A stretch of 64,000 nucleotides of DNA from Desulfurococcus mucosus DSM 2162 (lineage in GTDB: Archaea > Thermoproteota > Thermoprotei_A > Sulfolobales > Desulfurococcaceae): contig NC_014961.1 in the NCBI RefSeq assembly GCF_000186365.1, positions 1,116,001 to 1,180,000 on the forward strand, given 5' to 3'. Below the pieces are notes generated by a model, which ran no database searches, had not been told where the DNA came from, and saw only the letters and a program-made list of their open reading frames with translations. This document shows, in pieces, positions 1 through 64,000 of the stretch (position 1 is the stretch's first letter; each line of letters opens with the position of its first letter). The position numbers were made by a program, and so were the translations under genes.

Positions 1-27
1 AGCACCCCCTTCTCAACATATAGGTGA

Positions 28-66
28 CATCTTCCCCGCCTTAAAAGACGAGGCTTTCACTTGTAA
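28..66 (-). repeat. Dispersed hairpin repeat, IS200/IS605-end-like (copy 1)
   Basis: A short palindrome beginning CCCCGCCTT and ending AGACGAGG, followed by GCTTTCACTTGTAAA. Read as RNA from the minus strand, all nine stem pairs form (two as G-U wobbles), whereas the plus strand has two mismatches, so the minus strand is the likely functional sense. It belongs to the same family as copies near 26,570, 36,440, 47,100-47,450, 47,870, 63,490 and 63,950. The shape resembles IS200/IS605 element ends, but no TnpA or TnpB gene is present in this window. Confidence 0.6.
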
Positions 67-108
67 AAGACGTGTGTCGGCCTGGGGGAAAATATTGTTC
101 CTCAGCCT

Positions 109-399
109 CTAGAACTGGGCTAGCTTGGGCTTCACCTGTTGCACCATGTAGTCTGTGAGACCACTCTCCCCTATAGCCTTCAATACTTCTTCATCGCTGG
201 CTCCTCTCGATATCTTGATTGACTTGTCTGTTGGCTCTATGTGCTTTATGTTAACCTTCCTCCTTTTAACACCTGTAAGGGACTTAGGCCCTGTTACCAG
301 GACGAAGTTGTCGTCTATTATGTCTACGACAACGCATTTCCTGCCTGCCTCTCTCCCAGCCACCTTAACGCATATCCTACCTATCTCTATCGCGGGCAT
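109..399 (-). CDS. rpl14e: Ribosomal protein L14e
   Basis: Archaeal/eukaryal large-subunit protein L14e (eL14), a small KOW/SH3-like protein. The sequence opens [19 protein letters not shown], the typical family start, and contains the [16 protein letters not shown] segment. An upstream in-frame start would add only three residues (MLC); the MPAIEIG start fits the family better. It is the last gene of the superoperon visible here, following cytidylate kinase by about 40 nt. The same order (Cmk, L14e) is common in Crenarchaeota, with the pseudouridine synthase Cbf5 often next, outside this window. Confidence 0.95.
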
Positions 400-440
400 A
401 CATAGCACCCCTGCTTAAACACCGATTCCACTCACTCATA

Positions 441-986
441 CTACTGGGTTCTCTCTTTTAAAACCTTATCTATGGTTGTCTTTATAATGTTGAATGCTTC
501 CTCAACGCCTATGAGCTTAGTGTTTATTGTTACATCGAATATGGAGGTGTCATATATGTCGAGCCCATAGTACTCCATGAACCTCCTCCTCTGCGAGTAC
601 TCTCTCACAAGGGTCTCCGTGAGAGCCCTGTTCAACGGGATGTTGTCGCGCCCAGCCACCCTGAGTATCCTGAGTGAGAGCGGGGCTGTCACATATATCC
701 TTAAGTCAACTATGTCTGAGACTATCCATGCGGCTAGATGCCCGTCGACAACTATGTTATCGCTTCCCCTAACGGTTTCAAGCGTCAGCCTATCGATCTC
801 TATGTCTATGGAGGGATCCTCCATGGCTATCCTGCTGAGCTCCTCGAGGGTTAAATTCCTCCTCTTAGCGTACTCCCTGAACACGGCGCCAGCTGAAAAA
901 TATTTGAAACCATAGTACTCGGCGACGCGTTTAGCCTGAGTAGTCTTCCCGCTACCAGGTGGGCCGCTGAAAACAATCTTAACCAA
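441..986 (-). CDS. cmk: Cytidylate kinase, archaeal type
   Basis: Phosphorylates CMP/dCMP to the diphosphate using ATP. The P-loop FSGPPGSGKTTQAKRVAEYY lies at residues 6-25, followed by the FSAGAVFREYAKRR segment of archaeal Cmk (AdK-like fold) and VDGHLAAWIV near residue 80. At 181 aa it is the usual length for the archaeal family. It sits between L34e and L14e in the ribosomal superoperon, a conserved archaeal position, so it is probably co-transcribed with translation genes. Confidence 0.93.
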   Translation of the reverse strand: MVKIVFSGPPGSGKTTQAKRVAEYYGFKYFSAGAVFREYAKRRNLTLEELSRIAMEDPSIDIEIDRLTLETVRGSDNIVVDGHLAAWIVSDIVDLRIYVTAPLSLRILRVAGRDNIPLNRALTETLVREYSQRRRFMEYYGLDIYDTSIFDVTINTKLIGVEEAFNIIKTTIDKVLKERTQ

Positions 987-1010
987 TCCAGGACACCGCT
1001 TCGCACAGGA

Positions 1011-1283
1011 CTATGCTTGCAGCCGGATGGCTTCCCGGAGGCCTCGTGCAAGGCACTCGTGACATATGTAGCCTCCATAGGGTCTCTCCGGGCGTTTCTC
1101 CGTTTTAGCGAGCCCCCGCATCTCCACGGGTCTTAAAGCAGGTACACCGTTTAGTGGTTTACCACATATGGCGCACCTGGCCTGGCTTGGACGCCTCTTC
1201 TCGTAGTGTACCCTTACCTCTCCACCAGGCGTCCTAACCACAATCCTCCTCCAGCTCCTATTCCTATGCATCGGCCTAGGCAT
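1011..1283 (-). CDS. rpl34e: Ribosomal protein L34e
   Basis: Large-subunit protein eL34. It shows the basic start MPRPMHRNRSWRRI and two zinc-binding CxxC pairs (CAICGKP and CHEC), which is the family signature. Length is 90 aa, usual for archaea. It lies 24 nt upstream of cytidylate kinase in the same direction. A TATA-like ACTTTTAATAAT on the minus strand about 60 nt upstream (near 1340-1350) could give L34e-cmk-L14e extra transcription. Confidence 0.95.
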   Translation of the reverse strand: MPRPMHRNRSWRRIVVRTPGGEVRVHYEKRRPSQARCAICGKPLNGVPALRPVEMRGLAKTEKRPERPYGGYICHECLARGLREAIRLQA

Positions 1284-1353
1284 GCAGGGTCACCGTGAGC
1301 AGTGGTAGGGCATCAGCTTATAGAGTAATGATGAGGCGGGATTATTAAAAGTT

Positions 1354-1809
1354 TCATGCCCGGGGCCCGGGCTGCTCGAACCTGACGCTCCTGGAGACGA
1401 GGTATAAGGGTAGGGCGAAACCTATTAATGCGACAATATAGATGTGCGTCCTGTAAACACCTGTCTCAGCCATGTATGAGAGGAAGGGTATGGAGACAGG
1501 TATGTTCACGACTTCGCTTGAACGTGAAACCAGGGATACTGTGAAGATCATTAAGACGTAGACTAGTGAGAAAAGGGATATATGCGTGATGAAGAGTAGC
1601 GTTAGCCTCCTCTTAGCGGACTTGTAGAGAGCCCTGTACTTCCTAAGCCTCCTGATATCACCCTTACTCCTAGGGGTCTCAGGGATCTCCACTAGTTGGT
1701 AGGTTCTAATAGCCTCCGCGAAGTAGGGGTGCTTCTTAACGGCGTCTATGAGGATGGATATGAGTATAGCCGAGGAGATGGATACCAGTAAAACCAGTGT
1801 CACAAGCAT
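1354..1809 (-). CDS. EMC3/TMCO1-family (DUF106-like) membrane protein
   Basis: Small membrane protein with the topology of archaeal DUF106/EMC3-TMCO1 proteins, relatives of YidC/Oxa1 insertases: one N-terminal membrane segment (residues about 3-24), a charged and probably helical cytosolic stretch (about 28-70), then two membrane segments (about 70-92 and 118-140). The assignment rests on topology, length (151 aa) and position 2 nt downstream of secY, where archaea usually carry a DUF106 gene. It would act with SecY in membrane protein insertion. I see no diagnostic catalytic motif, as expected for insertases. Confidence 0.72.
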   Translation of the reverse strand: MLVTLVLLVSISSAILISILIDAVKKHPYFAEAIRTYQLVEIPETPRSKGDIRRLRKYRALYKSAKRRLTLLFITHISLFSLVYVLMIFTVSLVSRSSEVVNIPVSIPFLSYMAETGVYRTHIYIVALIGFALPLYLVSRSVRFEQPGPRA

Positions 1810-1811
1810 TG

Positions 1812-3239
1812 CTACTCTCCCACGAGGCGTCTCAGCAACGGGTACGCCTCAAGAGTCCTCTCATAGGCTATCATCGTGTAGTACTGCTGGAGTATCCCAA
1901 CCGCTAGCAGTATGCCTGTGCCAGTGCCGTACGCGCCAAGCACGTCGGCGAATACGGATATAGCTGCAACTATGAGGCTTGACAGTATTGTTAACGGGTA
2001 TATGTACTTGGCGAGCATTCTCTCAAGGATCTTCGGATTACTCCTCAACCCGGGTACTTCGAAGCCGCTGCTCACAAGCTGCTCCGCCTGAGCCGAGGGG
2101 TTCAAGCCCGCTACCTCAACCCACATTAGGCCGAACAGCACTGCCAGCACGAAGACGAGGACACTGTACACCAGTAGGTGCACCGGGTCCCCTAGTGCAC
2201 CATACAGCCCGTTGGGTGATGCAAGATAGTATGCTAACCCTCCTATCAGCCTCCCCGTGTTGGGGTCGTATTTGGCTAGGAGATCCACTATGCTGGATGG
2301 CACGGTGGAAGCCAAGTATGTTCTGAACAAGGTGGCGAATACCAGTATGTTCGCGTAGAGTATGCCGATGAAAAGTATCGGTATATTGGTCACGTAGAGG
2401 AACTGTAACGGTATCCTGGTCTTAATGCTCTGCAGCCTCGGTGATGTAACCGGGATCTCAACCTTCATGTTGCTCAAGTATATTAGGAGCAGCATTATAC
2501 CTATGGTTGCCGCAAACCCTACGAGGTCTCTTCCACCAGGCCTGATCAACACTGCGTCAAGGCCTCTCCCACTGCTCAACTGCTGGATCATGAATGGTAT
2601 GAAGCCTATTACCTCGTTTCGATATGTTACAGTGCTGAACGTGTTCCAGAATATGGTTGTCGCCACACCCGACAGGATGAAGAGTGAGACTCCTGAACCT
2701 ATGCCCCAGCCCTTCTGTATCATCTCGTCGAGCACTATTACAAGGTAGGAGGCAATGAACAACTGGAGCCATACGGCGAGCCTCACATGCCATGCTGCAC
2801 TACAGCTTGTCACGGGGTTGCCCAGGGGCATCCAGTAACGGCATGAGAGCACGTACATGGCTGCCTCGAATGCGGCTAGTATCACTGCAAGCGTCTTCTG
2901 GGAAGCCGTGAATATCTTCCTGTTCTCTGGATCCGTTAAATCCAGGTCTATGAGCTTGGCTCCAACAAGGATCTGCATTATCAGGCCCGCTGTAACTATA
3001 GGCCCTATGCCGAGCTCCATTAATGTACCCCTGTTCGACGCGAATATTATCTGTATCAAAAGTATCTGCTCGGGTCCCGCGGTAGAAATACCGTACAGGG
3101 GCGTGTTAGCCATGATCATGTAGACGACGAGGGCTATACCGGTCCAGAACAGCCTCTCATACATTGAGGGCTTAACCCGAGGCTTAGCAGCCGTCGGCAG
3201 GTAGTCCGCTATCCTCGCCATAGCGTTAAGCAAACCCAT
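1812..3239 (-). CDS. secY: Preprotein translocase subunit SecY (Sec61 alpha)
   Basis: Pore-forming subunit of the protein translocation channel. The 475 aa contain about ten hydrophobic segments. Recognisable family segments include the plug region TPLYGISTAGPEQ after TM1, and the C-terminal YPLLRRLVGE tail; the stretch around FGLMWVEVAGLNPSAQAEQL is typical of archaeal SecY. It directly follows L15 and precedes the EMC3-like gene by 2 nt. The Sec61 beta partner is encoded at 29,639-29,815. SecE is not in the window. Confidence 0.97.
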   Translation of the reverse strand: MGLLNAMARIADYLPTAAKPRVKPSMYERLFWTGIALVVYMIMANTPLYGISTAGPEQILLIQIIFASNRGTLMELGIGPIVTAGLIMQILVGAKLIDLDLTDPENRKIFTASQKTLAVILAAFEAAMYVLSCRYWMPLGNPVTSCSAAWHVRLAVWLQLFIASYLVIVLDEMIQKGWGIGSGVSLFILSGVATTIFWNTFSTVTYRNEVIGFIPFMIQQLSSGRGLDAVLIRPGGRDLVGFAATIGIMLLLIYLSNMKVEIPVTSPRLQSIKTRIPLQFLYVTNIPILFIGILYANILVFATLFRTYLASTVPSSIVDLLAKYDPNTGRLIGGLAYYLASPNGLYGALGDPVHLLVYSVLVFVLAVLFGLMWVEVAGLNPSAQAEQLVSSGFEVPGLRSNPKILERMLAKYIYPLTILSSLIVAAISVFADVLGAYGTGTGILLAVGILQQYYTMIAYERTLEAYPLLRRLVGE

Positions 3240-3273
3240 TTCTTAAACCACCTATTCAACACCACAGACTATC

Positions 3274-3303
3274 CTTTAAATGAAATAGGAAGGGTTTATT
3301 AAA
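3274..3303 (-). promoter_or_regulatory. Probable TATA promoter(s) for secY
   Basis: Two TATA-like elements on the minus strand in the 110-nt gap between L15 and secY: TTTAATAAA at 3303-3295 and CATTTAAAG at 3283-3274. Either would place a transcription start 10-35 nt before the secY start codon, so secY and the genes after it may be transcribed independently of the upstream ribosomal genes. Confidence 0.5.
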
Positions 3304-3349
3304 TTCACGCAGCGATAAGGGTCTCCCAGAGGAGGAAAACGTGGAAACA

Positions 3350-3817
3350 CTACTCTGACTCCTTTAAAGCCTGCTCCTCTACCAGGATAACCTTGCCGCC
3401 TGCCTCCTCGATCTTCCTCCTAGCTTCATCCGTGACCTCCCTGGCCACGATCTTCATGCGCCTTGTCACCTTGCCGAAGCCAAGCACCTTGTCAACCCCC
3501 ATGCCCACAGTGTCCACGACGATCAACCCGTCCTCGATGACTGCGCGGCCCTCTAGAACCAGCCTGCCTGCAAGCTCGTTGAGCTCGCCTACATTAACGG
3601 TTCTCCTCTCAGGTATCCTCCCGCGTGGACGGAACCCGTGTTTACCATACCAGTTCGGGGCGTGCTTGATTATCCATATATACTTATGCTTATGGAATCC
3701 AACCGCGCCGAAGCCTCCGCGGGACCCGCTCTTCCTATGCTGCCCCACCCTGCCCCAGCCCATGGTTCTCGTACGGCCCTGAAGCTTCCTGGATTTCTTA
3801 CCCTTCCTCACAACCAT
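3350..3817 (-). CDS. rpl15: Ribosomal protein L15 (uL15)
   Basis: Large-subunit protein uL15. N-terminal basic, glycine-rich segment ([20 protein letters not shown]) followed by the [12 protein letters not shown] block. The start MVVRKGKKS is preferred because a GGTGG Shine-Dalgarno sequence sits about 6 nt upstream; the alternative start three codons earlier would overlap it. It follows L30 by 11 nt, the conserved archaeal order. Confidence 0.96.
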
Positions 3818-3828
3818 GCCGACCACCC

Positions 3829-4317
3829 TTACAGCATCTTCTCTATCAGCTCATTTATTTTTTCACCACGATACCCCAGCTCGCCTTTAACCTTAAACGG
3901 CTTCTTCACTGATCCATCGAAGCCTCCCCGCGGCGGATGCATCCTGAAAACTGGTTTCACAATGTTCTCCAGTTTATGGAGGAGTAGCTTCCCCTCGAGC
4001 AATGCCTCGGCCAGCCCCTCAATGTCTTTGACCCCGTACTCAGCCAGCTTCTCAGCCACATACTCGTTTGTAAGCGCCTTACCGCCTGGCACTCTTCCAC
4101 GCGTCTTAAGCAGCTTGACAAGCGTTGCCTTATCTATCTCCCCCCATGTCACCCAGTCCTTGGCTTTCTCAAGCATGCCCTCTAGCCCCGGGAGATCCGC
4201 CGGGTATAGTGTCAGGTGGTATTTCTTATGTAGCCTCAGCAGCTTGAGCACGTGTTCTACATCCGGGGGGACATCGGCCTGACCCCTCACCCTGATGATA
4301 GCGTAAAGCCTAGCCAT
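3829..4317 (-). CDS. rpl30: Ribosomal protein L30 (uL30)
   Basis: Large-subunit protein uL30, archaeal long form. Starts [20 protein letters not shown], then [13 protein letters not shown]. The C-terminal part ends with [16 protein letters not shown], typical of archaeal L30. An upstream start would overlap the 3' end of S5; the start at 4317 leaves 11 nt between the genes and matches the family N-terminus. Confidence 0.96.
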
Positions 4318-4328
4318 GGGCAACCACC

Positions 4329-4979
4329 TCACGTCCTCAGCCACTCAACAGGTGTAACGAACCTGTAGGTGTTGTGTAGAGCGTTGGCAACTGCCTTAGC
4401 GAAGTTCAGGGTCGTCCTCGTCTCTCCAAAGCTCTCCGTCCACGCATCCCTTATACCGGCCAGCCTCAGCACAACCTTGGCTACGTCTCCTGCGACGAGC
4501 CCTGTTCCACGCGGTGCAGGCTTCAACACTACTTCAACACTACCGCTCTTGCCTCTCACTGTGAATGGAACGCTGTGGGGTTCACCGCACCTGCACTCCC
4601 AGCTACCGCAACCCCTTCTCACAGGCGTTATATTCAACTTGGCGTTCCTTAAGGCTTTAGCAAGGGCGTCAACATACTGCTTTGCTTTACCTGTCCCGAC
4701 GCCTACGAAGCCGTCCTCGTTCCCAACCACTACTACAACAAGGAACTTTGTCCTTCTCCCAGCGTCAGTCATCTTCTGAACTATCTTCGTGTCTATCCTC
4801 TCGTACTTGAGGTTCGGTAGAAGGTAGTCTATTATCTCGGGCTCAAGGATAGGTAGGTTCTTGTCGAATACCTCTTTTAAACTAGTCAGCTTCCCCTCTA
4901 AAACCATCCTGCCTACACGGGTTCTCGGAACCCATTTCTCCAGTGCAGCCTTGTCAACCGCGCTAGCCGACACATCCAT
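4329..4979 (-). CDS. rps5: Ribosomal protein S5 (uS5)
   Basis: Small-subunit protein uS5, involved in decoding fidelity. The RNA-binding segment [20 protein letters not shown] and the [20 protein letters not shown] block are archaeal S5 hallmarks. The ATG at 4979 overlaps the L18 stop by one base (TGATG), indicating translational coupling; a GTG one codon earlier is also possible. Confidence 0.97.
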
Positions 4980-5575
4980 CACCCCTGCCTACTATAGGTT
5001 TTCAATATATTGTTTTTAACCTCCTCGAAGTGAGCGGGGAGATCCTCGGGTTGAAGCCCGCTGGCAAGGTATCTTGAAAACCTTTTCTCGAGCAAACCAT
5101 TCTCCCTCAGTATCTTAGCGTAGGACGCTATATGCTCCCCCCTGATCCTCTCCTCGCTGGGGAGGACCTCCTCGTCAACGGGTACCTTCAACCCGGCGTC
5201 GTTCGCCGCCTTCATAGCCGCGAACACCAGGGCACCCTTGACTGGTCTATGCAACCCTATGTCTGGTACAGCGTAGCTGACCCCTTTCTCAAGCGCCCTG
5301 AGGGATGCCAGTAGCCCTGTTAGATATGCAGCCGGAGTGTTACATGTGCCGGCCTTCCAGCCGAACTTCTTCCTCAGCTCATTGGAGTGGGCTGCAGCTA
5401 TCACGACATCCCCTTCGGGACGTGCCTCCACAACCTGCACCCATATGTAGTTAAGGGTCTTCCGGATGACGAACCGCGGGTGCCCTGAGAGAACCATCCT
5501 GTACCTCTTGTAGTAGTTGGTTTTCCCCTCCCTCCTCCTTCTCCGCGGAACCTTATACCTTGGCCCCCTAGCCAT
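4979..5575 (-). CDS. rpl18: Ribosomal protein L18 (uL18)
   Basis: Large-subunit protein uL18 that binds 5S rRNA. N-terminal basic tail ([20 protein letters not shown]) followed by [16 protein letters not shown], the family signature, and [12 protein letters not shown]. Its 198 aa are the usual archaeal length. It is coupled to S5 downstream and lies 13 nt after L19e. Confidence 0.97.
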
Positions 5576-5588
5576 AGCTATCCAACCC

Positions 5589-6047
5589 CTACCTGGCCTC
5601 CTTCAAGATATTGTTCTCCCTGAGGTATAGTTTAAGCGATGAAAGAGAATTGAAGTAGCCTCCCTTAGCCAGCATGTAGAGCCTCCTATAAGTCCTCGCG
5701 TCAATAAGCTTCTTATCCCTCAGATACCTAAGGTACCTCCTAATCTTCCTGATCCTACCCATCCAGAGCTCCTTGGAGTCCAGCCTAGCCTCCTTCGTAC
5801 CCTTCCTCTTCCCGTGCCCCCTTCTCCTCCCCTTCACCCTCTGTGCATGCCTGACCCTGGAGCTGTAGCCGGCTATGCCGTGAACTGGTTCAACCCATAT
5901 AGCGCCGTCTCTGATGAGCTTCTTCACTTCCTCCCTCGTTATAGCTGCCTCTACATCCTCGATTCTCTTCGGGTCTATCCTGATCCTTGACACTCCTACT
6001 CCGAGTATCTCCGAGGCAAGCCTCTTCTGGAATGATAGATCACTCAT
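5589..6047 (-). CDS. rpl19e: Ribosomal protein L19e (eL19)
   Basis: Large-subunit protein eL19. Contains [17 protein letters not shown], then the very basic [16 protein letters not shown] segment and the helical [16 protein letters not shown]. Length 152 aa. It lies 2 nt after L32e and 13 nt before L18, in the standard archaeal order. Confidence 0.97.
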
Positions 6048-6049
6048 AG

Positions 6050-6463
6050 TTAAGCACCCTGCTGGGACTGGGTTGTTCTAGGTGGGTTGGCTACTTTAAA
6101 GCCTTTCCCAGTGGCCAGCTTATATATCTCTATGGATTTCCTCAGGCCCACCCGGCTACCAATATATACTATGTGTCTAGCTGGGTCGAGTCCATCGAGC
6201 TCGCCCGTGGAGTTAACGACCACGGGTTCAAGCCCGGATGGGTGTAGTCCTCTCACCATGCTGGGTCCACGGTAGCCTACCTTGACTATCGGCGGGTACC
6301 CCTTGAGCTGGTGCTTCATCTTGTTGTCTATCCCCTTAGGCTTCCTCCACTTAGGGTCGTTCCTGAACTTAGCCTTCTTCCACCATAGATGCCTGAGGAA
6401 CATCGGCCTCTTCCTGTTCATCTCTGCCCTTAACCTAAGCAGGCGATCCAGGGTATCGCTCAC
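6050..6463 (-). CDS. rpl32e: Ribosomal protein L32e (eL32)
   Basis: Large-subunit protein eL32. The core reads FLRHLWWKKAKFRNDPKWRK, RKPKGIDNKMKHQLKGYPP and VGYRGPSMVRGLHPSG, all family hallmarks. Length 137 aa. The start overlaps the L6 stop by 4 nt, suggesting coupled translation. Confidence 0.97.
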   Translation of the reverse strand: MSDTLDRLLRLRAEMNRKRPMFLRHLWWKKAKFRNDPKWRKPKGIDNKMKHQLKGYPPIVKVGYRGPSMVRGLHPSGLEPVVVNSTGELDGLDPARHIVYIGSRVGLRKSIEIYKLATGKGFKVANPPRTTQSQQGA

Positions 6464-7014
6464 GACGCCTCACCTTTCTCATAGATGTATATTCCATCCA
6501 TGAAAACACGTCTATCCCTGTCGGTCACCCTTGTAGCTCTCTCTATGGATGCTGCTGTAAGCCCTACCTCCTCTATATCCACTCCCTCAACCACTATGTC
6601 TTCACCGCTCACCTTGACCTTTACATTACCATGGATCTTTGCAATCCTATCGGATTTCTCCCCCATGAAGTTCCTTATCCTGACAACCCTGTTCTTCTCG
6701 TCGACCACCACGCTGATCGGGAAGTGTGAGAATATTATTTTCAGCTTGTAGCGATACCCCTTCGTGACACCTGTTATCATGTTACGTATATGGGCCGCCA
6801 CGGATCCAACGAGGGCCTTCCTCTCCCGGTCGGCCACGTATGTTTCGACGATTACTGCGCCGTCCTCGAGCCGTATGAATACCCCTCTCGCGTGGCTGAA
6901 GTCCCTTGAAACCGTCCCCTTGGGGCCTTTAACAGTAACCTTTGAACCCTCTACTTCCACCGTGACGCCTTCTGGGACAACTATTTTCTCAGCTATGTGG
7001 AGTGCTTTAACCAT
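6460..7014 (-). CDS. rpl6: Ribosomal protein L6 (uL6)
   Basis: Large-subunit protein uL6, near the factor-binding site. Two tandem L6 folds: the first has VTVKGPKGTVSRDFSHARGV, the second HFPISVVVDEKNRVVRIRNF and the GEKSDRIAKI turn. Length 184 aa is typical. It follows S8 by 12 nt. Confidence 0.97.
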   Translation of the reverse strand: MVKALHIAEKIVVPEGVTVEVEGSKVTVKGPKGTVSRDFSHARGVFIRLEDGAVIVETYVADRERKALVGSVAAHIRNMITGVTKGYRYKLKIIFSHFPISVVVDEKNRVVRIRNFMGEKSDRIAKIHGNVKVKVSGEDIVVEGVDIEEVGLTAASIERATRVTDRDRRVFMDGIYIYEKGEAS

Positions 7015-7026
7015 GTATCACACCCC

Positions 7027-7428
7027 CTAGTAGCAGTAGGCGAGCAATACTCCCCCGGTATGCTTGGCGACAGCCTCCTTGTGGGATAACACGCCGTGGG
7101 GCGTTGACACTATTACGACGCCTATGTTGTATGCTGGCAGATACCTCTTCAACCACTCGGGGAACTCCTCGAGCTCACTGTATTTAACCGGGTATCTGGG
7201 CTTGATCACTCCGACCTTGTTTATCCTCCCAAGTAACTGTATCTTTATCTTCCCCCATCTACCGTCATCTATGTACTCGAATTCACCTATGTATCCCTCT
7301 CTCTGCAGCACCTTCAACACGTTTAGAGTCAGCTTCGACGCCGGCCACACCACTACCTCCTTCTTAGCCCTCATCTCCGCGTTGTATATCGCTGACAAGG
7401 CGTTTGCAAGTGTGTCCATCACAACCAT
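7027..7428 (-). CDS. rps8: Ribosomal protein S8 (uS8)
   Basis: Small-subunit protein uS8, a primary 16S rRNA binder. Starts MVVMDTLANALSAIYNAEM; the C-terminal STPHGVLSHKEAVAKHTGG block is the conserved rRNA-binding motif (archaeal form of STSxGxMTxxxA). A second in-frame ATG three codons later is also a possible start. It follows S14 by 10 nt. Confidence 0.97.
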   Translation of the reverse strand: MVVMDTLANALSAIYNAEMRAKKEVVVWPASKLTLNVLKVLQREGYIGEFEYIDDGRWGKIKIQLLGRINKVGVIKPRYPVKYSELEEFPEWLKRYLPAYNIGVVIVSTPHGVLSHKEAVAKHTGGVLLAYCY

Positions 7429-7438
7429 TCTCCAACAC

Positions 7439-7603
7439 CTACTCGTACTTCTTGAACCCTATTACAGCGGCCACCTCTCTAAAGCACTGCCTGCACAGGT
7501 ATAATCCATACGCCTGGATCACTGCATCCCTGGAGCCGCATCTCCTGCAGACCTGGGTTCCACGCCCATACTTATAGGTCTTAGGCTGCTTAATCTTAGC
7601 CAT
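7439..7603 (-). CDS. rps14: Ribosomal protein S14 (uS14), zinc-binding
   Basis: A short 54-aa protein read directly from the minus strand: MAKIKQPKTYKYGRGTQVC, then RRCGSRDAVIQAYGLYLC and RQCFREVAAVIGFKKYE. The two CxxC pairs form the zinc site of archaeal uS14. It lies between L5 and S8, its conserved position. It is easy to miss because of its size. Confidence 0.96.
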   Translation of the reverse strand: MAKIKQPKTYKYGRGTQVCRRCGSRDAVIQAYGLYLCRQCFREVAAVIGFKKYE

Positions 7604-7612
7604 TTAAACCAC

Positions 7613-8182
7613 CTACTCCCCTACTATTTCAACCCCGAACAACTGCTTCAGAAGCAGCATAGCCTCCAGCTTGCTCACCCTGTGCCTCCGGGGGACACGG
7701 GACCTCATCCGCCTACGCCTCATCACCCTGTAACCCGGTCTCTCAATAGTTATAGCTACATCCATGCCGAACACGCCTATCTCTGGATCATACCTTACAC
7801 CCGGCATATGGATGTGCTCCTTTATCCCTATACTGACATTCCCATAGTCGTCGAAGCTTGAAGCCTTCACCCTGTAACCCACTGTCTCGAAAACCTTCCT
7901 CAGGAACTCATGCGCCTTCTCACCCCGCAGGGTGACGACGGCAGCTATCTTGTCTCCCTTCTTTATCCCGAAGTCCTTGATGGTTTTCTTGGCTCTCCTC
8001 GGGGCCGGCTGTTGCCCCGTCAACTCCTCGAGGACCTTCATGGCCTTGGGAAGCCTCTCCGAGTCCGCCCCGACACCTATGTTTACTGTGACCTTCGCTA
8101 TGTATGGTTTAAGCATCGGGTTACTGTTCCATCTCTCAAGGATCCTGCTTTCCACATCCGATGTAAGCACGCTCATCACCAT
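7613..8182 (-). CDS. rpl5: Ribosomal protein L5 (uL5)
   Basis: Large-subunit protein uL5 that contacts 5S rRNA and the P-site tRNA. Contains KVTVNIGVGADSERLPKAM, then LTGQQPAPRRAKKTIKDFGI, typical of the family. The start region overlaps the S4e stop; ATG at 8182 or 8176 are both possible, and the latter forms a TGATG overlap with S4e. Confidence 0.96.
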   Translation of the reverse strand: MVMSVLTSDVESRILERWNSNPMLKPYIAKVTVNIGVGADSERLPKAMKVLEELTGQQPAPRRAKKTIKDFGIKKGDKIAAVVTLRGEKAHEFLRKVFETVGYRVKASSFDDYGNVSIGIKEHIHMPGVRYDPEIGVFGMDVAITIERPGYRVMRRRRMRSRVPRRHRVSKLEAMLLLKQLFGVEIVGE

Positions 8183-8934
8183 GCACCCTCCGGCAGGGTT
8201 ATCAAGGGTTTCTCCAAGCCTATCGGGAAGATGTAGTCGAGGCTTGTCTGGAATCTATTCCCGCTCCTGTCCTCAATGGTGACTATGCTCCTATACCTCT
8301 TCATACCCCTGTGTATGGAGACTACTTTCCCAACCCTGCCTACGTTCCTTCCACCGGACACTATTGCTATCACGCCCTCCTTCAACGGTATGTAGTCGAG
8401 TAGCTGTTGCACCGGTATAGAGAGCTTCACGGCTCCAAGCGTCTCGTAGACGTCTTCAACCGGGTTCCTGGCGTCGTTAACCCTTACCAGTAGGTTGCGG
8501 CCATCATGCAGGTTGAGCTGTATGTGTCCGCCTTTAACCGTCACCTTGTTCTCTATCCTGCAGAGCTTGAATGAAGCCTCCTCTCTCGGTATTTTAACTA
8601 ATCCAAGCACCCTTGTAGGCACCGGGATAACACGGTAGAGCTCGCCTGTCTCAACCACCTCGATGACATCCATTAAACCAACGGGGAACTTGTAGTCCTT
8701 CCTAACCTTGCCGTCCACCTTGAAGTGTCCTCCAGCTATCAGCCTCCTTGCCTCCCTAGCGGTCTCCGCGTAGCCCAGTACATTCCTCACCAGGACTAGG
8801 AGAGGTATCGATCTCTCAATAGCGTGGGGGCCTGGTGAAGGCTTCACAACCCACTTGTACTCCTTCCTCAGTATGGGCCAGTACCTGGGTGCATTCAACG
8901 CGTTTAAATGCCTGCTGCCACCTATGCTACCCAT
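8176..8934 (-). CDS. rps4e: Ribosomal protein S4e (eS4)
   Basis: Small-subunit protein eS4. N-terminal GGSRHLNALNAPRYWPI, then the S4-type RNA-binding helix pair and a KOW-like segment (VSGGRNVGRVGKV) near the C-terminus, the family domain order. Length 252 aa. It lies 1 nt after L24. Confidence 0.97.
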   Translation of the reverse strand: MGSIGGSRHLNALNAPRYWPILRKEYKWVVKPSPGPHAIERSIPLLVLVRNVLGYAETAREARRLIAGGHFKVDGKVRKDYKFPVGLMDVIEVVETGELYRVIPVPTRVLGLVKIPREEASFKLCRIENKVTVKGGHIQLNLHDGRNLLVRVNDARNPVEDVYETLGAVKLSIPVQQLLDYIPLKEGVIAIVSGGRNVGRVGKVVSIHRGMKRYRSIVTIEDRSGNRFQTSLDYIFPIGLEKPLITLPEGAW

Positions 8935-8935
8935 C

Positions 8936-9346
8936 CTACGCCACCTCCTGCTGCTTCAACTGCGTTACACTGGCCTTCCTGCGTTCAACTATATCGAGCC
9001 TTCTCTTATCACTTACATCAGCCTTTATAATCATGACCTTACTGGGGTGTATGGGCACGTAGACCGGGCTGCCATCCGCCTTCTTCCTCTGAACCCCCTC
9101 TACGAATAACCTGACGCGTTTCAAGTCTACTTCAACCACTTTGCCTTCATGCCCCTTGAACTCCCCCCTCATAATCCTCACTGTGTCACCCTGCCTCACC
9201 GGCAGCCTCTTCACACCCAGTTTCTCACGTAGCTCATCTGAGAGAGGGGCGTTGAATAGCTTATGCCTTAAGTGCAATGGCATCTCAGCCAGGTGCTTCC
9301 TCTGCTTACCCGGCTTCGCGGATCTCGTTGAACCCATCGAGCCCAC
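8936..9346 (-). CDS. rpl24: Ribosomal protein L24 (uL24)
   Basis: Large-subunit assembly-initiator protein uL24. The KOW motif is visible as [20 protein letters not shown] near residues 50-70, preceded by the archaeal N-terminal extension containing [18 protein letters not shown]. Length 136 aa. It lies 2 nt after L14. Confidence 0.97.
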
Positions 9347-9348
9347 CC

Positions 9349-9780
9349 CTAGATTATCATCGAGGCCAGGTTAGCTATCTGAGGCCACCTCTCGGCTGCC
9401 TCCCTGGCTATAGGCCCCCTTATCTCAGTACCCTTCGGCGTTCCCTCAGGCGTCAATATGACTACCGCGTTATCCTCGAAGGCTATCCACGTGCCATCCG
9501 GCCTCTTATACGGCCTCCTCTGGCGCACAATGATGGCTTTAAACACCTTCTTCCTCATCTCGGGGATACCCTTCTTAACGCTTACAACAACGAGGTCTCC
9601 CACACCCGCCGGTGGAACCCTTCTAAGCCTGCTATGGTAGCCTGGAACCCCTATTATCATCACTTCCTTGGCGCCACTGTTATCGGCTGCCTTCGCTATC
9701 GACATCACTTGGAGACCTGTGTTCACCCTCCTCCTGGAGAAAGCCGGCTTACCTGCTACCGCTCTCTTCGCACCCATCAC
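9349..9780 (-). CDS. rpl14: Ribosomal protein L14 (uL14)
   Basis: Large-subunit protein uL14 at the subunit interface. Contains [14 protein letters not shown], then [19 protein letters not shown] and [17 protein letters not shown], all conserved. Length 143 aa. Its start overlaps the S17 stop by 4 nt. Confidence 0.98.
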
Positions 9781-10127
9781 TCACCACCCTTCCCGACTAC
9801 ACCTAGCACGACGAATGCAACCGTCTTTGCGAGTGGACGCGTCTCACCTATCACCACTACATCGCCCTCCTTCACCTCTATGCATGGCGGCAGGTGTGCA
9901 TGGATATTCCTATGCCTCTTCTCATACCTCATGTATTTCCTAACATAGTGCAGGTACTCGTGTCTCACTACAACAGTCCTCTGCATCTTCTTCTTCACGA
10001 CGACGCCTGTCAATACGACTCCTCTAACCTTGAGGTGCCCGTGCCACGGGCACTTAGGGTCCTCGCATGTCTTCTCAGGTGGTTTCACACCCGGTATCCC
10101 GATGTCGTTGACCTTGGCCTGGCTCAT
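9777..10127 (-). CDS. rps17: Ribosomal protein S17 (uS17)
   Basis: Small-subunit protein uS17, an OB-fold rRNA binder. Contains [18 protein letters not shown], then [20 protein letters not shown] and [16 protein letters not shown], family hallmarks. Length 116 aa. It follows the RNase P protein gene by 6 nt. Confidence 0.97.
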
Positions 10128-10133
10128 TGAAAC

Positions 10134-10412
10134 CTACCTCGAAATATTCTTCAACCTGTCCCAGGGTCTTCCAATAATATCTGACCCCTTAATAACCACG
10201 GTCTCCCCGCTTGGGAGAGTGAACTCGAAAACCCCGTTCGACTTGAAGACCCTTATCCTCCTGCCGTTGGAGAGCTCCACGAGAAGGGTCTTCAACGTCT
10301 CATCCACCACCCTGCCCTCTAAACCGATTAAGCCTCGGTCAGGGTACTGGAGGATCCTTGTCTTCAACCCTATGATCTCGTGGCTAGTGATGTTCCGGCC
10401 TGTCACCTTCAT
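10134..10412 (-). CDS. rnp1: RNase P protein subunit Rpp29 (Pop4)
   Basis: Protein component 1 of archaeal RNase P, an Sm-like/OB barrel that works with the RNase P RNA to remove tRNA 5' leaders. The 92-aa sequence has HEIIGLKTRILQYPDRGLIG, then GRVVDETLKTLLVE and a FTLPSGETVVIKGSDI segment typical of Rpp29. Its location between L29 and S17 is the conserved archaeal site. The candidate RNA partner, rnpB, is also in this window at 62,555-62,876. Confidence 0.93.
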   Translation of the reverse strand: MKVTGRNITSHEIIGLKTRILQYPDRGLIGLEGRVVDETLKTLLVELSNGRRIRVFKSNGVFEFTLPSGETVVIKGSDIIGRPWDRLKNISR

Positions 10413-10639
10413 TGCTGCTTAACCTCTCCGGGACTGGATTCCTCGGCAGGCGCCTCCTTCATAACTGTGAGTATCCTTGCGATGTCTCGCTTCACATTCC
10501 TTATCCTGGCTGTATTGGTCAGGGTCCCTGTCCTCGACTGCAGCCTCAGTTTCACTAGTTCAAGCCTGAGCTCGTTGAGCTTCCTCAGCCTCTCCTCAGG
10601 AGTCATCTTCCTTATCTCGTCAGCCCGCACTGCCACCAC
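10409..10639 (-). CDS. rpl29: Ribosomal protein L29 (uL29)
   Basis: Large-subunit protein uL29 near the exit tunnel. A short two-helix protein with EIRKMTPEERLRKLNELRLE and LRLQSRTGTLTNTARIRNVK, the conserved pattern. Length 76 aa. Its start region overlaps the 3' end of S3 by about 20 nt, and its stop overlaps the Rpp29 start by 4 nt. Confidence 0.96.
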   Translation of the reverse strand: MVAVRADEIRKMTPEERLRKLNELRLELVKLRLQSRTGTLTNTARIRNVKRDIARILTVMKEAPAEESSPGEVKQQ

Positions 10640-11288
10640 CTGCCTCAGCCTTAGCCGGCTTCAACTGCTCTATCTCCTCGGGTTTAAGGGCCTTCACCTC
10701 GACGTGGTCGGGTAGCTTTATGTTGGGTTTCACTATGACTACTTCGACCCCGAATATACCGGGTTTCAACAGGGCTTTGGCAACCGCCCTGTCCACCACG
10801 TACTCCACTGGTTCACCAGCCTTGTAGACTTTCCCGGCCTTCAGCTTCTCGTATGTGGCTCTCTCACCCCTAAGCTTACCGCTTACTATGATCTCGGCGC
10901 CAACGGCACCTGCATCCATCACCCTCTTAAGCATGTACATTATCACCCGTCGGAAGGGTATCTCCTTCTCAAGCGCCCTGACGATTCTGAAAGCCACCAC
11001 CCTGGCGTTTAGATCCGGGTCCACTACAGGGGATATGGTTACATTGACATTGTCGAGCCCGAACCTCGTCTGCAGGATTGTTGAAAGCTTCTTTATGACG
11101 CTGCCTCCCCTACCTATTAGTCTCCCAGGGTACTCCGCGTGTATTACTACACGGTAGCCCGTCGGAGTCCTGTACAGCTCTACATCAGCGTAGCCAGCGT
11201 CCTTGAAGTAGTGGGCCAGGAACTCGTCTATCATCAGCTTCTTTAAACCATAGTTGAGGAAGTAGGATTTAACCCGTGGACCAACCAT
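10620..11288 (-). CDS. rps3: Ribosomal protein S3 (uS3)
   Basis: Small-subunit protein uS3 at the mRNA entry site. The KH domain shows IHAEYPGRLIGRGGSVIKKL around residue 50-70, followed by the C-terminal S3 domain containing AVGAEIIVSGKLRGERATYE. Length 222 aa. It lies 2 nt after L22. Confidence 0.97.
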   Translation of the reverse strand: MVGPRVKSYFLNYGLKKLMIDEFLAHYFKDAGYADVELYRTPTGYRVVIHAEYPGRLIGRGGSVIKKLSTILQTRFGLDNVNVTISPVVDPDLNARVVAFRIVRALEKEIPFRRVIMYMLKRVMDAGAVGAEIIVSGKLRGERATYEKLKAGKVYKAGEPVEYVVDRAVAKALLKPGIFGVEVVIVKPNIKLPDHVEVKALKPEEIEQLKPAKAEAGGGSAG

Positions 11289-11290
11289 CT

Positions 11291-11764
11291 TCAGCCAACC
11301 TCCCCTACCACTACCTCAAGGTTACTCATCCTACGGAACTTCGGCGTCGCACGCCCGAAGGCTCTAGGCATGTATCTCTTCAACGTGATACCCTTATGGG
11401 CTGCTATGTGTACTATTACAAGCCTCTCCTTACTCAACCCCTTCTCCTCCGCGTTAGCCTCCACATTCCTGAGTACTTCGAGAGCGTACTTGGCGCCTTT
11501 AACCGGGTATCTGCCTATAGGCCACTTGAACCTGTCGGCCAACCCCCTCTTATGGCTCAGCTTACCGTTATACCTCCTGAATGGGACAGCCTGCTTCATC
11601 TTGATAACGTCCTCCAGGAACCTTATCGCGTCGCTGAGCCTCATGCCTTTAAGCGTGTAGGCTATCTCACGCATGTATTTCACTGAGACAGGTATATCGT
11701 ATCTCACGGCCTTAGCGATTTTCGACTCATCCCTGTACTTCACAGAGTAGTGCCAGGTAGGCAT
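11291..11764 (-). CDS. rpl22: Ribosomal protein L22 (uL22)
   Basis: Large-subunit tunnel protein uL22. Contains PVSVKYMREIAYTLKGMRLS, then YPVKGAKYALEVLRNVEANA and the C-terminal MPRAFGRATPKFRR loop. The start MPTWHYSVKY is preferred: a GAGGTGA Shine-Dalgarno lies 6 nt upstream and overlaps the alternative GTG three codons earlier. Confidence 0.96.
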   Translation of the reverse strand: MPTWHYSVKYRDESKIAKAVRYDIPVSVKYMREIAYTLKGMRLSDAIRFLEDVIKMKQAVPFRRYNGKLSHKRGLADRFKWPIGRYPVKGAKYALEVLRNVEANAEEKGLSKERLVIVHIAAHKGITLKRYMPRAFGRATPKFRRMSNLEVVVGEVG

Positions 11765-11775
11765 GGATCTCACCT

Positions 11776-12219
11776 CTACTTCATCGCCACGAACCTGCTC
11801 GCCCTCGTAGCCTTGAGGCCGGGCTCACCGTGCGTCACCTTCTTCGTTGTCGGGCTGAACTCTCCCAGGTAATGCCCTATCATCTCAGGCGAGATCTTAA
11901 CGGGCACGAACTCCTTCCCGTTGTAAACAGCTATCGTGAGCCCCACCATCTCGGGGAGGACAACCATGTCTCTTACATGGGTCTTTATCACTGTCTTCTT
12001 CGCTAGCTCCGGGTCCCTGGCTATCCTCCTGATCTTCGCTAGGAGCTTTATCTGAGCCTTCGTCAACCCTCTCTTAAGACTCCTCCTCTGCCTCGCCGGC
12101 AGCAACACGACTAGGTCGTCCATGGACATGTTCAGTAATTCCTCCAGGGTCTTACCCCTATACTTGAACTTCCTCCACTCCACTGGCATGTCCTGTAAGC
12201 TCGCCGCCAAACCAACCAT
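11776..12219 (-). CDS. rps19: Ribosomal protein S19 (uS19)
   Basis: Small-subunit head protein uS19. The C-terminal half holds [20 protein letters not shown], then [20 protein letters not shown], the family signature. Length 147 aa. Unusually, the gene upstream is not L2 but a VWA-domain protein, and a TATA box inside the 3' end of that gene (12,264-12,274) can drive S19 and the genes after it. Confidence 0.97.
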
Positions 12220-12256
12220 CCCCTCTCGAGTTAAGCACCGACGTGATAGATGCTAT

Positions 12257-14164
12257 CTAGACTCTATTTTTAAGATTTATCCTCCTTTTTAAAATGTTCG
12301 GTATGTCCTCAGGGTTCTCGACAACAACGATGTCGCATCCAGCGCCCCTATACCTCTCCACGGTAGCGCTCTCCGTGCCGCGTGGAACCACGAGGATCAC
12401 CCTCAGCCCTTTTTCAACGAGCCAGCGTGCAACGAGCCATGGCTCCGTGTCTGGGACAGTCTGCTTCAGGTCGCTGAACACGAGTATCGTCTTCGAATCC
12501 GCCCTCGAGGCTAGCTCGCCGGCGCGCCTCAGTGCCTCCGATATATTAGTGTACCCCTTGAAGCCCTCCGTGTATAGTTTCTCCAGGAAGCGGGCGAGCA
12601 CCAGGCTGGTTTTCTTAAAGGGGGATCTATATACATGGGGTTTCTCACTGAATAAGACTATGTGCGACACCACTGGGAACACAGCGGCAATGGATAGCAT
12701 AGACCACACTGCGAACCTAGCCATGCTACCGCTGACATCCACCACCCCTATAACGCGTTGAACCCTCTCCCGCCTCTTGAACACGGCCTCGTTATCCAGG
12801 CGCACCCACTTATACAGGGTGCCCCTGACCTCGAGCCTCCCCCTTACACTGGTCTTCCTACGCCTCCACGTGAACCCTCTCCCACCCCTCATATAGTTGA
12901 GCAGCCTCATCCCTATGGCTATCGCGCGTTTAACCACAGCTGGATCCAGCCCGCCGCTCCTAGAGTACTCCTCACCCAGCTTCACCGACAGCAACTCCAG
13001 TGCATCGAAGCCTGCCTCCCTACCGAGGAGGAAGAGCATCTTCTTCTCGTCACCGTTGAGAATGCTCTCGAGCAGGGGTCTATGCCTGGGCTCAAGGGCT
13101 CCGGCATCGATTCTCTCAGCAATGTGTACTGCATACGCCTGGAAGGATGGATCACGTGTCAGGAGGTACTCTAGGTAGCTTCCTATGGCTTGCCCAAGCA
13201 TCACTCTGGAGGCTAGCTCCCTGTCAACGCTGCCCAGGCTCCTCAGCTCGGCTAGTGAAATAGGGTTTAAATGCTTGAAGAAGCCGGGGTCCCTTATCCT
13301 GCGCCTGAGGCTCCTTAGAACCTCCCATCTCTCCCTGAGGGGCAGTCTCTCTATCTCCCCAGCTAGCTCCCCCTCCCTTCCCTTCACGTAGTCCTCAACC
13401 GAGTCGATGAATGGAAGCAGGTGGGGTGGCACAGTGGTCTTCAAGCCCTTAAGGGCCTTAGCTATGACTCCTTCAAGCCTCCGCGCCTCCTCCGGTGAGG
13501 GAACCCAGCCCTTCGCAATACGCCTCCTCACCTCGCTGGCTAGTCTTTCATCAACCCTCTGGTCGAAGCCATGGTACCTTTCAGCCAGGGTGATTAAATC
13601 CCCTAGCCCGGCGTTCCCCAGTAGCTCCTCCGTGATCACCTTGCTCCAGAGGCTGCTCGGCACCTCGGCCAGGAAGCGCCCTATGTCGCCGAGCCCTAGC
13701 TCTCTCTCCGAGCCGGCAGGATGCCTTGACAGCTCCCTTCTATCCACTATCAGGGAGCCGTTTGGATGCCTTCTAAGGATCCCTGTCTTCCTCATCCATA
13801 TATATGTTAGAATACCCCTCCTCGAAGACGACTCCGTGAGCAGGCTCCTGGACGTAGTGTAACGCGTCTTAGCCAGCCTCCTCCAGACCCCCTCATCTAT
13901 CTGAAACAATTCTGCTGCAGGGGGTGGAGGCGTCCGTGCAGCCCTGGTTAAACCAAGGGATTCAACGAGCTCGCCGTCGAGGCTGTCCGCTACATTCCTC
14001 CCGGCGAGCAGGGCGATCGCTAGCCTCATCTTAGCGTAGAGTACTAGCTTGTCGACCCCGGCACACCTGAACTCGGCTAGCCTGGCCCCCAGGGCTTCCA
14101 GCTCCCTTCTAACACCCTCATCCACGAGCCTCCTTAACTCCTCAACGCTTACCGAGTAGTTCAT
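12257..14164 (-). CDS. VWA-domain protein (CoxE-like), partner of MoxR ATPase
   Basis: A 635-aa protein with a long helical N-terminal region (residues 1-450) and a C-terminal von Willebrand factor A domain. The MIDAS metal site VVDVSGSMARF (DxSxS) is near residue 475, and the later FSDLKQTVPD resembles the conserved second MIDAS region. Such proteins work with MoxR AAA+ ATPases as metal- or protein-remodelling pairs. The start at 14,164 (MNYSVSVEELRRLV) is chosen over an upstream one because it keeps the overlap with moxR to 23 nt. Its position between L2 and S19 is unusual. The client is unknown; ribosome assembly is only a guess from position. Confidence 0.85.
   Translation of the reverse strand: MNYSVSVEELRRLVDEGVRRELEALGARLAEFRCAGVDKLVLYAKMRLAIALLAGRNVADSLDGELVESLGLTRAARTPPPPAAELFQIDEGVWRRLAKTRYTTSRSLLTESSSRRGILTYIWMRKTGILRRHPNGSLIVDRRELSRHPAGSERELGLGDIGRFLAEVPSSLWSKVITEELLGNAGLGDLITLAERYHGFDQRVDERLASEVRRRIAKGWVPSPEEARRLEGVIAKALKGLKTTVPPHLLPFIDSVEDYVKGREGELAGEIERLPLRERWEVLRSLRRRIRDPGFFKHLNPISLAELRSLGSVDRELASRVMLGQAIGSYLEYLLTRDPSFQAYAVHIAERIDAGALEPRHRPLLESILNGDEKKMLFLLGREAGFDALELLSVKLGEEYSRSGGLDPAVVKRAIAIGMRLLNYMRGGRGFTWRRRKTSVRGRLEVRGTLYKWVRLDNEAVFKRRERVQRVIGVVDVSGSMARFAVWSMLSIAAVFPVVSHIVLFSEKPHVYRSPFKKTSLVLARFLEKLYTEGFKGYTNISEALRRAGELASRADSKTILVFSDLKQTVPDTEPWLVARWLVEKGLRVILVVPRGTESATVERYRGAGCDIVVVENPEDIPNILKRRINLKNRV
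12264..12274 (-). promoter_or_regulatory. Internal promoter (TATA) for the S19-L14e part of the operon
   Basis: Minus-strand CTTAAAAATAG lies within the last codons of the VWA gene, about 45 nt before the S19 start codon. A start site about 25 nt downstream would give a leader of roughly 20 nt. It would keep ribosomal transcription going after the inserted MoxR/VWA genes. Confidence 0.55.
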
Positions 14165-15065
14165 CCACCAGCTCCTCGTCCTCAGGGTTCTTGTAGAGGA
14201 CCGCCCTGCCGGCCTCACGGAGGTCGTCTTCATCAGCCTTCTCCTTGCCCTTGATATCTGAGAGCAGTGCTGTGAGCGTCAGCCATGTAACCGTGTCAGA
14301 GACTCCTGGCTTGTAAACGGCTTTCTCCCTGAGGGCACCGACCACCTCTATAGCCTTGAACACCAGGTTGTCGCTGAGCCTCCTGGCGAGGTCCCCTAGC
14401 TTCAGCTCCAGTATCTCGTATTCCTCCTGGGTGGACGGGTAGTGGAACTCCACTCTGACGACTCTCCTCAGGAAGGCGTCGCTTAACTCTCCTTGAGCTA
14501 TGTCAAGGGGGTTACTGGTGAAGACCACTTGGAACCCGGCTCCCCTCTGCCTATACACTTTCTTCAACTCAGGTATTATTATCCTCCTCTTATCGATCAC
14601 GTCTAAGAGGAGGTTCTGGAACTCCTCACTACTCCTCCTGATCTCGTCGACGAGCACCCCGGTCTCCATTATTAAGCCGGCTAACAGGGGACGGGGGATG
14701 AAGCTCTCCTCGTTGAAACCCTTAGCCATAGCCATAGCTGGGTGGAAATCCCCTATCACCCTGTACTCATCGTAGTTCTCGCTGCAGGGTAGTATGAAGG
14801 GCTTCTTACCGCTCCACAGGTAGAGGATGGCTTCACCTATCTCGGTCTTACCTGTGCCAGGGGGTCCCTCGTAGAGGACAGGCCTGTTGTTTATGAAGGC
14901 TGACACAGTTATGTAGACTACGTGTGGCTTAACCAGTAGCTTGAACTCCCTCCTCAACGCGTCGATAATGGCCTCAGGGTCCCTAACCGGTTGCCTAGAC
15001 TCAACTACCTGCCCATATATCTCGTATACCTTTCTCACAACTGGGTCATCTACTCCTGTAAGCAT
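14142..15065 (-). CDS. MoxR-family AAA+ ATPase
   Basis: A 307-aa AAA+ ATPase of the MoxR group. Walker A GPPGTGKTE at residues 67-75, Walker B VLVDE at 137-141 followed by the helix RRSSEEFQNLLLDVI, sensor VVFTSNPLDIAQGELSDAFL, and an arginine-finger region FLRRVVRVEF. The VWA gene overlaps its 3' end, so the two are a coupled pair. The pair interrupts the ribosomal operon between L2 and S19 in the same direction, with a TATA box at 15,128-15,139. Confidence 0.92.
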   Translation of the reverse strand: MLTGVDDPVVRKVYEIYGQVVESRQPVRDPEAIIDALRREFKLLVKPHVVYITVSAFINNRPVLYEGPPGTGKTEIGEAILYLWSGKKPFILPCSENYDEYRVIGDFHPAMAMAKGFNEESFIPRPLLAGLIMETGVLVDEIRRSSEEFQNLLLDVIDKRRIIIPELKKVYRQRGAGFQVVFTSNPLDIAQGELSDAFLRRVVRVEFHYPSTQEEYEILELKLGDLARRLSDNLVFKAIEVVGALREKAVYKPGVSDTVTWLTLTALLSDIKGKEKADEDDLREAGRAVLYKNPEDEELVDELLGKR

Positions 15066-15127
15066 GGTTTCAAACCCTTACTGGTTGAGCCGGTAAAGAG
15101 GGCTCTACTTCAAGAGGAATGTGTTAG

Positions 15128-15139
15128 GGATTAATAATG
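15128..15139 (-). promoter_or_regulatory. Probable TATA promoter of the moxR-VWA pair
   Basis: Minus-strand CCATTATTAATCC just after the L2 stop codon. A start about 25 nt downstream would leave a leader of about 40 nt before moxR. The 90-nt gap here is long for this operon, which supports a separate transcription start. Confidence 0.5.
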
Positions 15140-15155
15140 GTGTTATGGAGGGGTG

Positions 15156-15875
15156 CTAACCCTTCCTTCTACCAGTCCTCCTGGCTGCAATATGGCCGAC
15201 CTTCCTGCCCGGCGGCGTGTTACGGGCAACCGTGGAGGGTCTGCCGACATGCTGGTGGCTGCCGCCACCATGCGGGTGGAAAGCCGCGTTCATCGCTACA
15301 CCCCTAACCTTCGGCCATACATGGCTTTTAGCACTCCACTTATAGTATGAGGCGCCGGCTTTAAGCAGGGGTTTCTCCAGCCTGCCCCCGCCACCTATAA
15401 CACCGATCATCGCCCTAGCGTTGTCAGGCACCTCTATTATCTTACCGCTCGGTAGCTGAACCTGCGTCTTACCGCCCGACCTACCGACTATGATGGCGTA
15501 TGTACCGCTTGCACGGACAAACTTGCCTCCGTCGCCAGGCCTCTTCTCAATATTGGCCACCTGCGTGCCCTCGGGGATCATGCCTATGGGAAGTATGTTG
15601 CCGTTTACAGGCTTAGCCTCCGGGCCTATTTCAACGACCTGACCCACATACATGCCTTCAACAGCGGGCACGTAGAAGACCAGCCCGTTCTCAAGCCTCA
15701 TCTCGGCTAAAGGCACCCATCTACCGGGGTCGTGCACCAGGTCTTCGACGACAGCCTTGTAGGTCTTAGATGGATCCAGCAACGGGTATCTGGCTGGAGC
15801 CACATGTATGTGATCCGGTGTCTTGAACACTGGGGATGCCTTACCCCTTCTCTGCGGGATTATCCTCTTACCCAT
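15156..15875 (-). CDS. rpl2: Ribosomal protein L2 (uL2)
   Basis: Large-subunit protein uL2, essential near the peptidyl-transferase centre. The hallmark GVAMNAAFHPHGGGSHQHVG with the conserved histidine is close to the C-terminus, preceded by the RNA-binding ANIEKRPGDGGKFVRASGT. Length 239 aa is typical of archaea. Confidence 0.98.
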   Translation of the reverse strand: MGKRIIPQRRGKASPVFKTPDHIHVAPARYPLLDPSKTYKAVVEDLVHDPGRWVPLAEMRLENGLVFYVPAVEGMYVGQVVEIGPEAKPVNGNILPIGMIPEGTQVANIEKRPGDGGKFVRASGTYAIIVGRSGGKTQVQLPSGKIIEVPDNARAMIGVIGGGGRLEKPLLKAGASYYKWSAKSHVWPKVRGVAMNAAFHPHGGGSHQHVGRPSTVARNTPPGRKVGHIAARRTGRRKG

Positions 15876-15885
15876 ACACCACCAC

Positions 15886-16161
15886 CTAGACGAGCCCTAG
15901 TTGTGAAGCAATATCACTCGCCTTGAACTCAGGGGCCAGCTTCACATAGGCCTTCTTCTCGCCCCTAGCCGTGATAAGCGTCCTAACCTCTTCAACCTTA
16001 ACATTGAAGAGTTCTTCGACAGCCCTCTTAACCTCGGTCTTCGATGCATCGATGTCAACTATGAAGGTCAACGTGTTCTGCTTGTCTATTAGTGAAAGGG
16101 CTTTCTCGCTCTGCACCGGCCTAATTATAACCTTGTAGAGTCTATTGGTATCCGTGCTCAT
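15886..16161 (-). CDS. rpl23: Ribosomal protein L23 (uL23)
   Basis: Large-subunit protein uL23 at the tunnel exit, where SRP and the translocon dock. Contains [20 protein letters not shown], then [20 protein letters not shown] and VEEVRTLIT, the family pattern. Length 91 aa. Its start overlaps the L4 stop by 4 nt. Confidence 0.97.
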
Positions 16162-16976
16162 AGAGGCCTCACCCTGTACTTCGACGCTACCTCTTCAAGC
16201 GCCCTCCTCGATATAACCATGAGTCTCCCGGGGACGCCTCCCGGGGCAAGGTGGAGTACGCTGAGGTTGCCCGGCGTGGAGACGTCGACGCCTGGCAGGT
16301 TCCTCACGGCCCTGGCTAGCGGTGACTCATAGCTCGACAGCACGAAGAGTATGCTGCGTGGCTCAACATAAGCCCTCCCCCTCATCTTGCCTCTGCCAGC
16401 CCTTATACCCGTGCCCTCCCTGCTCCTCTCAACATCGCTCCAGAGGCCGATTTTCTCAAGGTACTCCCTGGCCTGCGAGGCCTTCGATATAGCTGATTCA
16501 ACATCATCGGACACTACTACTGGAAGCCTCTCGACACTGAAGACATGGCCCCTCCGCCTCACCATGTCGACCCTTGAAGTGGCGGCGAGCGCTGAAACAA
16601 TAGCCATCACCCTCTCCTTCCTATTCACCTCTTCACGTATCCTCTCCCAGGGCGTAGGCGGGAAAGCCGCATGCCCTTTACGGGTGCTCACCACGAACCT
16701 AGCTGTGCCATTGGGTAGCCTGGGCACCCTCGCTATCCCGTAGCCAACCCCCCAGTACTTCGCAGTGGTTCTTTTGCCTGCAAGGGGATCCCTTCCCTTA
16801 GGCTGCAGCATACCTGTGAAAGCCGAGTGAAACGCTCTCCGCACAAGGTCTACTCGGATGGGGACGTTGAATACCTCGGGTAACTCTACTTCGCCAATAA
16901 CGTTGCCGTCGACACCGTACACGTTTACCTTGAGCTTCTCCTTCACAGCCAACGGGGTAATTATCTCGAGAGCCAT
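16158..16976 (-). CDS. rpl4: Ribosomal protein L4 (uL4)
   Basis: Large-subunit protein uL4. The archaeal long form shows [20 protein letters not shown], then the tunnel loop segment [20 protein letters not shown] and [18 protein letters not shown]. The ATG at 16,976 follows a GGTGG Shine-Dalgarno by 6 nt and is preferred to a start three codons earlier. Confidence 0.96.
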
Positions 16977-16985
16977 ATCCACCAC

Positions 16986-18176
16986 CTACACCCCCTGCTT
17001 GCTTTCAAGGCTGAGGTAAACTATCCTGGGGCCGGAGAGAGGAAGCCACTCCAAGTGCGGTCTCACCGGGTGTCTCAGTATAAGCATCCTCTTAGCTGGG
17101 CCGAACACCGTCCCCTTGAGCATCAAGTAGGGGCCGTAGACGAGGCCGTAGTGCAGGAAGCCGCCTTCAACCGTTGCCTCAAGACCATTCAACCCTATCC
17201 TCAATATCCTCTTATTGTACTCTGTCCTCCTGTGGAAGCCCATTTGACCAGCCTGAGGCGGCTCACTCATGGTTCCGAAGCCAGGGCTCCTTGCACCTAT
17301 CTTCCTACTCCCCTTCCTGTGCTTATGCCACCTAGGCAGCTCCTTAACCCCGAACCTCTTCACCACTCCCTGGAAGCCCTTGCCCTTGGTTACCCCTATC
17401 ACGTCTATGAACTGCCCCTCCATGAATACGTCGGCTGCCTTCACATAGCCTCCTAGGATCGACTCACCGTACCTCAATCTTTCATCGATGCTGCCGCCGC
17501 CTATTTTGAGCTCAACGATCTCAGGCTTCTTCTTACCGATGCCTGAGAACACGGGTATCGTTGACGCTATTACCCTTACATCAGCCACCTCACCGCTGAA
17601 CACTTCCTTAACCTCTTTCTCACCGCTCTCAGCAATGAATTTGAAGCCGTATTCACCGCTTGGATCAGGCTTCACTAATCCATGGTTAAGCCTCCTCAAC
17701 CCGTAGAGATACTTCCTGACAACATCCCTCCCATTCATGTTGAACAACGGGTTGCCAGCGTAGAGCTCCTCGTAAGCCTTCAACACAGCGTCAACCGGGC
17801 TCCTCCACGCCTCCCCCTTAGCCTTCAAGTAGCCGTCTTCGCCGACAACATAGGTTCTCACACCGAGAACCACTATGGGCGGCGCATCCAGTATCGTGAC
17901 AGGGGTGAACACCTCCTTACCGCTCACAGGGGTGTTCGGCCTATCCTCCACTACCACGGCGTGAGTCATACCGGCCTTGTACACTGGGAACCCGAGTAAC
18001 ACTGGCTTAGCCGCTATGCCCCGGGAAGCCGCCTCACTCCCCAGTCTCTCAACCACTATGTCGAACCATGATTTCTCAGGCCACCTCCTTACCCGTGGAG
18101 TCAGCTCCTCAGCCCTCTTCCGTGGCCTCACACCGAGGCTGCCGTGTCTTGGCGCATGCAGCTTCCTGTGACCCAT
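16986..18176 (-). CDS. rpl3: Ribosomal protein L3 (uL3)
   Basis: First ribosomal gene of the S10 cluster; uL3 reaches the peptidyl-transferase centre. Starts [20 protein letters not shown], typical of archaeal L3, with [20 protein letters not shown] and the tip loop [16 protein letters not shown]. At 396 aa it is somewhat longer than the usual archaeal length. A strong TATA element lies 35 nt upstream. Confidence 0.97.
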
Positions 18177-18210
18177 CCCTAAACACCTTCAACGCTTCTA
18201 TACATAAACA

Positions 18211-18222
18211 GGTTTTAAAAGC
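18211..18222 (-). promoter_or_regulatory. TATA promoter of the S10 superoperon
   Basis: Minus-strand GCTTTTAAAACC centred about 40 nt upstream of the L3 start. A start about 25 nt downstream leaves a short leader containing GAAGGTG before the ATG. The SPOUT methyltransferase gene ends just upstream in the same direction. Confidence 0.6.
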
Positions 18223-18247
18223 ATAGTGTTGAATAGTTGTTCCCAGC

Positions 18248-19072
18248 CTATATATTTTCAACCCGTCTCAACCAGTAATTCACGAGTCCAAGCGTCGCTA
18301 AAACCGCTTCCTCAGTCCTAATGGAGACAACCCTCTGCCCCGGTATAGTGTTCCAGACGACGTCAACGTAGTCGAGGAGGTTGAAGCCCTCGGCCTCAGA
18401 GATCTCGAAGAGGCCCCGTCTAGGGCCGCCGAAGAATAAGGCAATCCTTCCCGCTCTTCCCAATGATTCAAGCTCCCTCTGGGCCGGCGGAGCCCCCGCC
18501 TTATCCGTCGCCACCTTGAAGACATCTCCTTCTACACTTGTCAAGGCCTCCATTAGAGACTCCTTGAATGAAAGGGAGGGACCCATATAGTACTCCACGT
18601 CAAGGCACTCCACCAGCCTTCCATCCGTGTCAACCACCCTCACCTTCGTAAAGCCAGGCCTACACTCGTTTAATGGAGTATACTTCTCCTCATTGTCAAG
18701 GTACACTACGACCCCACCCCTCTCCCTCGCAGCGAAACCCACCCTTTCCTCACCTTTCACAGGCTTACCCTTGACATCGAAGTCGAGGAGCCTTATAGGT
18801 GGCAGCGCACCCACGTAGCGGAGCAGGGGGCTCCGCGGTACAAGCCTCCTCCTTAAGTAGGGGGGAGTGAAGAAGTATCTCCAATGCAGCTCTATGAGCT
18901 GCCTGTGCCCCATGTACTCCCCGTGCGGCGTCCCGTATTCACGGTAGAAGACTACCTCGCTGACCCCGAATATCGATGTCCACCGGGCTACCTGATGTAT
19001 CCTAAGGGACTTCAGGAGCAGGGTTGACTCAACGGAAAGTATACTGGATGGTAGAACTATGCTTACCTGCAT
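18248..19072 (-). CDS. Putative SPOUT-class RNA methyltransferase
   Basis: A 274-aa protein of the archaeal SPOUT group found upstream of L3 (COG2106 type), expected to methylate RNA using S-adenosylmethionine with a knotted fold. It begins MQVSIVLPSSILSVES, with SLRIHQVARWTSIFGVSEVV matching the family start. Near the C-terminus GRIALFFGGPRRGLFEI and IPGQRVVSIRTEEAVLATLG resemble the two knot-forming motifs. The gene neighbourhood supports the family call. The RNA target cannot be read from sequence. Confidence 0.8.
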   Translation of the reverse strand: MQVSIVLPSSILSVESTLLLKSLRIHQVARWTSIFGVSEVVFYREYGTPHGEYMGHRQLIELHWRYFFTPPYLRRRLVPRSPLLRYVGALPPIRLLDFDVKGKPVKGEERVGFAARERGGVVVYLDNEEKYTPLNECRPGFTKVRVVDTDGRLVECLDVEYYMGPSLSFKESLMEALTSVEGDVFKVATDKAGAPPAQRELESLGRAGRIALFFGGPRRGLFEISEAEGFNLLDYVDVVWNTIPGQRVVSIRTEEAVLATLGLVNYWLRRVENI

Positions 19073-19245
19073 CAGTCAACCCGGGATCCTACCCTTTCCT
19101 CTGGCCACCCTGGGACTCCGCCTTCCTCTCCTTTATCATAAACAGGGTTGTCCTCTGACGCCCACCCATCGAGGCTCACCTAGATCCAGATAGATGGTTA
19201 AGCAAGGTTTATAACCATGAAGCCCTTGGCGGAGTATCCCACCCG

Positions 19246-19255
19246 CTATATAATA
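19246..19255 (+). promoter_or_regulatory. TATA element upstream of the PAPS-reductase-like gene
   Basis: CTATATAATA lies about 55 nt before the GTG start, giving a leader near 30 nt. A second palindromic TATA (GGTTTATAACC) is at about 19,206-19,216 and could serve either strand, including the divergent SPOUT gene. Confidence 0.5.
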
Positions 19256-19305
19256 GGCTGGCCACACTTGATCCACCAATACAGGGATGTAAAGGGTGCA
19301 GCATA

Positions 19306-21318
19306 GTGGTGAGGATCTGGCCTAAGACGGTGAAAATATACTGGGACCCCTGGAGGGACATACCGGTTGTCAAACCAAGGCAGGAGGTAGACCTCTACTA
19401 TGTCGTTAGGCTCAGTGAACCAGGGGACGCTAGGCCAGCCTTCCAGGGCGACATGGAGAAGCTGCGTAACGCAGTGATCTACGAGTACGGGGGCGATGAA
19501 GTATACAGACGCTTCTTCAGCAACCGCCTAGTATTGTTAAACAAGGTGCCACACTGGGATTTAATGCACGAGGTAGTCTCATCGGGAAACGTGCTGGGGC
19601 AACTATACTACGACCCCTTCAGGGAGAAATGGAGGTTCAGGTTAACCTACACCGGGGCATACCTGGCCGTTGAGGATGGATTAGTGGACAAGGTGGAGTT
19701 AAACGGGCCGATCTACACTGGTAGAGAGGTTAAGCCAGCGCCCAGCACCAGTATGAGGCAGGTCGTGGTAGCGGATAAGAAGGGGGTTTTAAAGGGGTTA
19801 GGCGAGGTGTACGGCGACAGCTTGATCATTGTTAAAACATTCCACGATAAGACTGCACCAGTGGAAACCAGCGGCAAGCCCACATCACTCAGCGACGCAG
19901 TGAAGTACAATGAGGAGGGATTAGAGGCCCTGGCTGAGAAATCCATCTCGTTCCTCAGGAGGCTTAGGAGGAAGCACCCTCTCCCCGTATCCGTCTCCTA
20001 CTCGGGGGGCAAGGACAGCCTTGTAGCACTCGACCTAGCGTACAAGGCGTACGGAGAGCTTGAAATGGTGTTCAATGACACAGGCCTCGAGCTACCTGAA
20101 ACCATTAGAAACGTCCACGAGGTATCCGAGAGATACGGGGTGAAACTACACGTTGCATCAGCCGGAGACATCTTCTGGAGGGCGGTCAATGTCTTCGGGC
20201 CCCCGGGGAAAGACTACAGGTGGTGCTGCAAGGTCGCCAAGCTGGTCCCGATAGCCAGGCTCACCAGGGCTCTATGGCCTAATGGAGCCTTAAACATCGT
20301 GGGGCAGAGAGCATTCGAGTCCCTGGACAGGGCTAAGAGCCCGAAGACATGGAGAAATAAGTGGATACCGCACCTTCTATCGACATCACCCATCCAGGAT
20401 TGGAGTCAGCTCGAGTGCTGGCTCTACATATTCAGGCATAATCTACCATATAATAAGTTATATGAGAAAGGCTTCGACAGGCTCGGATGCTTCCTATGCC
20501 CCTCAAGCGCCCTAGCAGAGTTCAAAGACGTGGAGGCAGAGTACCCGGAGCTATGGGGCAGGTGGGCCAGCGTACTGGAGGAGTGGCGGAGGAAGCTGAA
20601 TCAGCCAGGTGAATGGGTGAAACTGGGGTTATGGAGGTGGCTTACACCGGCGTCAGCGAAGAGAAGGATAGCCAAGCATGTTGAAAACTACGTTGTGGAT
20701 TGGAGAAGCGAGTACAAGCATAGACTCCTCGGGAGCAGCGTGAACCTAGCCCCGCTTGAAGTAGTGGAGGCTGGCGGCGAACTAAGGGTCTCATTCAACA
20801 GGGAGATCCTGACCCCCACTGTGAAGAAAGTAGTCGAGGAGAACATGAGGGGACTCGGATACAGTGTCACAGATGAAGGCAGCGGGCTCACCGTCTCCTC
20901 GGAGAACACCACCATAAAGATCTCGGGTAACACCCTAACCGTCAAGCCGTTTACAAGCAGTGAAAACCTAGAGGACCTAGTAGACCTCCTCAAGGTAACC
21001 TACAGGTCATACGGGTGCGTCAAGTGCGGTAGCTGCATACTCTGGACGCCCCCAGGTAGCGCGATGCTCACAGCCAACGGCCCCATCCCCCTGAAACACC
21101 TCGACGGGGAAGCCAGGAGATTCTACCTAGAAGCATGCCCCATAAGCGACCAGCTCGTTGAGAAAACCCTCATACCGCTCATAGTAGGCAGCCCCAAGGC
21201 GTTTAAACGGAAAACAAGGAGGAGAATCACCACGCATAGCGGAACCACTGCAACACCCGGGGAAGGAGACACCCATAAGCCTCCACACCCGCCACGGGGA
21301 ACCAGCTCAGAGCACTAA
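19306..21318 (+). CDS. PAPS reductase / ATP-pyrophosphatase family protein with C-terminal cysteine cluster
   Basis: A 670-aa archaeal protein related to phosphoadenosine-phosphosulfate reductases. The PP-loop SVSYSGGKDSLVALDLAY is near residue 230, followed by FNDTGLELPETIRNVHEV. The pair of cysteines in YRWCCKVAKLVP and the CFLC motif resemble iron-sulfur or zinc ligands of this group. The C-terminal domain carries CVKCGSCILW and a later cysteine (LEACPIS), a possible extra cluster. The last 35 residues are low-complexity and basic. The start is GTG after a TATA box at 19,246. The substrate is unclear: sulfur transfer or reduction is likely from the family, but dissimilatory use cannot be inferred. 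Confidence 0.8.
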   Translation: MVRIWPKTVKIYWDPWRDIPVVKPRQEVDLYYVVRLSEPGDARPAFQGDMEKLRNAVIYEYGGDEVYRRFFSNRLVLLNKVPHWDLMHEVVSSGNVLGQLYYDPFREKWRFRLTYTGAYLAVEDGLVDKVELNGPIYTGREVKPAPSTSMRQVVVADKKGVLKGLGEVYGDSLIIVKTFHDKTAPVETSGKPTSLSDAVKYNEEGLEALAEKSISFLRRLRRKHPLPVSVSYSGGKDSLVALDLAYKAYGELEMVFNDTGLELPETIRNVHEVSERYGVKLHVASAGDIFWRAVNVFGPPGKDYRWCCKVAKLVPIARLTRALWPNGALNIVGQRAFESLDRAKSPKTWRNKWIPHLLSTSPIQDWSQLECWLYIFRHNLPYNKLYEKGFDRLGCFLCPSSALAEFKDVEAEYPELWGRWASVLEEWRRKLNQPGEWVKLGLWRWLTPASAKRRIAKHVENYVVDWRSEYKHRLLGSSVNLAPLEVVEAGGELRVSFNREILTPTVKKVVEENMRGLGYSVTDEGSGLTVSSENTTIKISGNTLTVKPFTSSENLEDLVDLLKVTYRSYGCVKCGSCILWTPPGSAMLTANGPIPLKHLDGEARRFYLEACPISDQLVEKTLIPLIVGSPKAFKRKTRRRITTHSGTTATPGEGDTHKPPHPPRGTSSEH

Positions 21319-21335
21319 GAGGCAACCCTTATTGA

Positions 21336-21378
21336 GCAACCATCCTCATGCGTGGTTGCCCGTGCCCATTAGCACGGG
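21336..21378 (+). terminator. Tandem hairpins after the PAPS-reductase-like gene
   Basis: Two adjacent stem-loops: GCAACCA/TGGTTGC (21,336-21,359) and CCCGTGC/GCACGGG (21,359-21,378), followed by a pyrimidine-rich CTTTCCCCTT. They start 18 nt after the stop codon. They could terminate or protect the transcript; archaeal terminators usually rely on T-runs, so this is tentative. Confidence 0.4.
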
Positions 21379-21404
21379 CTTTCCCCTTCCGATACCTCAT
21401 CTAT

Positions 21405-21555
21405 TCTCAGTACTTCACCGGGGGCTGCGTCGACGGACACCACTGGGCCCGCCCCACGGGGAACGATGCGGGAGAGCCCCTCCCATTCACCGCCGCGCTC
21501 CCGGCGTCTTCCAGCAGCTAAACCAGCTTAAAACCTTCACTCAGTGAACAGTCTT
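21405..21555 (+). repeat. Diverged long repeat, copy 1 of 2
   Basis: About 150 nt that match 40,450-40,654. Shared blocks include CACTGGGCCCGCCCCAC, then CCAGCAG, AACCAGCTTAAAA, and a terminal dyad TTCACTCAGTGAA followed by CAGTCTT. No convincing ORF is shared, so the conserved part is probably non-coding. The rest of this 367-nt gap between genes (21,556-21,685) shows nothing I recognise. Confidence 0.7.
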
Positions 21556-21685
21556 TAACCCAGGTGGGAAAACACGGTGTTACCAGTAGTGTGAGACGCG
21601 CCTCTGATGCCCCGTGGACATTTAGGGTTGAAACCCGTGGCCGTGGGCAGACGTGTCTTCGAGGAGTCGCCTAGAGTGGTGTGGG

Positions 21686-24475
21686 CTATCCGCGTTTATC
21701 AATATACTTCTTTACCCTCAGGAAGGCTTTCTCCCTCTCATATATCTCGGCGATCAGGTTCCCTCCTCTTGACGCGTTGTTAAGTATCCTGATGGCCTCA
21801 CTCGTGCCCACCCCTCTACCAGCGAAGGCTAGGAGGGCTTGATCCCCGAACCTGTAGAGTAGTACTGCTCTCTTAGCAAGATCCTCCTTTACATGTCGCT
21901 CCACGCCTTTCAATACACCGCCGCTCCTCAATTTATCCACGATGCCCTTCTCCTCTAATGCATCCCCCTTCACAATGCTGAGTGACGCCAGGCCGCAACG
22001 GGGACACGAGTATTTACCTAGCTCGATGAGCTCCCTCACCTTGCCGTGCTTCATGTAGCCGCAGTTAATGCATATGAGTGTTAACTCTCTTTCAAGCAGT
22101 CTCTCCATGTACTGGGATAAGTCGACTGTTAACATGTCGCGTTTAACAGGTAGCTCAACGTATCCAAGTAGCTCCATGTGGTTTCCCGCTAACCCTTTAT
22201 AGGTTCTCACGTGGACAGCTATCTCACCCCTTGCAAGCAGTGAGGCTAGGCGGAGCGCTGACTCCAAGTCGTAGTCTTTAACGGTTACCTCCTTGAAGGC
22301 TTCATCACCTATCACCGTGTCCGCCAGTGCCTCCAACATTGGTTTCGTCACCTTGGTCTCACCAGGGGATATGGCGCCGAACCTCTGAGCCACCTGGTAG
22401 ATCCTCCAGTAGAATGCCCGGCTACCCCTAACAACATCCCTGAGGAAGGCTTCATCACCTATATACTTGTATAGCTCCACTAGGCATGTCTTCACAGCCC
22501 TTAAGAGCTCCGCTGGGTAGACATATCCCTTAACCCTCACGATGACCACGTACGGGGAGGAGTAGGCTTCGAAGTCGACCAGGGGGAACTCCCGTTTAAG
22601 CACATGCTCCAACACGTCTCTAAGCAGGCTGTTCACCTTACTACCCCAGTTGACGTTTATGAACACTGTTCTCACGTCCTCCACGTAGTCAACGTGTACT
22701 TCACTCCCCCCGCTGAGCTCCCTGAGTGAATCCCATTGCAACCCGGCCTGGGCCTCTAGCAGCCTTGCTAAGCCTGGTGGGAGCCCCCCGGTTCTCTTAA
22801 CATAGTCTATTGTCTCCCCAACCCTTAGTGCCACAGTGGCCTCCACCGGTATGTTCTCTCCCTCCCAGTGCGGTATAATGGCTTCACTACTGTCTACTAC
22901 CGCTTTCTCAACGTAGAGCCTGCCTTCGTCTTCATCGAAGGATATTATTCTCCACGTGTCCCCGGCTAGGACTATGATGTCACCGGGCCTGAGCTCCAGC
23001 ACCACGTACTCCTCGTTAAGGGACCCTATCTTCCTGCCCGAGGAGACCTCTGTAACCACTATGTCCCTTGTGGATGGAATCATCGATGTCTTATAGATGT
23101 AGAGCCTGGTTTTCCTGGTGGGCTTCAGGAAGCCGTTCTCCTCCCTGATGACGCGTGTGTAAGACATGTACTCTACGAGCTTCTCGTACTCACCGGTCTC
23201 CAGGTTCCTGTAAAGGGGGTGCTCCCTCAGCTTATTGAAGAGGCCTGCCTTATCCACCCCCGATGGGTTCAGGAGGGTTGTGAGCGCGACAGCGTAGGCA
23301 AGCACGTCTAAGGGTTTCGGGATCACATCCTCCCTTTCAACCCTGCCCTTCAACGCTTCATCAACCAGGACCAGTGACTCCAGGACGTGCAGCAGGTTAC
23401 CGGTGCTCAACACTGCTCCACGACTAACTCCTTCAAGCCTGTGGCCGCTTCTCCCCACGCGCTGTATGAGGCGTGAGACCCGTCTAGGTGAAAGATATTG
23501 AACCACGAAGTCAACGTGCCCTATGTCTATGCCGAGCTCCATGCTCGATGTAGCCACCAATATGTTTACATTACCCTTCTTGAACCCTGCCTCCACCTCC
23601 TCCCTGTGGCTACGGGAGAGGCTCCCATGGTGTACTGCGATAACCACGCTCCTCCCCTGCTTCCCGGCAAGGGTCTTTAAAAGTGAGCCAAGGATCTCGG
23701 CGAGAGACCTTGTATTCGTGAAGACGAGCACCGCCCTGTAGGCCTCGCCAGCCCTCAGGATGTAAAGCAGCCTTGACTCGAGACGTTCATCACCCAGCAG
23801 GGTGTCGGAGACGTTGCCACCGGGCACCACTACCTTAACCTCCATTCTCTTAACCTGCTCACCCCTCACTACTTCAACGCCTCCACTACTCTCCAGTAGC
23901 CCGGCGAGCCCATGGGGGTCGGAGACTGTTGCTGAGAGAGCTATCTTCAATGGTTTGAAGCCATGGTACTTCTCCAGTAAGTGTAGCACCGTGAATAATA
24001 GGAGCCCCCGTTTACTCTCAACCATTTCATGGAACTCATCTATAATCAAGTATCTTGCATTGAGCACTGAGGGAAGCAGTTTCTCGTTTACCAGTATATA
24101 CATGAAGGATTCAGGCGTAGTGATAAGCACGTCCGGGGGATGCACCGCTAGCTCCCTGCGTGCAGCATCAGGCGTGTCTCCATGCCTCACGGCGACTCTC
24201 AGCCCGAAGCATGACGCTATCCTCTTGATCCTCGACTCTATATCCCTGTTCAACGCTCTCAGCGGGGTGATGTATATGGCTGAAATAGGCTTCAATCCAT
24301 CCACTATAATCCTGTAGAATACTGGGAACACTGCGGCCTCGGTTTTACCGCTACCGGTGGGAGCCGTCACCAGGACCGACTTATTCTCGTATGCAACCTT
24401 CCTGAACACCTCTTTCTGCAGAGCTGTGAAGTCCCCGTATCCTAGTTCCCTAATGCATTCAACAATACTGCTCAT
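21686..24475 (-). CDS. Lhr-family DEAD/DEAH-box helicase
   Basis: A 929-aa superfamily 2 helicase of the archaeal Lhr type, implicated in DNA repair or RNA handling. Visible motifs: Q-motif-like FTALQKEVFRKV, Walker A APTGSGKTEAAVFP near residue 40, the DEFH box (IIDEFHEM), SAT motif ALSATVSDP, motif V VATSSMELGIDIGHVDFV and motif VI QRVGRSGHR. The C-terminal part has the Lhr WH/beta-sheet region and a zinc-finger-like CINCGYM...CPRCG. The gene is alone on this strand. A TATA-like element lies in the 190-nt divergent gap with rpo13. Confidence 0.92.
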   Translation of the reverse strand: MSSIVECIRELGYGDFTALQKEVFRKVAYENKSVLVTAPTGSGKTEAAVFPVFYRIIVDGLKPISAIYITPLRALNRDIESRIKRIASCFGLRVAVRHGDTPDAARRELAVHPPDVLITTPESFMYILVNEKLLPSVLNARYLIIDEFHEMVESKRGLLLFTVLHLLEKYHGFKPLKIALSATVSDPHGLAGLLESSGGVEVVRGEQVKRMEVKVVVPGGNVSDTLLGDERLESRLLYILRAGEAYRAVLVFTNTRSLAEILGSLLKTLAGKQGRSVVIAVHHGSLSRSHREEVEAGFKKGNVNILVATSSMELGIDIGHVDFVVQYLSPRRVSRLIQRVGRSGHRLEGVSRGAVLSTGNLLHVLESLVLVDEALKGRVEREDVIPKPLDVLAYAVALTTLLNPSGVDKAGLFNKLREHPLYRNLETGEYEKLVEYMSYTRVIREENGFLKPTRKTRLYIYKTSMIPSTRDIVVTEVSSGRKIGSLNEEYVVLELRPGDIIVLAGDTWRIISFDEDEGRLYVEKAVVDSSEAIIPHWEGENIPVEATVALRVGETIDYVKRTGGLPPGLARLLEAQAGLQWDSLRELSGGSEVHVDYVEDVRTVFINVNWGSKVNSLLRDVLEHVLKREFPLVDFEAYSSPYVVIVRVKGYVYPAELLRAVKTCLVELYKYIGDEAFLRDVVRGSRAFYWRIYQVAQRFGAISPGETKVTKPMLEALADTVIGDEAFKEVTVKDYDLESALRLASLLARGEIAVHVRTYKGLAGNHMELLGYVELPVKRDMLTVDLSQYMERLLERELTLICINCGYMKHGKVRELIELGKYSCPRCGLASLSIVKGDALEEKGIVDKLRSGGVLKGVERHVKEDLAKRAVLLYRFGDQALLAFAGRGVGTSEAIRILNNASRGGNLIAEIYEREKAFLRVKKYIDKRG

Positions 24476-24663
24476 ATCTGCCTCTACCCGCCTCGGGAAT
24501 CAAGCCCGCCTACACGTCGCCCTCCCTGAGTAATCCAAACCATATACGGGTTTTACTCTATGCTTCTTTCACCCGAATTAATCTTTCTCATCCTGCAGCC
24601 CGGAACCCTTGCCTTGGCATGTTTAAAATATCTCAACCCCATAGTTTGGGAGAGGTGTAGATC

Positions 24664-25005
24664 ATGCTCCTCAGCGATGAAGAGGAATTCACGGGGGAAG
24701 AAGTGCTGGAGGAAGAGGAAGAATACGAGGAGGAGGGTAAGGAGATACGGATAGAGCAGTTGAAGCTCCTAATAGATGTAACCAAGCTCTGGCGCAGAGT
24801 ACTCCAGGGGGAGGCAAGCATAGATGAGTTAAGCAAGGCGGTGACACCTGTAGCCAGGGGGACAGGTGAGGCCGCTGTCAAGAAGCCCGTCGAGGGGAGG
24901 GCACGGGGGAAGAAGGGGAACAGGAGGAAGAAGGGGAAGAGCAGGAAGAAGAGTAAGAAGAGTGGGAGAAGCAGGAGGAAAACCGGGAAAGCGAAGAGCG
25001 GCTAG
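24664..25005 (+). CDS. rpo13: RNA polymerase subunit Rpo13-like protein
   Basis: A 113-aa protein with an acidic N-terminus (many Glu), a short helical core (EQLKLLIDVTKLWRRVLQGE and ASIDELSKAV) and a Lys/Arg-rich tail. This charge layout and the core pattern (LLxxxxxWxxxLxGxxxxxE) match my memory of Sulfolobus Rpo13, a crenarchaeal RNA polymerase subunit whose HTH core binds the enzyme and whose basic tail contacts DNA. The gene has a TTTAAAATA promoter about 45 nt upstream and a GAGGTG Shine-Dalgarno. Without alignment the call remains an inference, but the fit is specific. Confidence 0.7.
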   Translation: MLLSDEEEFTGEEVLEEEEEYEEEGKEIRIEQLKLLIDVTKLWRRVLQGEASIDELSKAVTPVARGTGEAAVKKPVEGRARGKKGNRRKKGKSRKKSKKSGRSRRKTGKAKSG

Positions 25006-25376
25006 AACCCCTGCTCCTCCACATGCACCTCGTCGAACCCTATTCTTTTAAGTGCTGAAACCAGGTCGTCTACTCTCACCCTTCTATCGAACACTATCTC
25101 CACCATCCCCCTATCCCCCTCGGTGAACAATCTAAGCCTGTGGACTACGACCATCCCCCTCAGGGCGTCGCCTGGATCCTTGGGTACATTAATGTATTCC
25201 TCGAACCTCCTCCTTGAATACCTGAGGTACTCGTCGAAGCTTCTCACTATTCTGATAGCCTCCTCCAGGTCCCTTGTAGCTCTGGTTGATGCGAGCTCGC
25301 TAAGCAACCTTAACGCGTCCCCCCTGCTCAACGTGAGCCTGGGGCTCCTGGCTAAATCTATCAGGATGCGCACCAT
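25002..25376 (-). CDS. Conserved-looking hypothetical protein, 124 aa
   Basis: I do not recognise this family. The protein is soluble, helical in the first two thirds (LLSELASTRATRDLEEAIRI) and ends with a beta-alpha pattern (MVEIVFDRRVRVDDLVSALK, then FDEVHVEEQGF) that resembles a small ferredoxin-like fold. It converges with rpo13, overlapping its stop by 4 nt. A TATA-like AGATATTAAAC lies about 65 nt upstream. Confidence 0.6.
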   Translation of the reverse strand: MVRILIDLARSPRLTLSRGDALRLLSELASTRATRDLEEAIRIVRSFDEYLRYSRRRFEEYINVPKDPGDALRGMVVVHRLRLFTEGDRGMVEIVFDRRVRVDDLVSALKRIGFDEVHVEEQGF

Positions 25377-25474
25377 CCAGATCCCCGTATAGATGCCGTG
25401 AGCATTAACCCTTCGTGAGATATCATCTCATCCTAATGTTTAATATCTTTCCACGTGATCAGGCTTGAATAGGG

Positions 25475-25750
25475 GTGCGTGGATTGACCATTTACTGGGA
25501 GAGATGCAGTGTATGCGGCTACCATAGCCCGGTGAAGCAGTGCACGTTGTTCCCGGATCTCATGGTTGACGCAAAATGCTGCCTGCTCTGCCCGAAGAGA
25601 GGCGTCTGCCCGAAGCCGGCTTGGCGGTTCGAGGGCCTCGTGGAGAGAGGGGTCGTGAGCCCTGATGAACGCAGGAAGCTGCTTGTAGAGTTGCTCGAGA
25701 GGCTTGAGGAGAAACAGGGGGTGCCTGGTAGGAGGCCTAGCCGACCCTAG
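25475..25750 (+). CDS. Small cysteine-rich protein, 91 aa
   Basis: Unknown function. The N-terminal half has CSVCGYHSPVKQC, then CCLLC and GVC, eight cysteines in 45 residues, suggesting one or two zinc or iron-sulfur sites. The C-terminus is a charged helix (ERRKLL-like) with a basic tail that overlaps the 3' end of the convergent PCNA gene by 14 nt. The start is GTG at 25,475 after a GTTTAATATC promoter-like element; a TTG at 25,484 is possible. Confidence 0.6.
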   Translation: MRGLTIYWERCSVCGYHSPVKQCTLFPDLMVDAKCCLLCPKRGVCPKPAWRFEGLVERGVVSPDERRKLLVELLERLEEKQGVPGRRPSRP

Positions 25751-26516
25751 GTACAACCCAGTATATTAGTTGGCCCCCGCCGATTAACTCGTACTCTATC
25801 TTAGCCGGCTTATCAGTGTCGAATGAAACAGTAACCTGCTTCGAAGCAGACACGGGTTTAACCGTTGCAGAGAGGAGGTCCACGCTATAGGAGGCACGGG
25901 CCTTGTCAACCGTTGCATACACGTATAGGAGAGGAGAGCCCTCGCTGAACACGCCTACATACTCCTTCTGCTGCTCAGACGAGTACACTGTTAGCTTACC
26001 GTCCTCAAAACTCAGCACAACCTCCTCCCCAATGGATTTCGCATCCCCCACTATCCCCCTGTAGTCCTCTGACAGCATTTTGACGACCACGCCGAGCTCC
26101 AGGTTTAACTCTGGCACAGGCTCAGGTGTCTTCGGAAGCACCTCGACCTGGAATACTCTCTCAACCCCTGTCTTCCTATCCCTGAAAACAGCTTCGAGCA
26201 CGCCGTGCTCCCTGTCAAGCTTCATCTCTAACACGTCGTTCCTGCCTCCCCTCCTCATCACCCTGTTTAAATCCGTTGATGCAACCATGAATGACTCCTC
26301 TCCCTCCGCCTCGAACTCCTCGAAAGCCGTCGCAGGTATACGCACTATTGTGAGCATCGATTTATCGGGGCTTAGAACCTTGACCTCAACGGCTTCAGGG
26401 GTCACATAGATAGGGGCTTCATCCGTTACCTTTGCTATGGCCTGAGTAATGTACTTCATCTTGGATGCATTAGGGTAGACTACTCTAAACTTCGGCAACC
26501 CACCCACCTTAACCAA
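25737..26516 (-). CDS. pcn: DNA polymerase sliding clamp (PCNA)
   Basis: Ring-forming processivity factor for DNA polymerase and many repair enzymes. The family N-terminus FRVVYPNASKMKYITQAI is followed by LSPDKSMLTIVRIP (the DxS centre-loop region) and the C-terminal KPAKIEYELIGGGQLIYWVV. The annotated start (TTG, 26,516) may be slightly too long: a TTG at 26,498 giving MPKFRVVYPN follows a GGTGG motif. A GTATTTAAC promoter is about 30 nt upstream. Crenarchaea usually have several PCNA genes; which paralogue this is cannot be told here. Confidence 0.95.
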   Translation of the reverse strand: MVKVGGLPKFRVVYPNASKMKYITQAIAKVTDEAPIYVTPEAVEVKVLSPDKSMLTIVRIPATAFEEFEAEGEESFMVASTDLNRVMRRGGRNDVLEMKLDREHGVLEAVFRDRKTGVERVFQVEVLPKTPEPVPELNLELGVVVKMLSEDYRGIVGDAKSIGEEVVLSFEDGKLTVYSSEQQKEYVGVFSEGSPLLYVYATVDKARASYSVDLLSATVKPVSASKQVTVSFDTDKPAKIEYELIGGGQLIYWVVPRVG

Positions 26517-26560
26517 TTGTAGTTTATGCCGCTACAGGAGTTAAATACCTGACTCCCCCG

Positions 26561-26605
26561 TCTAACCTCCTCCCCGCCCTAAAGGGCGAGGCTTCCAGTT
26601 GTAAG
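26561..26605 (-). repeat. Dispersed hairpin repeat, IS200/IS605-end-like (copy 2)
   Basis: Palindrome CCCCGCCCT/AGGGCGAGG at 26,572-26,591, with family flanks TCTAACCTCCT before and GCTTCCAGTTGTAAG after. It sits in the 146-nt divergent region between pcn and the oxidoreductase operon, next to both promoters. Minus-strand RNA pairs fully, with one G-U. Confidence 0.65.
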
Positions 26606-26662
26606 CGTGTTTATTAGCCTCCAGATATGTATCGTATGAACTGGTATATAGGTGTATGTGGA

Positions 26663-27241
26663 ATGCTATATGAAATACTGTTCTTCGGGAGAGGCGGGCA
26701 GGGCGCTGTAACAGCCGCCAACATACTCGTGGAGGCTGCAATGATGGAGGGAAAGCATGGTCAAGGCTTCCCCTTCTTCGGCGCGGAGAGGAGGGGAGCC
26801 CCTGTGACAGCGTTCGCACGGATCAGCGATAAACCCATCCTGAGGCACGGCATGTTCAGCGAGGCCGACATCATAGTTGTGCTAGACCCAGGACTACTGG
26901 ATCTAGGCGTGGTTAAGAGAGGAGTGCTCAGGGAGAATGGTGTAGTAGTGGTTAACACTGAGAAAGACCACATACCTCCCGGTAGCCTGAACCACCGTGG
27001 CAGGGCAAGGATCTACAGGGTAGATGCCACAAGGATAGCGAGGGAGCTGGGGCTGGTTATAGCTGGATGGCCCGTTGTGAACACAAGCATGCTGGGGGCC
27101 CTTGCCAAGGCAACCGGGCTCATAGGTGTTGAAAGCGTTGAGAAGGCCATCGGGGATTACTTCGGGGGGAAAGCAGGCGAATTAAACAAGCTGGCTGCTG
27201 AACGTGCTTACGGGGAGACAAAGCTGGTTCTCGAGGTGTAA
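26663..27241 (+). CDS. porG: 2-oxoacid:ferredoxin oxidoreductase, gamma subunit
   Basis: Gamma subunit of a pyruvate- or 2-ketoisovalerate-type ferredoxin oxidoreductase, which converts 2-oxoacids to acyl-CoA with ferredoxin reduction. Starts MLYEILFFGRGGQGAVTAAN, the conserved gamma-subunit opening, then GKHGQGFPFFGAERRGAPVT. The start at 26,663 matches the family; an ORF extension upstream (12 residues) is unlikely. First gene of a gamma-delta-alpha-beta operon. Confidence 0.94.
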   Translation: MLYEILFFGRGGQGAVTAANILVEAAMMEGKHGQGFPFFGAERRGAPVTAFARISDKPILRHGMFSEADIIVVLDPGLLDLGVVKRGVLRENGVVVVNTEKDHIPPGSLNHRGRARIYRVDATRIARELGLVIAGWPVVNTSMLGALAKATGLIGVESVEKAIGDYFGGKAGELNKLAAERAYGETKLVLEV

Positions 27242-27245
27242 CGAT

Positions 27246-27527
27246 ATGGGTGTACGCGTGATCCAGCCTAAGGTAGGCGTGCTACCGTTAACGAGGCCGG
27301 GTGAAGGAGTAGCAGGTAAAACAGGCTCCTGGAGAACCGAGAAGCCGGTTGTGGATCAAGGGAGATGCACCAGGTGCTATCAATGCGAGATATACTGCCC
27401 TGTCAACGTGATAAGGGTGGAGCCCGAGACAGGTGCGGTAATAGACTACGAGTACTGTAAGGGCTGCGGGGTGTGCGCGGACGTGTGCCCCGTGAATGCG
27501 ATAAGCCTCGTTGAAGAGGTGAGGTGA
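27246..27527 (+). CDS. porD: 2-oxoacid:ferredoxin oxidoreductase, delta subunit (ferredoxin type)
   Basis: Small electron-transfer subunit with two 4Fe-4S motifs: CTRCYQCEIYCPVN and CKGCGVCADVCPVN. The start MGVRVIQPKVGVLPLT lies 4 nt after the gamma stop. The stop is directly followed by the alpha start. Confidence 0.94.
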   Translation: MGVRVIQPKVGVLPLTRPGEGVAGKTGSWRTEKPVVDQGRCTRCYQCEIYCPVNVIRVEPETGAVIDYEYCKGCGVCADVCPVNAISLVEEVR

Positions 27528-28709
27528 ATGGGGGTTAGGAAAGCTCTCACAGGCAACTACGCTATATCCTACGCTGTGAAGCTGGCTAAGCCGGATGTGA
27601 TAGCCGCCTACCCTATAACACCCCAGACAAGCATAGTTGAAAAACTCTCAGAGATGATTGAGAGCGGTGAACTCGACGCCACGATGATAAGGGTTGAATC
27701 AGAGCACTCCGCCCTAGCAGCATGCTTCGGTGCCGCGATAGCGGGTGCACGGGTCTTCACAGCGACGAGTAGCCAGGGACTACTATACATGCATGAAATA
27801 GTGCACTGGGCGTCTAGAACAAGGACCCCGATGGTTATGGCAATAGTATCCAGGACCATTAACGCCCCGTGGAACATATGGCCGGACCACAGCGACTTCA
27901 TGGATCAACGGGACGCCGGGTGGGTGATGAGCTACGCTATGGATAACCAGGAGGCATTAGACCTCACAATCCAGGCATTCAAGATCAGTGAAGACCCCTC
28001 AGTATACCTGCCTGTAATGGTAGGTATCGAGGGATTCATACTGGGCCACACCACGATGCCCGTCGACATACCCGAGGAGCATGCTGTCAGAGAATGGCTT
28101 GGCCCCCGTACACAGGGCTACGTGATAGATGGAGACAGCCCCATAGCACTTGGAGGCCTCACAATGCCCGAGGACACCGAGGACATGTTCTACGGTATAC
28201 AGGAAGCCATGAACGAGGCGAAGAAGGTTATCAGGGAGGTGAACGAGGAGTACAACAAGCTCTTCGGGCGCAGGTACAGCGGCCTAGTAGAGTGCGTTGG
28301 ATGCAGCGACGCCAAGTACGTGGCTGTCTCAATGGGGGCGTGGAGCGGTGACCTGATAGAGGCAGTAGAGAAGCTGAGGAGCGAGGGATACCCTGTTGGC
28401 GCAGTCAGGATAAGATACTACCGGCCCTTCCCCGTGGAGGATATATGGGAGGTTGCTAGAGGCGTGAAGGGGATACTAGTGTACGATAGATCCATAAGCT
28501 TCGGCTCCTACGGCCCCATCTACACGGATCTCGTTGGCGGACTGGCAACATACACACGTACCCTACCATACGTCTCCAACATAGTGGCCGGGATAGCCGG
28601 CGTAAACATCACGGTCGACGACTTCTACAAGCTTACACGGGAATTCATAGAGGTCGTCGAGAACGGGGGGCAACCCCCGGGATTCAGATGGGTCAGGGTG
28701 AGGAGGTGA
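27528..28709 (+). CDS. porA: 2-oxoacid:ferredoxin oxidoreductase, alpha subunit
   Basis: Catalytic alpha subunit, 393 aa. The opening GNYAISYAVKLAKPDVIAAY followed by PITPQTSIVEKL is the family hallmark; EHSALAACFGAAIAGARVFT is the conserved domain I segment. It starts immediately after porD. The sequence alone does not decide between pyruvate and branched-chain 2-oxoacids. Confidence 0.95.
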   Translation: MGVRKALTGNYAISYAVKLAKPDVIAAYPITPQTSIVEKLSEMIESGELDATMIRVESEHSALAACFGAAIAGARVFTATSSQGLLYMHEIVHWASRTRTPMVMAIVSRTINAPWNIWPDHSDFMDQRDAGWVMSYAMDNQEALDLTIQAFKISEDPSVYLPVMVGIEGFILGHTTMPVDIPEEHAVREWLGPRTQGYVIDGDSPIALGGLTMPEDTEDMFYGIQEAMNEAKKVIREVNEEYNKLFGRRYSGLVECVGCSDAKYVAVSMGAWSGDLIEAVEKLRSEGYPVGAVRIRYYRPFPVEDIWEVARGVKGILVYDRSISFGSYGPIYTDLVGGLATYTRTLPYVSNIVAGIAGVNITVDDFYKLTREFIEVVENGGQPPGFRWVRVRR

Positions 28710-28715
28710 AGGAGG

Positions 28716-29621
28716 ATGTCGGCCAGCAGACCTAAGCCACCCATACCCTACAGGATGAGGGACGTGGTTCTCCCAGGGGACGCTGCGTGCCCCGGTTGCC
28801 CGATACCCATGGCGTGGAAGGTTCTCTCAGCAGTGTTCGGCGACAAGATGATACTGATTATACCGGCATGCTGCTCCTCCGTCGTAGTTGGAACATACCC
28901 GTTCCACTCCTTGAAGACGAGCATAGTGCACGTCCCCTTCGCATCAGCCGCAGCCGTGGCCTCCGGGGTGGCTGAGGCCCTTGAACGCCGCGGCATACGC
29001 GACGTCCAGGTGATCGCGTGGGCCGGTGACGGCGGGACAGCTGACATAGGTATGGCCAGCCTCAGCGGTGCAGCGGAGAGGAACAATAACATAATATACA
29101 TAATGTATGATAACGAAGCCTACATGAACACGGGTATACAGAGAAGCTCTTCAACACCCCTAGGCGCGTGGACGACTACGACGCCCATCAAGGGGAAGAC
29201 TGAGGCTAAGAAGGATGTAGCGAAGATAATGATAGCGCATGGAGTACCCTACGTGGCCACCGCCAGCGTAGCATACCCCCATGACTTCTACAATAAGCTG
29301 CAGAAGGCCAGGGGGATCAAGGGCTTCAGATTCATACATCTCCACGCACCATGCCCGATAGGCTGGAGATTCGATCCAAAGTACACGGTGAGAATCGCCA
29401 GGCTCGCCGTTGAAACAGGGCTATGGATACTCTACGAGTACCATGACGGTAAGTTAACGCTGTCCAGCCCGAGCAGGGCATACATTGACCCAGGGAAACG
29501 GAAGCCTGTGGAGGAATACTTGAAGCTGCAGGGCAGGTTCAAGAACATCAGTAGGGAGCAGGTGGAGGAGATATTGAGGCATGTTGAGATGAACTGGGAG
29601 TGGGTTAAGAGACACATGTGA
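28716..29621 (+). CDS. porB: 2-oxoacid:ferredoxin oxidoreductase, beta subunit
   Basis: TPP-binding beta subunit, 301 aa. Cysteines for the proximal 4Fe-4S cluster appear in GDAACPGCPIPMAW, a later cysteine pair is in IIPACCSS, and the TPP-binding motif is WAGDGGTADIGMASLSGA followed by YDNEAYMNTGIQRSS. Final gene of the four-gene operon. Confidence 0.95.
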   Translation: MSASRPKPPIPYRMRDVVLPGDAACPGCPIPMAWKVLSAVFGDKMILIIPACCSSVVVGTYPFHSLKTSIVHVPFASAAAVASGVAEALERRGIRDVQVIAWAGDGGTADIGMASLSGAAERNNNIIYIMYDNEAYMNTGIQRSSSTPLGAWTTTTPIKGKTEAKKDVAKIMIAHGVPYVATASVAYPHDFYNKLQKARGIKGFRFIHLHAPCPIGWRFDPKYTVRIARLAVETGLWILYEYHDGKLTLSSPSRAYIDPGKRKPVEEYLKLQGRFKNISREQVEEILRHVEMNWEWVKRHM

Positions 29622-29638
29622 TTTTTCCCGAGGCCTCA

Positions 29639-29815
29639 TCAAGGCGGCGCAACCTTGGATAAAACTATCACGGCCACCGTGAATGCAACCATTAACGCCA
29701 CCAGTACATGGGGCTTCAGCTTCACGCCTACATCGCTCTCCTCATAATACCTGACCAACCCGGCCGCCGAGAACATGCCAGGGGTGTCCCTTCTACGCCT
29801 CCCCTTCTTACTCAT
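29639..29815 (-). CDS. secG: Preprotein translocase Sec61 beta subunit
   Basis: A 58-aa protein read from the minus strand: MSKKGRRRRDTPGMFSAAGL, then VRYYEESDVGVKLKPHVLVA and a single C-terminal membrane helix (LMVAFTVAVIVLSKVAPP). This is the archaeal Sec61 beta (SBH) signature, with the basic N-terminus and the G(L/I)xRYY element. It partners SecY (1,812-3,239). It shares a bidirectional TATA box with mazG. Confidence 0.93.
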   Translation of the reverse strand: MSKKGRRRRDTPGMFSAAGLVRYYEESDVGVKLKPHVLVALMVAFTVAVIVLSKVAPP

Positions 29816-29851
29816 GGAACCACCTGCACGAGGTAGATTAATACTCCTAGC

Positions 29852-29861
29852 CTTTTATATG
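29852..29861. promoter_or_regulatory. Bidirectional TATA element between Sec61 beta and MazG genes
   Basis: CTTTTATATG reads as CATATAAAAG on the other strand, a good TATA in both directions. Start sites about 25 nt away on each side would leave very short leaders for both genes (29,815 minus and 29,887 plus). Confidence 0.55.
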
Positions 29862-29886
29862 TTTACGTGTTTAAAGGTGGCTGCCA

Positions 29887-30144
29887 ATGGATATCAGGGA
29901 GGCCCAGGAGCATATCAAGCGGCTCTACTATGAGAGGGATAGTGCTAGAGGCGTGTTCGCAACGTTCACATGGTTCGCCGAGGAGGTTGGAGAGCTCGCC
30001 GAGGCATTGCTCCACATGGATCGAGGAATGCTTGAAGAGGAGTTAGCCGATGTATTCGCATGGTTGCTCAGCATAGCTAACCTTGTCAACGTGGATTTAG
30101 AGGAGGCGTTCAAGAAGAAGTATCCCGGCCACGGTAGCTTTTAA
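29887..30144 (+). CDS. MazG-like nucleotide pyrophosphohydrolase
   Basis: An 85-aa single-domain MazG protein predicted to hydrolyse NTPs or dNTPs to monophosphate and pyrophosphate. The metal-binding helix pattern is clear: WFAEEVGELAEALL (EExxE) followed by EEELADVFAWLLSIANLV (ExxD). Short leader after a TATA box. It converges with the GGGP synthase gene, overlapping it by 35 nt. Confidence 0.88.
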   Translation: MDIREAQEHIKRLYYERDSARGVFATFTWFAEEVGELAEALLHMDRGMLEEELADVFAWLLSIANLVNVDLEEAFKKKYPGHGSF

Positions 30145-30871
30145 CGGCCTTTACTACCTCAACCCCTTTCACGGGGTCCCTCTCCATGACTGTGCCTGTA
30201 ACTATTATGTCTGCCCCGGCCTTCAACAACTCCACCACTGCTTCAGGCGACCTGATACCGCCGCCGACCATTGTTATGAGCCCCGTATTCCTCTTAATCA
30301 CCTGTGGAAACACCGGTGGAATAGGGCTCGGCGCCCCGCTCCCAGCCTCCAGGTATAGTAGTTTAAACCCCATCATCTCGGCTGCAAGCCCGTAGGCTAG
30401 GGCTAGCTCTGGCTTCGAGTAGGGTATAGGGTATACTCTCCCCACGTGCCCCACAGCTGTATCCATGTTGAACACTATGTATCCTGTTGGAATGGTTTCA
30501 AGACCATACTTCCTTATCAATGGTGCAGCCAACACCTGCACCTGCATCAAGTAGTATGGTTCAAGAGTATTCATCAACACCATGAATAAGACTGCATCCG
30601 CCCGAGGGGTCAGGCAGTTTATGTTACCGGGGAATATCACTACTGGTAGGCCTGTTTTCTTCAATGTATCAGCAACAATCCCGGCTTCCTCAGGGGTTAC
30701 ACTAGTGCTCCCACCTATAAGGAAGAGATCGGACCCGGCGCTCGCCGCTAGATCCGCGAGCTCCTCAAGCTTATCTAGGTTGCCCGCTTTATCCGGGTCG
30801 ACCAGTGTGAAGTGTAGTTTCTCCCCTTGTGAAAGCTTGTCAACTATGTACCTGTATACACGGTTCTTCAT
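30110..30871 (-). CDS. Geranylgeranylglyceryl phosphate synthase
   Basis: Makes the first ether bond of archaeal membrane lipids by joining geranylgeranyl diphosphate and sn-glycerol-1-phosphate. TIM-barrel family segments: FTLVDPDKAGNLDKLEELAD, GSDLFLIGGSTSVT, FPGNINCLTPRADAVLFM, YLEAGSGAPSPIPP and VGGGIRSPEAVVELLKAGAD. Length 253 aa is typical. It starts one base after the Elf1 gene, an apparent two-gene operon. Confidence 0.95.
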   Translation of the reverse strand: MKNRVYRYIVDKLSQGEKLHFTLVDPDKAGNLDKLEELADLAASAGSDLFLIGGSTSVTPEEAGIVADTLKKTGLPVVIFPGNINCLTPRADAVLFMVLMNTLEPYYLMQVQVLAAPLIRKYGLETIPTGYIVFNMDTAVGHVGRVYPIPYSKPELALAYGLAAEMMGFKLLYLEAGSGAPSPIPPVFPQVIKRNTGLITMVGGGIRSPEAVVELLKAGADIIVTGTVMERDPVKGVEVVKAVKSYRGRDTSS

Positions 30872-31210
30872 TCACTCTTCACCGGCCTCCTCCATACCCT
30901 CCAGCTCCTCCGATACCTCCTCGGCCAGCTCCTCTAGCCCCGCCGCCTCCTTGAACTCCACTTTCACCTTGCCCTCCTCGAATAAGTCTATGAACTTATT
31001 GTATACGTCGACAGCCTGATATATTGAGGGTACATTACCGTACTCGTAGTAGAGCCCGCACCTGCTGCACGAGACTATGGCTTTCCTACCGGACTCCCCC
31101 TTAGCGAACACTACTGACAGCGTGTTGGAGCCGCAGTTAGGGCACTGGAACAGCGTTGGAATCTTGACGGCCTTCTTAATAATCTTCCTCTTCTTCCTTC
31201 TCCTAGCCAT
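30872..31210 (-). CDS. Elf1-like transcription elongation factor (zinc ribbon)
   Basis: Archaeal homologue of eukaryotic Elf1. The basic N-terminus MARRRKKRKIIKKAVKIPTL is followed by a zinc ribbon with CPNCGSNTL and CSRCGLYYEY, then a long acidic C-terminus. The start at 31,210 (MARRRKK) is preferred over a GTG three codons earlier. Elf1 travels with RNA polymerase; here it is coupled to a lipid gene. Confidence 0.9.
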   Translation of the reverse strand: MARRRKKRKIIKKAVKIPTLFQCPNCGSNTLSVVFAKGESGRKAIVSCSRCGLYYEYGNVPSIYQAVDVYNKFIDLFEEGKVKVEFKEAAGLEELAEEVSEELEGMEEAGEE

Positions 31211-31242
31211 ACTGCTCACCGATTAATCTAACCAATAAGCTC

Positions 31243-31635
31243 TCAGTATTTATATAGCATCCTGTGAAGGGTTTTCGAAAACCCCTTGAAAAGAGCCTCC
31301 CTGACCACGGCGACAGCCTCCTCGGATCCCAATCTAACCTCCCTGTACTTGCCGAGCCTACGGGCGACCTCGAGCCCCAGGAGGTGCTTGCAATACGGGG
31401 TTTCACCACGCGACACAACCCTGATAGCGAAATCCATGCAGCTACAGTAGGTGCCAGGTATAGCCACATAGTCCCTCTCGGGACCCGTGTACACCCATAT
31501 TTCTCCACCATTCACCACGAGCCTGACGAACCTGTATGAGTAGACGAGGGAGAGCACTTCCCTAGCATTCCTCCCCTCAAGAGTGAGGGCTGAGGAGTCT
31601 GTTGAAAGCCTTGAACGGGTTTCACGTAGATCCAT
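31243..31635 (-). CDS. SWIM zinc-finger protein, 130 aa
   Basis: A small protein with a SWIM-type zinc finger (CxCxnCxH): the segment CSCMDFAIRVVSRGETPYCK followed by H. The first part (VYSYRFVRLVVNGGEIWVYT) is a beta-rich lead-in typical of SWIM proteins. A longer reading frame extends upstream through the tRNA gene; the true start is ATG at 31,635, preceded by GGTGG. The role is unknown; SWIM domains bind DNA or proteins, and archaeal stand-alone forms are often near recombination genes. Confidence 0.82.
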   Translation of the reverse strand: MDLRETRSRLSTDSSALTLEGRNAREVLSLVYSYRFVRLVVNGGEIWVYTGPERDYVAIPGTYCSCMDFAIRVVSRGETPYCKHLLGLEVARRLGKYREVRLGSEEAVAVVREALFKGFSKTLHRMLYKY

Positions 31636-31691
31636 TATCCACCTACTCCGGTTGCCTGGGATCCGGGTTGAACCAGTTTCACTCAGTGTAG

Positions 31692-31793
31692 TGGGCCCGC
31701 GGGGATTTGAACCCCGGGTCACGGGGAGTTCCGCCTCTTCAGCGGCTCGAGGTCCCGAACCCCGCATCCTAGTCCAGGCTAGACGACGGGCCC
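31692..31793 (-). tRNA. tRNA-Pro (anticodon CGG) with an intron
   Basis: Minus-strand tRNA. Acceptor stem GGGCCCG/CGGGCCC, discriminator A; D stem GTCT/GGAT; anticodon stem CGGGG/CCCCG; T arm CGGGG-TTCAAAT-CCCCG; variable loop TGACC. The anticodon loop reads TTCGGG followed by an insert of about 26 nt, at the standard 37/38 intron site, before the 3' stem half, so anticodon CGG is read. The intron can form CCTC/GAGG or CCGC/GCGG stems as expected for a (relaxed) bulge-helix-bulge. CCA is not encoded. A TATA-like AGTTAAATAC lies about 30 nt upstream. Confidence 0.93.
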
Positions 31794-31862
31794 CTGTTGA
31801 TGAAAATAGTTTGAGGAAAGGGTATTTAACTATTGATGCACATGTGGATTCAGCGATCTTCT

Positions 31863-32954
31863 TCACCGGCCTCCCATAATTCTTTCAAGGCTCTCCCTGA
31901 ACGGCGGGTATACTACGCCCTTCTCCGTTATTATGGCTGTAACGAGATCTGGGTCGGTGATGTCGAACGCGTAGTTTAAAGCATCGGCTTCCTCGAGCGT
32001 TATAGGCCTGCCTAGCACGTGCTTCACTTCCCAGGGGTTCCTCTCCTCTATCACTACATCGTTGACTGTGCTCGAGAGGTCTATGGTGCTCGTAGGGGCT
32101 GCAACATAGAAGGGGACACCGTGCCTCTTAGCGGCCAGAGCTATCATGTACGTGCCTATCTTGTTCACAACATACCCTTCCCTGGTCACCCTGTCCGCAC
32201 CCACGATCACAGCGTTGACCAAGCCCTTCCTGATAACGTATCCAGCCATGTTATCCGTGATCAATGTTACCGGGATGCCCTCCTTAACCAGCTCCCACAC
32301 TGTTAGCCTAGCGCCCTGAAGCATTGGACGGGTCTCAGTGGCTATCACCCTTATCCTCTTACCCTTATACCATGCAACCCTCATCACTGCCTCAGCAGTC
32401 CCGAATGCAGAGGTAGCTAGGGCCCCTGCGTTACAGTGCGTCAGTATCGTGGCCCCGTCGGGTATCAGCTCCGCGCCGTGTTCACCTATCATTATATTGG
32501 ACTCCACGTCCTCCCACATCACCTCGAGCGCCTCCTCAAGGATCCTCCTGGAGAGAACCGGGGGCTCCACTCCGCCTGCCACACCCTCCTCAAGCACCCT
32601 TCTCAACCTCTTCAAGGCGTAGAACAAGTTGTATGCTGTGGGGCGCGTCCTCCACAAGGTGTCTATGGCCTCCTCAACCCTCTCCTTGAAGTCCCCTAGG
32701 GGGAGACCACTGATCCTGGTGGAGTAGGCTCCAACCGCTAGTGCAGCCGCAACCCCTATGGCTGGGGCCCCACGTATCTCCATGTCGACTATAGCCTTGG
32801 CGACTCTCCCCGGGTCATCGCTGCAGTAAACCTCCTCCTGGAAGGGGAGTTTAAGAGTGTTTATCCAGCACACCTTCTTGGAGTCCTCGTCGAACCATAC
32901 AGCCCTGATCTTGAGCGGGTACCGTAGATCCCTCTTCAACACTACACCACCCAT
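31863..32954 (-). CDS. mtnA: S-methyl-5-thioribose-1-phosphate isomerase (aIF2B-like)
   Basis: Member of the eIF2B alpha/MtnA family that converts methylthioribose-1-P to methylthioribulose-1-P in methionine salvage; archaeal relatives also act on ribose-1,5-bisphosphate. Visible features: substrate loop MEIRGAPAIGVAAALAVG, catalytic cysteine in ILTHCNAGALATSAFGTA, catalytic aspartate in VGADRVTREGYVVNKIGTY, and IEERNPWEV near the end. Length 363 aa fits MtnA. It is divergent from the endonuclease-subunit gene. Confidence 0.92.
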   Translation of the reverse strand: MGGVVLKRDLRYPLKIRAVWFDEDSKKVCWINTLKLPFQEEVYCSDDPGRVAKAIVDMEIRGAPAIGVAAALAVGAYSTRISGLPLGDFKERVEEAIDTLWRTRPTAYNLFYALKRLRRVLEEGVAGGVEPPVLSRRILEEALEVMWEDVESNIMIGEHGAELIPDGATILTHCNAGALATSAFGTAEAVMRVAWYKGKRIRVIATETRPMLQGARLTVWELVKEGIPVTLITDNMAGYVIRKGLVNAVIVGADRVTREGYVVNKIGTYMIALAAKRHGVPFYVAAPTSTIDLSSTVNDVVIEERNPWEVKHVLGRPITLEEADALNYAFDITDPDLVTAIITEKGVVYPPFRESLERIMGGR

Positions 32955-33020
32955 GGTTAGCTCACGGCATCAACCCTAATTATAAGCCGTTAACCCGATA
33001 TTAACGCTACCGGGTGACCG

Positions 33021-33551
33021 GTGACCGGGTTGAACGGGGAGAGCGGTTTAAGAATACTCTTCGATCCATCGACCTGCAGGGCTTCCACGAGTGATCCGAG
33101 AGCCGTGGGCATCCTCGAGGAGAAGTGGTTTGGGAGGAGGAGCCGTGGAGACCTCGTATTAGACCTAGTCGAAGTAGCATACTTGATCCTCGAGAAAAAA
33201 GCCGTCGTGGAGACGGCAACCGGAGTCGTCCTCTCAAGCCTGGAGGAGCTTATGCGGGAGGCATACGGGTGCTTCAAGGACTTCTTCTGGCCACAGCTAC
33301 TGGTCTACAAGGATCTAAGGGATAGGGGTAGGAGGGTTAGGGTGGTGGATCAAGGCAGGTTCCTCGTTAAAGACAAGTCAGGCGGTCTCAGACTAGTCTA
33401 CGTCCTAGAGGAGAAGAAGCTCATCAGCATAGATAGCATCGTGAAGGAAGCTGAGAACGCGAGGGATAATAGCCTGCAACTAGTTCTAGCCATAGTGAGC
33501 CTGCAGGGCGATATAACGTATTACGAGGCAGGCGAGGTGGCACTGGGGTGA
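33021..33551 (+). CDS. tRNA-splicing endonuclease, non-catalytic (structural) subunit
   Basis: A 176-aa EndA-family protein. The fold signature LLVYKDLRDRGRRVRVVDQG is intact, and the C-terminal LVLAIVSLQGDITYYEAGEV matches the family end. The catalytic residues are missing: the Tyr (DFRVY), His (HSxYLV) and Lys (SVRKxL) positions read here as DKSGGLRLVYVL and DNSLQLVLAI. Crenarchaea use an (alpha-beta)2 enzyme with one such inactive subunit, so a catalytic partner should be encoded elsewhere. The start is GTG at 33,021. It is followed by hisS after 7 nt. Confidence 0.85.
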   Translation: MTGLNGESGLRILFDPSTCRASTSDPRAVGILEEKWFGRRSRGDLVLDLVEVAYLILEKKAVVETATGVVLSSLEELMREAYGCFKDFFWPQLLVYKDLRDRGRRVRVVDQGRFLVKDKSGGLRLVYVLEEKKLISIDSIVKEAENARDNSLQLVLAIVSLQGDITYYEAGEVALG

Positions 33552-33558
33552 GGCATCT

Positions 33559-34863
33559 GTGAGCGAGGAAGACATACTCAACCCGCCGAGAGGTATGAGG
33601 GACATAGTTGGCGTGGAAGCCGAGCTACACGAGTACCTTGCCGACGTCTTCAGGGAGACGGCGAGGAGACACGGCTTCAAGCCCATTATAACGCCAACCG
33701 TTGAATACTTCAAGCTCTTCGAGATGAAGAGCGGTGAGGAGATAAAGAGATCAATGTACGTGTTCCAGGATAAAGCCGGTAGAACCCTGGCTTTAAGACC
33801 CGAGGTGACGGCAAGCGTTGTCAGAGCATACTTGAAGGAGATGCGGGCTCTGCCTAAACCGGTTAGACTATACTATGTCGCACAGTGCTTCAGGTACGAG
33901 GAGCCACAGAAAGCAAGGTACAGGGAGTTCTGGCAGGGCGGGCTAGAGGTCATAGGGGACCCCGATATAAATGCCGATGCATCCGTGGCTTTCGCCGCCA
34001 GCAGCTTCCTCGAGGCCGTCGGCGTTAAACACTACTATGTGGTAGGCAATGTCTCAACATACAGGGTCCTCATGGATAAGATGGGTGTACCCGGGGAGAC
34101 ACAGGACCTCATCCTCCACTTAATAGACAAGGACAGGGTCGGCGATGCACTCAAGGTACTAGGCGGCGTCGTCACCGGGGGTCACGTAGAGTTGTTTAAC
34201 AAGCTCCTTAACAGCGGGCTGGACGAAGCCCCCGGTATACTGAGAGAGTTCAGGCTCCTGGGGGAGGGGGAGCAGACCACCCTAGAGGCTGAGTTAGCGA
34301 GGACACGGGAGTTCATCGACCTCCTGAACCAGATGGGGTTCCACGCCGTCTACGAGCCAAGGCTGGTGAGGGGGCTCGCATATTATTCAGGGTTGATCTT
34401 CGAGTACAAGACTAGTGAAGGCCTCACCGTGAGCATAGGGGGTGGAGGCAGGTACGATGGGTTGACAAGGGTTTACGGCGGGGAATACGAGTATTCAACC
34501 GGCCTAGCACTAGGCCTCGACAGGATAGCACTCCTGCTCAGCCCGGAGAAGGCTGTCCCGAGGAGGAGCCTCATAGTGGTCTCCATCCTGGAAGGGGTCC
34601 CGCTTAAAGCAGGCTACGAGCTCGTGAAGAGAATTACCAGTGGAGGCCTAGCCGTTATCCCTTACAGGGCGCGCACCGTGTCCAAGGCCCTCGGCTTCGC
34701 CAACAAGCAGGGCGCCGACGCCGTTGTAATACTAGGTAGGAGAGAGCTTGAATCAGGGGTTGTCACGGTTAAAGACATGCATACAGGGATGCAGTCAACC
34801 ATTGAAGCCGGTGACACGGATGCCTTAATCAAGCTCCTTGAGAAGCATGGGGGGCGGGGTTAA
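33559..34863 (+). CDS. hisS: Histidyl-tRNA synthetase
   Basis: Class II synthetase, 434 aa. Motif 1 region GFKPIITPTVEYFKLFEMKS, motif 2 LYYVAQCFRYEEPQKARYRE, HisA motif LVRGLAYYSGLIFEYKT, and motif 3 YEYSTGLALGLDRIAL are visible, followed by an anticodon-binding domain. The start is GTG, 7 nt after the endonuclease subunit; probably co-transcribed. Confidence 0.96.
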   Translation: MSEEDILNPPRGMRDIVGVEAELHEYLADVFRETARRHGFKPIITPTVEYFKLFEMKSGEEIKRSMYVFQDKAGRTLALRPEVTASVVRAYLKEMRALPKPVRLYYVAQCFRYEEPQKARYREFWQGGLEVIGDPDINADASVAFAASSFLEAVGVKHYYVVGNVSTYRVLMDKMGVPGETQDLILHLIDKDRVGDALKVLGGVVTGGHVELFNKLLNSGLDEAPGILREFRLLGEGEQTTLEAELARTREFIDLLNQMGFHAVYEPRLVRGLAYYSGLIFEYKTSEGLTVSIGGGGRYDGLTRVYGGEYEYSTGLALGLDRIALLLSPEKAVPRRSLIVVSILEGVPLKAGYELVKRITSGGLAVIPYRARTVSKALGFANKQGADAVVILGRRELESGVVTVKDMHTGMQSTIEAGDTDALIKLLEKHGGRG

Positions 34864-34947
34864 CCCGGGGGCGCAGTCGCCGTCGACCCGTGTTTATTAA
34901 CCCATATCCACTAACAATAGGGTTAGATACGTTGAAGGTGCATTTCT

Positions 34948-36396
34948 ATGGCTAGGCCAAGCCTTGAGAAGATAAGCGATTACGAGTGGAGGATACCGAG
35001 GAGCTACAAGCCCTGCATGAAGACCGATGCCGTGGTCTTCGCTGACGAATACCTCCTTGAGAAGATGGAGGGCGACCTAACCCTCGAGCAGGCGGCTAAC
35101 GTGGCATGCCTGCCGGGGATAAAACTGTACTCGTATGTCATGCCTGATGGACACCAGGGATACGGCTTCCCAATAGGTGGGGTAGCTGGGTTCGACGTTG
35201 AGGAGGGCGTGATAAGCCCCGGCGGCGTAGGCTACGATATCAACTGCGGTGTGAGAGTGTTGAGAACGGAGCTAGACGTCGACGACGTTAAACCGAGGCT
35301 CAAGGAGCTTGTCGACGCCTTGTTCAGGAATGTTCCAAGCGGCGTGGGCTCCACGGGCCACCTAAGGCTCGGGTTCAACGAGCTTGACGAGGTGTTGAAC
35401 AGGGGTGTTGAATGGGCTGTGGAAGCCGGCTTCGGGTGGAAGAGGGATATTGAGCATATAGAGGAACGAGGGAGGATGAAGACCGCTGACGCAGGCAAGG
35501 TGAGCAAGGTGGCTAAGCAGAGGGGGCACGAGCAGCTCGGCACACTTGGGGCTGGGAACCACTTCCTCGAGATACAGGTCGTCGATGAAATATATGATCC
35601 AGAGGCAGCGAAAACAATGGGTATAACGAGGATCGGACAGGTGACATTAATGATACACACTGGTAGCAGGGGGCTGGGACACCAGGTTGCAAGCGACTAC
35701 CTAATGGTGATGGAGAGAGCAATGAGGAAATACGGTATACAGGTACCCGACAGGGAGCTGGCTGCACTGCCCTTCCAGTCGCCTGAGGCACAAGACTACT
35801 TCAAGGCGATGTCGGCGGCAGCCAACTTCGCCTGGGCTAACAGGCAGATAATAACGCACTGGACGAGGGAGAGCTTCAAGCAGGTGTTCAAGAGGGATCC
35901 CGAGGAGCTAGGCATAGAAATAATATATGATATAGCACACAACATTGCGAAAATAGAGGAGCACACGGTGAACGGTGAAAAACACCGGGTGGTCGTCCAC
36001 AGGAAAGGAGCTACAAGAGCCTTCCCACCAGGACACCCAGATATACCGGGCGACTACCAGTCCATAGGGCAACCAGTCCTCATACCGGGAAGCATGGGTA
36101 CAGCCAGCTACATACTGCTCGGCACAGCCAACGGGGCTAGAACATGGTTCAGCGCACCCCACGGCGCCGGCAGGTGGCTCAGCCGTGGAGACGCCATCAG
36201 GTCTTACAGCCCTGAGAAAGTAGTCGACGAGCTAGGCAGGAAAGGCGTGGTCTTAAAGGCTGCGACAAGGAGGGTTATAAGCGAGGAGGCCCCGGGAGCA
36301 TACAAGGATGTCGACAGAGTAGTAATGGTCGCACATAAAGTAGGGATAGCTAGACCCGTTGTCAGAATGCGGCCCATAGGCGTTGTTAAAGGATGA
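34948..36396 (+). CDS. rtcB: RNA-splicing ligase RtcB
   Basis: Joins tRNA exons after intron removal, using GTP and Mn2+ with a 2',3'-cyclic phosphate end. Metal-site residues sit in GGVGYDINCGVRVLRTE (conserved Cys) and GAGNHFLEIQVVDEIYD (His); the HTGSRGLGHQ motif follows, and the guanylylated-His region SAPHGAGRWLSRGDA lies toward the C-terminus. At 482 aa there is no intein. It has its own promoter (TGTTTATTAA about 50 nt upstream). Confidence 0.97.
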   Translation: MARPSLEKISDYEWRIPRSYKPCMKTDAVVFADEYLLEKMEGDLTLEQAANVACLPGIKLYSYVMPDGHQGYGFPIGGVAGFDVEEGVISPGGVGYDINCGVRVLRTELDVDDVKPRLKELVDALFRNVPSGVGSTGHLRLGFNELDEVLNRGVEWAVEAGFGWKRDIEHIEERGRMKTADAGKVSKVAKQRGHEQLGTLGAGNHFLEIQVVDEIYDPEAAKTMGITRIGQVTLMIHTGSRGLGHQVASDYLMVMERAMRKYGIQVPDRELAALPFQSPEAQDYFKAMSAAANFAWANRQIITHWTRESFKQVFKRDPEELGIEIIYDIAHNIAKIEEHTVNGEKHRVVVHRKGATRAFPPGHPDIPGDYQSIGQPVLIPGSMGTASYILLGTANGARTWFSAPHGAGRWLSRGDAIRSYSPEKVVDELGRKGVVLKAATRRVISEEAPGAYKDVDRVVMVAHKVGIARPVVRMRPIGVVKG

Positions 36397-36429
36397 CCCC
36401 GCAAGGTCGCTTCAACCGTTCCCCCTAGG

Positions 36430-36470
36430 TCTGACCTTTCCTCCGCCCTAAACGGGGGCACTCTTCAGAA
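36430..36470 (-). repeat. Dispersed hairpin repeat, degenerate (copy 3)
   Basis: TCTGACCTTTCCTCCGCCCTAA followed by ACGGGGGCACTCTTCAG resembles the family consensus but its stem is imperfect. A wider dyad CTGACC (36,431) / GGTCAG (36,476) encloses it. It lies between rtcB and the Topo VI promoter. Confidence 0.5.
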
Positions 36471-36567
36471 CGGGGGGTCAGTCTACTAAAGGTTTCACCC
36501 CCTTCTTTTTAAGTAGTTTCATTAATCATAAAACTAGTGGTTTCCAGCTGTTTCAGGTGTTTCAGGC

Positions 36568-38157
36568 ATGGGGGAGGCGGCCGAGAAGTATAGGGCTATT
36601 AGTCCAGCCGAGTTCTTCTACAAGTACAGGGAGATCGCCGGGTTCTCGAGCCCGGCTAGAGCCATATATCAAACCGTAAGGGAACTCGTGGAGAACGCTT
36701 TAGACGCGACGGATGCACACGGCATTCTTCCAGATGTAAAGATCTCTATTAAAAGGGTTGACGAAATCCAGGAGTTCTACAGGATCACCGTTGAGGACAA
36801 CGGGATAGGAATACCTCCCGACGTGGTTCCAGACGCCTTTGGCAGAGTCCTCTTCAGCAGTAAGTATGTGCTCAGGCAGACCCGTGGAATGTACGGGCTC
36901 GGAGTAAAGATGGCTGTGCTCTACGGGCAGATGACCACCGGTAGACCCGTTGAAGTAATCACCAGTAAATCAGGGTTTAAGAGGATCTACTACTTCAAGC
37001 TGAGGATAGATGTAAACAAGAATGAACCAGTCATCATTGAGAGGAGCTCCTGGAGGAAGAACAGGGATTGGCATGGAACCATAGTGTCGATAACCATAGA
37101 GGGCGACTGGGGGAGGGCTAAGCAGAAGATAAAGGAATACTTGTTTAAAACCGCTATTGTAACCCCCTACGCTAACATAGTTGCCTTGACACCGGATGAT
37201 GAAATCGTCTACTACCCCAGGGTGGTTGACAAGCTGCCCTCCCCACCCGTGGAGGTGAAGCCGCATCCCCACGGCGTAGACCTGGAGTTGTTGAAGCAGA
37301 TAATCTCCTCGCACAACTATAGCAGCGTGGAGGAGCTGTTGATCAAGGGCTTCCAGAGCATAGGTGAGGCAACGGCGAGACTCATACTGCAGCAGGCTGG
37401 AGTAGACCCGGCTAAGCCACCGGTCGACCTCACGGAGAACGAGCTCCTCTCACTGGTCAACACGCTTAGATCAATGAAGGATATAAGGGCACCCTCAACC
37501 AAGGCGATCTCCCCCCTGGGCAGTGAGATAATTGAAGCCGGCTTGAAGCACGTCTTCCAGCCGGAGTTCACCTACGCTGTCTCGAGGCGGCCGCAGGCCT
37601 ACCAGGGACACCCCTTCGTAGTGGAGGCCGGTGTGGCCTACGGGGGGAAGACGCCTCTAAGCGAGAATGATAAACCGATAATACTCAGGTATGCTAACAA
37701 GATCCCCTTGCTCTACGATGAGGGAAGCGATGTTACTACACTTGTGGTCAAGGAGGACATAGGCTGGGACAACTACATGATAACCTTCCCAGCACCCATC
37801 GCGATACTCGTACACGTCTGCAGCACTAAGATACCGTTTAAAGGCGTTGGGAAAGAAAGCATAGCCGATGTCCCAGAGGTGCGGAGAGAAATCAAGCTCG
37901 CCCTTATGGATGTGTTAAGGGAGCTCAGGAAGTACTTGTCGAAGAAGGCGAGAGAAGAGGAGTTGAAGAAGAGGGCTGAACACCTGGCAAAATACATTCC
38001 TGAAGTAGCGAGGAGCCTGGCGTTGATAACCTCCGGCGGCGACAAGGAGGCTGAGGCCCTGTTACTGCGGCGACTGGTCTCAATAGTCTCCAAGCGCACA
38101 GGCATACCGGTAACCGAGATACAGGGGGTGCTTGAATCAGTTAAAATAGGGGCGTAG
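36568..38157 (+). CDS. top6B: DNA topoisomerase VI subunit B
   Basis: ATPase subunit of the type IIB topoisomerase that relaxes and decatenates DNA. GHKL ATPase motifs are visible: LVENALDATDAHGI (N box), VEDNGIGIPPD (G1), and TRGMYGLGVKMAVLYGQM (G2). A transducer domain and a C-terminal basic helical part follow. Length 529 aa. A TATA-like TTTTTAAG is about 55 nt upstream. top6A follows after 11 nt. Confidence 0.97.
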   Translation: MGEAAEKYRAISPAEFFYKYREIAGFSSPARAIYQTVRELVENALDATDAHGILPDVKISIKRVDEIQEFYRITVEDNGIGIPPDVVPDAFGRVLFSSKYVLRQTRGMYGLGVKMAVLYGQMTTGRPVEVITSKSGFKRIYYFKLRIDVNKNEPVIIERSSWRKNRDWHGTIVSITIEGDWGRAKQKIKEYLFKTAIVTPYANIVALTPDDEIVYYPRVVDKLPSPPVEVKPHPHGVDLELLKQIISSHNYSSVEELLIKGFQSIGEATARLILQQAGVDPAKPPVDLTENELLSLVNTLRSMKDIRAPSTKAISPLGSEIIEAGLKHVFQPEFTYAVSRRPQAYQGHPFVVEAGVAYGGKTPLSENDKPIILRYANKIPLLYDEGSDVTTLVVKEDIGWDNYMITFPAPIAILVHVCSTKIPFKGVGKESIADVPEVRREIKLALMDVLRELRKYLSKKAREEELKKRAEHLAKYIPEVARSLALITSGGDKEAEALLLRRLVSIVSKRTGIPVTEIQGVLESVKIGA

Positions 38158-38168
38158 GTGGCTGAGCA

Positions 38169-39473
38169 ATGGTGTCCGCTGTAGACCTCGAGGCCAGGAG
38201 GAAGGCAGCCGAGTTAATGAGGAAAATGTTCTCCGGGGTAGCCGAGGAGATACAGAGGGAGGGGCGCCCCGTCTTCGTCATGCCTAAGAGGACTCTCTCG
38301 AACACCATCTACGACTACAAGAACAAGCTCCTGCTACTAGGGCCTGAAACCCTGAAGCGGAGCTTCACAGACGTCAACGAGGCGAGGAAATTCATGCAGA
38401 CCGTGCTAATGGCCTCGATAATCTACGACTCACTGGTGAACAATGAGTATCCAACGATACGTGACCTCTACTACAGGGGGAAGCACAGTATAAGCTATAG
38501 GAGTAGCAGCGGTAGGGAGGTGCATGAGAACACGTGGGATGAGCAGAAGGAGTCTGACAGCGTGATAAGGGATCTAGAAGTATTCCTGAACGTGCTGCGC
38601 GAGGAACTCCTCATACTGAGCAAGGAGAAGGGTAAAGTGGTGGGTAACCTCGTTATAAGAAGCGGGGACGACACCATTGATCTAAGCCGCATGGGGCATG
38701 GAGCCTACTCGATCGAGCCCACCCCTGATCTAATAGAGTTCAAGGATGTAGACGCCGAGTACGTGCTCGTGGTCGAGAAGGACGCCGTATTCCAGCAGCT
38801 GCACAGATACGGCTTCTGGAAGAAGAATAAGGCCATACTCATCACGAGCGCCGGGCAACCGGATAGGGCGACCAGGCGCTTCCTGAGGAGGCTCAGCGAT
38901 GAATATAATTTACCAGTGTACATTCTAACCGACAGCGACCCCTACGGGTTCTATATTTACAGCGTCTTCAAGATAGGTAGTATCACGCTCTCATATGAAA
39001 GCGAGAGGCTTGCAACACCCAGGGCGAAGTTCATAGGTGTAATGATGACGGATGTCTTCGGCGACGACGTCTTCAGAGAGATGCTGAAGGACAAGGACTC
39101 CAAGAAGGAGCTGGGCTCCATTGCACGGGGACTCGAGAAGCTTGCAAAGAAAAAACCCTACCTCACCGAGGCCGAGAGAAGAAACTACATAATCAAGGCG
39201 AAGCAACGCGACCTTGAAAGAGCCGTCGAGCTAATAGGCTACAACGTGGCAGACGTATGCCTAGACAACGCCGAGTACAAGAACAAGCTGAAGAAGAAAG
39301 AAGGATTAACAGGGTACCCATGGTTCCAAACCCCTGAATGGGTGAGAGAACTCTGCGTGTTCTTCAAAACCCTCAGCAAGCTTGAAATAGAGGCAATGGC
39401 CAGCAAGGGATTAAAATTCCTCGCCGACCACTACATACCCGAGAAAATATCAACAGGCGACTGGATAGACTAG
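38169..39473 (+). CDS. top6A: DNA topoisomerase VI subunit A (Spo11-like)
   Basis: Cleavage subunit. The catalytic tyrosine lies in TIRDLYYRGKHSI; the TOPRIM metal site is in VYILTDSDPYGFYIYSVFKI and the acidic VVEKDAVFQQL. At 434 aa it is longer than many archaeal versions (about 380), mainly in the middle and at the ends. Co-transcribed with top6B. Confidence 0.96.
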   Translation: MVSAVDLEARRKAAELMRKMFSGVAEEIQREGRPVFVMPKRTLSNTIYDYKNKLLLLGPETLKRSFTDVNEARKFMQTVLMASIIYDSLVNNEYPTIRDLYYRGKHSISYRSSSGREVHENTWDEQKESDSVIRDLEVFLNVLREELLILSKEKGKVVGNLVIRSGDDTIDLSRMGHGAYSIEPTPDLIEFKDVDAEYVLVVEKDAVFQQLHRYGFWKKNKAILITSAGQPDRATRRFLRRLSDEYNLPVYILTDSDPYGFYIYSVFKIGSITLSYESERLATPRAKFIGVMMTDVFGDDVFREMLKDKDSKKELGSIARGLEKLAKKKPYLTEAERRNYIIKAKQRDLERAVELIGYNVADVCLDNAEYKNKLKKKEGLTGYPWFQTPEWVRELCVFFKTLSKLEIEAMASKGLKFLADHYIPEKISTGDWID

Positions 39474-39522
39474 CCTATTTTACCGTTCGCCCCTGAATAC
39501 TCATCCCCATCTCTTTATGCTC
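39474..39522 (+). repeat. Paired ~48-nt repeat, copy 1
   Basis: Segment containing ACCGTTCGCCCCTGAATAC and CATCCCCATCTCTTTATG, matched at 47,482-47,532 (ACCGTTTGCCCCTAGATAT and CATCCTCATCTATTTATG). About 80 percent of bases agree by eye. It begins directly after the top6A stop. Confidence 0.55.
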
Positions 39523-39535
39523 ACCCGCATCCAGA

Positions 39536-39582
39536 GGCCTCCGCCTCACACATACCAGTCATGAATAATGAGGCTTCCACTA
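39536..39582. repeat. Dispersed hairpin repeat, variant with long loop (copy 4)
   Basis: CCTCCGCCTCA and later TGAGGCTTCCACTAGG keep both arms of the hairpin family consensus, but a 20-nt loop replaces the usual short one. The stem is GCCTCA/TGAGGC. Confidence 0.4.
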
Positions 39583-39643
39583 GGAAACACCCCGGGGCTG
39601 CCAGGCGGGTTCCCAGCGGGTGCAGGGATCTGAAACCCGCTCC

Positions 39644-40387
39644 TTAAGCCATGTCTCCACGACATATCTCCGCCAGTAGGCCTATCTCCCTCAGCTTCCC
39701 GGCGTCGAGGAGCCCACACATTATGCCCCTGGGCCTTCTCAGCGGCCCCTCACGCCTCAGCACCCTGGTTGGGGTTGCCACGATGTCCACGGTGAAGTCC
39801 CAGGGCTTCAAGGGGATGTCGACGTCCACGACCTGGATGTCGTGGACGGTGGTCGCTATCGGCGTCTTTTCATTAAGCCTCTCGTAGTGGGTGAGGATGC
39901 CGTATTCGAGCTCACTGTACCCCTCTCCCTTACCCAGCCTTGCCCCCATCCTGTTGACGGCTACTGAGCCAGCGATGAACATGTCTATCCTCGGCAGAGC
40001 AGATGGGTGTACTTTCTCACCCAGCTTCACCATACCCTTGATCGTTGAGGCCCAGTGGTAGAGGCCCCTGGGTATCCTGCGTGGATCCAGCAGTATGAAG
40101 CCGGATGAAATCCTAGGTGTTGAGACCACTACGAGAACACCCTTCTCCAGGAGCATCCTCCTAAGCGGGGCCTGAGGTGAATCAGGGTTTACGAAGACCA
40201 CTCTAGCGGACGCTGCCTCGGGCAGTGAGATGAGTCTCCTGGCAGCCTCCTCCGCCCCCTTGAAGTTCGGGATCCTGCCTCGGGCAGGCAGCGGGAAATC
40301 CGCCACGCCGAGCTCCTCAATCTTCCTCCAAACACTCTCCCTTACAGCTTGACGGAGCTGATCCGGGTGGTTGCCCATGTCCATCAT
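39644..40387 (-). CDS. 5-formyltetrahydrofolate cyclo-ligase family protein
   Basis: A 247-aa member of the 5-FTHF cyclo-ligase-like family (MTHFSD type, COG0212). Features: VRESVWRKIEELGVADFPLP at the N-terminus, RIPNFKGAEEAARRL, then VAVNRMGARLGKGEGYSELE, the conserved glycine-rich motif, and TVHDIQVVDVDIP. True cyclo-ligases are usually shorter; the archaeal long form has no firm biochemical assignment that I know. The gene stands alone. Confidence 0.8.
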   Translation of the reverse strand: MMDMGNHPDQLRQAVRESVWRKIEELGVADFPLPARGRIPNFKGAEEAARRLISLPEAASARVVFVNPDSPQAPLRRMLLEKGVLVVVSTPRISSGFILLDPRRIPRGLYHWASTIKGMVKLGEKVHPSALPRIDMFIAGSVAVNRMGARLGKGEGYSELEYGILTHYERLNEKTPIATTVHDIQVVDVDIPLKPWDFTVDIVATPTRVLRREGPLRRPRGIMCGLLDAGKLREIGLLAEICRGDMA

Positions 40388-40449
40388 CCTAGTCGCTTAG
40401 AACGCTCCGGGTACTTGTAGTTGTCTTGGGCGTTGGCCTCCCCTCCAAT

Positions 40450-40654
40450 ATCAGTACCTCATTGGGGGCTGCATCAGCAGGCACCACTGGGCCCGCCCCA
40501 CAGGGAACCAGGTAAATCCCCCGCCTCTAATGGCCACCCCGCCGTCATCGAGGCGAGGGAACACGCATCCAGCAGAGACCCCCATTCACTGCCACGCCTC
40601 CAGTGCTTCCAGCAGTCAAACCAGCTTAAAAACCTTCACCTAGTGAACAGTCTT
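40450..40654 (+). repeat. Diverged long repeat, copy 2 of 2
   Basis: Matches 21,405-21,555: GGGGGCTGCATCAGCAGGCA, then CCACTGGGCCCGCCCCAC, and after an extra stretch of about 55 nt, CCAGCAG, AACCAGCTTAAAAA and the dyad TTCACCTAGTGAA with CAGTCTT. The gap after it (40,655-40,770) has a small hairpin CCACGG/CCGTGG at 40,718-40,737, then a TATA box (TTTATATAG, about 40,774-40,782). Confidence 0.7.
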
Positions 40655-40827
40655 CGGACGAACCCACCCCTCTCAGCCGTCAGCAACCGTTTAAGCCGTG
40701 TCGACCCTTCCACTTCTTCCACGGCTTTGAAACCGTGGAGTGAAACACGGGATGAGGCCTAGGGATTGTGATTGTTTATATAGTTTAGGTTGCTGAATCA
40801 CATTTGAAGCAACCCGGGTGGAACGCT

Positions 40828-41352
40828 TTGGGCGAGAGGTTTGAAGTATGCTTCTGGGACGGCCGCTGCTTCACCGTGACGCTGGGCGTGGGCAGCCTGG
40901 AACTACTGGAGAAACACGCCGATCTAGACGGCGTGATCCTCTGCGACCGGCCGGGGCAGGTGGACTTGAGGAACGCCTCTGAGGGCGTGTATGCATGCCT
41001 ATACGACTGGGTGCCTTCAGCCAGGGCTTACGAGCTTTTAACGAAGCCTTTACCCGCTATCTACAGGCATGTGAAAATGCACTTTCTCCTAATGGAGGAG
41101 CCTCAAGTATACTCTAGGAGAGTGTGCCAGTTCCTTGAACCAGGTGAACTATACAAGCAGAACAGGGATGTGAAGCCTGCGATTGACAGCTTTTTCACGG
41201 TGTACCGTGGTAGCATAGACTCTAAGCTGACCTGGAGTGTTAAATCGGGCGGCGAATTGATCTATAAGGAATACTACAGGCTTGACGACTACCACCAGTT
41301 GATTAAGCCGGCGATGATCGACTCTACTAGGGCCAAGTATCGGTCTACATGA
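40828..41352 (+). CDS. Hypothetical protein, 174 aa
   Basis: Unknown function. A mixed alpha/beta soluble protein (FEVCFWDGRCFTVTLGVGSL at the start; FFTVYRGSIDSKLTWSVKSG near the end). The TTG at 40,828 follows a GGGTGG motif and is my preferred start; a TTG at 40,804 close to the expected transcript start is also possible. A clear TATA box (TTTATATAG) supports expression. The gene has no partner; it lies beside a repeat copy, so it may be accessory. Confidence 0.55.
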   Translation: MGERFEVCFWDGRCFTVTLGVGSLELLEKHADLDGVILCDRPGQVDLRNASEGVYACLYDWVPSARAYELLTKPLPAIYRHVKMHFLLMEEPQVYSRRVCQFLEPGELYKQNRDVKPAIDSFFTVYRGSIDSKLTWSVKSGGELIYKEYYRLDDYHQLIKPAMIDSTRAKYRST

Positions 41353-41411
41353 GGTGGACACTAGCCTTCCCTTAGGGCGGGTTCCACAGCCGTGATCCCG
41401 GTGCCTTGGTG

Positions 41412-42005
41412 TTATCGCTGGCTATCGGAGGGCTCCTCAGGCGCCTCCTGCCTGTGGCCTAGGGATATGAGCTTTGATTCCGCCAGGAGCTTGAGGGCTT
41501 TTCTCAGCGTCCTCCTCACGATGCCTCTTTTCTCAACGCTACCGTAGAGGTTCACAGCGGTTCTCCTAATGCTGTCAGTCCTAGTGAGGTCTCTTAGCAC
41601 CTCCAGCTCCTCGTTGCTCAGCGCGCCCGCCAGGTATCTGAGGGCTAGTCTAGCTATGTCGGCTGGCCTCATGCCTGCATACGGGTGCCCGGGGTCTAGT
41701 TCGTCTAGGCGTTGAACCACCTCGAGCTCTAGCACGGTTAAGTACTGGTCTCCACTTATATCCCCGTAGAGCCTGCGGAGTTCTTCAACGAGTTCATCCC
41801 TGTTCTTGAAGCCCTCGAGCCTGGCCTCCTCATCCGTTAAATCCCTCATCCTCCTATAGTAGACCCTCCTAATCCTCGCCTTAGCTATGGGTTTCCCGCC
41901 AGCGTGCACTATGACTTCCTTGTACCTGGGCTTCACTATTCCAAGCCTAATGGTCGCCTTCTTCTCGCCGGATAGGAGTTTCCCGGCGTACCATCCTTTC
42001 AGCAT
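41412..42005 (-). CDS. ASCH-domain protein
   Basis: An N-terminal ASCH domain (PUA-like fold, RNA- or nucleotide-binding) is visible as MLKGWYAGKLLSGEKKATIR, then KPIAKARIRRVYYRRMRDL with DEEARLEGFKNRDELVEEL. The C-terminal half is helical (winged-helix-like) with a charged tail. The ATG at 42,005 has a GGGAGG Shine-Dalgarno 7 nt upstream and is chosen over an ATG 33 nt earlier. An sRNA candidate lies just upstream on the same strand. Confidence 0.82.
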   Translation of the reverse strand: MLKGWYAGKLLSGEKKATIRLGIVKPRYKEVIVHAGGKPIAKARIRRVYYRRMRDLTDEEARLEGFKNRDELVEELRRLYGDISGDQYLTVLELEVVQRLDELDPGHPYAGMRPADIARLALRYLAGALSNEELEVLRDLTRTDSIRRTAVNLYGSVEKRGIVRRTLRKALKLLAESKLISLGHRQEAPEEPSDSQR

Positions 42006-42073
42006 TATATGCCTCCCTATGAAGCGCGCCCTGGGCATCGGGCTGCACCCGGAGGCTTCGAGCCGTGGTTGAA

Positions 42074-42133
42074 TATGTCAGTTGAGACAGGTCTTCTCAT
42101 CCCCTTGGTCAAGCCCGTGGTCTCATCACTATT
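42074..42133 (-). ncRNA. Box C/D sRNA candidate 1 (23S guide)
   Basis: Minus strand: box C GTGATGA (42,129-42,123), guide GACCACGGGC, D' variant TTGA, C' GGATGA, guide ending GACCTGTCTCAA, box D CTGA (42,081-42,078). The last guide is complementary over 11 nt to the conserved 23S stretch UGAGACAGGUC (from memory of archaeal 23S). A TATA-like TTTTAAG ends 25 nt before box C. By the N+5 rule the methylated base would be the G in UGA[G]AC. Confidence 0.7.
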
Positions 42134-42192
42134 TAATAGGGTTGTCGGCGATCCCTTAAAACATTGCTGTTTGAAGGCGACTGGTGGTCTCA

Positions 42193-42348
42193 ATGGGGTA
42201 CTGGGTTTTAAGATGCAGGGAGTGCGGCTTGGAGTGGAGGCTGCTCGTCAGCTTCCCCTTGAAGAAGGAGTTTAAGCAGCTGTACCATTACTGCTCTAAC
42301 TGCGGTAAAAACAGTTTCCATGAAATAATAGGGTATGTGGAGGAGTAG
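42193..42348 (+). CDS. Small zinc-ribbon protein, 51 aa
   Basis: Reads MGYWVLRCRECGLEWRLLVS, then FPLKKEFKQLYHYCSNCGKN and SFHEIIGYVEE. Two CxxC pairs 23 residues apart form a zinc ribbon. A GGTGG motif is 7-11 nt before the ATG and a TATTTAATAG element lies about 60 nt upstream. Too short for routine gene finding; the function is unknown but the frame is clean and the gene ends 4 nt before the convergent thrS. Confidence 0.7.
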   Translation: MGYWVLRCRECGLEWRLLVSFPLKKEFKQLYHYCSNCGKNSFHEIIGYVEE

Positions 42349-42351
42349 GTG

Positions 42352-44196
42352 CTACTGCCTGTATGAGAAAAGCGGCCTCGAGCTCAGCTTCATGGGCAGC
42401 GTCATCTCAACCCTCGGGTATCCTTCAACCTCCCTGTTGAGGAGGTCTATGAACTCCTCGAGCCTCATAACCTTCTGGTCGTTGCTCCTCCTAACCCTGA
42501 CGTTGAGTGTACCGGTTGCAACCTCTCTCTCACCGATAACTATGATGTAGGGCACCCATTCTCTCCCAGCATCCCTTATCTTCTTCCCAAGGGTTTCATC
42601 CCTGTCATCCACGTCGACCCTGAAGCCCCTTGACGCCAGCTCCCCGGCTACCTTGAAGGCGTGCTCGTTAAACTCCCGGGAGACAGGTATTACCCTGGCT
42701 TGAACAGGGCTCATCCATGTAGGTATGTAGGGGGTCTGCCCCTTCGCCTCCATTAATGCCGCTGTGTCTAGAACCATGTATATGTATCTCTCGACGCCGC
42801 CAAGTATGGCTGTGTGTATTATAACCGGGTGGTGTTTCTCCCCTTTCTCATCCACGTATGTTATGTTGAATCTCGCACCGTTCCCCACGTCTATCTGGAA
42901 GGTTGCTATCTCCCTCGGCCTGTTCAGGTTGTCCACTATATGGTACTCCACGTTTAGAACCCAGTAGTATATTCCAGAGGGTATCACTGCTAGTAGAACC
43001 GGGTACTTCTCTCTTTTAACGAACTCGACTAGTTTATCCCTGTACTTTTCAAGGAACTCGTCGGTTATATTGTATAAGGCTACATAGCTCCTCCCAACCT
43101 TCCCAGCCTCCTCATGTATCTTCGACTGAACCCTCATGGAGACCTCTATCGCCTCATTAATGTCCCTGGTCAATATGTGGAGATCCGGCATGTAGAACTT
43201 CCTCAACCTGAAGCAGAGGGCTAGCTCACCCCGCTGCTCAAGCCTATAGCTGTCGGCCACCTCGAATGCTCCGAAAGGCATCTCCTTGTAGCTGATAACC
43301 CAGTCCCTCAGCATGGCGAACTGCTGGTGGCATGCCGCATACCTGAGGACGAAGCGGTCTTCATCCAGTTGAACCTCGTAGAGCCTGTCGCCGAAGAGGA
43401 CTGCGTGCTCGTACACGGGTTTCTCCTTGAGGTTAAACATGTTGCTACCCATGACCTTGAAAACAGGTATGCCGAGGCTCTGCGCCACCATCCATGAATA
43501 CCTCATCACCGACTCCATTATCGAAACCGCGTGGGGCCCGTACCTCATGTGGCCGTGGTCGCTCATGGGCTCCCATTCAAACCCGAACTTCCTACAGTAC
43601 TCGTTAACCTTGTTCTCGCCGCCGGTGAACTCCTTCCCGAAAACCTCCTTCTCCACAAGCGCCTTCAGCTCAGGGTACCCTGCATAGTTGAAGCCTGCTG
43701 GATCGTGGAGGACGCCGTCAGGGGTCATAATGTAGAACTTCTTCTCCACGACTCTCCTAGCCCCGGTCTCAGACCTCCTGACACTCCTAGACAGCTCGCT
43801 CAACGGGTGACCGTAGCATTCAAGGGTGAACGCCTTATACCATCCAAAGGGCGCCTTGTATGCTTCAACCCCTGCCTCCTTCAAGGCTGCGTACAGGCGG
43901 CCAAGTATCTTCACGGCTTCAAAGGGCGGTGCCAGATCCTGCGAGAGATGTGCATAGGGGTATACAACTATAGAGGATGCTTTAACCTGGTTGAACACGC
44001 TGAGTATCTCGCTTACCGCACCGGGTACAACTGATTCATCGTCCCCCTTCTCCACACTGGTGAAGACTACAAGGGTGTTCTCGAAAGCCCCGCTCCCACC
44101 GGCCTCGCCGAGGGGCTCGGGCTCCTCTACAGCTGGCTTCACCACCTCGTAGCTGAATCTACGGGCATGGATCAACAGTAGCCTCAACGCGGACAC
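42352..44196 (-). CDS. thrS: Threonyl-tRNA synthetase, archaeal type
   Basis: A 614-aa class II synthetase with an archaeal N-terminal editing domain (LRLLLIHARRFSYEVVKPAV, related to D-aminoacyl-tRNA deacylase). The catalytic core shows MSDHGHMRYGPHAVSIMESV, the zinc-site region RYAACHQQFAMLRDW, and motif 3 IHTAILGGVERYIYMVLDTA, followed by an anticodon-binding domain. Some crenarchaea split ThrRS into two proteins; here it is a full-length form. Confidence 0.95.
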   Translation of the reverse strand: MSALRLLLIHARRFSYEVVKPAVEEPEPLGEAGGSGAFENTLVVFTSVEKGDDESVVPGAVSEILSVFNQVKASSIVVYPYAHLSQDLAPPFEAVKILGRLYAALKEAGVEAYKAPFGWYKAFTLECYGHPLSELSRSVRRSETGARRVVEKKFYIMTPDGVLHDPAGFNYAGYPELKALVEKEVFGKEFTGGENKVNEYCRKFGFEWEPMSDHGHMRYGPHAVSIMESVMRYSWMVAQSLGIPVFKVMGSNMFNLKEKPVYEHAVLFGDRLYEVQLDEDRFVLRYAACHQQFAMLRDWVISYKEMPFGAFEVADSYRLEQRGELALCFRLRKFYMPDLHILTRDINEAIEVSMRVQSKIHEEAGKVGRSYVALYNITDEFLEKYRDKLVEFVKREKYPVLLAVIPSGIYYWVLNVEYHIVDNLNRPREIATFQIDVGNGARFNITYVDEKGEKHHPVIIHTAILGGVERYIYMVLDTAALMEAKGQTPYIPTWMSPVQARVIPVSREFNEHAFKVAGELASRGFRVDVDDRDETLGKKIRDAGREWVPYIIVIGEREVATGTLNVRVRRSNDQKVMRLEEFIDLLNREVEGYPRVEMTLPMKLSSRPLFSYRQ

Positions 44197-44310
44197 CTTG
44201 AGACACGATATTATCCCAGAGGATATTTAAACATGTGTTTCAACACTGCTGACCGGAGCCAAGGGCTCTAACCATATATTAGGAGGAGACGCATAGTATT
44301 ATGGTGGAGC

Positions 44311-45300
44311 GTGAGAACCGTGAGCGAGGAGAAGAACAGTAGGCAACAGCAGGAATTCATCACTGTGAGAAGCCTGCCTGGAGTAGGATCCGCTATCGCC
44401 GACAAGCTCGAGGCAGCTGGATACGTGTCCGCCTGGAGCATTGTGGTAGCCCGCCCCGAGGAGCTCGCTGAGAAGACGGGGCTACCCGTGCTCACGGTTC
44501 AAAAAGTCATCGAGGCAGCTAGGAAGGCATTGGGCATAACCTTCAAGACCGCCAGGGAGGTCAAGCAGGAGAGGCTTAACATAAGGAAGATAACCACCGG
44601 GAGCAGGAGCCTCGACGAGTTGCTGGGCGGTGGAGTTGAAACCAAGACTATCACAGAGTTCTACGGCGAATACGGTTCAGGTAAAACCCAGCTATGCCAC
44701 CAGTTAAGCGTCAACGTGCAACTACCCCTTGAGAAGGGGGGGTTAGAGGGTAGAGCCGTCTACATTGACACGGAGGGCACGTTCCGCTGGGAGAGAATAG
44801 AGGCAATGGCCAGGGCGCTTGGCTTAGACCCCGATAAGGTGATGGACAACATATACTATATGAGGGCGTATAACAGCGACCACCAGATATCCATAGTCGA
44901 CGAGCTCTTCACATTCATACCGAAGAACAATGTAAAGCTCGTAGTAGTAGACAGCGTGACAAGCCACTTCAGAGCCGAATACCCTGGGAGAGACCACCTG
45001 GCTGAAAGACAGCAGAAGCTGAACTCCCACCTACACCAATTAGTGAGGCTGGCGGAAGCATACAATGTCGCAGTAGTCGTAACAAACCAGGTGATGGCAC
45101 GCCCCGACATATTCTACGGTGACCCAACCATAGCCGTAGGCGGCCACGTCCTAGCACACACCCCAGGAGTAAGAGTACAGCTCAAGAAGTCGAAGGGCAA
45201 CAAGAGGATAGCGAGAGTAGTCGACGCCCCCCATCTACCAGAGGGAGAAGCCGTCTTCGTAATACTTGAAGAAGGCATAAGAGACTCTGAAGAACAGTGA
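44311..45300 (+). CDS. radA: DNA repair and recombination protein RadA
   Basis: Archaeal RecA/Rad51 recombinase. N-terminal helix-hairpin-helix domain ([20 protein letters not shown]), Walker [10 protein letters not shown] at residues 119-127, Walker [14 protein letters not shown], and the polymerisation/L2 region [12 protein letters not shown]. At 329 aa there is no intein. The start is GTG at 44,311. Divergent from thrS with TATA-like elements in the 114-nt gap. Confidence 0.97.
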
Positions 45301-45386
45301 AAAACACTCAAACCCTGCAACAGGCCCCAGCCACAACACCTCTTTAAATCTCTTTAAATAACGTGGAGGACTCATAGAGGTCGAGC

Positions 45387-46325
45387 GTGGCGGTCTTGAC
45401 CAAGGCATTAGAGGTCTCAGACCTCTGGGTTGAATACAGGGGCCTCCATGATAAGCCTGTCCAAGCCCTTAGAGGAGTCTCCCTGAGTATTGAGAAGAGG
45501 GAAGTAGTCGCAGTCATGGGTCCAAATGGATCCGGGAAATCCACGTTGCTTAGAAGCGTCATAGGGCTTGAGAAGCCGTCAAAGGGCTTCGTGAGGCTGC
45601 TGGGCACCGAGCCCCAGGATGCATTAGGGAAGATAGCGTACCTGCCTGAAGCCGATTGCCTAGCCCCCTATATGACGGGGTTGGAGAACGCGGTGTTCCT
45701 CGCCGGGTTGACTGGACTCGGAAGAGGATACCTTGATAAAGCGGTGTCGGTGGCCGAGGAGCTGGGGCTTTCACGCCTGGACCTCAAGAGGCTTGTGAAG
45801 AAATACTCTATGGGTATGAAGAGGTTGCTGGCCATCTCCCTTCTCTTGGCGATGGATAGGGAGCTCTACATTATGGATGAACCCACGGCAGGGCTTGATC
45901 CCGTTAAAAGGCCCAGTGTACTAGAGGCATTCCACGCAGCTAAATCCAATGGTGCAACAGTGGTTTTCACAACACATATAGGGGTCGACGCTGAGAAGGC
46001 GGATAAAGTGGTGTTCATGCACTCTGGGAGAGTGGTGGACTATGCTAGGCCTGTTGAGCTAGTTGAAAAGTACGCTGGAAGGCTAGGGGTTTTAGTAGCC
46101 AGGGGACTTGGAGCAAGGAGGGCTGTAGGCGAGCTGAAGCTACATGGGTTTACAGCTGAGGAGGTGGCTGAAGGCGTTAGAGTAGTTGCACCCCTCGACA
46201 AGCTGGGAGATGCCGAGGAGTTGTTGAAGAGGCTTATGCCGGAGGCCACGCTGGTCAGGGAGCCGCCTAGCCTCGAAGACGCCTTCAGAGCCGCGGTGGT
46301 GGTTGAGGGTGGGGAGGGCCGCTAG
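45387..46325 (+). CDS. ABC transporter ATP-binding protein
   Basis: A 312-aa ABC ATPase: Walker A MGPNGSGKSTLLRSVIGL, Walker B LYIMDEPTAGLDPVKRP, H-loop VVFTTHIGVDAEKAD. The signature is weak (KYSMGMKRLLAISLLLAM instead of LSGGQ), as in some ABC-2 exporters. The C-terminal 80 residues form an extra domain. The permease gene overlaps its 3' end by about 23 nt. A CTTTAAATAAC promoter is about 35 nt upstream. The substrate is unknown. Confidence 0.92.
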   Translation: MAVLTKALEVSDLWVEYRGLHDKPVQALRGVSLSIEKREVVAVMGPNGSGKSTLLRSVIGLEKPSKGFVRLLGTEPQDALGKIAYLPEADCLAPYMTGLENAVFLAGLTGLGRGYLDKAVSVAEELGLSRLDLKRLVKKYSMGMKRLLAISLLLAMDRELYIMDEPTAGLDPVKRPSVLEAFHAAKSNGATVVFTTHIGVDAEKADKVVFMHSGRVVDYARPVELVEKYAGRLGVLVARGLGARRAVGELKLHGFTAEEVAEGVRVVAPLDKLGDAEELLKRLMPEATLVREPPSLEDAFRAAVVVEGGEGR

Positions 46326-47100
46326 AACCGCATGGGTTTTCGCATACAAGGAGCTATTGGAGAGCATAAGGGATCCCACGAACCTGTTTTGGACGCTTGG
46401 ATGGCCAGCTATCTGGACACTCATAGCCAACACAGCTTTCGTGCCTGAGGGCCCCTATGCTGCTGAAGCCAAGTGGGGTGCAACATTGCAAATGGTGGCT
46501 TTCTCAGCGATGAGTATAGGTATGGCAACGCTCCCGGGCTCCATCCTCGCTGATAGAGTCAGAGGTCTCTTCGAACTCCTCTTCCCACTAAGGCACAGTA
46601 AGCTGGCGGAGGTTGCTGGAAGACTCATGGGCCTCACGCTCTACTCAACTATTGCTGCAGCTGTGGTCCTGGCCACCGGTGTGGCACTGGGGGCAAGGTA
46701 TACTGGTGTAACCATTCAAGAGGCTCTTTCCGCATCCCTCTTTATCCTCCTGATACTGTTAGCATCATGCGGCGTCGGCTTAATCCTGGTGCCCATGGGC
46801 AGGGCTAGCATAGCAGCAGGCATATCGCTAGCGGTGGTTACCTCAGCCGTGTCCGGCGTCTTCACACCTTACTTCGCACTCAGCGAGAACCTAAAAGCCT
46901 TCTCGAGAACCTGGCCTGTGTCAAGCAACCTCCACGTTGCGAAATACTTCCTGTCCCGGGGAGAAGTCGAACACTTATACGACTTCAACCCTGGAAGCCC
47001 ATTATACGTACTCTACGCTGCCTCTTCATCACTAGTACTATTCTTAACGGGAGTATCAATATACACCCTCTACTATAGGAGACTCCACAGAAGATGGTAG
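46303..47100 (+). CDS. ABC-2 type transporter permease
   Basis: A 265-aa membrane protein with about six hydrophobic segments. The start region AWVFAYKELLESIRDPTNLF is the typical ABC-2 permease amphipathic lead-in; FELLFPLRHSKLAEVAGRLM is the conserved loop. It overlaps the ATPase gene, so the two make one exporter. Start TTG at 46,303 or GTG at 46,309. Confidence 0.88.
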   Translation: MRVGRAARTAWVFAYKELLESIRDPTNLFWTLGWPAIWTLIANTAFVPEGPYAAEAKWGATLQMVAFSAMSIGMATLPGSILADRVRGLFELLFPLRHSKLAEVAGRLMGLTLYSTIAAAVVLATGVALGARYTGVTIQEALSASLFILLILLASCGVGLILVPMGRASIAAGISLAVVTSAVSGVFTPYFALSENLKAFSRTWPVSSNLHVAKYFLSRGEVEHLYDFNPGSPLYVLYAASSSLVLFLTGVSIYTLYYRRLHRRW

Positions 47101-47101
47101 T

Positions 47102-47212
47102 GCTCCCCCGCCCTAAAGACTGAGAGCTCCCCGTTCAGGGGTTCACTAGTTTCCCCTGCATCCATCCGGGTTTACAACCGAAAGCCTCGTCTTTCAAGGC
47201 GGGGATGAAGGT
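47102..47212. mobile_element. MITE-like element bounded by hairpin-family ends
   Basis: About 110 bp starting TCCCCCGCCCTAAAGAC and ending GTCTTTCAAGGCGGGGATG: imperfect terminal inverted repeats from the dispersed hairpin family. The inner part (GGTTCACTAGTTTCCCCTGCA, then CCGGGTTTACA) matches the copies at 47,373-47,446 and 63,477-63,547. The right hairpin is at 47,185-47,204. No ORF inside. Likely a non-autonomous remnant of an IS200/IS605-like element. Confidence 0.55.
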
Positions 47213-47372
47213 TTATAGGCTTGTTTTTTTATGTATGGGTAATGGTGATGGGGAAACGTATTTAGCGGTGAGGGGGCTGCAACCCCTCGTTCACGAGGGG
47301 TTGTTCCCGAGCAGAGACAACCAGATGGGGGGATCTCTGACCACCCCCACTGCCCCGCAAATGACAGATGTA

Positions 47373-47446
47373 AACCCGAACAAATGCGGGGAACCCATGA
47401 ACCGCCCTAAAGGAAACCCCCTTTTAGGGCGGAGAGGAGGTCAGAC
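47373..47446 (-). repeat. Dispersed hairpin repeat, long form (copy 6)
   Basis: On the minus strand: GTCTGACCTCCTCTCCGCCC, hairpin CCGCCCTAAA/TTTAGGGCGG, then GGGTTCCCCGCATTTGTTCG. This whole 70-nt unit also occurs at 63,477-63,547. Nearby on the plus strand is a perfect 9-bp hairpin AACCCCTCG/CGAGGGGTT (about 47,280-47,301). Confidence 0.65.
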
Positions 47447-47481
47447 TCCTCATCTACAGGGCAGACGATGCAACTAGGGAT

Positions 47482-47548
47482 CCCTGATTTCACCGTTTGC
47501 CCCTAGATATTCATCCTCATCTATTTATGTTCGATCATATCTAGGGGC
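47482..47548 (+). repeat. Paired ~48-nt repeat, copy 2, with a 12-bp inverted repeat
   Basis: 47,482-47,532 matches 39,474-39,522. Here it also carries a perfect inverted repeat GCCCCTAGATAT (47,499-47,510) / ATATCTAGGGGC (47,537-47,548) around a 26-nt loop containing CTATTTATG, which could be a TATA box for a plus-strand transcript. Confidence 0.55.
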
Positions 47549-47767
47549 TTTCTCCTCGCCCACGCCTTCACAGGGCAGCCAAGCCGCCTCCGGCGCGGGT
47601 TCACTGGGCATGGGGCCGAACGGCACGCGGCCCTCCGCCAGGCTTCCCAGAGGCCCCAAGGGGCTTGGAGCACTGCTCCCATCGCCCCGTGGGGCCTGCC
47701 CCGGCTCACGCGTCACAGCCAGGGCACCCCGGTTAGACTCCACAAGCCTATCTCATTGATCATCATC
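47548..47767 (-). ncRNA. GC-rich, promoter-equipped stretch; possible structured RNA
   Basis: About 220 nt of unusually GC-rich sequence with many short stems on the minus strand (for example GGAGC/GCTCC, GGGCCG/CGGCCC, CCGC/GCGG). A strong TATA, GTTTATAAGT, lies at 47,800-47,791, and ATGATGA starts 25 nt downstream. ORFs here are low-complexity and unconvincing. I could not match it to SRP RNA (no helix-8 GGAA/AGCAG motif) or to RNase P RNA. It may be an unrecognised RNA gene or element debris. Confidence 0.35.
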
Positions 47768-47856
47768 CAGGGGAAACATGCAGCACCAAGACTTATAAAC
47801 GTTTTCACCAGTCATTTAAATGGTAACAGCCCACTCACTACATTTAAACCCTTTAT

Positions 47857-47890
47857 CCATGCCCTGAAAACCCGGGGCTTTCAGCTGTAA
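47857..47890. repeat. Dispersed hairpin repeat, degenerate (copy 7)
   Basis: CATGCCCTGAAAACCCGGGG followed by CTTTCAGCTGTAA fits the 3' half of the family consensus (GAGGCTTYCAGTTGTAA) but the stem is broken. Between here and 48,029 I see nothing else recognisable. Confidence 0.4.
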
Positions 47891-48029
47891 CAGTATCAGC
47901 CTTCCGGTTCCCATGCCTCCCAAGGTCGCTGCAGCCGGTTCCAGGCTTTGGGGAGTCCTTGGCAACTATCTTTATGCTAGAAGGTGCGTCTACATGTGCC
48001 TCAGCGATCCATAGTAGTTAGGTCTACCA

Positions 48030-48149
48030 ATGTATAAGCCGGTGTTGATGACCCTGTTGATCCTCATGCAACGTGACTCGAGGAATCCCCTGGGGATACT
48101 GGTAGCCTGCTCCCTTGCCACGGCTGAAGCAGTGTTGACCCTGTTTTAA
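48030..48149 (+). CDS. Possible small hydrophobic protein, 39 aa
   Basis: ATG-to-TAA frame reading MYKPVLMTLLILMQRDSRNP, then LGILVACSLATAEAVLTLF: two short hydrophobic stretches separated by a charged turn. It converges on the prepilin peptidase gene (4-nt overlap). There is no clear Shine-Dalgarno. It could be a real membrane microprotein or the remnant of a larger gene. Confidence 0.3.
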   Translation: MYKPVLMTLLILMQRDSRNPLGILVACSLATAEAVLTLF

Positions 48150-48940
48150 GAAGTGAGCCCAGCTATGTGTTTTATCAGTGCGAGCACCGGGGCGTCTCCT
48201 ATAATGAGGAATGCTGCCACTCCTATTGTCAATGGTATTATGTAGGGGACCCCGTAGGAGACCCATATGACTGTGTCGGCTGAAATAGTCCCTGCCTCAA
48301 CCAGCTTCCTGAACAACTCCCTGTAGACTCCTGGATCCTCTTCTACACTATAGTGTAGCCTGTAAACCGTCACCGTCTCCCCGTCGCCGGCCTCTATTAG
48401 CGTTAAAGGATAGTAGAACCGGGTTTCAATGAAGTCGGCGACCCTCATGGGTCTCGCTATGAAGGGGTATATGAGCCTGTACTTCAATGGCATACCCTTG
48501 AGCAGGTTGCGGTGCACTATAACAGTGTAGGATGCGTAGAGAAGTGATATCAGTACCACGGAGACCGTTGAGTACAGGACTATCGGTATCAACGGGGGGA
48601 GAAGCGACCTAGGGAGGAAGCCAGCGCGGGGCGGCGACGGGTACAGCATGAAGAGTGATGCGACAACATACACGTCTCCCTCACCCATTAACCCTGTATA
48701 GTAGAGCAGTGTGAACGTCAACGGGACGACCGCGGAGAAAACCATGTAGACAGGGTCGAAGCCGTGGAGCATTAACGTGGCTGCCAGGAAGACGGCTGAG
48801 CCCCCTGTGAACAAGTATACTAGTCTATCGCTTATCTCACGGCTCCTATAGTCCTGGAGCGAGAACACCCCTAGGAAGACAAGGGTGTACACCGCCTTAA
48901 CCGCTTCAAGCAGGTTCACCGGATCCCACAGGGGCTGCAT
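48146..48940 (-). CDS. Type IV prepilin / preflagellin peptidase (A24 family)
   Basis: A 264-aa aspartyl protease of the FlaK/TFPP group that removes signal peptides from archaellins or pilins. The two catalytic Asp regions are visible: SLQDYRSREISDRLVY near the N-terminus and GLMGEGDVYVVASLF (GxGD). About six membrane segments, plus a soluble insertion and a C-terminal membrane anchor. No pilin gene is nearby, so the substrate is not evident. Confidence 0.9.
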   Translation of the reverse strand: MQPLWDPVNLLEAVKAVYTLVFLGVFSLQDYRSREISDRLVYLFTGGSAVFLAATLMLHGFDPVYMVFSAVVPLTFTLLYYTGLMGEGDVYVVASLFMLYPSPPRAGFLPRSLLPPLIPIVLYSTVSVVLISLLYASYTVIVHRNLLKGMPLKYRLIYPFIARPMRVADFIETRFYYPLTLIEAGDGETVTVYRLHYSVEEDPGVYRELFRKLVEAGTISADTVIWVSYGVPYIIPLTIGVAAFLIIGDAPVLALIKHIAGLTS

Positions 48941-49030
48941 ACACGTCTACCAGGAGCCTGAATACAGTGGACCCGGGGTAAAAAAACAAGCATTTTATCC
49001 TCAACCCGTAATACAGTGTCACCGGGAGCC

Positions 49031-49588
49031 ATGTGCAGCCGGGTCTCAGATATGAGGATCCTCTGGAACCCATGGAGATACGAGTACATAAGGCGGTTCA
49101 GCACCGGGGATGAGAAGAGCGGGGAATGCCTCTTCTGCAGGCTGAAGACAGCGGTGGATGAGGAGGCCTTGATCCTCCACCGTGGGAGACACTCCTTCAT
49201 AGTCCTAAACGCATACCCCTATAACTCAGGGCATGTAATGGTGGCACCCTACAGGCATGTAGGCAGCCTGGAGGATTTGAGCGATGAAGAACTACTCGAG
49301 ATAATGCAGCTGGTCAAACTCTCCATGAGGGTTATTAGGAAGGCGTTTAACCCGGATGGATTCAACATAGGGGTTAACATAGGTAGGGTTGCAGGGGCAG
49401 GTGTACCGGGGCACGTACACGTCCACGTGGTGCCCCGCTGGGTCGGTGACACGAACTTCATGGGTGTAATAGCCGGGGCTAAAACCCTCCCCGTAAGCCT
49501 CCAGGAATCATACTCGATGCTTAGGAAGGCCCTCACAGAGATAACGGGGGGATCAAATGGTATCCACGAGGGATCTAGTGATAGTTGA
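49031..49588 (+). CDS. HIT family nucleotide hydrolase/transferase
   Basis: A 185-aa histidine-triad protein. N-terminal zinc-like ECLFCRLK, then NAYPYNSGHVMVAPYRHVG, and the catalytic triad GHVHVHVVPRWVGDTNFMG. Family members cleave nucleoside phosphoramidates or dinucleoside polyphosphates. The first codon is uncertain (GTG 49,016, ATG 49,031 or ATG 49,052). A CATTTTATCC TATA-like element is about 40 nt upstream. The 3' end overlaps a small gene. Confidence 0.92.
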   Translation: MCSRVSDMRILWNPWRYEYIRRFSTGDEKSGECLFCRLKTAVDEEALILHRGRHSFIVLNAYPYNSGHVMVAPYRHVGSLEDLSDEELLEIMQLVKLSMRVIRKAFNPDGFNIGVNIGRVAGAGVPGHVHVHVVPRWVGDTNFMGVIAGAKTLPVSLQESYSMLRKALTEITGGSNGIHEGSSDS

Positions 49589-49778
49589 AAAATACGGGTC
49601 CCTGGGTACCCAGCGCTACAGGATCTGTGTTAAAGGAACAAACATACTCGTCAACGTGGAGGCGTATAGCGATGAAGAAGCCCTCCACAGGGCGCTGGAA
49701 ATACTTGGCGAAATAGGGTTAACCGATGAAGCATTGGAGAACGTGAGGAGGAGGGTGGGGGATAAGGCGAGGTGTTAA
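49557..49778 (+). CDS. Small hypothetical protein, 73 aa
   Basis: Starts inside the HIT gene (32-nt overlap) after a GGGGGG ribosome-binding sequence. Reads as beta-beta-alpha-alpha (LVIVEKYGSLGTQRYRICVK, then NVEAYSDEEALHRALEILGE). It is probably coupled to the HIT gene. I do not recognise the family. Confidence 0.55.
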   Translation: MVSTRDLVIVEKYGSLGTQRYRICVKGTNILVNVEAYSDEEALHRALEILGEIGLTDEALENVRRRVGDKARC

Positions 49779-49931
49779 CTGGATAGTGCTTGAAGCATAC
49801 CAGCCTTTCAAGACAGTTGAAGTATTTAAATACGGTGCAGGCACTGAGACTAAGGTGAGGGGCTACCCCACGGCAATGACTGCCATGCAGAGGGTGAACG
49901 CGAATCATTTAAACAGGGATCCCTGGATGAG

Positions 49932-49998
49932 TCCCGATGAGGACCACTTGCCCCCAAGCGACCACTAGGGGATGAAGAAATTACCGCGGACTGAGGCC
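49932..49998 (+). ncRNA. Box C/D sRNA candidate 2 (16S 530-loop guide)
   Basis: Weak box C CGATGAGG (about 49,935-49,942), then C' ATGAAGA (49,972-49,978), a 12-nt guide AATTACCGCGGA, and box D CTGA (49,991-49,994). Ten guide bases are complementary to the universally conserved 16S CCGCGGUAAU. A TATA-like CATTTAAAC at 49,903-49,911 is about 25 nt before box C. The N+5 rule points to the C in CCG[C]GG. It overlaps the end of a doubtful 60-aa frame. D' is not clear. Confidence 0.6.
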
Positions 49999-50049
49999 TC
50001 TCGAGGCGGGAGGCCTACATGGATGGATAAACTCTTGCTTCAACCGGTT

Positions 50050-50109
50050 TCAGGATGAGGTGGCCCTCGATCACTGATGGAGTGATGAGGGCAGGGTTTA
50101 GCCGATACC
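50050..50109 (+). ncRNA. Box C/D sRNA candidate 3
   Basis: C-like ATGAGGT (from 50,054), 12-nt guide GGCCCTCGATCA, D' CTGA, spacer TGGA, C' GTGATGA, guide GGCAGGGTTTAG, D variant CCGA. The internal D'/C' boxes are perfect and the outer ones weak. A TATA-like GGATAAAC (50,025-50,032) is spaced about right. I know no rRNA match for either guide. Confidence 0.5.
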
Positions 50110-50112
50110 CAA

Positions 50113-50358
50113 CTATATTTTCTTCGCCCTGGCTTTCTCCCTCTGCTCGTTCAACTCGTTGAACTCGTCTATAAGCTTCCTAGCGTAGGGCAGGAACTCG
50201 TCGGCAGGCATTCTCTCGGCTAGCGCCCTGAGGAACTTGGAGGCGCATCTAGAGCTATGGAACTCCAGGGTTAAACCATCCTTCACTACAACTATGCCCT
50301 GCCCCTCTGGGAAAACCCTCCCGCAGACCACGCATCTATGCCTGCGGCTGGCACTCAC
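50113..50358 (-). CDS. TRASH/L24e-like zinc-finger protein, 81 aa
   Basis: N-terminal finger CVVCGRVFPEGQGIVVV followed by FHSSRCASKFLRAL has the treble-clef (TRASH/YHS, L24e-like) pattern, here with CxxC and a later Cys. The C-terminal half is a charged helix (LIDEFNELNEQREKARAKKI). The start overlaps the 3' end of the upstream membrane-protein gene by 23 nt, so they are co-expressed. The role may be metal sensing or ribosome-related; not determined. Confidence 0.7.
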   Translation of the reverse strand: MSASRRHRCVVCGRVFPEGQGIVVVKDGLTLEFHSSRCASKFLRALAERMPADEFLPYARKLIDEFNELNEQREKARAKKI

Positions 50359-51061
50359 CTAGACCAGCCTCCCGCAGCTTTTCAACGAGCCTCCCGACTT
50401 CAAGCGTGTAGAGCCTTGTAAGGGTTGCCTTGCTCTTAGAGTTCCTGAGCTCCACGAACTTCCTCTCCTGCTCGGCGTTGAAGCACACGTCCTGCGTGAA
50501 CTGTATGAACTGCCTCTCATCCAGTACAACCCCCTTCCTGTACACGGCGAAGGATCTCGCCGAGAACACTGGTTGCACCGGTTGCTGCCCGCGCATCAAC
50601 AGGTATCTGGAGCCCTGCATAACGCCTATGAAGAACATGTACATGCCCAGGTACCTTACGAAGTTGTCTAGGAGGTTGCTCTCCGTGAGCCCTGTTCTCT
50701 CAGCGATGAAGGGCCATATGTATTCACTGTACACTGGGAGCAGTATGAACACTAGGAAGACCATGGAGAGATTCAGGAACATGAGCTTCATCTGCCTGCC
50801 CATCTCGGCCTGCAGCATCTTATCCGTCAACATTGCTTGGACAGCATTCGGCTCCTTGAAGATCGGGGAGCCCAGCTCGCTCCTGGGGGGAACCTTCATG
50901 GATCTAGCCGTAGCCTTCATGGCGAGCACCATGAAGACTATGAAGTATAGTAGGAATATTACGAAGGCGTACTGAGGCACCACCGCTGAGACAAGCGCGA
51001 ACAACAATATGGAGACAGCCTGCACCAGTATCGTTGTCCTCCTTGAAAACGGACTGGACAC
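50336..51061 (-). CDS. Membrane protein, DUF2208-like (EMC3-like layout)
   Basis: A 241-aa protein with two N-terminal membrane segments (about 8-28 and 30-48), a cytosolic linker with an amphipathic helix, then two more (about 98-118 and 135-155), and a C-terminal cytosolic domain (QERKFVELRNSKSKATLTRL). It resembles the crenarchaeal DUF2208 group; the layout also recalls EMC3/DUF106, so a membrane-insertion role is possible. The assignment is from memory of the family and topology only. Confidence 0.55.
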   Translation of the reverse strand: MSSPFSRRTTILVQAVSILLFALVSAVVPQYAFVIFLLYFIVFMVLAMKATARSMKVPPRSELGSPIFKEPNAVQAMLTDKMLQAEMGRQMKLMFLNLSMVFLVFILLPVYSEYIWPFIAERTGLTESNLLDNFVRYLGMYMFFIGVMQGSRYLLMRGQQPVQPVFSARSFAVYRKGVVLDERQFIQFTQDVCFNAEQERKFVELRNSKSKATLTRLYTLEVGRLVEKLREAGLGECQPQA

Positions 51062-51142
51062 ACCACTACACCCCTTTCACATACCACCTCACAATACCTA
51101 CGGCTCGAACCCTTAATAACTCCTAGTCAACATTAAGTTATA

Positions 51143-51199
51143 GCAGATGATGAATCGCCACTTCACGGAGACGTGAAGAAGGTCCGTGTTTCTGACACC
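51143..51199 (+). ncRNA. Box C/D sRNA candidate 4 (23S guide)
   Basis: Box C ATGATGA (51,147-51,153), 12-nt guide ATCGCCACTTCA, D' CGGA, spacer GACG, C' TGAAGA, 12-nt guide AGGTCCGTGTTT, box D CTGA (51,192-51,195). The second guide is complementary over 11 nt to the conserved LSU stretch AAACACGGACC. TATA-like CTTAATAAC at 51,112-51,120 ends 27 nt before box C. N+5 predicts methylation of the A in AAAC[A]CGG. This is the standard dual-guide layout. Confidence 0.82.
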
Positions 51200-51336
51200 A
51201 CATTAAAAACAAGCGGAAAACACCGGCTCACACACTAGGCATCAACAAAGCAACACCAAGCCCCAGCCCGAGACACCATTGAACACGTAGATGAACCCCG
51301 AAGACATGGAAGCCTATGCAGGGATCCCTGGGGTTC

Positions 51337-51365
51337 CTGCAGCCCTAAGTGTGCAAGGGCTGCAG
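51337..51365 (+). other. Perfect 10-bp hairpin in a long intergenic stretch
   Basis: CTGCAGCCCT (51,337-51,346) pairs with AGGGCTGCAG (51,356-51,365) around a 9-nt loop. A second dyad CCATTCA/TGAATGG lies near 51,388-51,417. No gene is convincing from 51,200 to 51,890; these hairpins may be element remnants. Confidence 0.4.
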
Positions 51366-51899
51366 CGTCAGGGGGCTCCCCTCTTCCATTCAAAAACGAA
51401 TAGGGACATGAATGGAGCATAGATGCTGCACAAGATATCAAACACCACTTATCCCCCGGAGACACGCGGTCCTTCTTTACCCCTCTTTGCCACCCGGTAT
51501 ATGTAGATCGATTTCTTCACAACTCCGCCCCTGGCAAGGTTATGAAGAAGACCTAGAGCCGGCTCCCCTAAACCCCGCGTTGAAGCAAACCCCGCGGAAA
51601 CCTCCTACACCGATGGTTCCTACATGGATTAAACATGGAGATCCCGCCACCCCGGGCTGGCGCCTGTCAGCCTGCTCGGCACATCTTCCGTGGCCGCCTA
51701 GCTCAAGGTGTTGTCGCGACGGGGCTGTTGGTGGTGTTCCAGTAGTGGATATTTGTGAGCTGGGTGGGTCCCGTACTGTTGGCTGTTGGATACGGCGGCT
51801 GCCTGTAATCCTGAGGCTGTGGCCCGTGGGCTCTGTGCGAGGCAGGGGCCCTGGGTGTGAATGAATATAAGGAGGGGTGGGAATGATCGTGGTGTAGAG

Positions 51900-51956
51900 C
51901 TTGGTGATGAGGAGTCTCTCCCTGATTCATTGATGAGGTTATCCCCGTCTGAACTA
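51900..51956 (+). ncRNA. Box C/D sRNA candidate 5 (23S guide)
   Basis: All four boxes are perfect: C GTGATGA (51,904-51,910), guide GGAGTCTCTCC, D' CTGA (51,922-51,925), spacer TTCAT, C' TGATGA (51,931-51,936), guide GGTTATCCCCGT, D CTGA (51,949-51,952). The second guide is complementary over 10 nt to the conserved 23S CGGGGAUAAC next to the peptidyl-transferase centre. The TATA-like GAATATAAGG (51,862-51,871) is about 30 nt before box C. N+5 points to the G in CGG[G]GAU. Confidence 0.85.
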
Positions 51957-51974
51957 AACTTGGGGGGGCTGGGT

Positions 51975-52466
51975 ATGGAGGGGTCTCTCAGCGTGCTGGT
52001 CGACGTCCTGTGTGAGCCGGGGAGGCTTGCGAAGCTGGAGAAGCATCTTAGAAGCATGGGGTTTGCTACACGTATACTTTCACCGGATACTCTGAGGGTG
52101 GTTCAGAGGATGCGTCTCAGGGACCCCGGTGACGCTTTAAGCATGCTCTTCAACGCGTTGAAGTCCTCGTCTATGTTAACCAGGAGGATCTGTGTTGAGG
52201 CCTGGGTTCTCCTCCCCTCTGAAGCAGTAGCCGGGGACACGGTGTTGAACACGGGAAGCGGCTTCCTCTACGTTAGGAAGGGTAGGCGAGGCATGGCCGT
52301 GGTCAAGGTGGTGTGGGGCAGTGTAAATCCATATGTGAAGCCCCCGCCTGGAAGCGCTATGAGGAAGTGCGTGGAGCCAACGGGCCTCCAGGGCCTTGAG
52401 GAGGAGCTGCGTGGGAGATTGGCGGATATCGCCAGCCTACCGGGGGCTGCCGCACCCCGGGGCTGA
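51975..52466 (+). CDS. Hypothetical protein, 163 aa
   Basis: Unknown function; a soluble alpha/beta protein (LVDVLCEPGRLAKLEKHLRS, then MGFATRILSPDTLRVVQRM). The frame is open from 51,861, but that part contains a box C/D sRNA and its promoter, so I place the start at ATG 51,975, just after a G-rich ribosome-binding stretch. The first half looks like a small ferredoxin-like or ACT-like fold. Confidence 0.5.
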   Translation: MEGSLSVLVDVLCEPGRLAKLEKHLRSMGFATRILSPDTLRVVQRMRLRDPGDALSMLFNALKSSSMLTRRICVEAWVLLPSEAVAGDTVLNTGSGFLYVRKGRRGMAVVKVVWGSVNPYVKPPPGSAMRKCVEPTGLQGLEEELRGRLADIASLPGAAAPRG

Positions 52467-52542
52467 CCCCGGAGGCTTCATCAGACAGGGTTCGTTAATG
52501 CTCATCCCGCTGCACACGGTCACCTGGATAGGGCGTTCATCA

Positions 52543-53304
52543 CTAGGCTACCTTAACGCCTCTGGAGGCGAGGAGTCTTTTGAACCTAACGGCGTCGTCG
52601 AACATGTATACATTGTTGAACAACACGTATGTCTCGCTTGAGCCAATCCCCTCTATTATCGCGTAGAGCTCCTCTAGATCACTGTCACTATACTTGTACC
52701 TGTAGTTTGTCTCACCGGCTCCTCTCCCATGCAGCCTGAGGTAGGCTACGCCGTTAGGGGTTGAAGCAGGCTTCCTTTTAAACGGGTCCACTACGTGTAT
52801 CAAGCCGTATTTCCCAAGCAGCTCAACTACCTCCTTCCTCTCAGAGCACTCTCCTCTAGGCTCCCATCCAATCATTATGCCTTCACCAATGTTTCCAAGC
52901 ACCTCCTTAAGGAAGCCCTCGGCGCTCTCGAGGCTCAGGGGTGTGCAGGGCATGCTGGGCGGTGTCTGGAGGACTATTATCCTGGCTCCGAGTATCCTCG
53001 CCCTGTCCACGACCTCCATGAATGCCTCCACGTTCTCCCTTGTATGCTTAAGGAACCCGTAGTTGGCTGGGTCCCCTTTAAGCTTACTCTTCATTTTCCT
53101 CCAGGTGGGCGACGTAGAGGGGTGTGTTACAACCTGCCATGCTTTAACAGTTATCTCGAAGCCGCTGGGGAGGGACCCCCGGAGGCTCCTACACCACTCT
53201 CTTGAAGGTAGGTCGTAAAAAGTGTTCTGTAGCTCGACCACGCTTAACTCTTCAACATAGCGTTTCCTGGAGACCGGGAACCCGCAGCACCCGACTCTAA
53301 TCAT
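52543..53304 (-). CDS. DUF72 family protein
   Basis: A 253-aa TIM-barrel protein of the DUF72 (YecE-like) family. Starts MIRVGCCGFPVSRKRYVEEL, then VVELQNTFYDLPSREWCRSL, FEITVKAWQVVTHP and, late, YLRLHGRGAGETNYRYKYSD, all typical. The function of the family is not established, although its conserved residues suggest an enzyme. It lies 16 nt downstream of the AbrB-ACT regulator, on the same strand. Confidence 0.9.
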   Translation of the reverse strand: MIRVGCCGFPVSRKRYVEELSVVELQNTFYDLPSREWCRSLRGSLPSGFEITVKAWQVVTHPSTSPTWRKMKSKLKGDPANYGFLKHTRENVEAFMEVVDRARILGARIIVLQTPPSMPCTPLSLESAEGFLKEVLGNIGEGIMIGWEPRGECSERKEVVELLGKYGLIHVVDPFKRKPASTPNGVAYLRLHGRGAGETNYRYKYSDSDLEELYAIIEGIGSSETYVLFNNVYMFDDAVRFKRLLASRGVKVA

Positions 53305-53320
53305 CGCTGGCTCCCGGCGC

Positions 53321-53737
53321 CTACACGCTTAGCTGCACTAGCTCCACGTTTTTCACTGGCTCCAGCTTCCTGAGCTCTCCCACTATCACTGAGGGATCGG
53401 CCCACCCTGTTTTACTTATGTCCACTATCATCTCGCATTCGCCGAGCTCCTCTCGCTTCAATACAACGCACTTCGTCGACACTATGTCAACGTTGTAGCC
53501 TGCTATGAACCTCGTTAACTCGGCGAGGACTCCCGTCCTGTCCTCGACCAGTAGCTTCAGCTTAGCCAGCTTGGCGGCCACTGGCAGCGGCACCAGTTTT
53601 ATCTCCCGTGCCTCCTTGTCAGCTATCATTAACAGGTACATGCCTTCCCTTATGTCGAAGAGCTCTCTTACCGCTATCGGTATCGTTATCCTGCCTTTCT
53701 GATCCACCTTAACCGTTTCCTCTATGGTGGCCGGCAT
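53321..53737 (-). CDS. AbrB-type DNA-binding domain fused to an ACT domain
   Basis: Residues 1-50 form a SpoVT/AbrB swapped-hairpin domain (VKVDQKGRITIPIAVRELFD and IREGMYLLMI). Residues 62-135 form an ACT domain (KLLVEDRTGVLAELTRFIAG and VDIVSTKCVV), which usually binds amino acids. This suggests a ligand-responsive regulator. Promoter GGATTTAAAAAGG is about 40 nt upstream. Its target may include the DUF72 gene that follows. Confidence 0.85.
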   Translation of the reverse strand: MPATIEETVKVDQKGRITIPIAVRELFDIREGMYLLMIADKEAREIKLVPLPVAAKLAKLKLLVEDRTGVLAELTRFIAGYNVDIVSTKCVVLKREELGECEMIVDISKTGWADPSVIVGELRKLEPVKNVELVQLSV

Positions 53738-53839
53738 TCAGGGTCACCACGCTGCGTCCGCATAATTACATGTTTGTAAATATACCTTTTTAAATCCCAC
53801 ATATATTTTTCATCACGCTGACCCCGATGTGCGGGATCC

Positions 53840-54679
53840 CTAGATGGTGAACGGTATCACGGTGAGTACTTTCACATTGTATTCCTCGAGCCTCTCCCGC
53901 CACATGTCGCCTAAACCCAGCACCACTATTATATCCGTTATCTCAGCCCTGGACTTGGAGAGTAATTCGAGAACGGCCTCCAGGGTTCTACCGGAGTAAA
54001 CCACATCCGAGAGCACGAGGACCTTGTCCCTCCTACTCAAGAGATCCCTGTCGAGGTAGAGTGTCTCAACATCCTTAGGGCTCTTCATGAACGACGTGCT
54101 ATAGTACTGTACACCAGGGTAGCTCTTCCTCTTAACCAGGATTATGGGGGCGTTGAACTCGAGTGACAGCATGGTGGCTAGTGGCAGGACTGCTTCAGCG
54201 GTAGCTATGATCTTGGATACCTCTTTACCCGTTAACTCGAGCACCAGTATTATTGAGAGGAGCCGGGCTACATAGGGGTCTTTGAGAACCCTCAGCAGGT
54301 CTATTATGGGGCTCTTCTCCTTCTCCACTAGATCCCTGAGCAGGTAGCTTAAATCTATTGATAGGGCTATCCTGGAGAGTATCTGGGCCGCCTGCTCAAA
54401 GCTCGGTATTATGGAGCCCCTGGCATACCTGCAGAGGACGGATTCAGGTATACCGGTTATCTCGTAGAGATCCCTGTATGAGAGACTCGGCTTCAGGAGC
54501 CTGAGTATCTCGCTGGCCATGAGCCTCATCTTCGTTCTATCAGCCTTGCTCCTCGAGTGGGTCTCCATTAATCTCTGAGCGAAAGCCTTCACCTCAGCTT
54601 CACTGGGCTTCTTGACGACCAGTACCCTGCCTCCTCTAACCCTAAACACATGGGTCACCGTCCCTGAGTCATGGATCAC
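53840..54679 (-). CDS. HTH-phosphoribosyltransferase regulator (GfcR/PurR-like)
   Basis: A 279-aa protein with a helix-turn-helix (LSYRDLYEITGIPESVLCRY, then ARGSIIPSFEQ) near residues 68-100 and a C-terminal type I phosphoribosyltransferase domain. The PRPP-binding loop reads VLVLSDVVYSGRTLEAVLEL, where the usual DD or ED acidic pair is reduced to SD. It resembles archaeal orotate PRT-like transcription factors. The GTG start lies about where the TTTAAAAAT promoter would begin transcription, so the mRNA may be leaderless. Confidence 0.8.
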   Translation of the reverse strand: MIHDSGTVTHVFRVRGGRVLVVKKPSEAEVKAFAQRLMETHSRSKADRTKMRLMASEILRLLKPSLSYRDLYEITGIPESVLCRYARGSIIPSFEQAAQILSRIALSIDLSYLLRDLVEKEKSPIIDLLRVLKDPYVARLLSIILVLELTGKEVSKIIATAEAVLPLATMLSLEFNAPIILVKRKSYPGVQYYSTSFMKSPKDVETLYLDRDLLSRRDKVLVLSDVVYSGRTLEAVLELLSKSRAEITDIIVVLGLGDMWRERLEEYNVKVLTVIPFTI

Positions 54680-54730
54680 AATACTACACCATCATTTTTA
54701 AATAAGGATATAAAAATATAGTGAGACGCG

Positions 54731-54790
54731 AGGGATGAAGAGGGTTTTAAGAACTGAACACCGGTGATGTAAAACCCACGCGACGACCCC
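54731..54790 (+). ncRNA. Box C/D sRNA candidate 6
   Basis: C ATGAAGA (54,735-54,741), 12-nt guide GGGTTTTAAGAA, D' CTGA (54,754-54,757), spacer ACACCG, C' GTGATGT (54,764-54,770), then guide AAAACCCACGCG; the final D box is weak (ACGA). TATA-like TATAAAAAT at 54,709-54,717 is spaced about right. No rRNA match recognised. It lies between divergent genes. Confidence 0.55.
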
Positions 54791-54810
54791 TGCACGGTGG
54801 ATGAACAGCC

Positions 54811-55215
54811 TTGCTGGAGTTCGATGGAAAGCTCTCATCCATCGCGAGCACCGAGCACCTTTTAAGACCCCTAGAGGATGCCGTGGCACTCGGCTACGAG
54901 TACCTGAGGGCCTGCGGGGTTTGTGGTGAGAGAAAGGTGTGCATATACATACATTTAAAGAGTCTTGGAGACGGCTTCCTAGCCGAGCTTACAGGGGTAT
55001 CCGTGGAGGTGAGCCCGGACACCGTGGTCGACGAATATGTAGTCAAGCTACTGGGCTACGCGTCAACGGTTAGGAGCCGCCGGGGAAGCGTGGAGTTCTA
55101 CGCTGGCCCCGGCACAGCGGTCGGGGTCTACTATATGACCTGCAGGGATAAGCTAGTAGCCGTGGACGTGGAGCCCGTGGAGTATGAGGAAGTACTCTTA
55201 CTCGGAGGCGATTAA
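54811..55215 (+). CDS. Hypothetical protein upstream of XPB, 134 aa
   Basis: Unknown. Contains CGVCGERKVC (three Cys) and a beta-rich second half (VEFYAGPGTAVGVYYMTC, then DKLVAVDVEPVEYEEVLLLG). The stop is 1 nt before the XPB start, so it is almost certainly co-translated with the helicase. It is much too short for Bax1, the nuclease that often partners archaeal XPB. The start codon is TTG by default and is uncertain. Confidence 0.6.
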   Translation: MLEFDGKLSSIASTEHLLRPLEDAVALGYEYLRACGVCGERKVCIYIHLKSLGDGFLAELTGVSVEVSPDTVVDEYVVKLLGYASTVRSRRGSVEFYAGPGTAVGVYYMTCRDKLVAVDVEPVEYEEVLLLGGD

Positions 55216-55216
55216 C

Positions 55217-56869
55217 ATGGTTGTGTTCAAGGTTAAGAGGTGGCTTGAGGAAAGCGAGTTCAAGGAGCTCCTCAAGATAGCTGACTACAATGGTTACAGG
55301 GATGGCTACCGGGTGTTCACGCTCAATGTGGAGAAGTCCCTGAGAAACGGGTACGGCGTCGAGGATGCTTTAAACCTACTCATGGAGCTGGAGGCCGAGG
55401 TCGAGGGCTCCATCGATGACTTGAGAAACGCGTTCAACAAGTACTCGGTTACATTAGAGTGGGATAGCGTGGAAGGATTCATCATGCTCCACATGCCTAA
55501 AACCCTTTACACGGGGTTGAAGAACGTCCTCTCCCTTGTGGGGGCGAGAAAGAGCTCCGAGACACCTGACACGTCAACCTACAGGATCCCACCCTTGAAC
55601 CTGGATCTACTTGTAAGAGACCTTGAAAGACTCGGGATACCGGTGAGCGATCCGGCTGGGCTCACCCGGCCGAAGACGCTTCAAGTGAAGCCTGAGCTTA
55701 GGAATGTGGATTTAAGGGATTACCAGCGGGAGGCCCTGGGTAAGTGGGTTGAGAACAAGCACCGCGGGGTCATAGCGTTGCCAACGGGCTCCGGTAAGAC
55801 GCTTATAGGGGTTGCAGCCCTCGTTGAGACCGGTGTCCGTAGCCTCATAGTGGTTTACACGAAGGAGCAGATGATGCAGTGGAGGGATGCTATACTCAAG
55901 TACACTAATATTGAGCCGTCGATGATAGGCCTTATACACAGCGAGGAGAAGAGGCCTGCACCAGTCACTATAACGACCTATCAGAGCGGGTTCCGCCAGA
56001 TAAACACTCTGTCGCCTTTCTTCGACATGCTGATAATAGACGAGGTACACCACCTGCCCGCCGAGAAGTTCAGGCACATAGCCGTGCACAGCATAGCAAG
56101 GTATAGGATGGGGCTCTCCGCCACCCCCTTCAGGGAGGATGGGAGGCATGAGGAGCTCTTCCCGCTGCTTGGCGGAGTAGTATACTATAAGACGCCCAAC
56201 GACCTAGTGTCGATGGGCTACCTGGCACGCTACAGGGTTGTCACGGTGAAAACAAGGCTCAGCGGTGAGGAGCGTAAAGCGTATGAGGAGTTGAGGCGGA
56301 AGTACTGGGCTCTCGCTGGATCAAGGGATTTCAAGCAGGTGGTTGAAGACGCGAGAACCGACCCAAGGGCGAGGGAAGCGCTCAGAGTACACAGCCAGAT
56401 GAGGAGCATCCTTGCCAGGGCGAAGGCTAAGATCGATAAGGCGGTTGAGATAGCTAGGAGCGAGCTGGAGAAGGGCGGTAAGATAATAGTGTTCACACAG
56501 TACGTGGATCAAGCCAGGGAGATAAGTGAGAGGTTGAACGCCTACCTCTTAACAGGTGAGATCCCCACGGAGGAGAGGAAGCGCATCCTCGAGGAGTTCA
56601 AGAACACGGATAAAGGGATACTGGTAGTCACCACCGTTGGAGACGAGGGCCTCGACATACCTGACGCCAACGTGGGCATCATGGTCTCGGGCACGGGTTC
56701 CAGACGCCAGTTCATACAGAGGCTAGGGAGGCTGCTGAGGCCGAAGCCAGGCGGTAAAGAGGCAGTCCTCTACGAGATAATCCTCGAGAAAACCAGTGAG
56801 GAATACCAGGCGAGGAAGCGTAAGAACATGGGTTTCGACGAGATGATGAACAGTGGGGAAGGCGAGTAA
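55217..56869 (+). CDS. xpb: XPB-family DNA helicase
   Basis: A 550-aa superfamily 2 helicase of the archaeal XPB/Rad25 type, acting in repair. Motifs: LRDYQREALGKWVENKHRGV, Walker A ALPTGSGKTLIGVAALVE, DEVH box IIDEVHHLPAEKF, motif III GLSATPFREDGR, the XPB RED motif present as FRED, and motif VI RRQFIQRLGRLLRPKPGGKE. The start at 55,217 (MVVFKVKRW) is supported by the neighbour's stop. Confidence 0.93.
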   Translation: MVVFKVKRWLEESEFKELLKIADYNGYRDGYRVFTLNVEKSLRNGYGVEDALNLLMELEAEVEGSIDDLRNAFNKYSVTLEWDSVEGFIMLHMPKTLYTGLKNVLSLVGARKSSETPDTSTYRIPPLNLDLLVRDLERLGIPVSDPAGLTRPKTLQVKPELRNVDLRDYQREALGKWVENKHRGVIALPTGSGKTLIGVAALVETGVRSLIVVYTKEQMMQWRDAILKYTNIEPSMIGLIHSEEKRPAPVTITTYQSGFRQINTLSPFFDMLIIDEVHHLPAEKFRHIAVHSIARYRMGLSATPFREDGRHEELFPLLGGVVYYKTPNDLVSMGYLARYRVVTVKTRLSGEERKAYEELRRKYWALAGSRDFKQVVEDARTDPRAREALRVHSQMRSILARAKAKIDKAVEIARSELEKGGKIIVFTQYVDQAREISERLNAYLLTGEIPTEERKRILEEFKNTDKGILVVTTVGDEGLDIPDANVGIMVSGTGSRRQFIQRLGRLLRPKPGGKEAVLYEIILEKTSEEYQARKRKNMGFDEMMNSGEGE

Positions 56870-56884
56870 ACCGGGTCACCGCGG

Positions 56885-57547
56885 CTAGGCGCCGGCGAAC
56901 TCCTCGAGCAGTAGCTCGACAATAATCCACTGGAATACATCGTCGAGGCCCTTCGGCAACACCACCTTGATGAATGAGGCTTCACCGGTTCCCGACGCGG
57001 TGACCAGGGGTGTGAGCCCCCCACTGGTTTCACAGTACAGGTATCCCTCCCTGTGCCTCCCTGGAACCCATGGGGCTAGGCGTGCCGAGGCATGGCCCAG
57101 GAGCCCGGCCACATATATTAGTCTCTCATCGGCCACAACCACCTTCCCGCATTCAACCCCGGCCTCCTCTACAGTGATGCAGAGCCTTCTCACGCATACC
57201 CTGCCCCTATCAAGCAGTGCCCTCAGCCCGGAGACAAGGGCGTCCACAGGGATCTCAGCGTAGTCCAGCCATGCATCCCTGGCGGCAACGTATGCTCTAC
57301 CGGCTAGGCCGCTGATCAACTCGTTTAGACCGCTGTGCTCCCGGTTCAACCCGGCTATGATCTCAGCGTAGGGTGGGAGAGCCACGGCGAGTACCACGCC
57401 GTTGAGCAACACGTTCACAACGCCAGGCTTGTAGAGGACGCCGACCCTGTCAACATACCCCTGGAGGGCCTCGAGGAGCTTGACATGGTTGCTTAGAGAG
57501 AGCCCCGCGGGCTCCAGGATGATGGAGCCTGAGAGAAGCCTCGGCAT
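56885..57547 (-). CDS. Hypothetical protein, 220 aa
   Basis: Unknown family. A soluble alpha/beta protein (LSNHVKLLEALQGYVDRVGV; PGVVNVLLNGVVLAVALPPY) with two cysteines close together (VCVRRLCITVEEAG). It converges on XPB, 15 nt after its stop. No recognised motif. Confidence 0.55.
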   Translation of the reverse strand: MPRLLSGSIILEPAGLSLSNHVKLLEALQGYVDRVGVLYKPGVVNVLLNGVVLAVALPPYAEIIAGLNREHSGLNELISGLAGRAYVAARDAWLDYAEIPVDALVSGLRALLDRGRVCVRRLCITVEEAGVECGKVVVADERLIYVAGLLGHASARLAPWVPGRHREGYLYCETSGGLTPLVTASGTGEASFIKVVLPKGLDDVFQWIIVELLLEEFAGA

Positions 57548-57613
57548 GGTTTCAACCGGTTCAGCGGGCCGGCAACAATGGGTGGGGAAACTGGTTTAAA
57601 AATACTGGCTTGC

Positions 57614-57904
57614 CTACTCCTTTACCTTTATCTTTATCTCGATGATGCTGACCCTGGACTCCCTTCCCTGTGGGTTGGTCACTGTCTGGCTGCCTATCTT
57701 TATCTCGTCCACGTCGACCTTTCCAGGCAGGAACCTGTTCTTCACTATCTCCACTGTGTCGACGGCCTTGCTTATGGCTCTGCCGCGTGCCTTGATGTAG
57801 ACTTCTTTCACGCCCTGGTGTACCAGGGTTAGTACAGCTATCACGTAGTTCATTACAGGCTTCTTACCTACTAGTACGGTGTTTGCGCTTTGGGGCTGAG
57901 ACAT
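57614..57904 (-). CDS. alba: DNA/RNA-binding protein Alba
   Basis: Chromatin protein of hyperthermophilic archaea. Family hallmark [20 protein letters not shown] at residues 10-30, including the lysines (GKKP) that bind DNA, then [20 protein letters not shown]. Length 96 aa. Promoter GTTTTTATAG is about 65 nt upstream, back to back with reverse gyrase. Confidence 0.97.
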
Positions 57905-58085
57905 TTATTCCACCTCTTCCACTAGGTTTCCTCGTGGTTTTATACCGGAATCTGAGATTAGGGAGGTTCTATAAAAACTTTTCGTTTGCATAATGATAGG
58001 CAACGGGATCCATGGAACCGTATTACAAGCCCCTCCTCTTTTAAACCGTTACGCGGGGAGCCATTGATCTAGCGAGGGATTTGAA

Positions 58086-61000
58086 TTGCTGAGATCCGTG
58101 GACCCTTTATACAAGGGTTTCTGCCCGGTTTGCGGTGGAGACGTCTCCGCCAGCGAACTAGAGCTTTACGGCTCGTGTAAAAAGTGCTCCAGGAGCAGTC
58201 TGACACCCGTACTCAGAGACATAGTGGCAGGCGACCTCGATGATTTCTCAGGTTTCTTCAGTAAGGCCACGAACGGGCTGAGTATATGGGGTGCACAGAG
58301 GATATGGTCTAAGAGACTGGTGTCCGGCGAGAACACCGTCCTCATAGCTCCCACCGGCATGGGTAAGACAACACTGCTAATAGTCTACTCCCTTTACGCT
58401 GCGAGGAGGGGGAAGAGGGTTGTCTACATTGCGCCGACCCGGGTGCTTCTCACACAGGTCTACAGGAGGATCCTTGACGCAGCCTCAAGGATCGGTTTAG
58501 CCGACTCCATGATACTAATGTATGACTCGTCAGCCGGAAAAAAGAAAAGGGAGGAGGCACTCGCCAGGATCAAGCAGGGAGACTACAGGATCCTCGTTGT
58601 AACCAATAGCTTCCTCTCAAGGAAAACCGATCTCCTCCTACCGGTTAAACCAGACGTCGTTATAGCTGACGATGTTGACAGCATTGTTAGAAGCGAGAAG
58701 AACATAGTGCGGCTACTAAGGATCCTGGGATACACGGATGAAGTCGTTGAGCTCGCCAAGAAAAGGATAAGCTTAATGTGGAGGCTGATGGTTAACCGGG
58801 CCTTCAACAGCGAGGAGAAGTACGCTGAGGCCGTGAAGGAGTATATAGAGGTGGACTCAGAGCTGGAGAAAAAACTGGCTGAGACCCCGCGGAGCCAGTT
58901 CATAGTGGCCTCGGCGACGGGGCGAATGAAGGGTTTAATGAGCAGGGTTCTAAAGGAGCTCCTCCACGTGGATATCTCAGGGGTAACAATCTACGGGAGA
59001 GACGTGACAGACAGCTACCTCCTCATTAAACAAGGGGATTCAGGCAGAGGCGTCGCCGAGCTCATAGAGCGCCTCGGCCCCGGTGGACTAATATATGTGG
59101 CGCCACGCCACCCCTTCAAGAAAGAGCTCGAGGAAATCCTTGGAAACGTGTTGAAGACTCTTTCCAGCAAAGGGTACAGGATAGGGGAGGCCACCCCAGG
59201 CAACGTCATGAAGCTTGTTAAAGGAGACCTCGACCTCCTCGTTGGCTCCGCAAGCTACTATGGCTCAAGCGTCAGAGGCATCGACGCGCCTGAAGCCATA
59301 AGATACGTGGTTTTCATAGGGTCCCCTGTATTCGCAGTGAAGCTTGAAGCACTCCTAGCCAACCCCAACATGATGATACGTGCACTCCTCGAGATAGCGA
59401 ACCTAGCCGGGGACCCCGGTGCCCGCGGCAAGGCAGCCGACCTGAGGAGACTGGTCTACACGCTGTCGCCAGGCGAACTGAGGCTGGTTAAGCTAGCCCT
59501 CTCAGGGAAGATACCTGAGGAAACCCTTTCATCCAGTGAAAGGCTCTCCTCCAGGTATCCTGAGATAAAGAACTATTACGCTGAGACCCTTGCTAAGGTT
59601 AAATCAATCCTGGATGAAAGGCACGTCGTGGAAATGGGGTCTATAACACTTGTCTCCGTGGACGGCGACTACCTGGCATTGATACCGGATGTAATGACCT
59701 ATATACAGGCCAGTGGGAGGACGAGCAGGCTCTACGGGTTGAGGATGACGCATGGATTATCCATAGTAGTCGAGTACGAGCCACTGGCTAACACGGTGAG
59801 GGGTCTTGAAGCCAGGCTCAAAGCCATCAACAGGGAGCTGGGCTTCACGGATCTAAGAGGCGTGAACCTCGAGCATGAATTAGAGCTCATTGCATCGACT
59901 AGGAGGGGAGGGGGCGCATCCAACGGCCTCAAGTACAGGTCTATCCTGGTAGTCGTCGAGTCGCCCACCAAGGCTAAGACCATAGCGAGGTTCTTCGGGA
60001 AGCCTGTGGCTAGGAGGCTGGGGGATGTATCGGTCTACGAGATCCCGGTGAAACTGGGGGATGAAATAGTCCACTTAAACATAATGCCGACCAGAGGCCA
60101 CATATTCGACCTCACGACGGATAACGAGGGATACTACGGGGTCCTCATCAATGAGGGGGGCGTCAGCCCGGTGTACGAGTCTATAAAGAGGTGTAGGCTG
60201 TGCGGCACCCAGTTCACAAGCGGGGAGACGTGTCCTCGCTGCGGTAGCAGGGTTTTCACGGATTCGAAAACCGTTGTAGCTGCTTTAAGGAAGATCGCTG
60301 GTGAAGTAGATGAGGTCTACATAGCAACCGACCCGGATATAGAGGGGGAGAAGATAGCTTACGACGTGTACCTAGCCGTCAAATACTATAATGAGAAAAT
60401 ATGGAGGATAGAGCTACATGAGATAACAGTGCAGGAGTTCCTGAAGGCACTGGGCAGTAAGAGAGGCATCAACACGCTGCTTGTCGAAGGAGAAGTCTAC
60501 AGGAGGGTTCTCGACAGGCTCATCGGCTTCAAGCTCAGCCAGGAGTTGCAATCCATGCATGGATTAAGGTTCCTTGGAGCAGGCCGGGTTCAGACCCCTG
60601 TGCTCGGATTAGTCATTGAGAGATACAGGAGCTTCCTTAGGAACAGGTGTAAGAGAGTCAGCTTCAAGCTTGGAGCCCCGTTGAACACCGTCTTCACCAT
60701 CCTCGTGGACAAGGGCTCGGAGCTACCCAGCAAGCTGAAGGATGCCAGGGTGCTTAAACTCGTTAGAACCAGGAGGGAGGAGGTAGTCGTCTCCCCTAAG
60801 CCACCCTACACGACCGACGAGCTACTGGCTGACGCAGCCAGGCTCGGCCTCCCAGCTGGGACAGCAATGATGATCGCGCAGCAGCTCTTCGAAGCCGGGC
60901 TCATAACATACCATAGGACGGACAGCCATTACGTGAGCAACACCGGGATAAGCGTGGCAGTAAAGTACATGGAGGAGAAGGGTTTCAGCAGGGTGGCCAG

Positions 61001-61721
61001 GCCAAGCCACTGGGGATCCCAGGGAACACATGAAGCCATAAGGCCTGTCCACCCCTACGATGTCGACGACCTCCTCAAGGCCATAGCCGAGGGATTGGTC
61101 AACGTCGTCATACCTTTAACCGGGCTACACCTGAGGCTCTACGACATGATATTCAAACGGTTCATCTCAAGCCAGATGAAGCCGTTTAAATCGGTTAAAT
61201 CCACCTTCGCAGTCTACTATGATGGCTTGAAGCTAGGAGAGGTGGAACTACTGACCAGGATAGTTGAAGACGGCTTCAACCTGTTCGAGAAGGTGAAGGT
61301 GCACAGTGAGCTTGATGACGTGGAATCCCTTGATGTAAGCGTCGAGGACGTGGTGATCGCTGACTCCAGTAGGATACCGCTCTACACGGAGGGCGAGCTG
61401 GTCTCATTGATGAAGCAGCTCGGCCTCGGGAGGCCGAGCACTTATTCCAAGATAATAGAGAACGTGAGGAGGCATGGCTATGTCATAGCCTCAAAGAAGA
61501 GGTTGAAGCTTATTCCAACGAAGAGGGGCATGGAGGTCTACGAATACCTGGTGTCAAGGTACCCGGACCTGGTCTCTGTTGAAACCACTAGGAGGCTGGA
61601 GGAGTCCATAGATAGAATCGGGAAGGGGGAGGTTGACGCGCGCACACTGTTAACCGAGGTGTGCTCCAGGCTGAATATATGGGGGAAGCCTGTTGAAGGC
61701 GCCACTAGTATTTCTTCCTGA
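58086..61721 (+). CDS. rgy: Reverse gyrase
   Basis: Hyperthermophile enzyme that introduces positive supercoils. The 1211 aa show an N-terminal zinc finger (C13xxC16 and C31xxC34), a helicase-like half with Walker A PTGMGKTT (89-96) and the DDVD box (195-198), then a topoisomerase I half with toprim start VVVESPTKAKTIARFFGKPV, a second zinc finger (CRLCG...CPRCG) and the catalytic tyrosine Y942 in LITYHRTDSHYVS. The start is TTG. A CTCTTTTAAACC promoter lies about 45 nt upstream. No intein. Confidence 0.98.
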   Translation: MLRSVDPLYKGFCPVCGGDVSASELELYGSCKKCSRSSLTPVLRDIVAGDLDDFSGFFSKATNGLSIWGAQRIWSKRLVSGENTVLIAPTGMGKTTLLIVYSLYAARRGKRVVYIAPTRVLLTQVYRRILDAASRIGLADSMILMYDSSAGKKKREEALARIKQGDYRILVVTNSFLSRKTDLLLPVKPDVVIADDVDSIVRSEKNIVRLLRILGYTDEVVELAKKRISLMWRLMVNRAFNSEEKYAEAVKEYIEVDSELEKKLAETPRSQFIVASATGRMKGLMSRVLKELLHVDISGVTIYGRDVTDSYLLIKQGDSGRGVAELIERLGPGGLIYVAPRHPFKKELEEILGNVLKTLSSKGYRIGEATPGNVMKLVKGDLDLLVGSASYYGSSVRGIDAPEAIRYVVFIGSPVFAVKLEALLANPNMMIRALLEIANLAGDPGARGKAADLRRLVYTLSPGELRLVKLALSGKIPEETLSSSERLSSRYPEIKNYYAETLAKVKSILDERHVVEMGSITLVSVDGDYLALIPDVMTYIQASGRTSRLYGLRMTHGLSIVVEYEPLANTVRGLEARLKAINRELGFTDLRGVNLEHELELIASTRRGGGASNGLKYRSILVVVESPTKAKTIARFFGKPVARRLGDVSVYEIPVKLGDEIVHLNIMPTRGHIFDLTTDNEGYYGVLINEGGVSPVYESIKRCRLCGTQFTSGETCPRCGSRVFTDSKTVVAALRKIAGEVDEVYIATDPDIEGEKIAYDVYLAVKYYNEKIWRIELHEITVQEFLKALGSKRGINTLLVEGEVYRRVLDRLIGFKLSQELQSMHGLRFLGAGRVQTPVLGLVIERYRSFLRNRCKRVSFKLGAPLNTVFTILVDKGSELPSKLKDARVLKLVRTRREEVVVSPKPPYTTDELLADAARLGLPAGTAMMIAQQLFEAGLITYHRTDSHYVSNTGISVAVKYMEEKGFSRVARPSHWGSQGTHEAIRPVHPYDVDDLLKAIAEGLVNVVIPLTGLHLRLYDMIFKRFISSQMKPFKSVKSTFAVYYDGLKLGEVELLTRIVEDGFNLFEKVKVHSELDDVESLDVSVEDVVIADSSRIPLYTEGELVSLMKQLGLGRPSTYSKIIENVRRHGYVIASKKRLKLIPTKRGMEVYEYLVSRYPDLVSVETTRRLEESIDRIGKGEVDARTLLTEVCSRLNIWGKPVEGATSISS

Positions 61722-61968
61722 TCTCTATCGCTATAAAGGGCTTCATCCTCCCCTTGATCCTCTCGCTGCCGATGCCGACTTTAACGAGTTCGACGCTGTC
61801 CCCCATTCGCGAGACAAGGGCGTTGTAGAGGTCTACCGCCCTACTTATGTAGGGACCCACCCCTTTCAACACTACTCTTTCACTCCCCTCCTGGAACATT
61901 AGGATAACCTCTACAATGTAGTCGTCGAGAGATTTCCTACCCACATTCAGGACTCGCTCAGAACTCAC
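61705..61968 (-). CDS. Second Alba-family protein
   Basis: An 87-aa Alba paralogue: SSERVLNVGRKSLDDYIVEV, then VVLKGVGPYISRAVDLYNAL and IKGRMKPFIAIEI. The GKKP motif of classical Alba reads GRKS here, so its DNA affinity may differ. A longer frame starts at 62,040 but that part contains a TATA box (CTTATATATC, about 62,007-62,016); the GTG at 61,968 with GGTGA 7 nt upstream is the likely start. It converges on reverse gyrase with a 17-nt overlap. Confidence 0.85.
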   Translation of the reverse strand: MSSERVLNVGRKSLDDYIVEVILMFQEGSERVVLKGVGPYISRAVDLYNALVSRMGDSVELVKVGIGSERIKGRMKPFIAIEIRKKY

Positions 61969-62065
61969 ATCATTCACCCTACATAGGAGCTTATCACATG
62001 AGAAAGATATATAAGCTTTCACAGTAGCCTCACTGTCCACGCCTCCATAAGAAGCAAAGGGGTAG

Positions 62066-62510
62066 AACCATTTGTTCCACGGGTGGAGTGCAAGTGGACC
62101 CGTATTGTTGATCCATCATGAACCATTTGTTCCAGGGTATGATTGCGAGTGGAGTCCAAGCCGTCTCAAGCGATCCCATGTTCATCCCACCCCTGGAACC
62201 AAGGGTTCCGGGGGTGGTGTTCAAGTGAAACCCCTCCTACCAGTCCCCCACCCCTTTGCTTCAACTGGAAATAAATTTTATTGATTCTTCATTGCCTCCT
62301 GAGAGAGGAGTAATTGCTTAAGTCAGTTTGTATAATGATTTATTTGTATAATAGCTTTGATCAATCATGGAAACTCGTAATGGTTTATTGGAAATGGAAC
62401 ATGGGATCCGGGATTCCAGTGGAAGGGGAGGGGTGGGGGTGTTCTATTCAGGGTTTATAAGCCGGCAGTCTATTGAAACCTTTGGTTCCACCCCTGGGCT
62501 GCCGGTGGAG
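62066..62510 (+). repeat. Irregular array of five dyad-containing repeats
   Basis: Units of about 34 nt starting at 62,066, 62,121, 62,197, 62,396 (degenerate) and 62,475. The common core is GAACC-n-TTGTTCC or GGAACCNNNGGTTCC (a dyad), then a GGGTGG-like part and TGCAAGTGGA. Spacing is uneven (55, 76, 199, 79), unlike CRISPR. The array fills the gap between Alba2 and the rnpB promoter together with AT-rich sequence (62,280-62,380). Confidence 0.6.
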
Positions 62511-62523
62511 ACCCCTCCACGGT

Positions 62524-62532
62524 GTTTATAAG
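62524..62532 (+). promoter_or_regulatory. TATA box of the RNase P RNA gene
   Basis: GTTTATAAG ends 23 nt before the first base of the P1 helix at 62,555, matching archaeal promoter spacing. Confidence 0.7.
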
Positions 62533-62554
62533 GGGTTTACACTAGAGTTTGATA

Positions 62555-62876
62555 CGCGGCCGGGCGCCCCACTCACGCCCCGGAACTGTGACGGGGTGAG
62601 GAAACTCCGCACACCCCGTGGCAGTGCGGCCCCGTAAGGGGCACGGGCAGTCCCCGTGGCTACGGCACAGAAACGGTACGGCCACCACTGGATGGCGGTG
62701 AAGACGGCCGAGCCCCGGTGACGGGGTTGCCAAGCCGTTGAGGACGGTGGTGGAGGCGTTGAAACGGCCGTCCCGCATGGTGCAAGGCCCGGTCCCGGTG
62801 TGAGGGCCACGCGACCGGTGTGGGCCGCATAGACAAATGTGGGGTGAACAGAATGCGGGTTACGGCCCGGCCGCGC
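62555..62876 (+). ncRNA. rnpB: RNase P RNA
   Basis: Catalytic RNA that removes tRNA 5' leaders. The ends pair perfectly as P1: CGCGGCCGGGC (62,555-62,565) with GCCCGGCCGCG (62,865-62,875). Conserved regions are visible in order: GAGGAAACTCCGC near the 5' end (CR-I), GGCACAGAAACGGTACGGCC (CR-II/III), GGACGGTGGTGGAGGCGTTG and the 3' CR-V block AGACAAATG with GAACAGAATGCGGGTTAC. About 320 nt, usual for archaea. It is followed 4 nt later by the convergent tsr3 gene. Protein partner Rpp29 is at 10,134-10,412. Confidence 0.9.
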
Positions 62877-62880
62877 TGTA

Positions 62881-63402
62881 TCAGCATGGAGGGCTGGCGG
62901 GCCAAAACTCTGAGATCGCTGATTCCAGCTCACCGGGGGTTTTACTCTTCGAGTATGCGTCGAGGAGCTCCTTGTTGAGCTCGTGGAAGGTCTTCATCCA
63001 CTTATAGAGGCCGAGCAGCCTTGAGTACTCCTCGTGGAAGCCTGTTATGTAGAGTGATGCTGCAACAGCCTCTATGCTTGAAAGTATGCAGGGCTTACCG
63101 TAGTTGACAGGGTTGCCTGGTAGTAGTGGAGGCAGCTTCACATGGAGGCCCCTTATACCTGTGAACCTTGAGGGGCTGAGCCTCCTCCAGCTCGCGTCAA
63201 CCACTAGGATTCCCTGCTGCAATACTGTGTCACGTAGCCATGGGCCAAGGTATTCCTGGGAGTAGGGGTTCAGGACCACTGGCCTGGCTCTAAGCCTCCT
63301 AGCGTCGACTAGTGTGGCTAACCCCATTCTAACCATCTTCACCGCAGTGTTCTTCAAGGGGTCGTCCTCACGGTGCAGCAACACGTAGACATGTATGTTC
63401 AA
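62881..63402 (-). CDS. tsr3: rRNA aminocarboxypropyltransferase Tsr3 (DUF367)
   Basis: Transfers the 3-amino-3-carboxypropyl group of SAM to a modified pseudouridine of small-subunit rRNA. The signature is VYVLLHREDDPLKNTAVKMV near the start, then LNPYSQEYLGPWLRDTVLQQ, LVVDASWRR, LPPLLPGNPVNYGKPCILSS and EAVAASLYITGF, all typical. TTG at 63,402 has a GGAGG Shine-Dalgarno 7 nt upstream and is preferred over a start 18 codons earlier. Confidence 0.92.
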   Translation of the reverse strand: MNIHVYVLLHREDDPLKNTAVKMVRMGLATLVDARRLRARPVVLNPYSQEYLGPWLRDTVLQQGILVVDASWRRLSPSRFTGIRGLHVKLPPLLPGNPVNYGKPCILSSIEAVAASLYITGFHEEYSRLLGLYKWMKTFHELNKELLDAYSKSKTPGELESAISEFWPASPPC

Positions 63403-63476
63403 AAGGCCGCCTCCCCCACGTACCCCGGCCACGGGATCACTAGTAGGTGGTTCCACCCTTAATATCCCGCATTGAC

Positions 63477-63547
63477 TGACCCCCTCCCCGCCCTAAAGGG
63501 GCGAGGGTTCCCTTAGGGCGGATCACCGGTTCCCCGCATCTGTTCGT
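63477..63547 (+). repeat. Dispersed hairpin repeat, long form (copy 8)
   Basis: CTGACCCCCTCCCCGCCC, then CCTTAGGGCGGATCACC and GGTTCCCCGCATCTGTTCG, matching 47,373-47,446 on the minus strand and the inner part of 47,102-47,174. It lies between the divergent tsr3 and the AsnC-like gene. Confidence 0.65.
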
Positions 63548-63583
63548 GGTAACATTTATTATTCCTGTGGACACAATAATAAC

Positions 63584-63847
63584 ATGGGGATGGCAATGGC
63601 GAAGTCATCGGCCATAATCCTCATTCAGACGGAGATAGGCGCGGAGGCCAAGGTCCTTGACGAACTCTTTAAGATACCCGAGGTGAAGGAGGCCTACGTA
63701 GTGTATGGAACCTACGACATAGTCCTGAAGATCGAGGCGGAGGCCCTTGAGAAGATAAGGGAGATAGTCACCAACAAGATAAGGAAGTACCCTGACATAA
63801 GGACAACCGTCACAATGATAATCGTGGAGGAGAAGGTGAGGCAGTAG
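63584..63847 (+). CDS. Stand-alone Lrp/AsnC ligand-binding (RAM) domain protein
   Basis: An 87-aa protein lacking a DNA-binding domain. AIILIQTEIGAEAKVLDELF, then EVKEAYVVYGTYDIVLKIEA and RTTVTMIIVEE form the ferredoxin-like RAM fold. Such proteins bind amino acids and may act with full-length Lrp regulators. TATA-like TTTATTA at about 63,554-63,560 suggests a leaderless start at 63,584; an ATG at 63,596 is also possible. Confidence 0.88.
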   Translation: MGMAMAKSSAIILIQTEIGAEAKVLDELFKIPEVKEAYVVYGTYDIVLKIEAEALEKIREIVTNKIRKYPDIRTTVTMIIVEEKVRQ

Positions 63848-63868
63848 CCGCTTCTTCACGCTTATCCC

Positions 63869-63880
63869 ATTTCTTTTTTT
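63869..63880 (+). terminator. T-rich terminator after the AsnC-like gene
   Basis: ATTTCTTTTTTT about 25 nt after the stop codon, the typical archaeal poly-T termination signal. Confidence 0.5.
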
Positions 63881-63937
63881 AAGATTTAGGGAGAGGCCTC
63901 GTGCCTATCGATGCCTCCATGATTCACCCTGCCTTGC

Positions 63938-63980
63938 TCTGACCTCCTCCCGCCCTAAAGGGTGAGGCTTCCAGTCGTAA
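63938..63980 (-). repeat. Dispersed hairpin repeat, IS200/IS605-end-like (copy 9)
   Basis: TCTGACCTCCTCCCGCCC, then AAAGGGTGAGGCTTCCAGTC and GTAA, close to the copy at 26,561-26,605. It ends 20 nt before the window edge. Confidence 0.65.
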
Positions 63981-64000
63981 TAAGGTATGGGAGGATTAGT

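Follow-up and report, generated by a model that had tools for sequence, protein, structure and literature searches.

Desulfurococcus mucosus encodes a MoxR-type AAA+ ATPase and a MIDAS-bearing VWA protein between the ribosomal protein genes L2 and S19, and the place of this gene pair beside S19 was conserved far beyond D. mucosus when the L2/S19 interval was compared across the order and the class. Judged from trees and gene order, the pair beside S19 predates the split of the orders and is an ancestral arrangement that was lost several times. Both proteins displayed the domains, motifs and fold of a MoxR/VWA remodelling pair. As a tentative reading, the pair may act on ribosome maturation, perhaps on the S19-bearing small subunit, while a non-ribosomal client is nearly as likely. 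A full-text literature search confined to freely accessible main articles turned up no paper that describes such a pair within the S10 cluster of archaea; because of that scope, novelty is not proven.

Gene models and architecture of the pair

The window, i.e., the whole stretch of 64,000 nucleotides analyzed, corresponded to bases 1116001-1180000 of a single 1,314,639-base contig. Genes on its minus strand were ordered L3, L4, L23, L2, moxR, VWA, S19, L22 and S3, followed by the rest of the S10/spc cluster (Table 1). The end of L2 lay 90 bases from moxR, the moxR and VWA reading frames overlapped by 23 bases, and 37 bases separated the VWA stop from the S19 start. The VWA start (ATG at 14164) was chosen by orthologue alignment, the mechanical ORF beginning at 14233, and the end at 15139 given in an earlier note on this DNA covers the putative moxR promoter, which is non-coding. 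Compared with the congener G030, dN/dS was 0.06 for moxR and 0.20 for VWA (0.02 to 0.07 for S19, L2 and L3), so both genes are under purifying selection. The moxR and VWA genes are thus real, and they share the strand of L2 and S19, as the earlier note had proposed.

Table 1. Features of the moxR-VWA locus, in window coordinates
Feature	Position	Strand	Description
Ribosomal protein S19	11776..12219	-	Conserved neighbor; Pfam Ribosomal_S19 117.8 bits
VWA protein	12257..14164	-	635 aa; N-terminal part helical, VWA domain C-terminal; 48 bits to Pfam VWA_CoxE (cut-off 26.4)
Two TATA-like boxes before S19	12267..12294	-	Inside VWA 3' end; TTTTAAAA 12287-12294, CTTAAAAA 12267-12274
MIDAS DVSGS (aa 476-480)	12725..12739	-	Completed by T539 (12548-12550) and D565 (12470-12472), giving DxSxS-T-D
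Low-confidence arm (aa 428-468), candidate pore finger	12761..12883	-	Directly precedes strand leading to MIDAS
MoxR-type AAA+ ATPase	14142..15065	-	307 aa; Pfam AAA_5 58.9 bits (cut-off 22); AlphaFold pLDDT 93
MoxR Walker B GVLVDE (aa 136-141)	14643..14660	-	Orthologue alignment
MoxR Walker A GPPGTGKT (aa 67-74)	14844..14867	-	Invariant in 21 orthologues
Weak TATA-like TTATTAAT	15130..15137	-	Between L2 and moxR; 6.2 bits, no better than shuffled sequence in D. mucosus
Ribosomal protein L2	15156..15875	-	Upstream neighbor in the window's family; Pfam Ribosomal_L2_C 149 bits

Elsewhere in the window, an archaeal RNase P RNA was detected at 62556-62874 (plus strand, 164 bits), and a putative RNA methyltransferase gene (PF02598) at 18248-19072 (minus strand) lay upstream of L3, heading the cluster in many relatives too. 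Six other MoxR-like places were found in the D. mucosus genome, with no ribosomal neighbor within 1.5 kb.

The AAA+ core of MoxR, whose orthologues were 50-86% identical, comprised Walker A, Walker B, the sensor 1 asparagine and the arginine finger; in the orthologue alignment, D140 occurred with E141 in at least 90%, TSN 183-185 was invariant and R200/R201 were present. The protein fitted Pfam AAA_5 better than AAA_3 (PF07726; 23.7 bits, under the curated cut-off of 27) and scored far under the cut-off of the GvpN model of the CbbQ/GvpN/NorQ (CGN) subfamily (NCBIfam TIGR02640; 37.9 against 266.8 bits). Two features of MoxR-type AAA+ proteins (clade 7) were present, namely the helix-2 insert, seen as extra elements at model residues 95-125 with NorQ and CbbQ fitting over most of the chain, and a VWA-domain partner gene, here overlapping moxR. 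The insert sequence, YDEYRVIGDFHPAMAMAKGFNEESF, did not contain the NorQ motif GRxLL/IxxxxT. A helix-2 family signature, GDFHPxMAxxxGFxExSFxPR, was recovered in slightly relaxed form in 30 of 38 orthologues and in none of 11 distant MoxR proteins. The best structural matches of the MoxR model were CbbQ2 (Z 24.3, 2.5 A, 255 residues) and NorQ (Z 23.8), followed more distantly by McrB, dynein and S. pombe Mdn1 (Z 16.5).

The MIDAS residues D476, S478, S480, T539 and D565 of the VWA protein were invariant in 21 aligned orthologues, DxSxS was found in 38 of 38, and VWA_CoxE (PF05762) was matched by all 21 VWA orthologues examined at E of 0.01 or below. The AlphaFold model was poor overall (pLDDT 68), with a clear VWA domain at residues 467-632 (Z about 16). 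Whole-protein identity dropped to 18-36% outside the genus, the N-terminal two thirds diverging fast. The arm at residues 428-468, about 40 residues long and with pLDDT under 50, carried a conserved RGRxxVRxT motif. In NorD, the pore finger corresponds to residues 403-448 within the VWA region 336-638, and one strand joins this finger to the MIDAS (PMC9976466, PMC13036017). Taking the NorQ motif GRxLL/IxxxxT for a fingertip motif, with GRxxVR of the arm as its counterpart, proved wrong, as the NorQ motif sits in the helix-2 insert of that protein. Neither Foldseek nor VIA-align listed a NorD chain for the VWA model, a result of little weight given the poorly predicted N-terminal part. Ro60 was a marginal VWA-profile match (E 6e-4, residues 372-615 only) and was rejected.

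Among known systems, NorQ/NorD, a NO reductase activase, shares with the pair a single-AAA MoxR and a separate VWA protein with N-terminal domain, C-terminal VWA and full MIDAS; the low-confidence arm of the pair lies ahead of the MIDAS strand, where the pore finger of NorD is located. However, identity was about 20%, the helix-2 motifs differ, and the pair has a ribosomal neighborhood without NO reductase genes. CbbQ/CbbO, a rubisco activase, provided the closest structural match (CbbQ2) and a cso-CbbQ profile score of 30.4 bits, but identity was 18% and no rubisco genes occurred near the pair. The RavA/ViaA and APE0892/APE2220 MoxR subfamilies also combine a MoxR AAA+ with a VWA partner gene; orthologues of the MoxR here were cleanly set apart from paralogues (E below 1e-80 against above 1e-21). 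Rea1/midasin (Mdn1), which acts on pre-60S ribosomes in eukaryotes, likewise combines AAA+ with a MIDAS-VWA and belongs to the same AAA branch. Its six AAA domains, however, are fused into a single polypeptide of about 4,700-4,900 residues, whereas the pair has one AAA domain and a separate VWA chain. Midasin ranked first by profile (E 9.5e-24), a score that sums six AAA domains; it is no closer than CbbQ, since its best single domain reached 28.5 bits and its fold ranked below CbbQ and NorQ. The midasin match is a resemblance in parts, not membership. A defense system was also rejected, PADLOC giving E 0.003 at best.

Distribution, place beside S19 and history

Of 197 genomes from the order, 80 carried a MoxR orthologue (E of 1e-80 or below); they belong to families f1 (including Thermogladius), f4, f6 (including Aeropyrum and Acidilobaceae), f8, f9 and f10. 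Other MoxR proteins in those genomes all scored above 1e-21, so the orthologue group is clean. VWA matches occurred in 78 of the 197 genomes and adjoined moxR whenever both were on one contig. A class-wide search added MoxR orthologues in f12, f13 and f14, families of other orders, while 300 genomes sampled from the phylum contained no MoxR match at 1e-40 outside the order. The possibility raised earlier that the pair is found only here can thus be dismissed, MoxR being present in these 80 genomes and three further families of the class. The pair was absent from f2, f3, f5, f7 and f11, from genus g3 of f1 and from one f9 genome, and is dispensable, since several families live without it.

Where moxR and S19 were on one contig (62 genomes), the two lay within 5 kb of each other in 59; a stretch of 5 kb to both sides covers about 0.7% of a 1.5-Mb genome. 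The three exceptions were f6 genomes (G046, G054 and G062). VWA and S19 were on the same strand and at most 300 bp apart in 49 of 66. L2 lay within 5 kb of moxR in 42 of 51 genomes. Within f6, S19 was near moxR in 15 of 18 genomes and L2 in none of six, so the link to S19, not that to L2, outlasted the break-up of the operon.

Several layouts were observed. The order L2-moxR-VWA-S19 characterized f1 and most of f9, whereas moxR-VWA-S19-L22-S3 with L2 elsewhere was found in f10, f12, f14 and most of f6. In f8 the pair adjoined L2-S19, convergent or downstream; in f4 it was on the opposite strand, about 1-2 kb from S19; in f13, S19 was 4-6 kb away. The L2-S19 adjacency, which the earlier note ranked among the most conserved in archaea, is not universal in the class: in several families most genomes had S19 standing apart from L2, and the adjacency was broken in several families without the pair as well. 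In many f6 genomes, genes for IleRS and a Cas4-like PD-(D/E)XK nuclease lay directly upstream of moxR-VWA (L054:10051-13895, L063:5026-8879, L140:9357-13180), and some (g38, g42) kept the pair with these genes but not with S19. S19 of f2 carried a 13-residue insertion after the ARRSL segment, absent in the other families compared (L148:4870-5364, L149:5102-5575, L150:8438-8929, L158:10224-10736).

The MoxR tree grouped by family, as did a tree of 14 ribosomal proteins, an agreement on which a recent horizontal insertion was rejected; pairwise distances correlated with ribosomal distances (r 0.73 for MoxR, 0.62 for VWA). The ribosomal tree placed genus g3 within f1, and about 100 bases separate L2 from S19 in this genus, so that the pair was most simply deleted there. 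In f8, f4 and part of f1, a small gene of 115-160 aa that matched no Pfam family stood head-to-head with moxR (L040:9641-9994, L041:8249-8611, L042:5459-5803, L047:4528-4998, L050:10199-10669, L051:4945-5421). It is absent from the D. mucosus genome and is possibly a third component or regulator. In three f3 genomes without the pair, the small gene was head-to-head with S19 at about 80-120 bases; this is the remnant expected after deletion of moxR-VWA from a small-gene/moxR-VWA-S19 layout. The family-wise trees, the f3 remnants and the occurrence in other orders speak against the proposal of an insertion peculiar to this operon and for an ancestral layout with later losses.

Promoter signals around the pair

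Upstream regions of 33-38 orthologous loci were scored with a TATA-like matrix taken from general knowledge of archaeal promoters and untrained on these data; since the loci are related, the p values given here overstate independence. Regions upstream of S19 averaged 7.3 bits (33 loci) against 3.6 for nine in-operon control genes (207 values, p 1e-10), on par with the 7.1 bits before L3, which leads the L3-L4-L23-L2 run. The boxes before S19 were kept in the congener L038, and similar ones occurred in other f1 genomes. The comparison thus supports well the TATA box that had been placed for S19 within the end of the VWA gene. The module did not bring this signal in: lineages that lack the pair mostly display it too, so the boxes belong to S19. 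Regions upstream of moxR averaged 4.8 bits (p 0.003; in f1 alone 5.8, p 0.0004). In D. mucosus itself, the suggested promoter before moxR is weak. In relatives with a divergent gene at moxR, a promoter must be present there.

Candidate clients and the meaning of the pair

The two proteins probably form a complex and would be produced together with the ribosomal proteins. Based on homology and position, remodelling by a finger in the pore is the best mechanical reading, following the VWA/MoxR coupling described for other pairs (PMC9976466, PMC13036017). Six MoxR subunits would form a ring, by homology, and the VWA protein would plug its pore with a finger that immediately precedes the MIDAS strand. 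The metal of the MIDAS would grip an acidic residue of the client, and ATP hydrolysis would twist or pull it. The client would be the ribosome or a precursor; the small subunit that carries S19 is the simplest candidate. Domains and motifs, described above, bear out the fold class, while we infer the ribosomal client only from conserved gene position.

Known MoxR/VWA clients include NO reductase, rubisco, methanol dehydrogenase, CO dehydrogenase and respiratory complex I; ribosomes are not among them. A ribosomal client, which we favor without considering it probable, is suggested by an S19 linkage that, despite operon break-up, persisted in multiple families spanning two or more orders, and by the lack of ribosomal neighbors at the other six MoxR-like places in the genome. 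Yet nothing but gene position ties the pair to ribosomes. The clusters of ribosomal genes are highly stable, and a gene once trapped upstream of S19 could remain there passively. Moreover, f2, f3, f5, f7, f11 and genus g3 live without the pair, and the fast divergence of the VWA N-terminal part is unusual for a ribosome-binding surface, though it could track different partners. The f6 pairs standing with IleRS and the Cas4-like nuclease gene without S19 also count against a ribosomal client, and fit a general-housekeeping chaperone for an enzyme or membrane complex, sited in the highly expressed translation neighborhood only for its expression level. Such a chaperone is a serious, slightly weaker candidate: the characterized MoxR/VWA pairs on the lists of PMC3893208 and PMC13036017 all serve enzyme or membrane complexes, and repeated loss fits a dispensable client. 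However, expression alone does not single out S19, whose link to the pair outlasts operon break-ups and crosses orders, and no enzyme-complex gene regularly accompanied the pair in the mapped loci.

Passive hitchhiking, in which the pair was trapped between L2 and S19 and kept because clusters rarely break, with no functional or regulatory link, would agree with the frequent losses and with the TATA-like signal that S19 has of its own in most lineages, so that the pair need not share its transcript. It is nevertheless improbable: L2 parted repeatedly from the pair, whereas the spacing between S19 and VWA remained at 40-300 bp, and in f8 and f4 the pair switched orientation or side and still lay within about 4 kb of S19, which passive capture would not maintain through such rearrangements. 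Metal loading of ribosomes or ribosomal proteins, the other role raised in the earlier note, is very improbable. NorQD does drive the insertion of iron (PMC13036017), and a divalent metal is bound by the MIDAS, but this metal serves as a ligand to dock the client and is not itself cargo (PMC9976466), and no metalloprotein or metal-transport gene was recognized beside the pair in the mapped loci, leaving nothing in support of it. Returning to the ribosomal reading, its boldest form, in which the pair would be a two-protein archaeal counterpart of Rea1/midasin remodelling ribosome precursors and the first MoxR/VWA system with a ribosomal client, appears rather unlikely.

The pair offers named genes for tagging or deletion, and its family signature and natural losses allow comparison. 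MoxR/VWA machines are known to activate single enzymes or respiratory complexes. If the ribosomal reading is true, the ribosome would join their client list, and a simple system of two proteins would be at hand to ask how AAA+ motors guided by a MIDAS, among them the giant midasin of eukaryotes, came to work on ribosomes.
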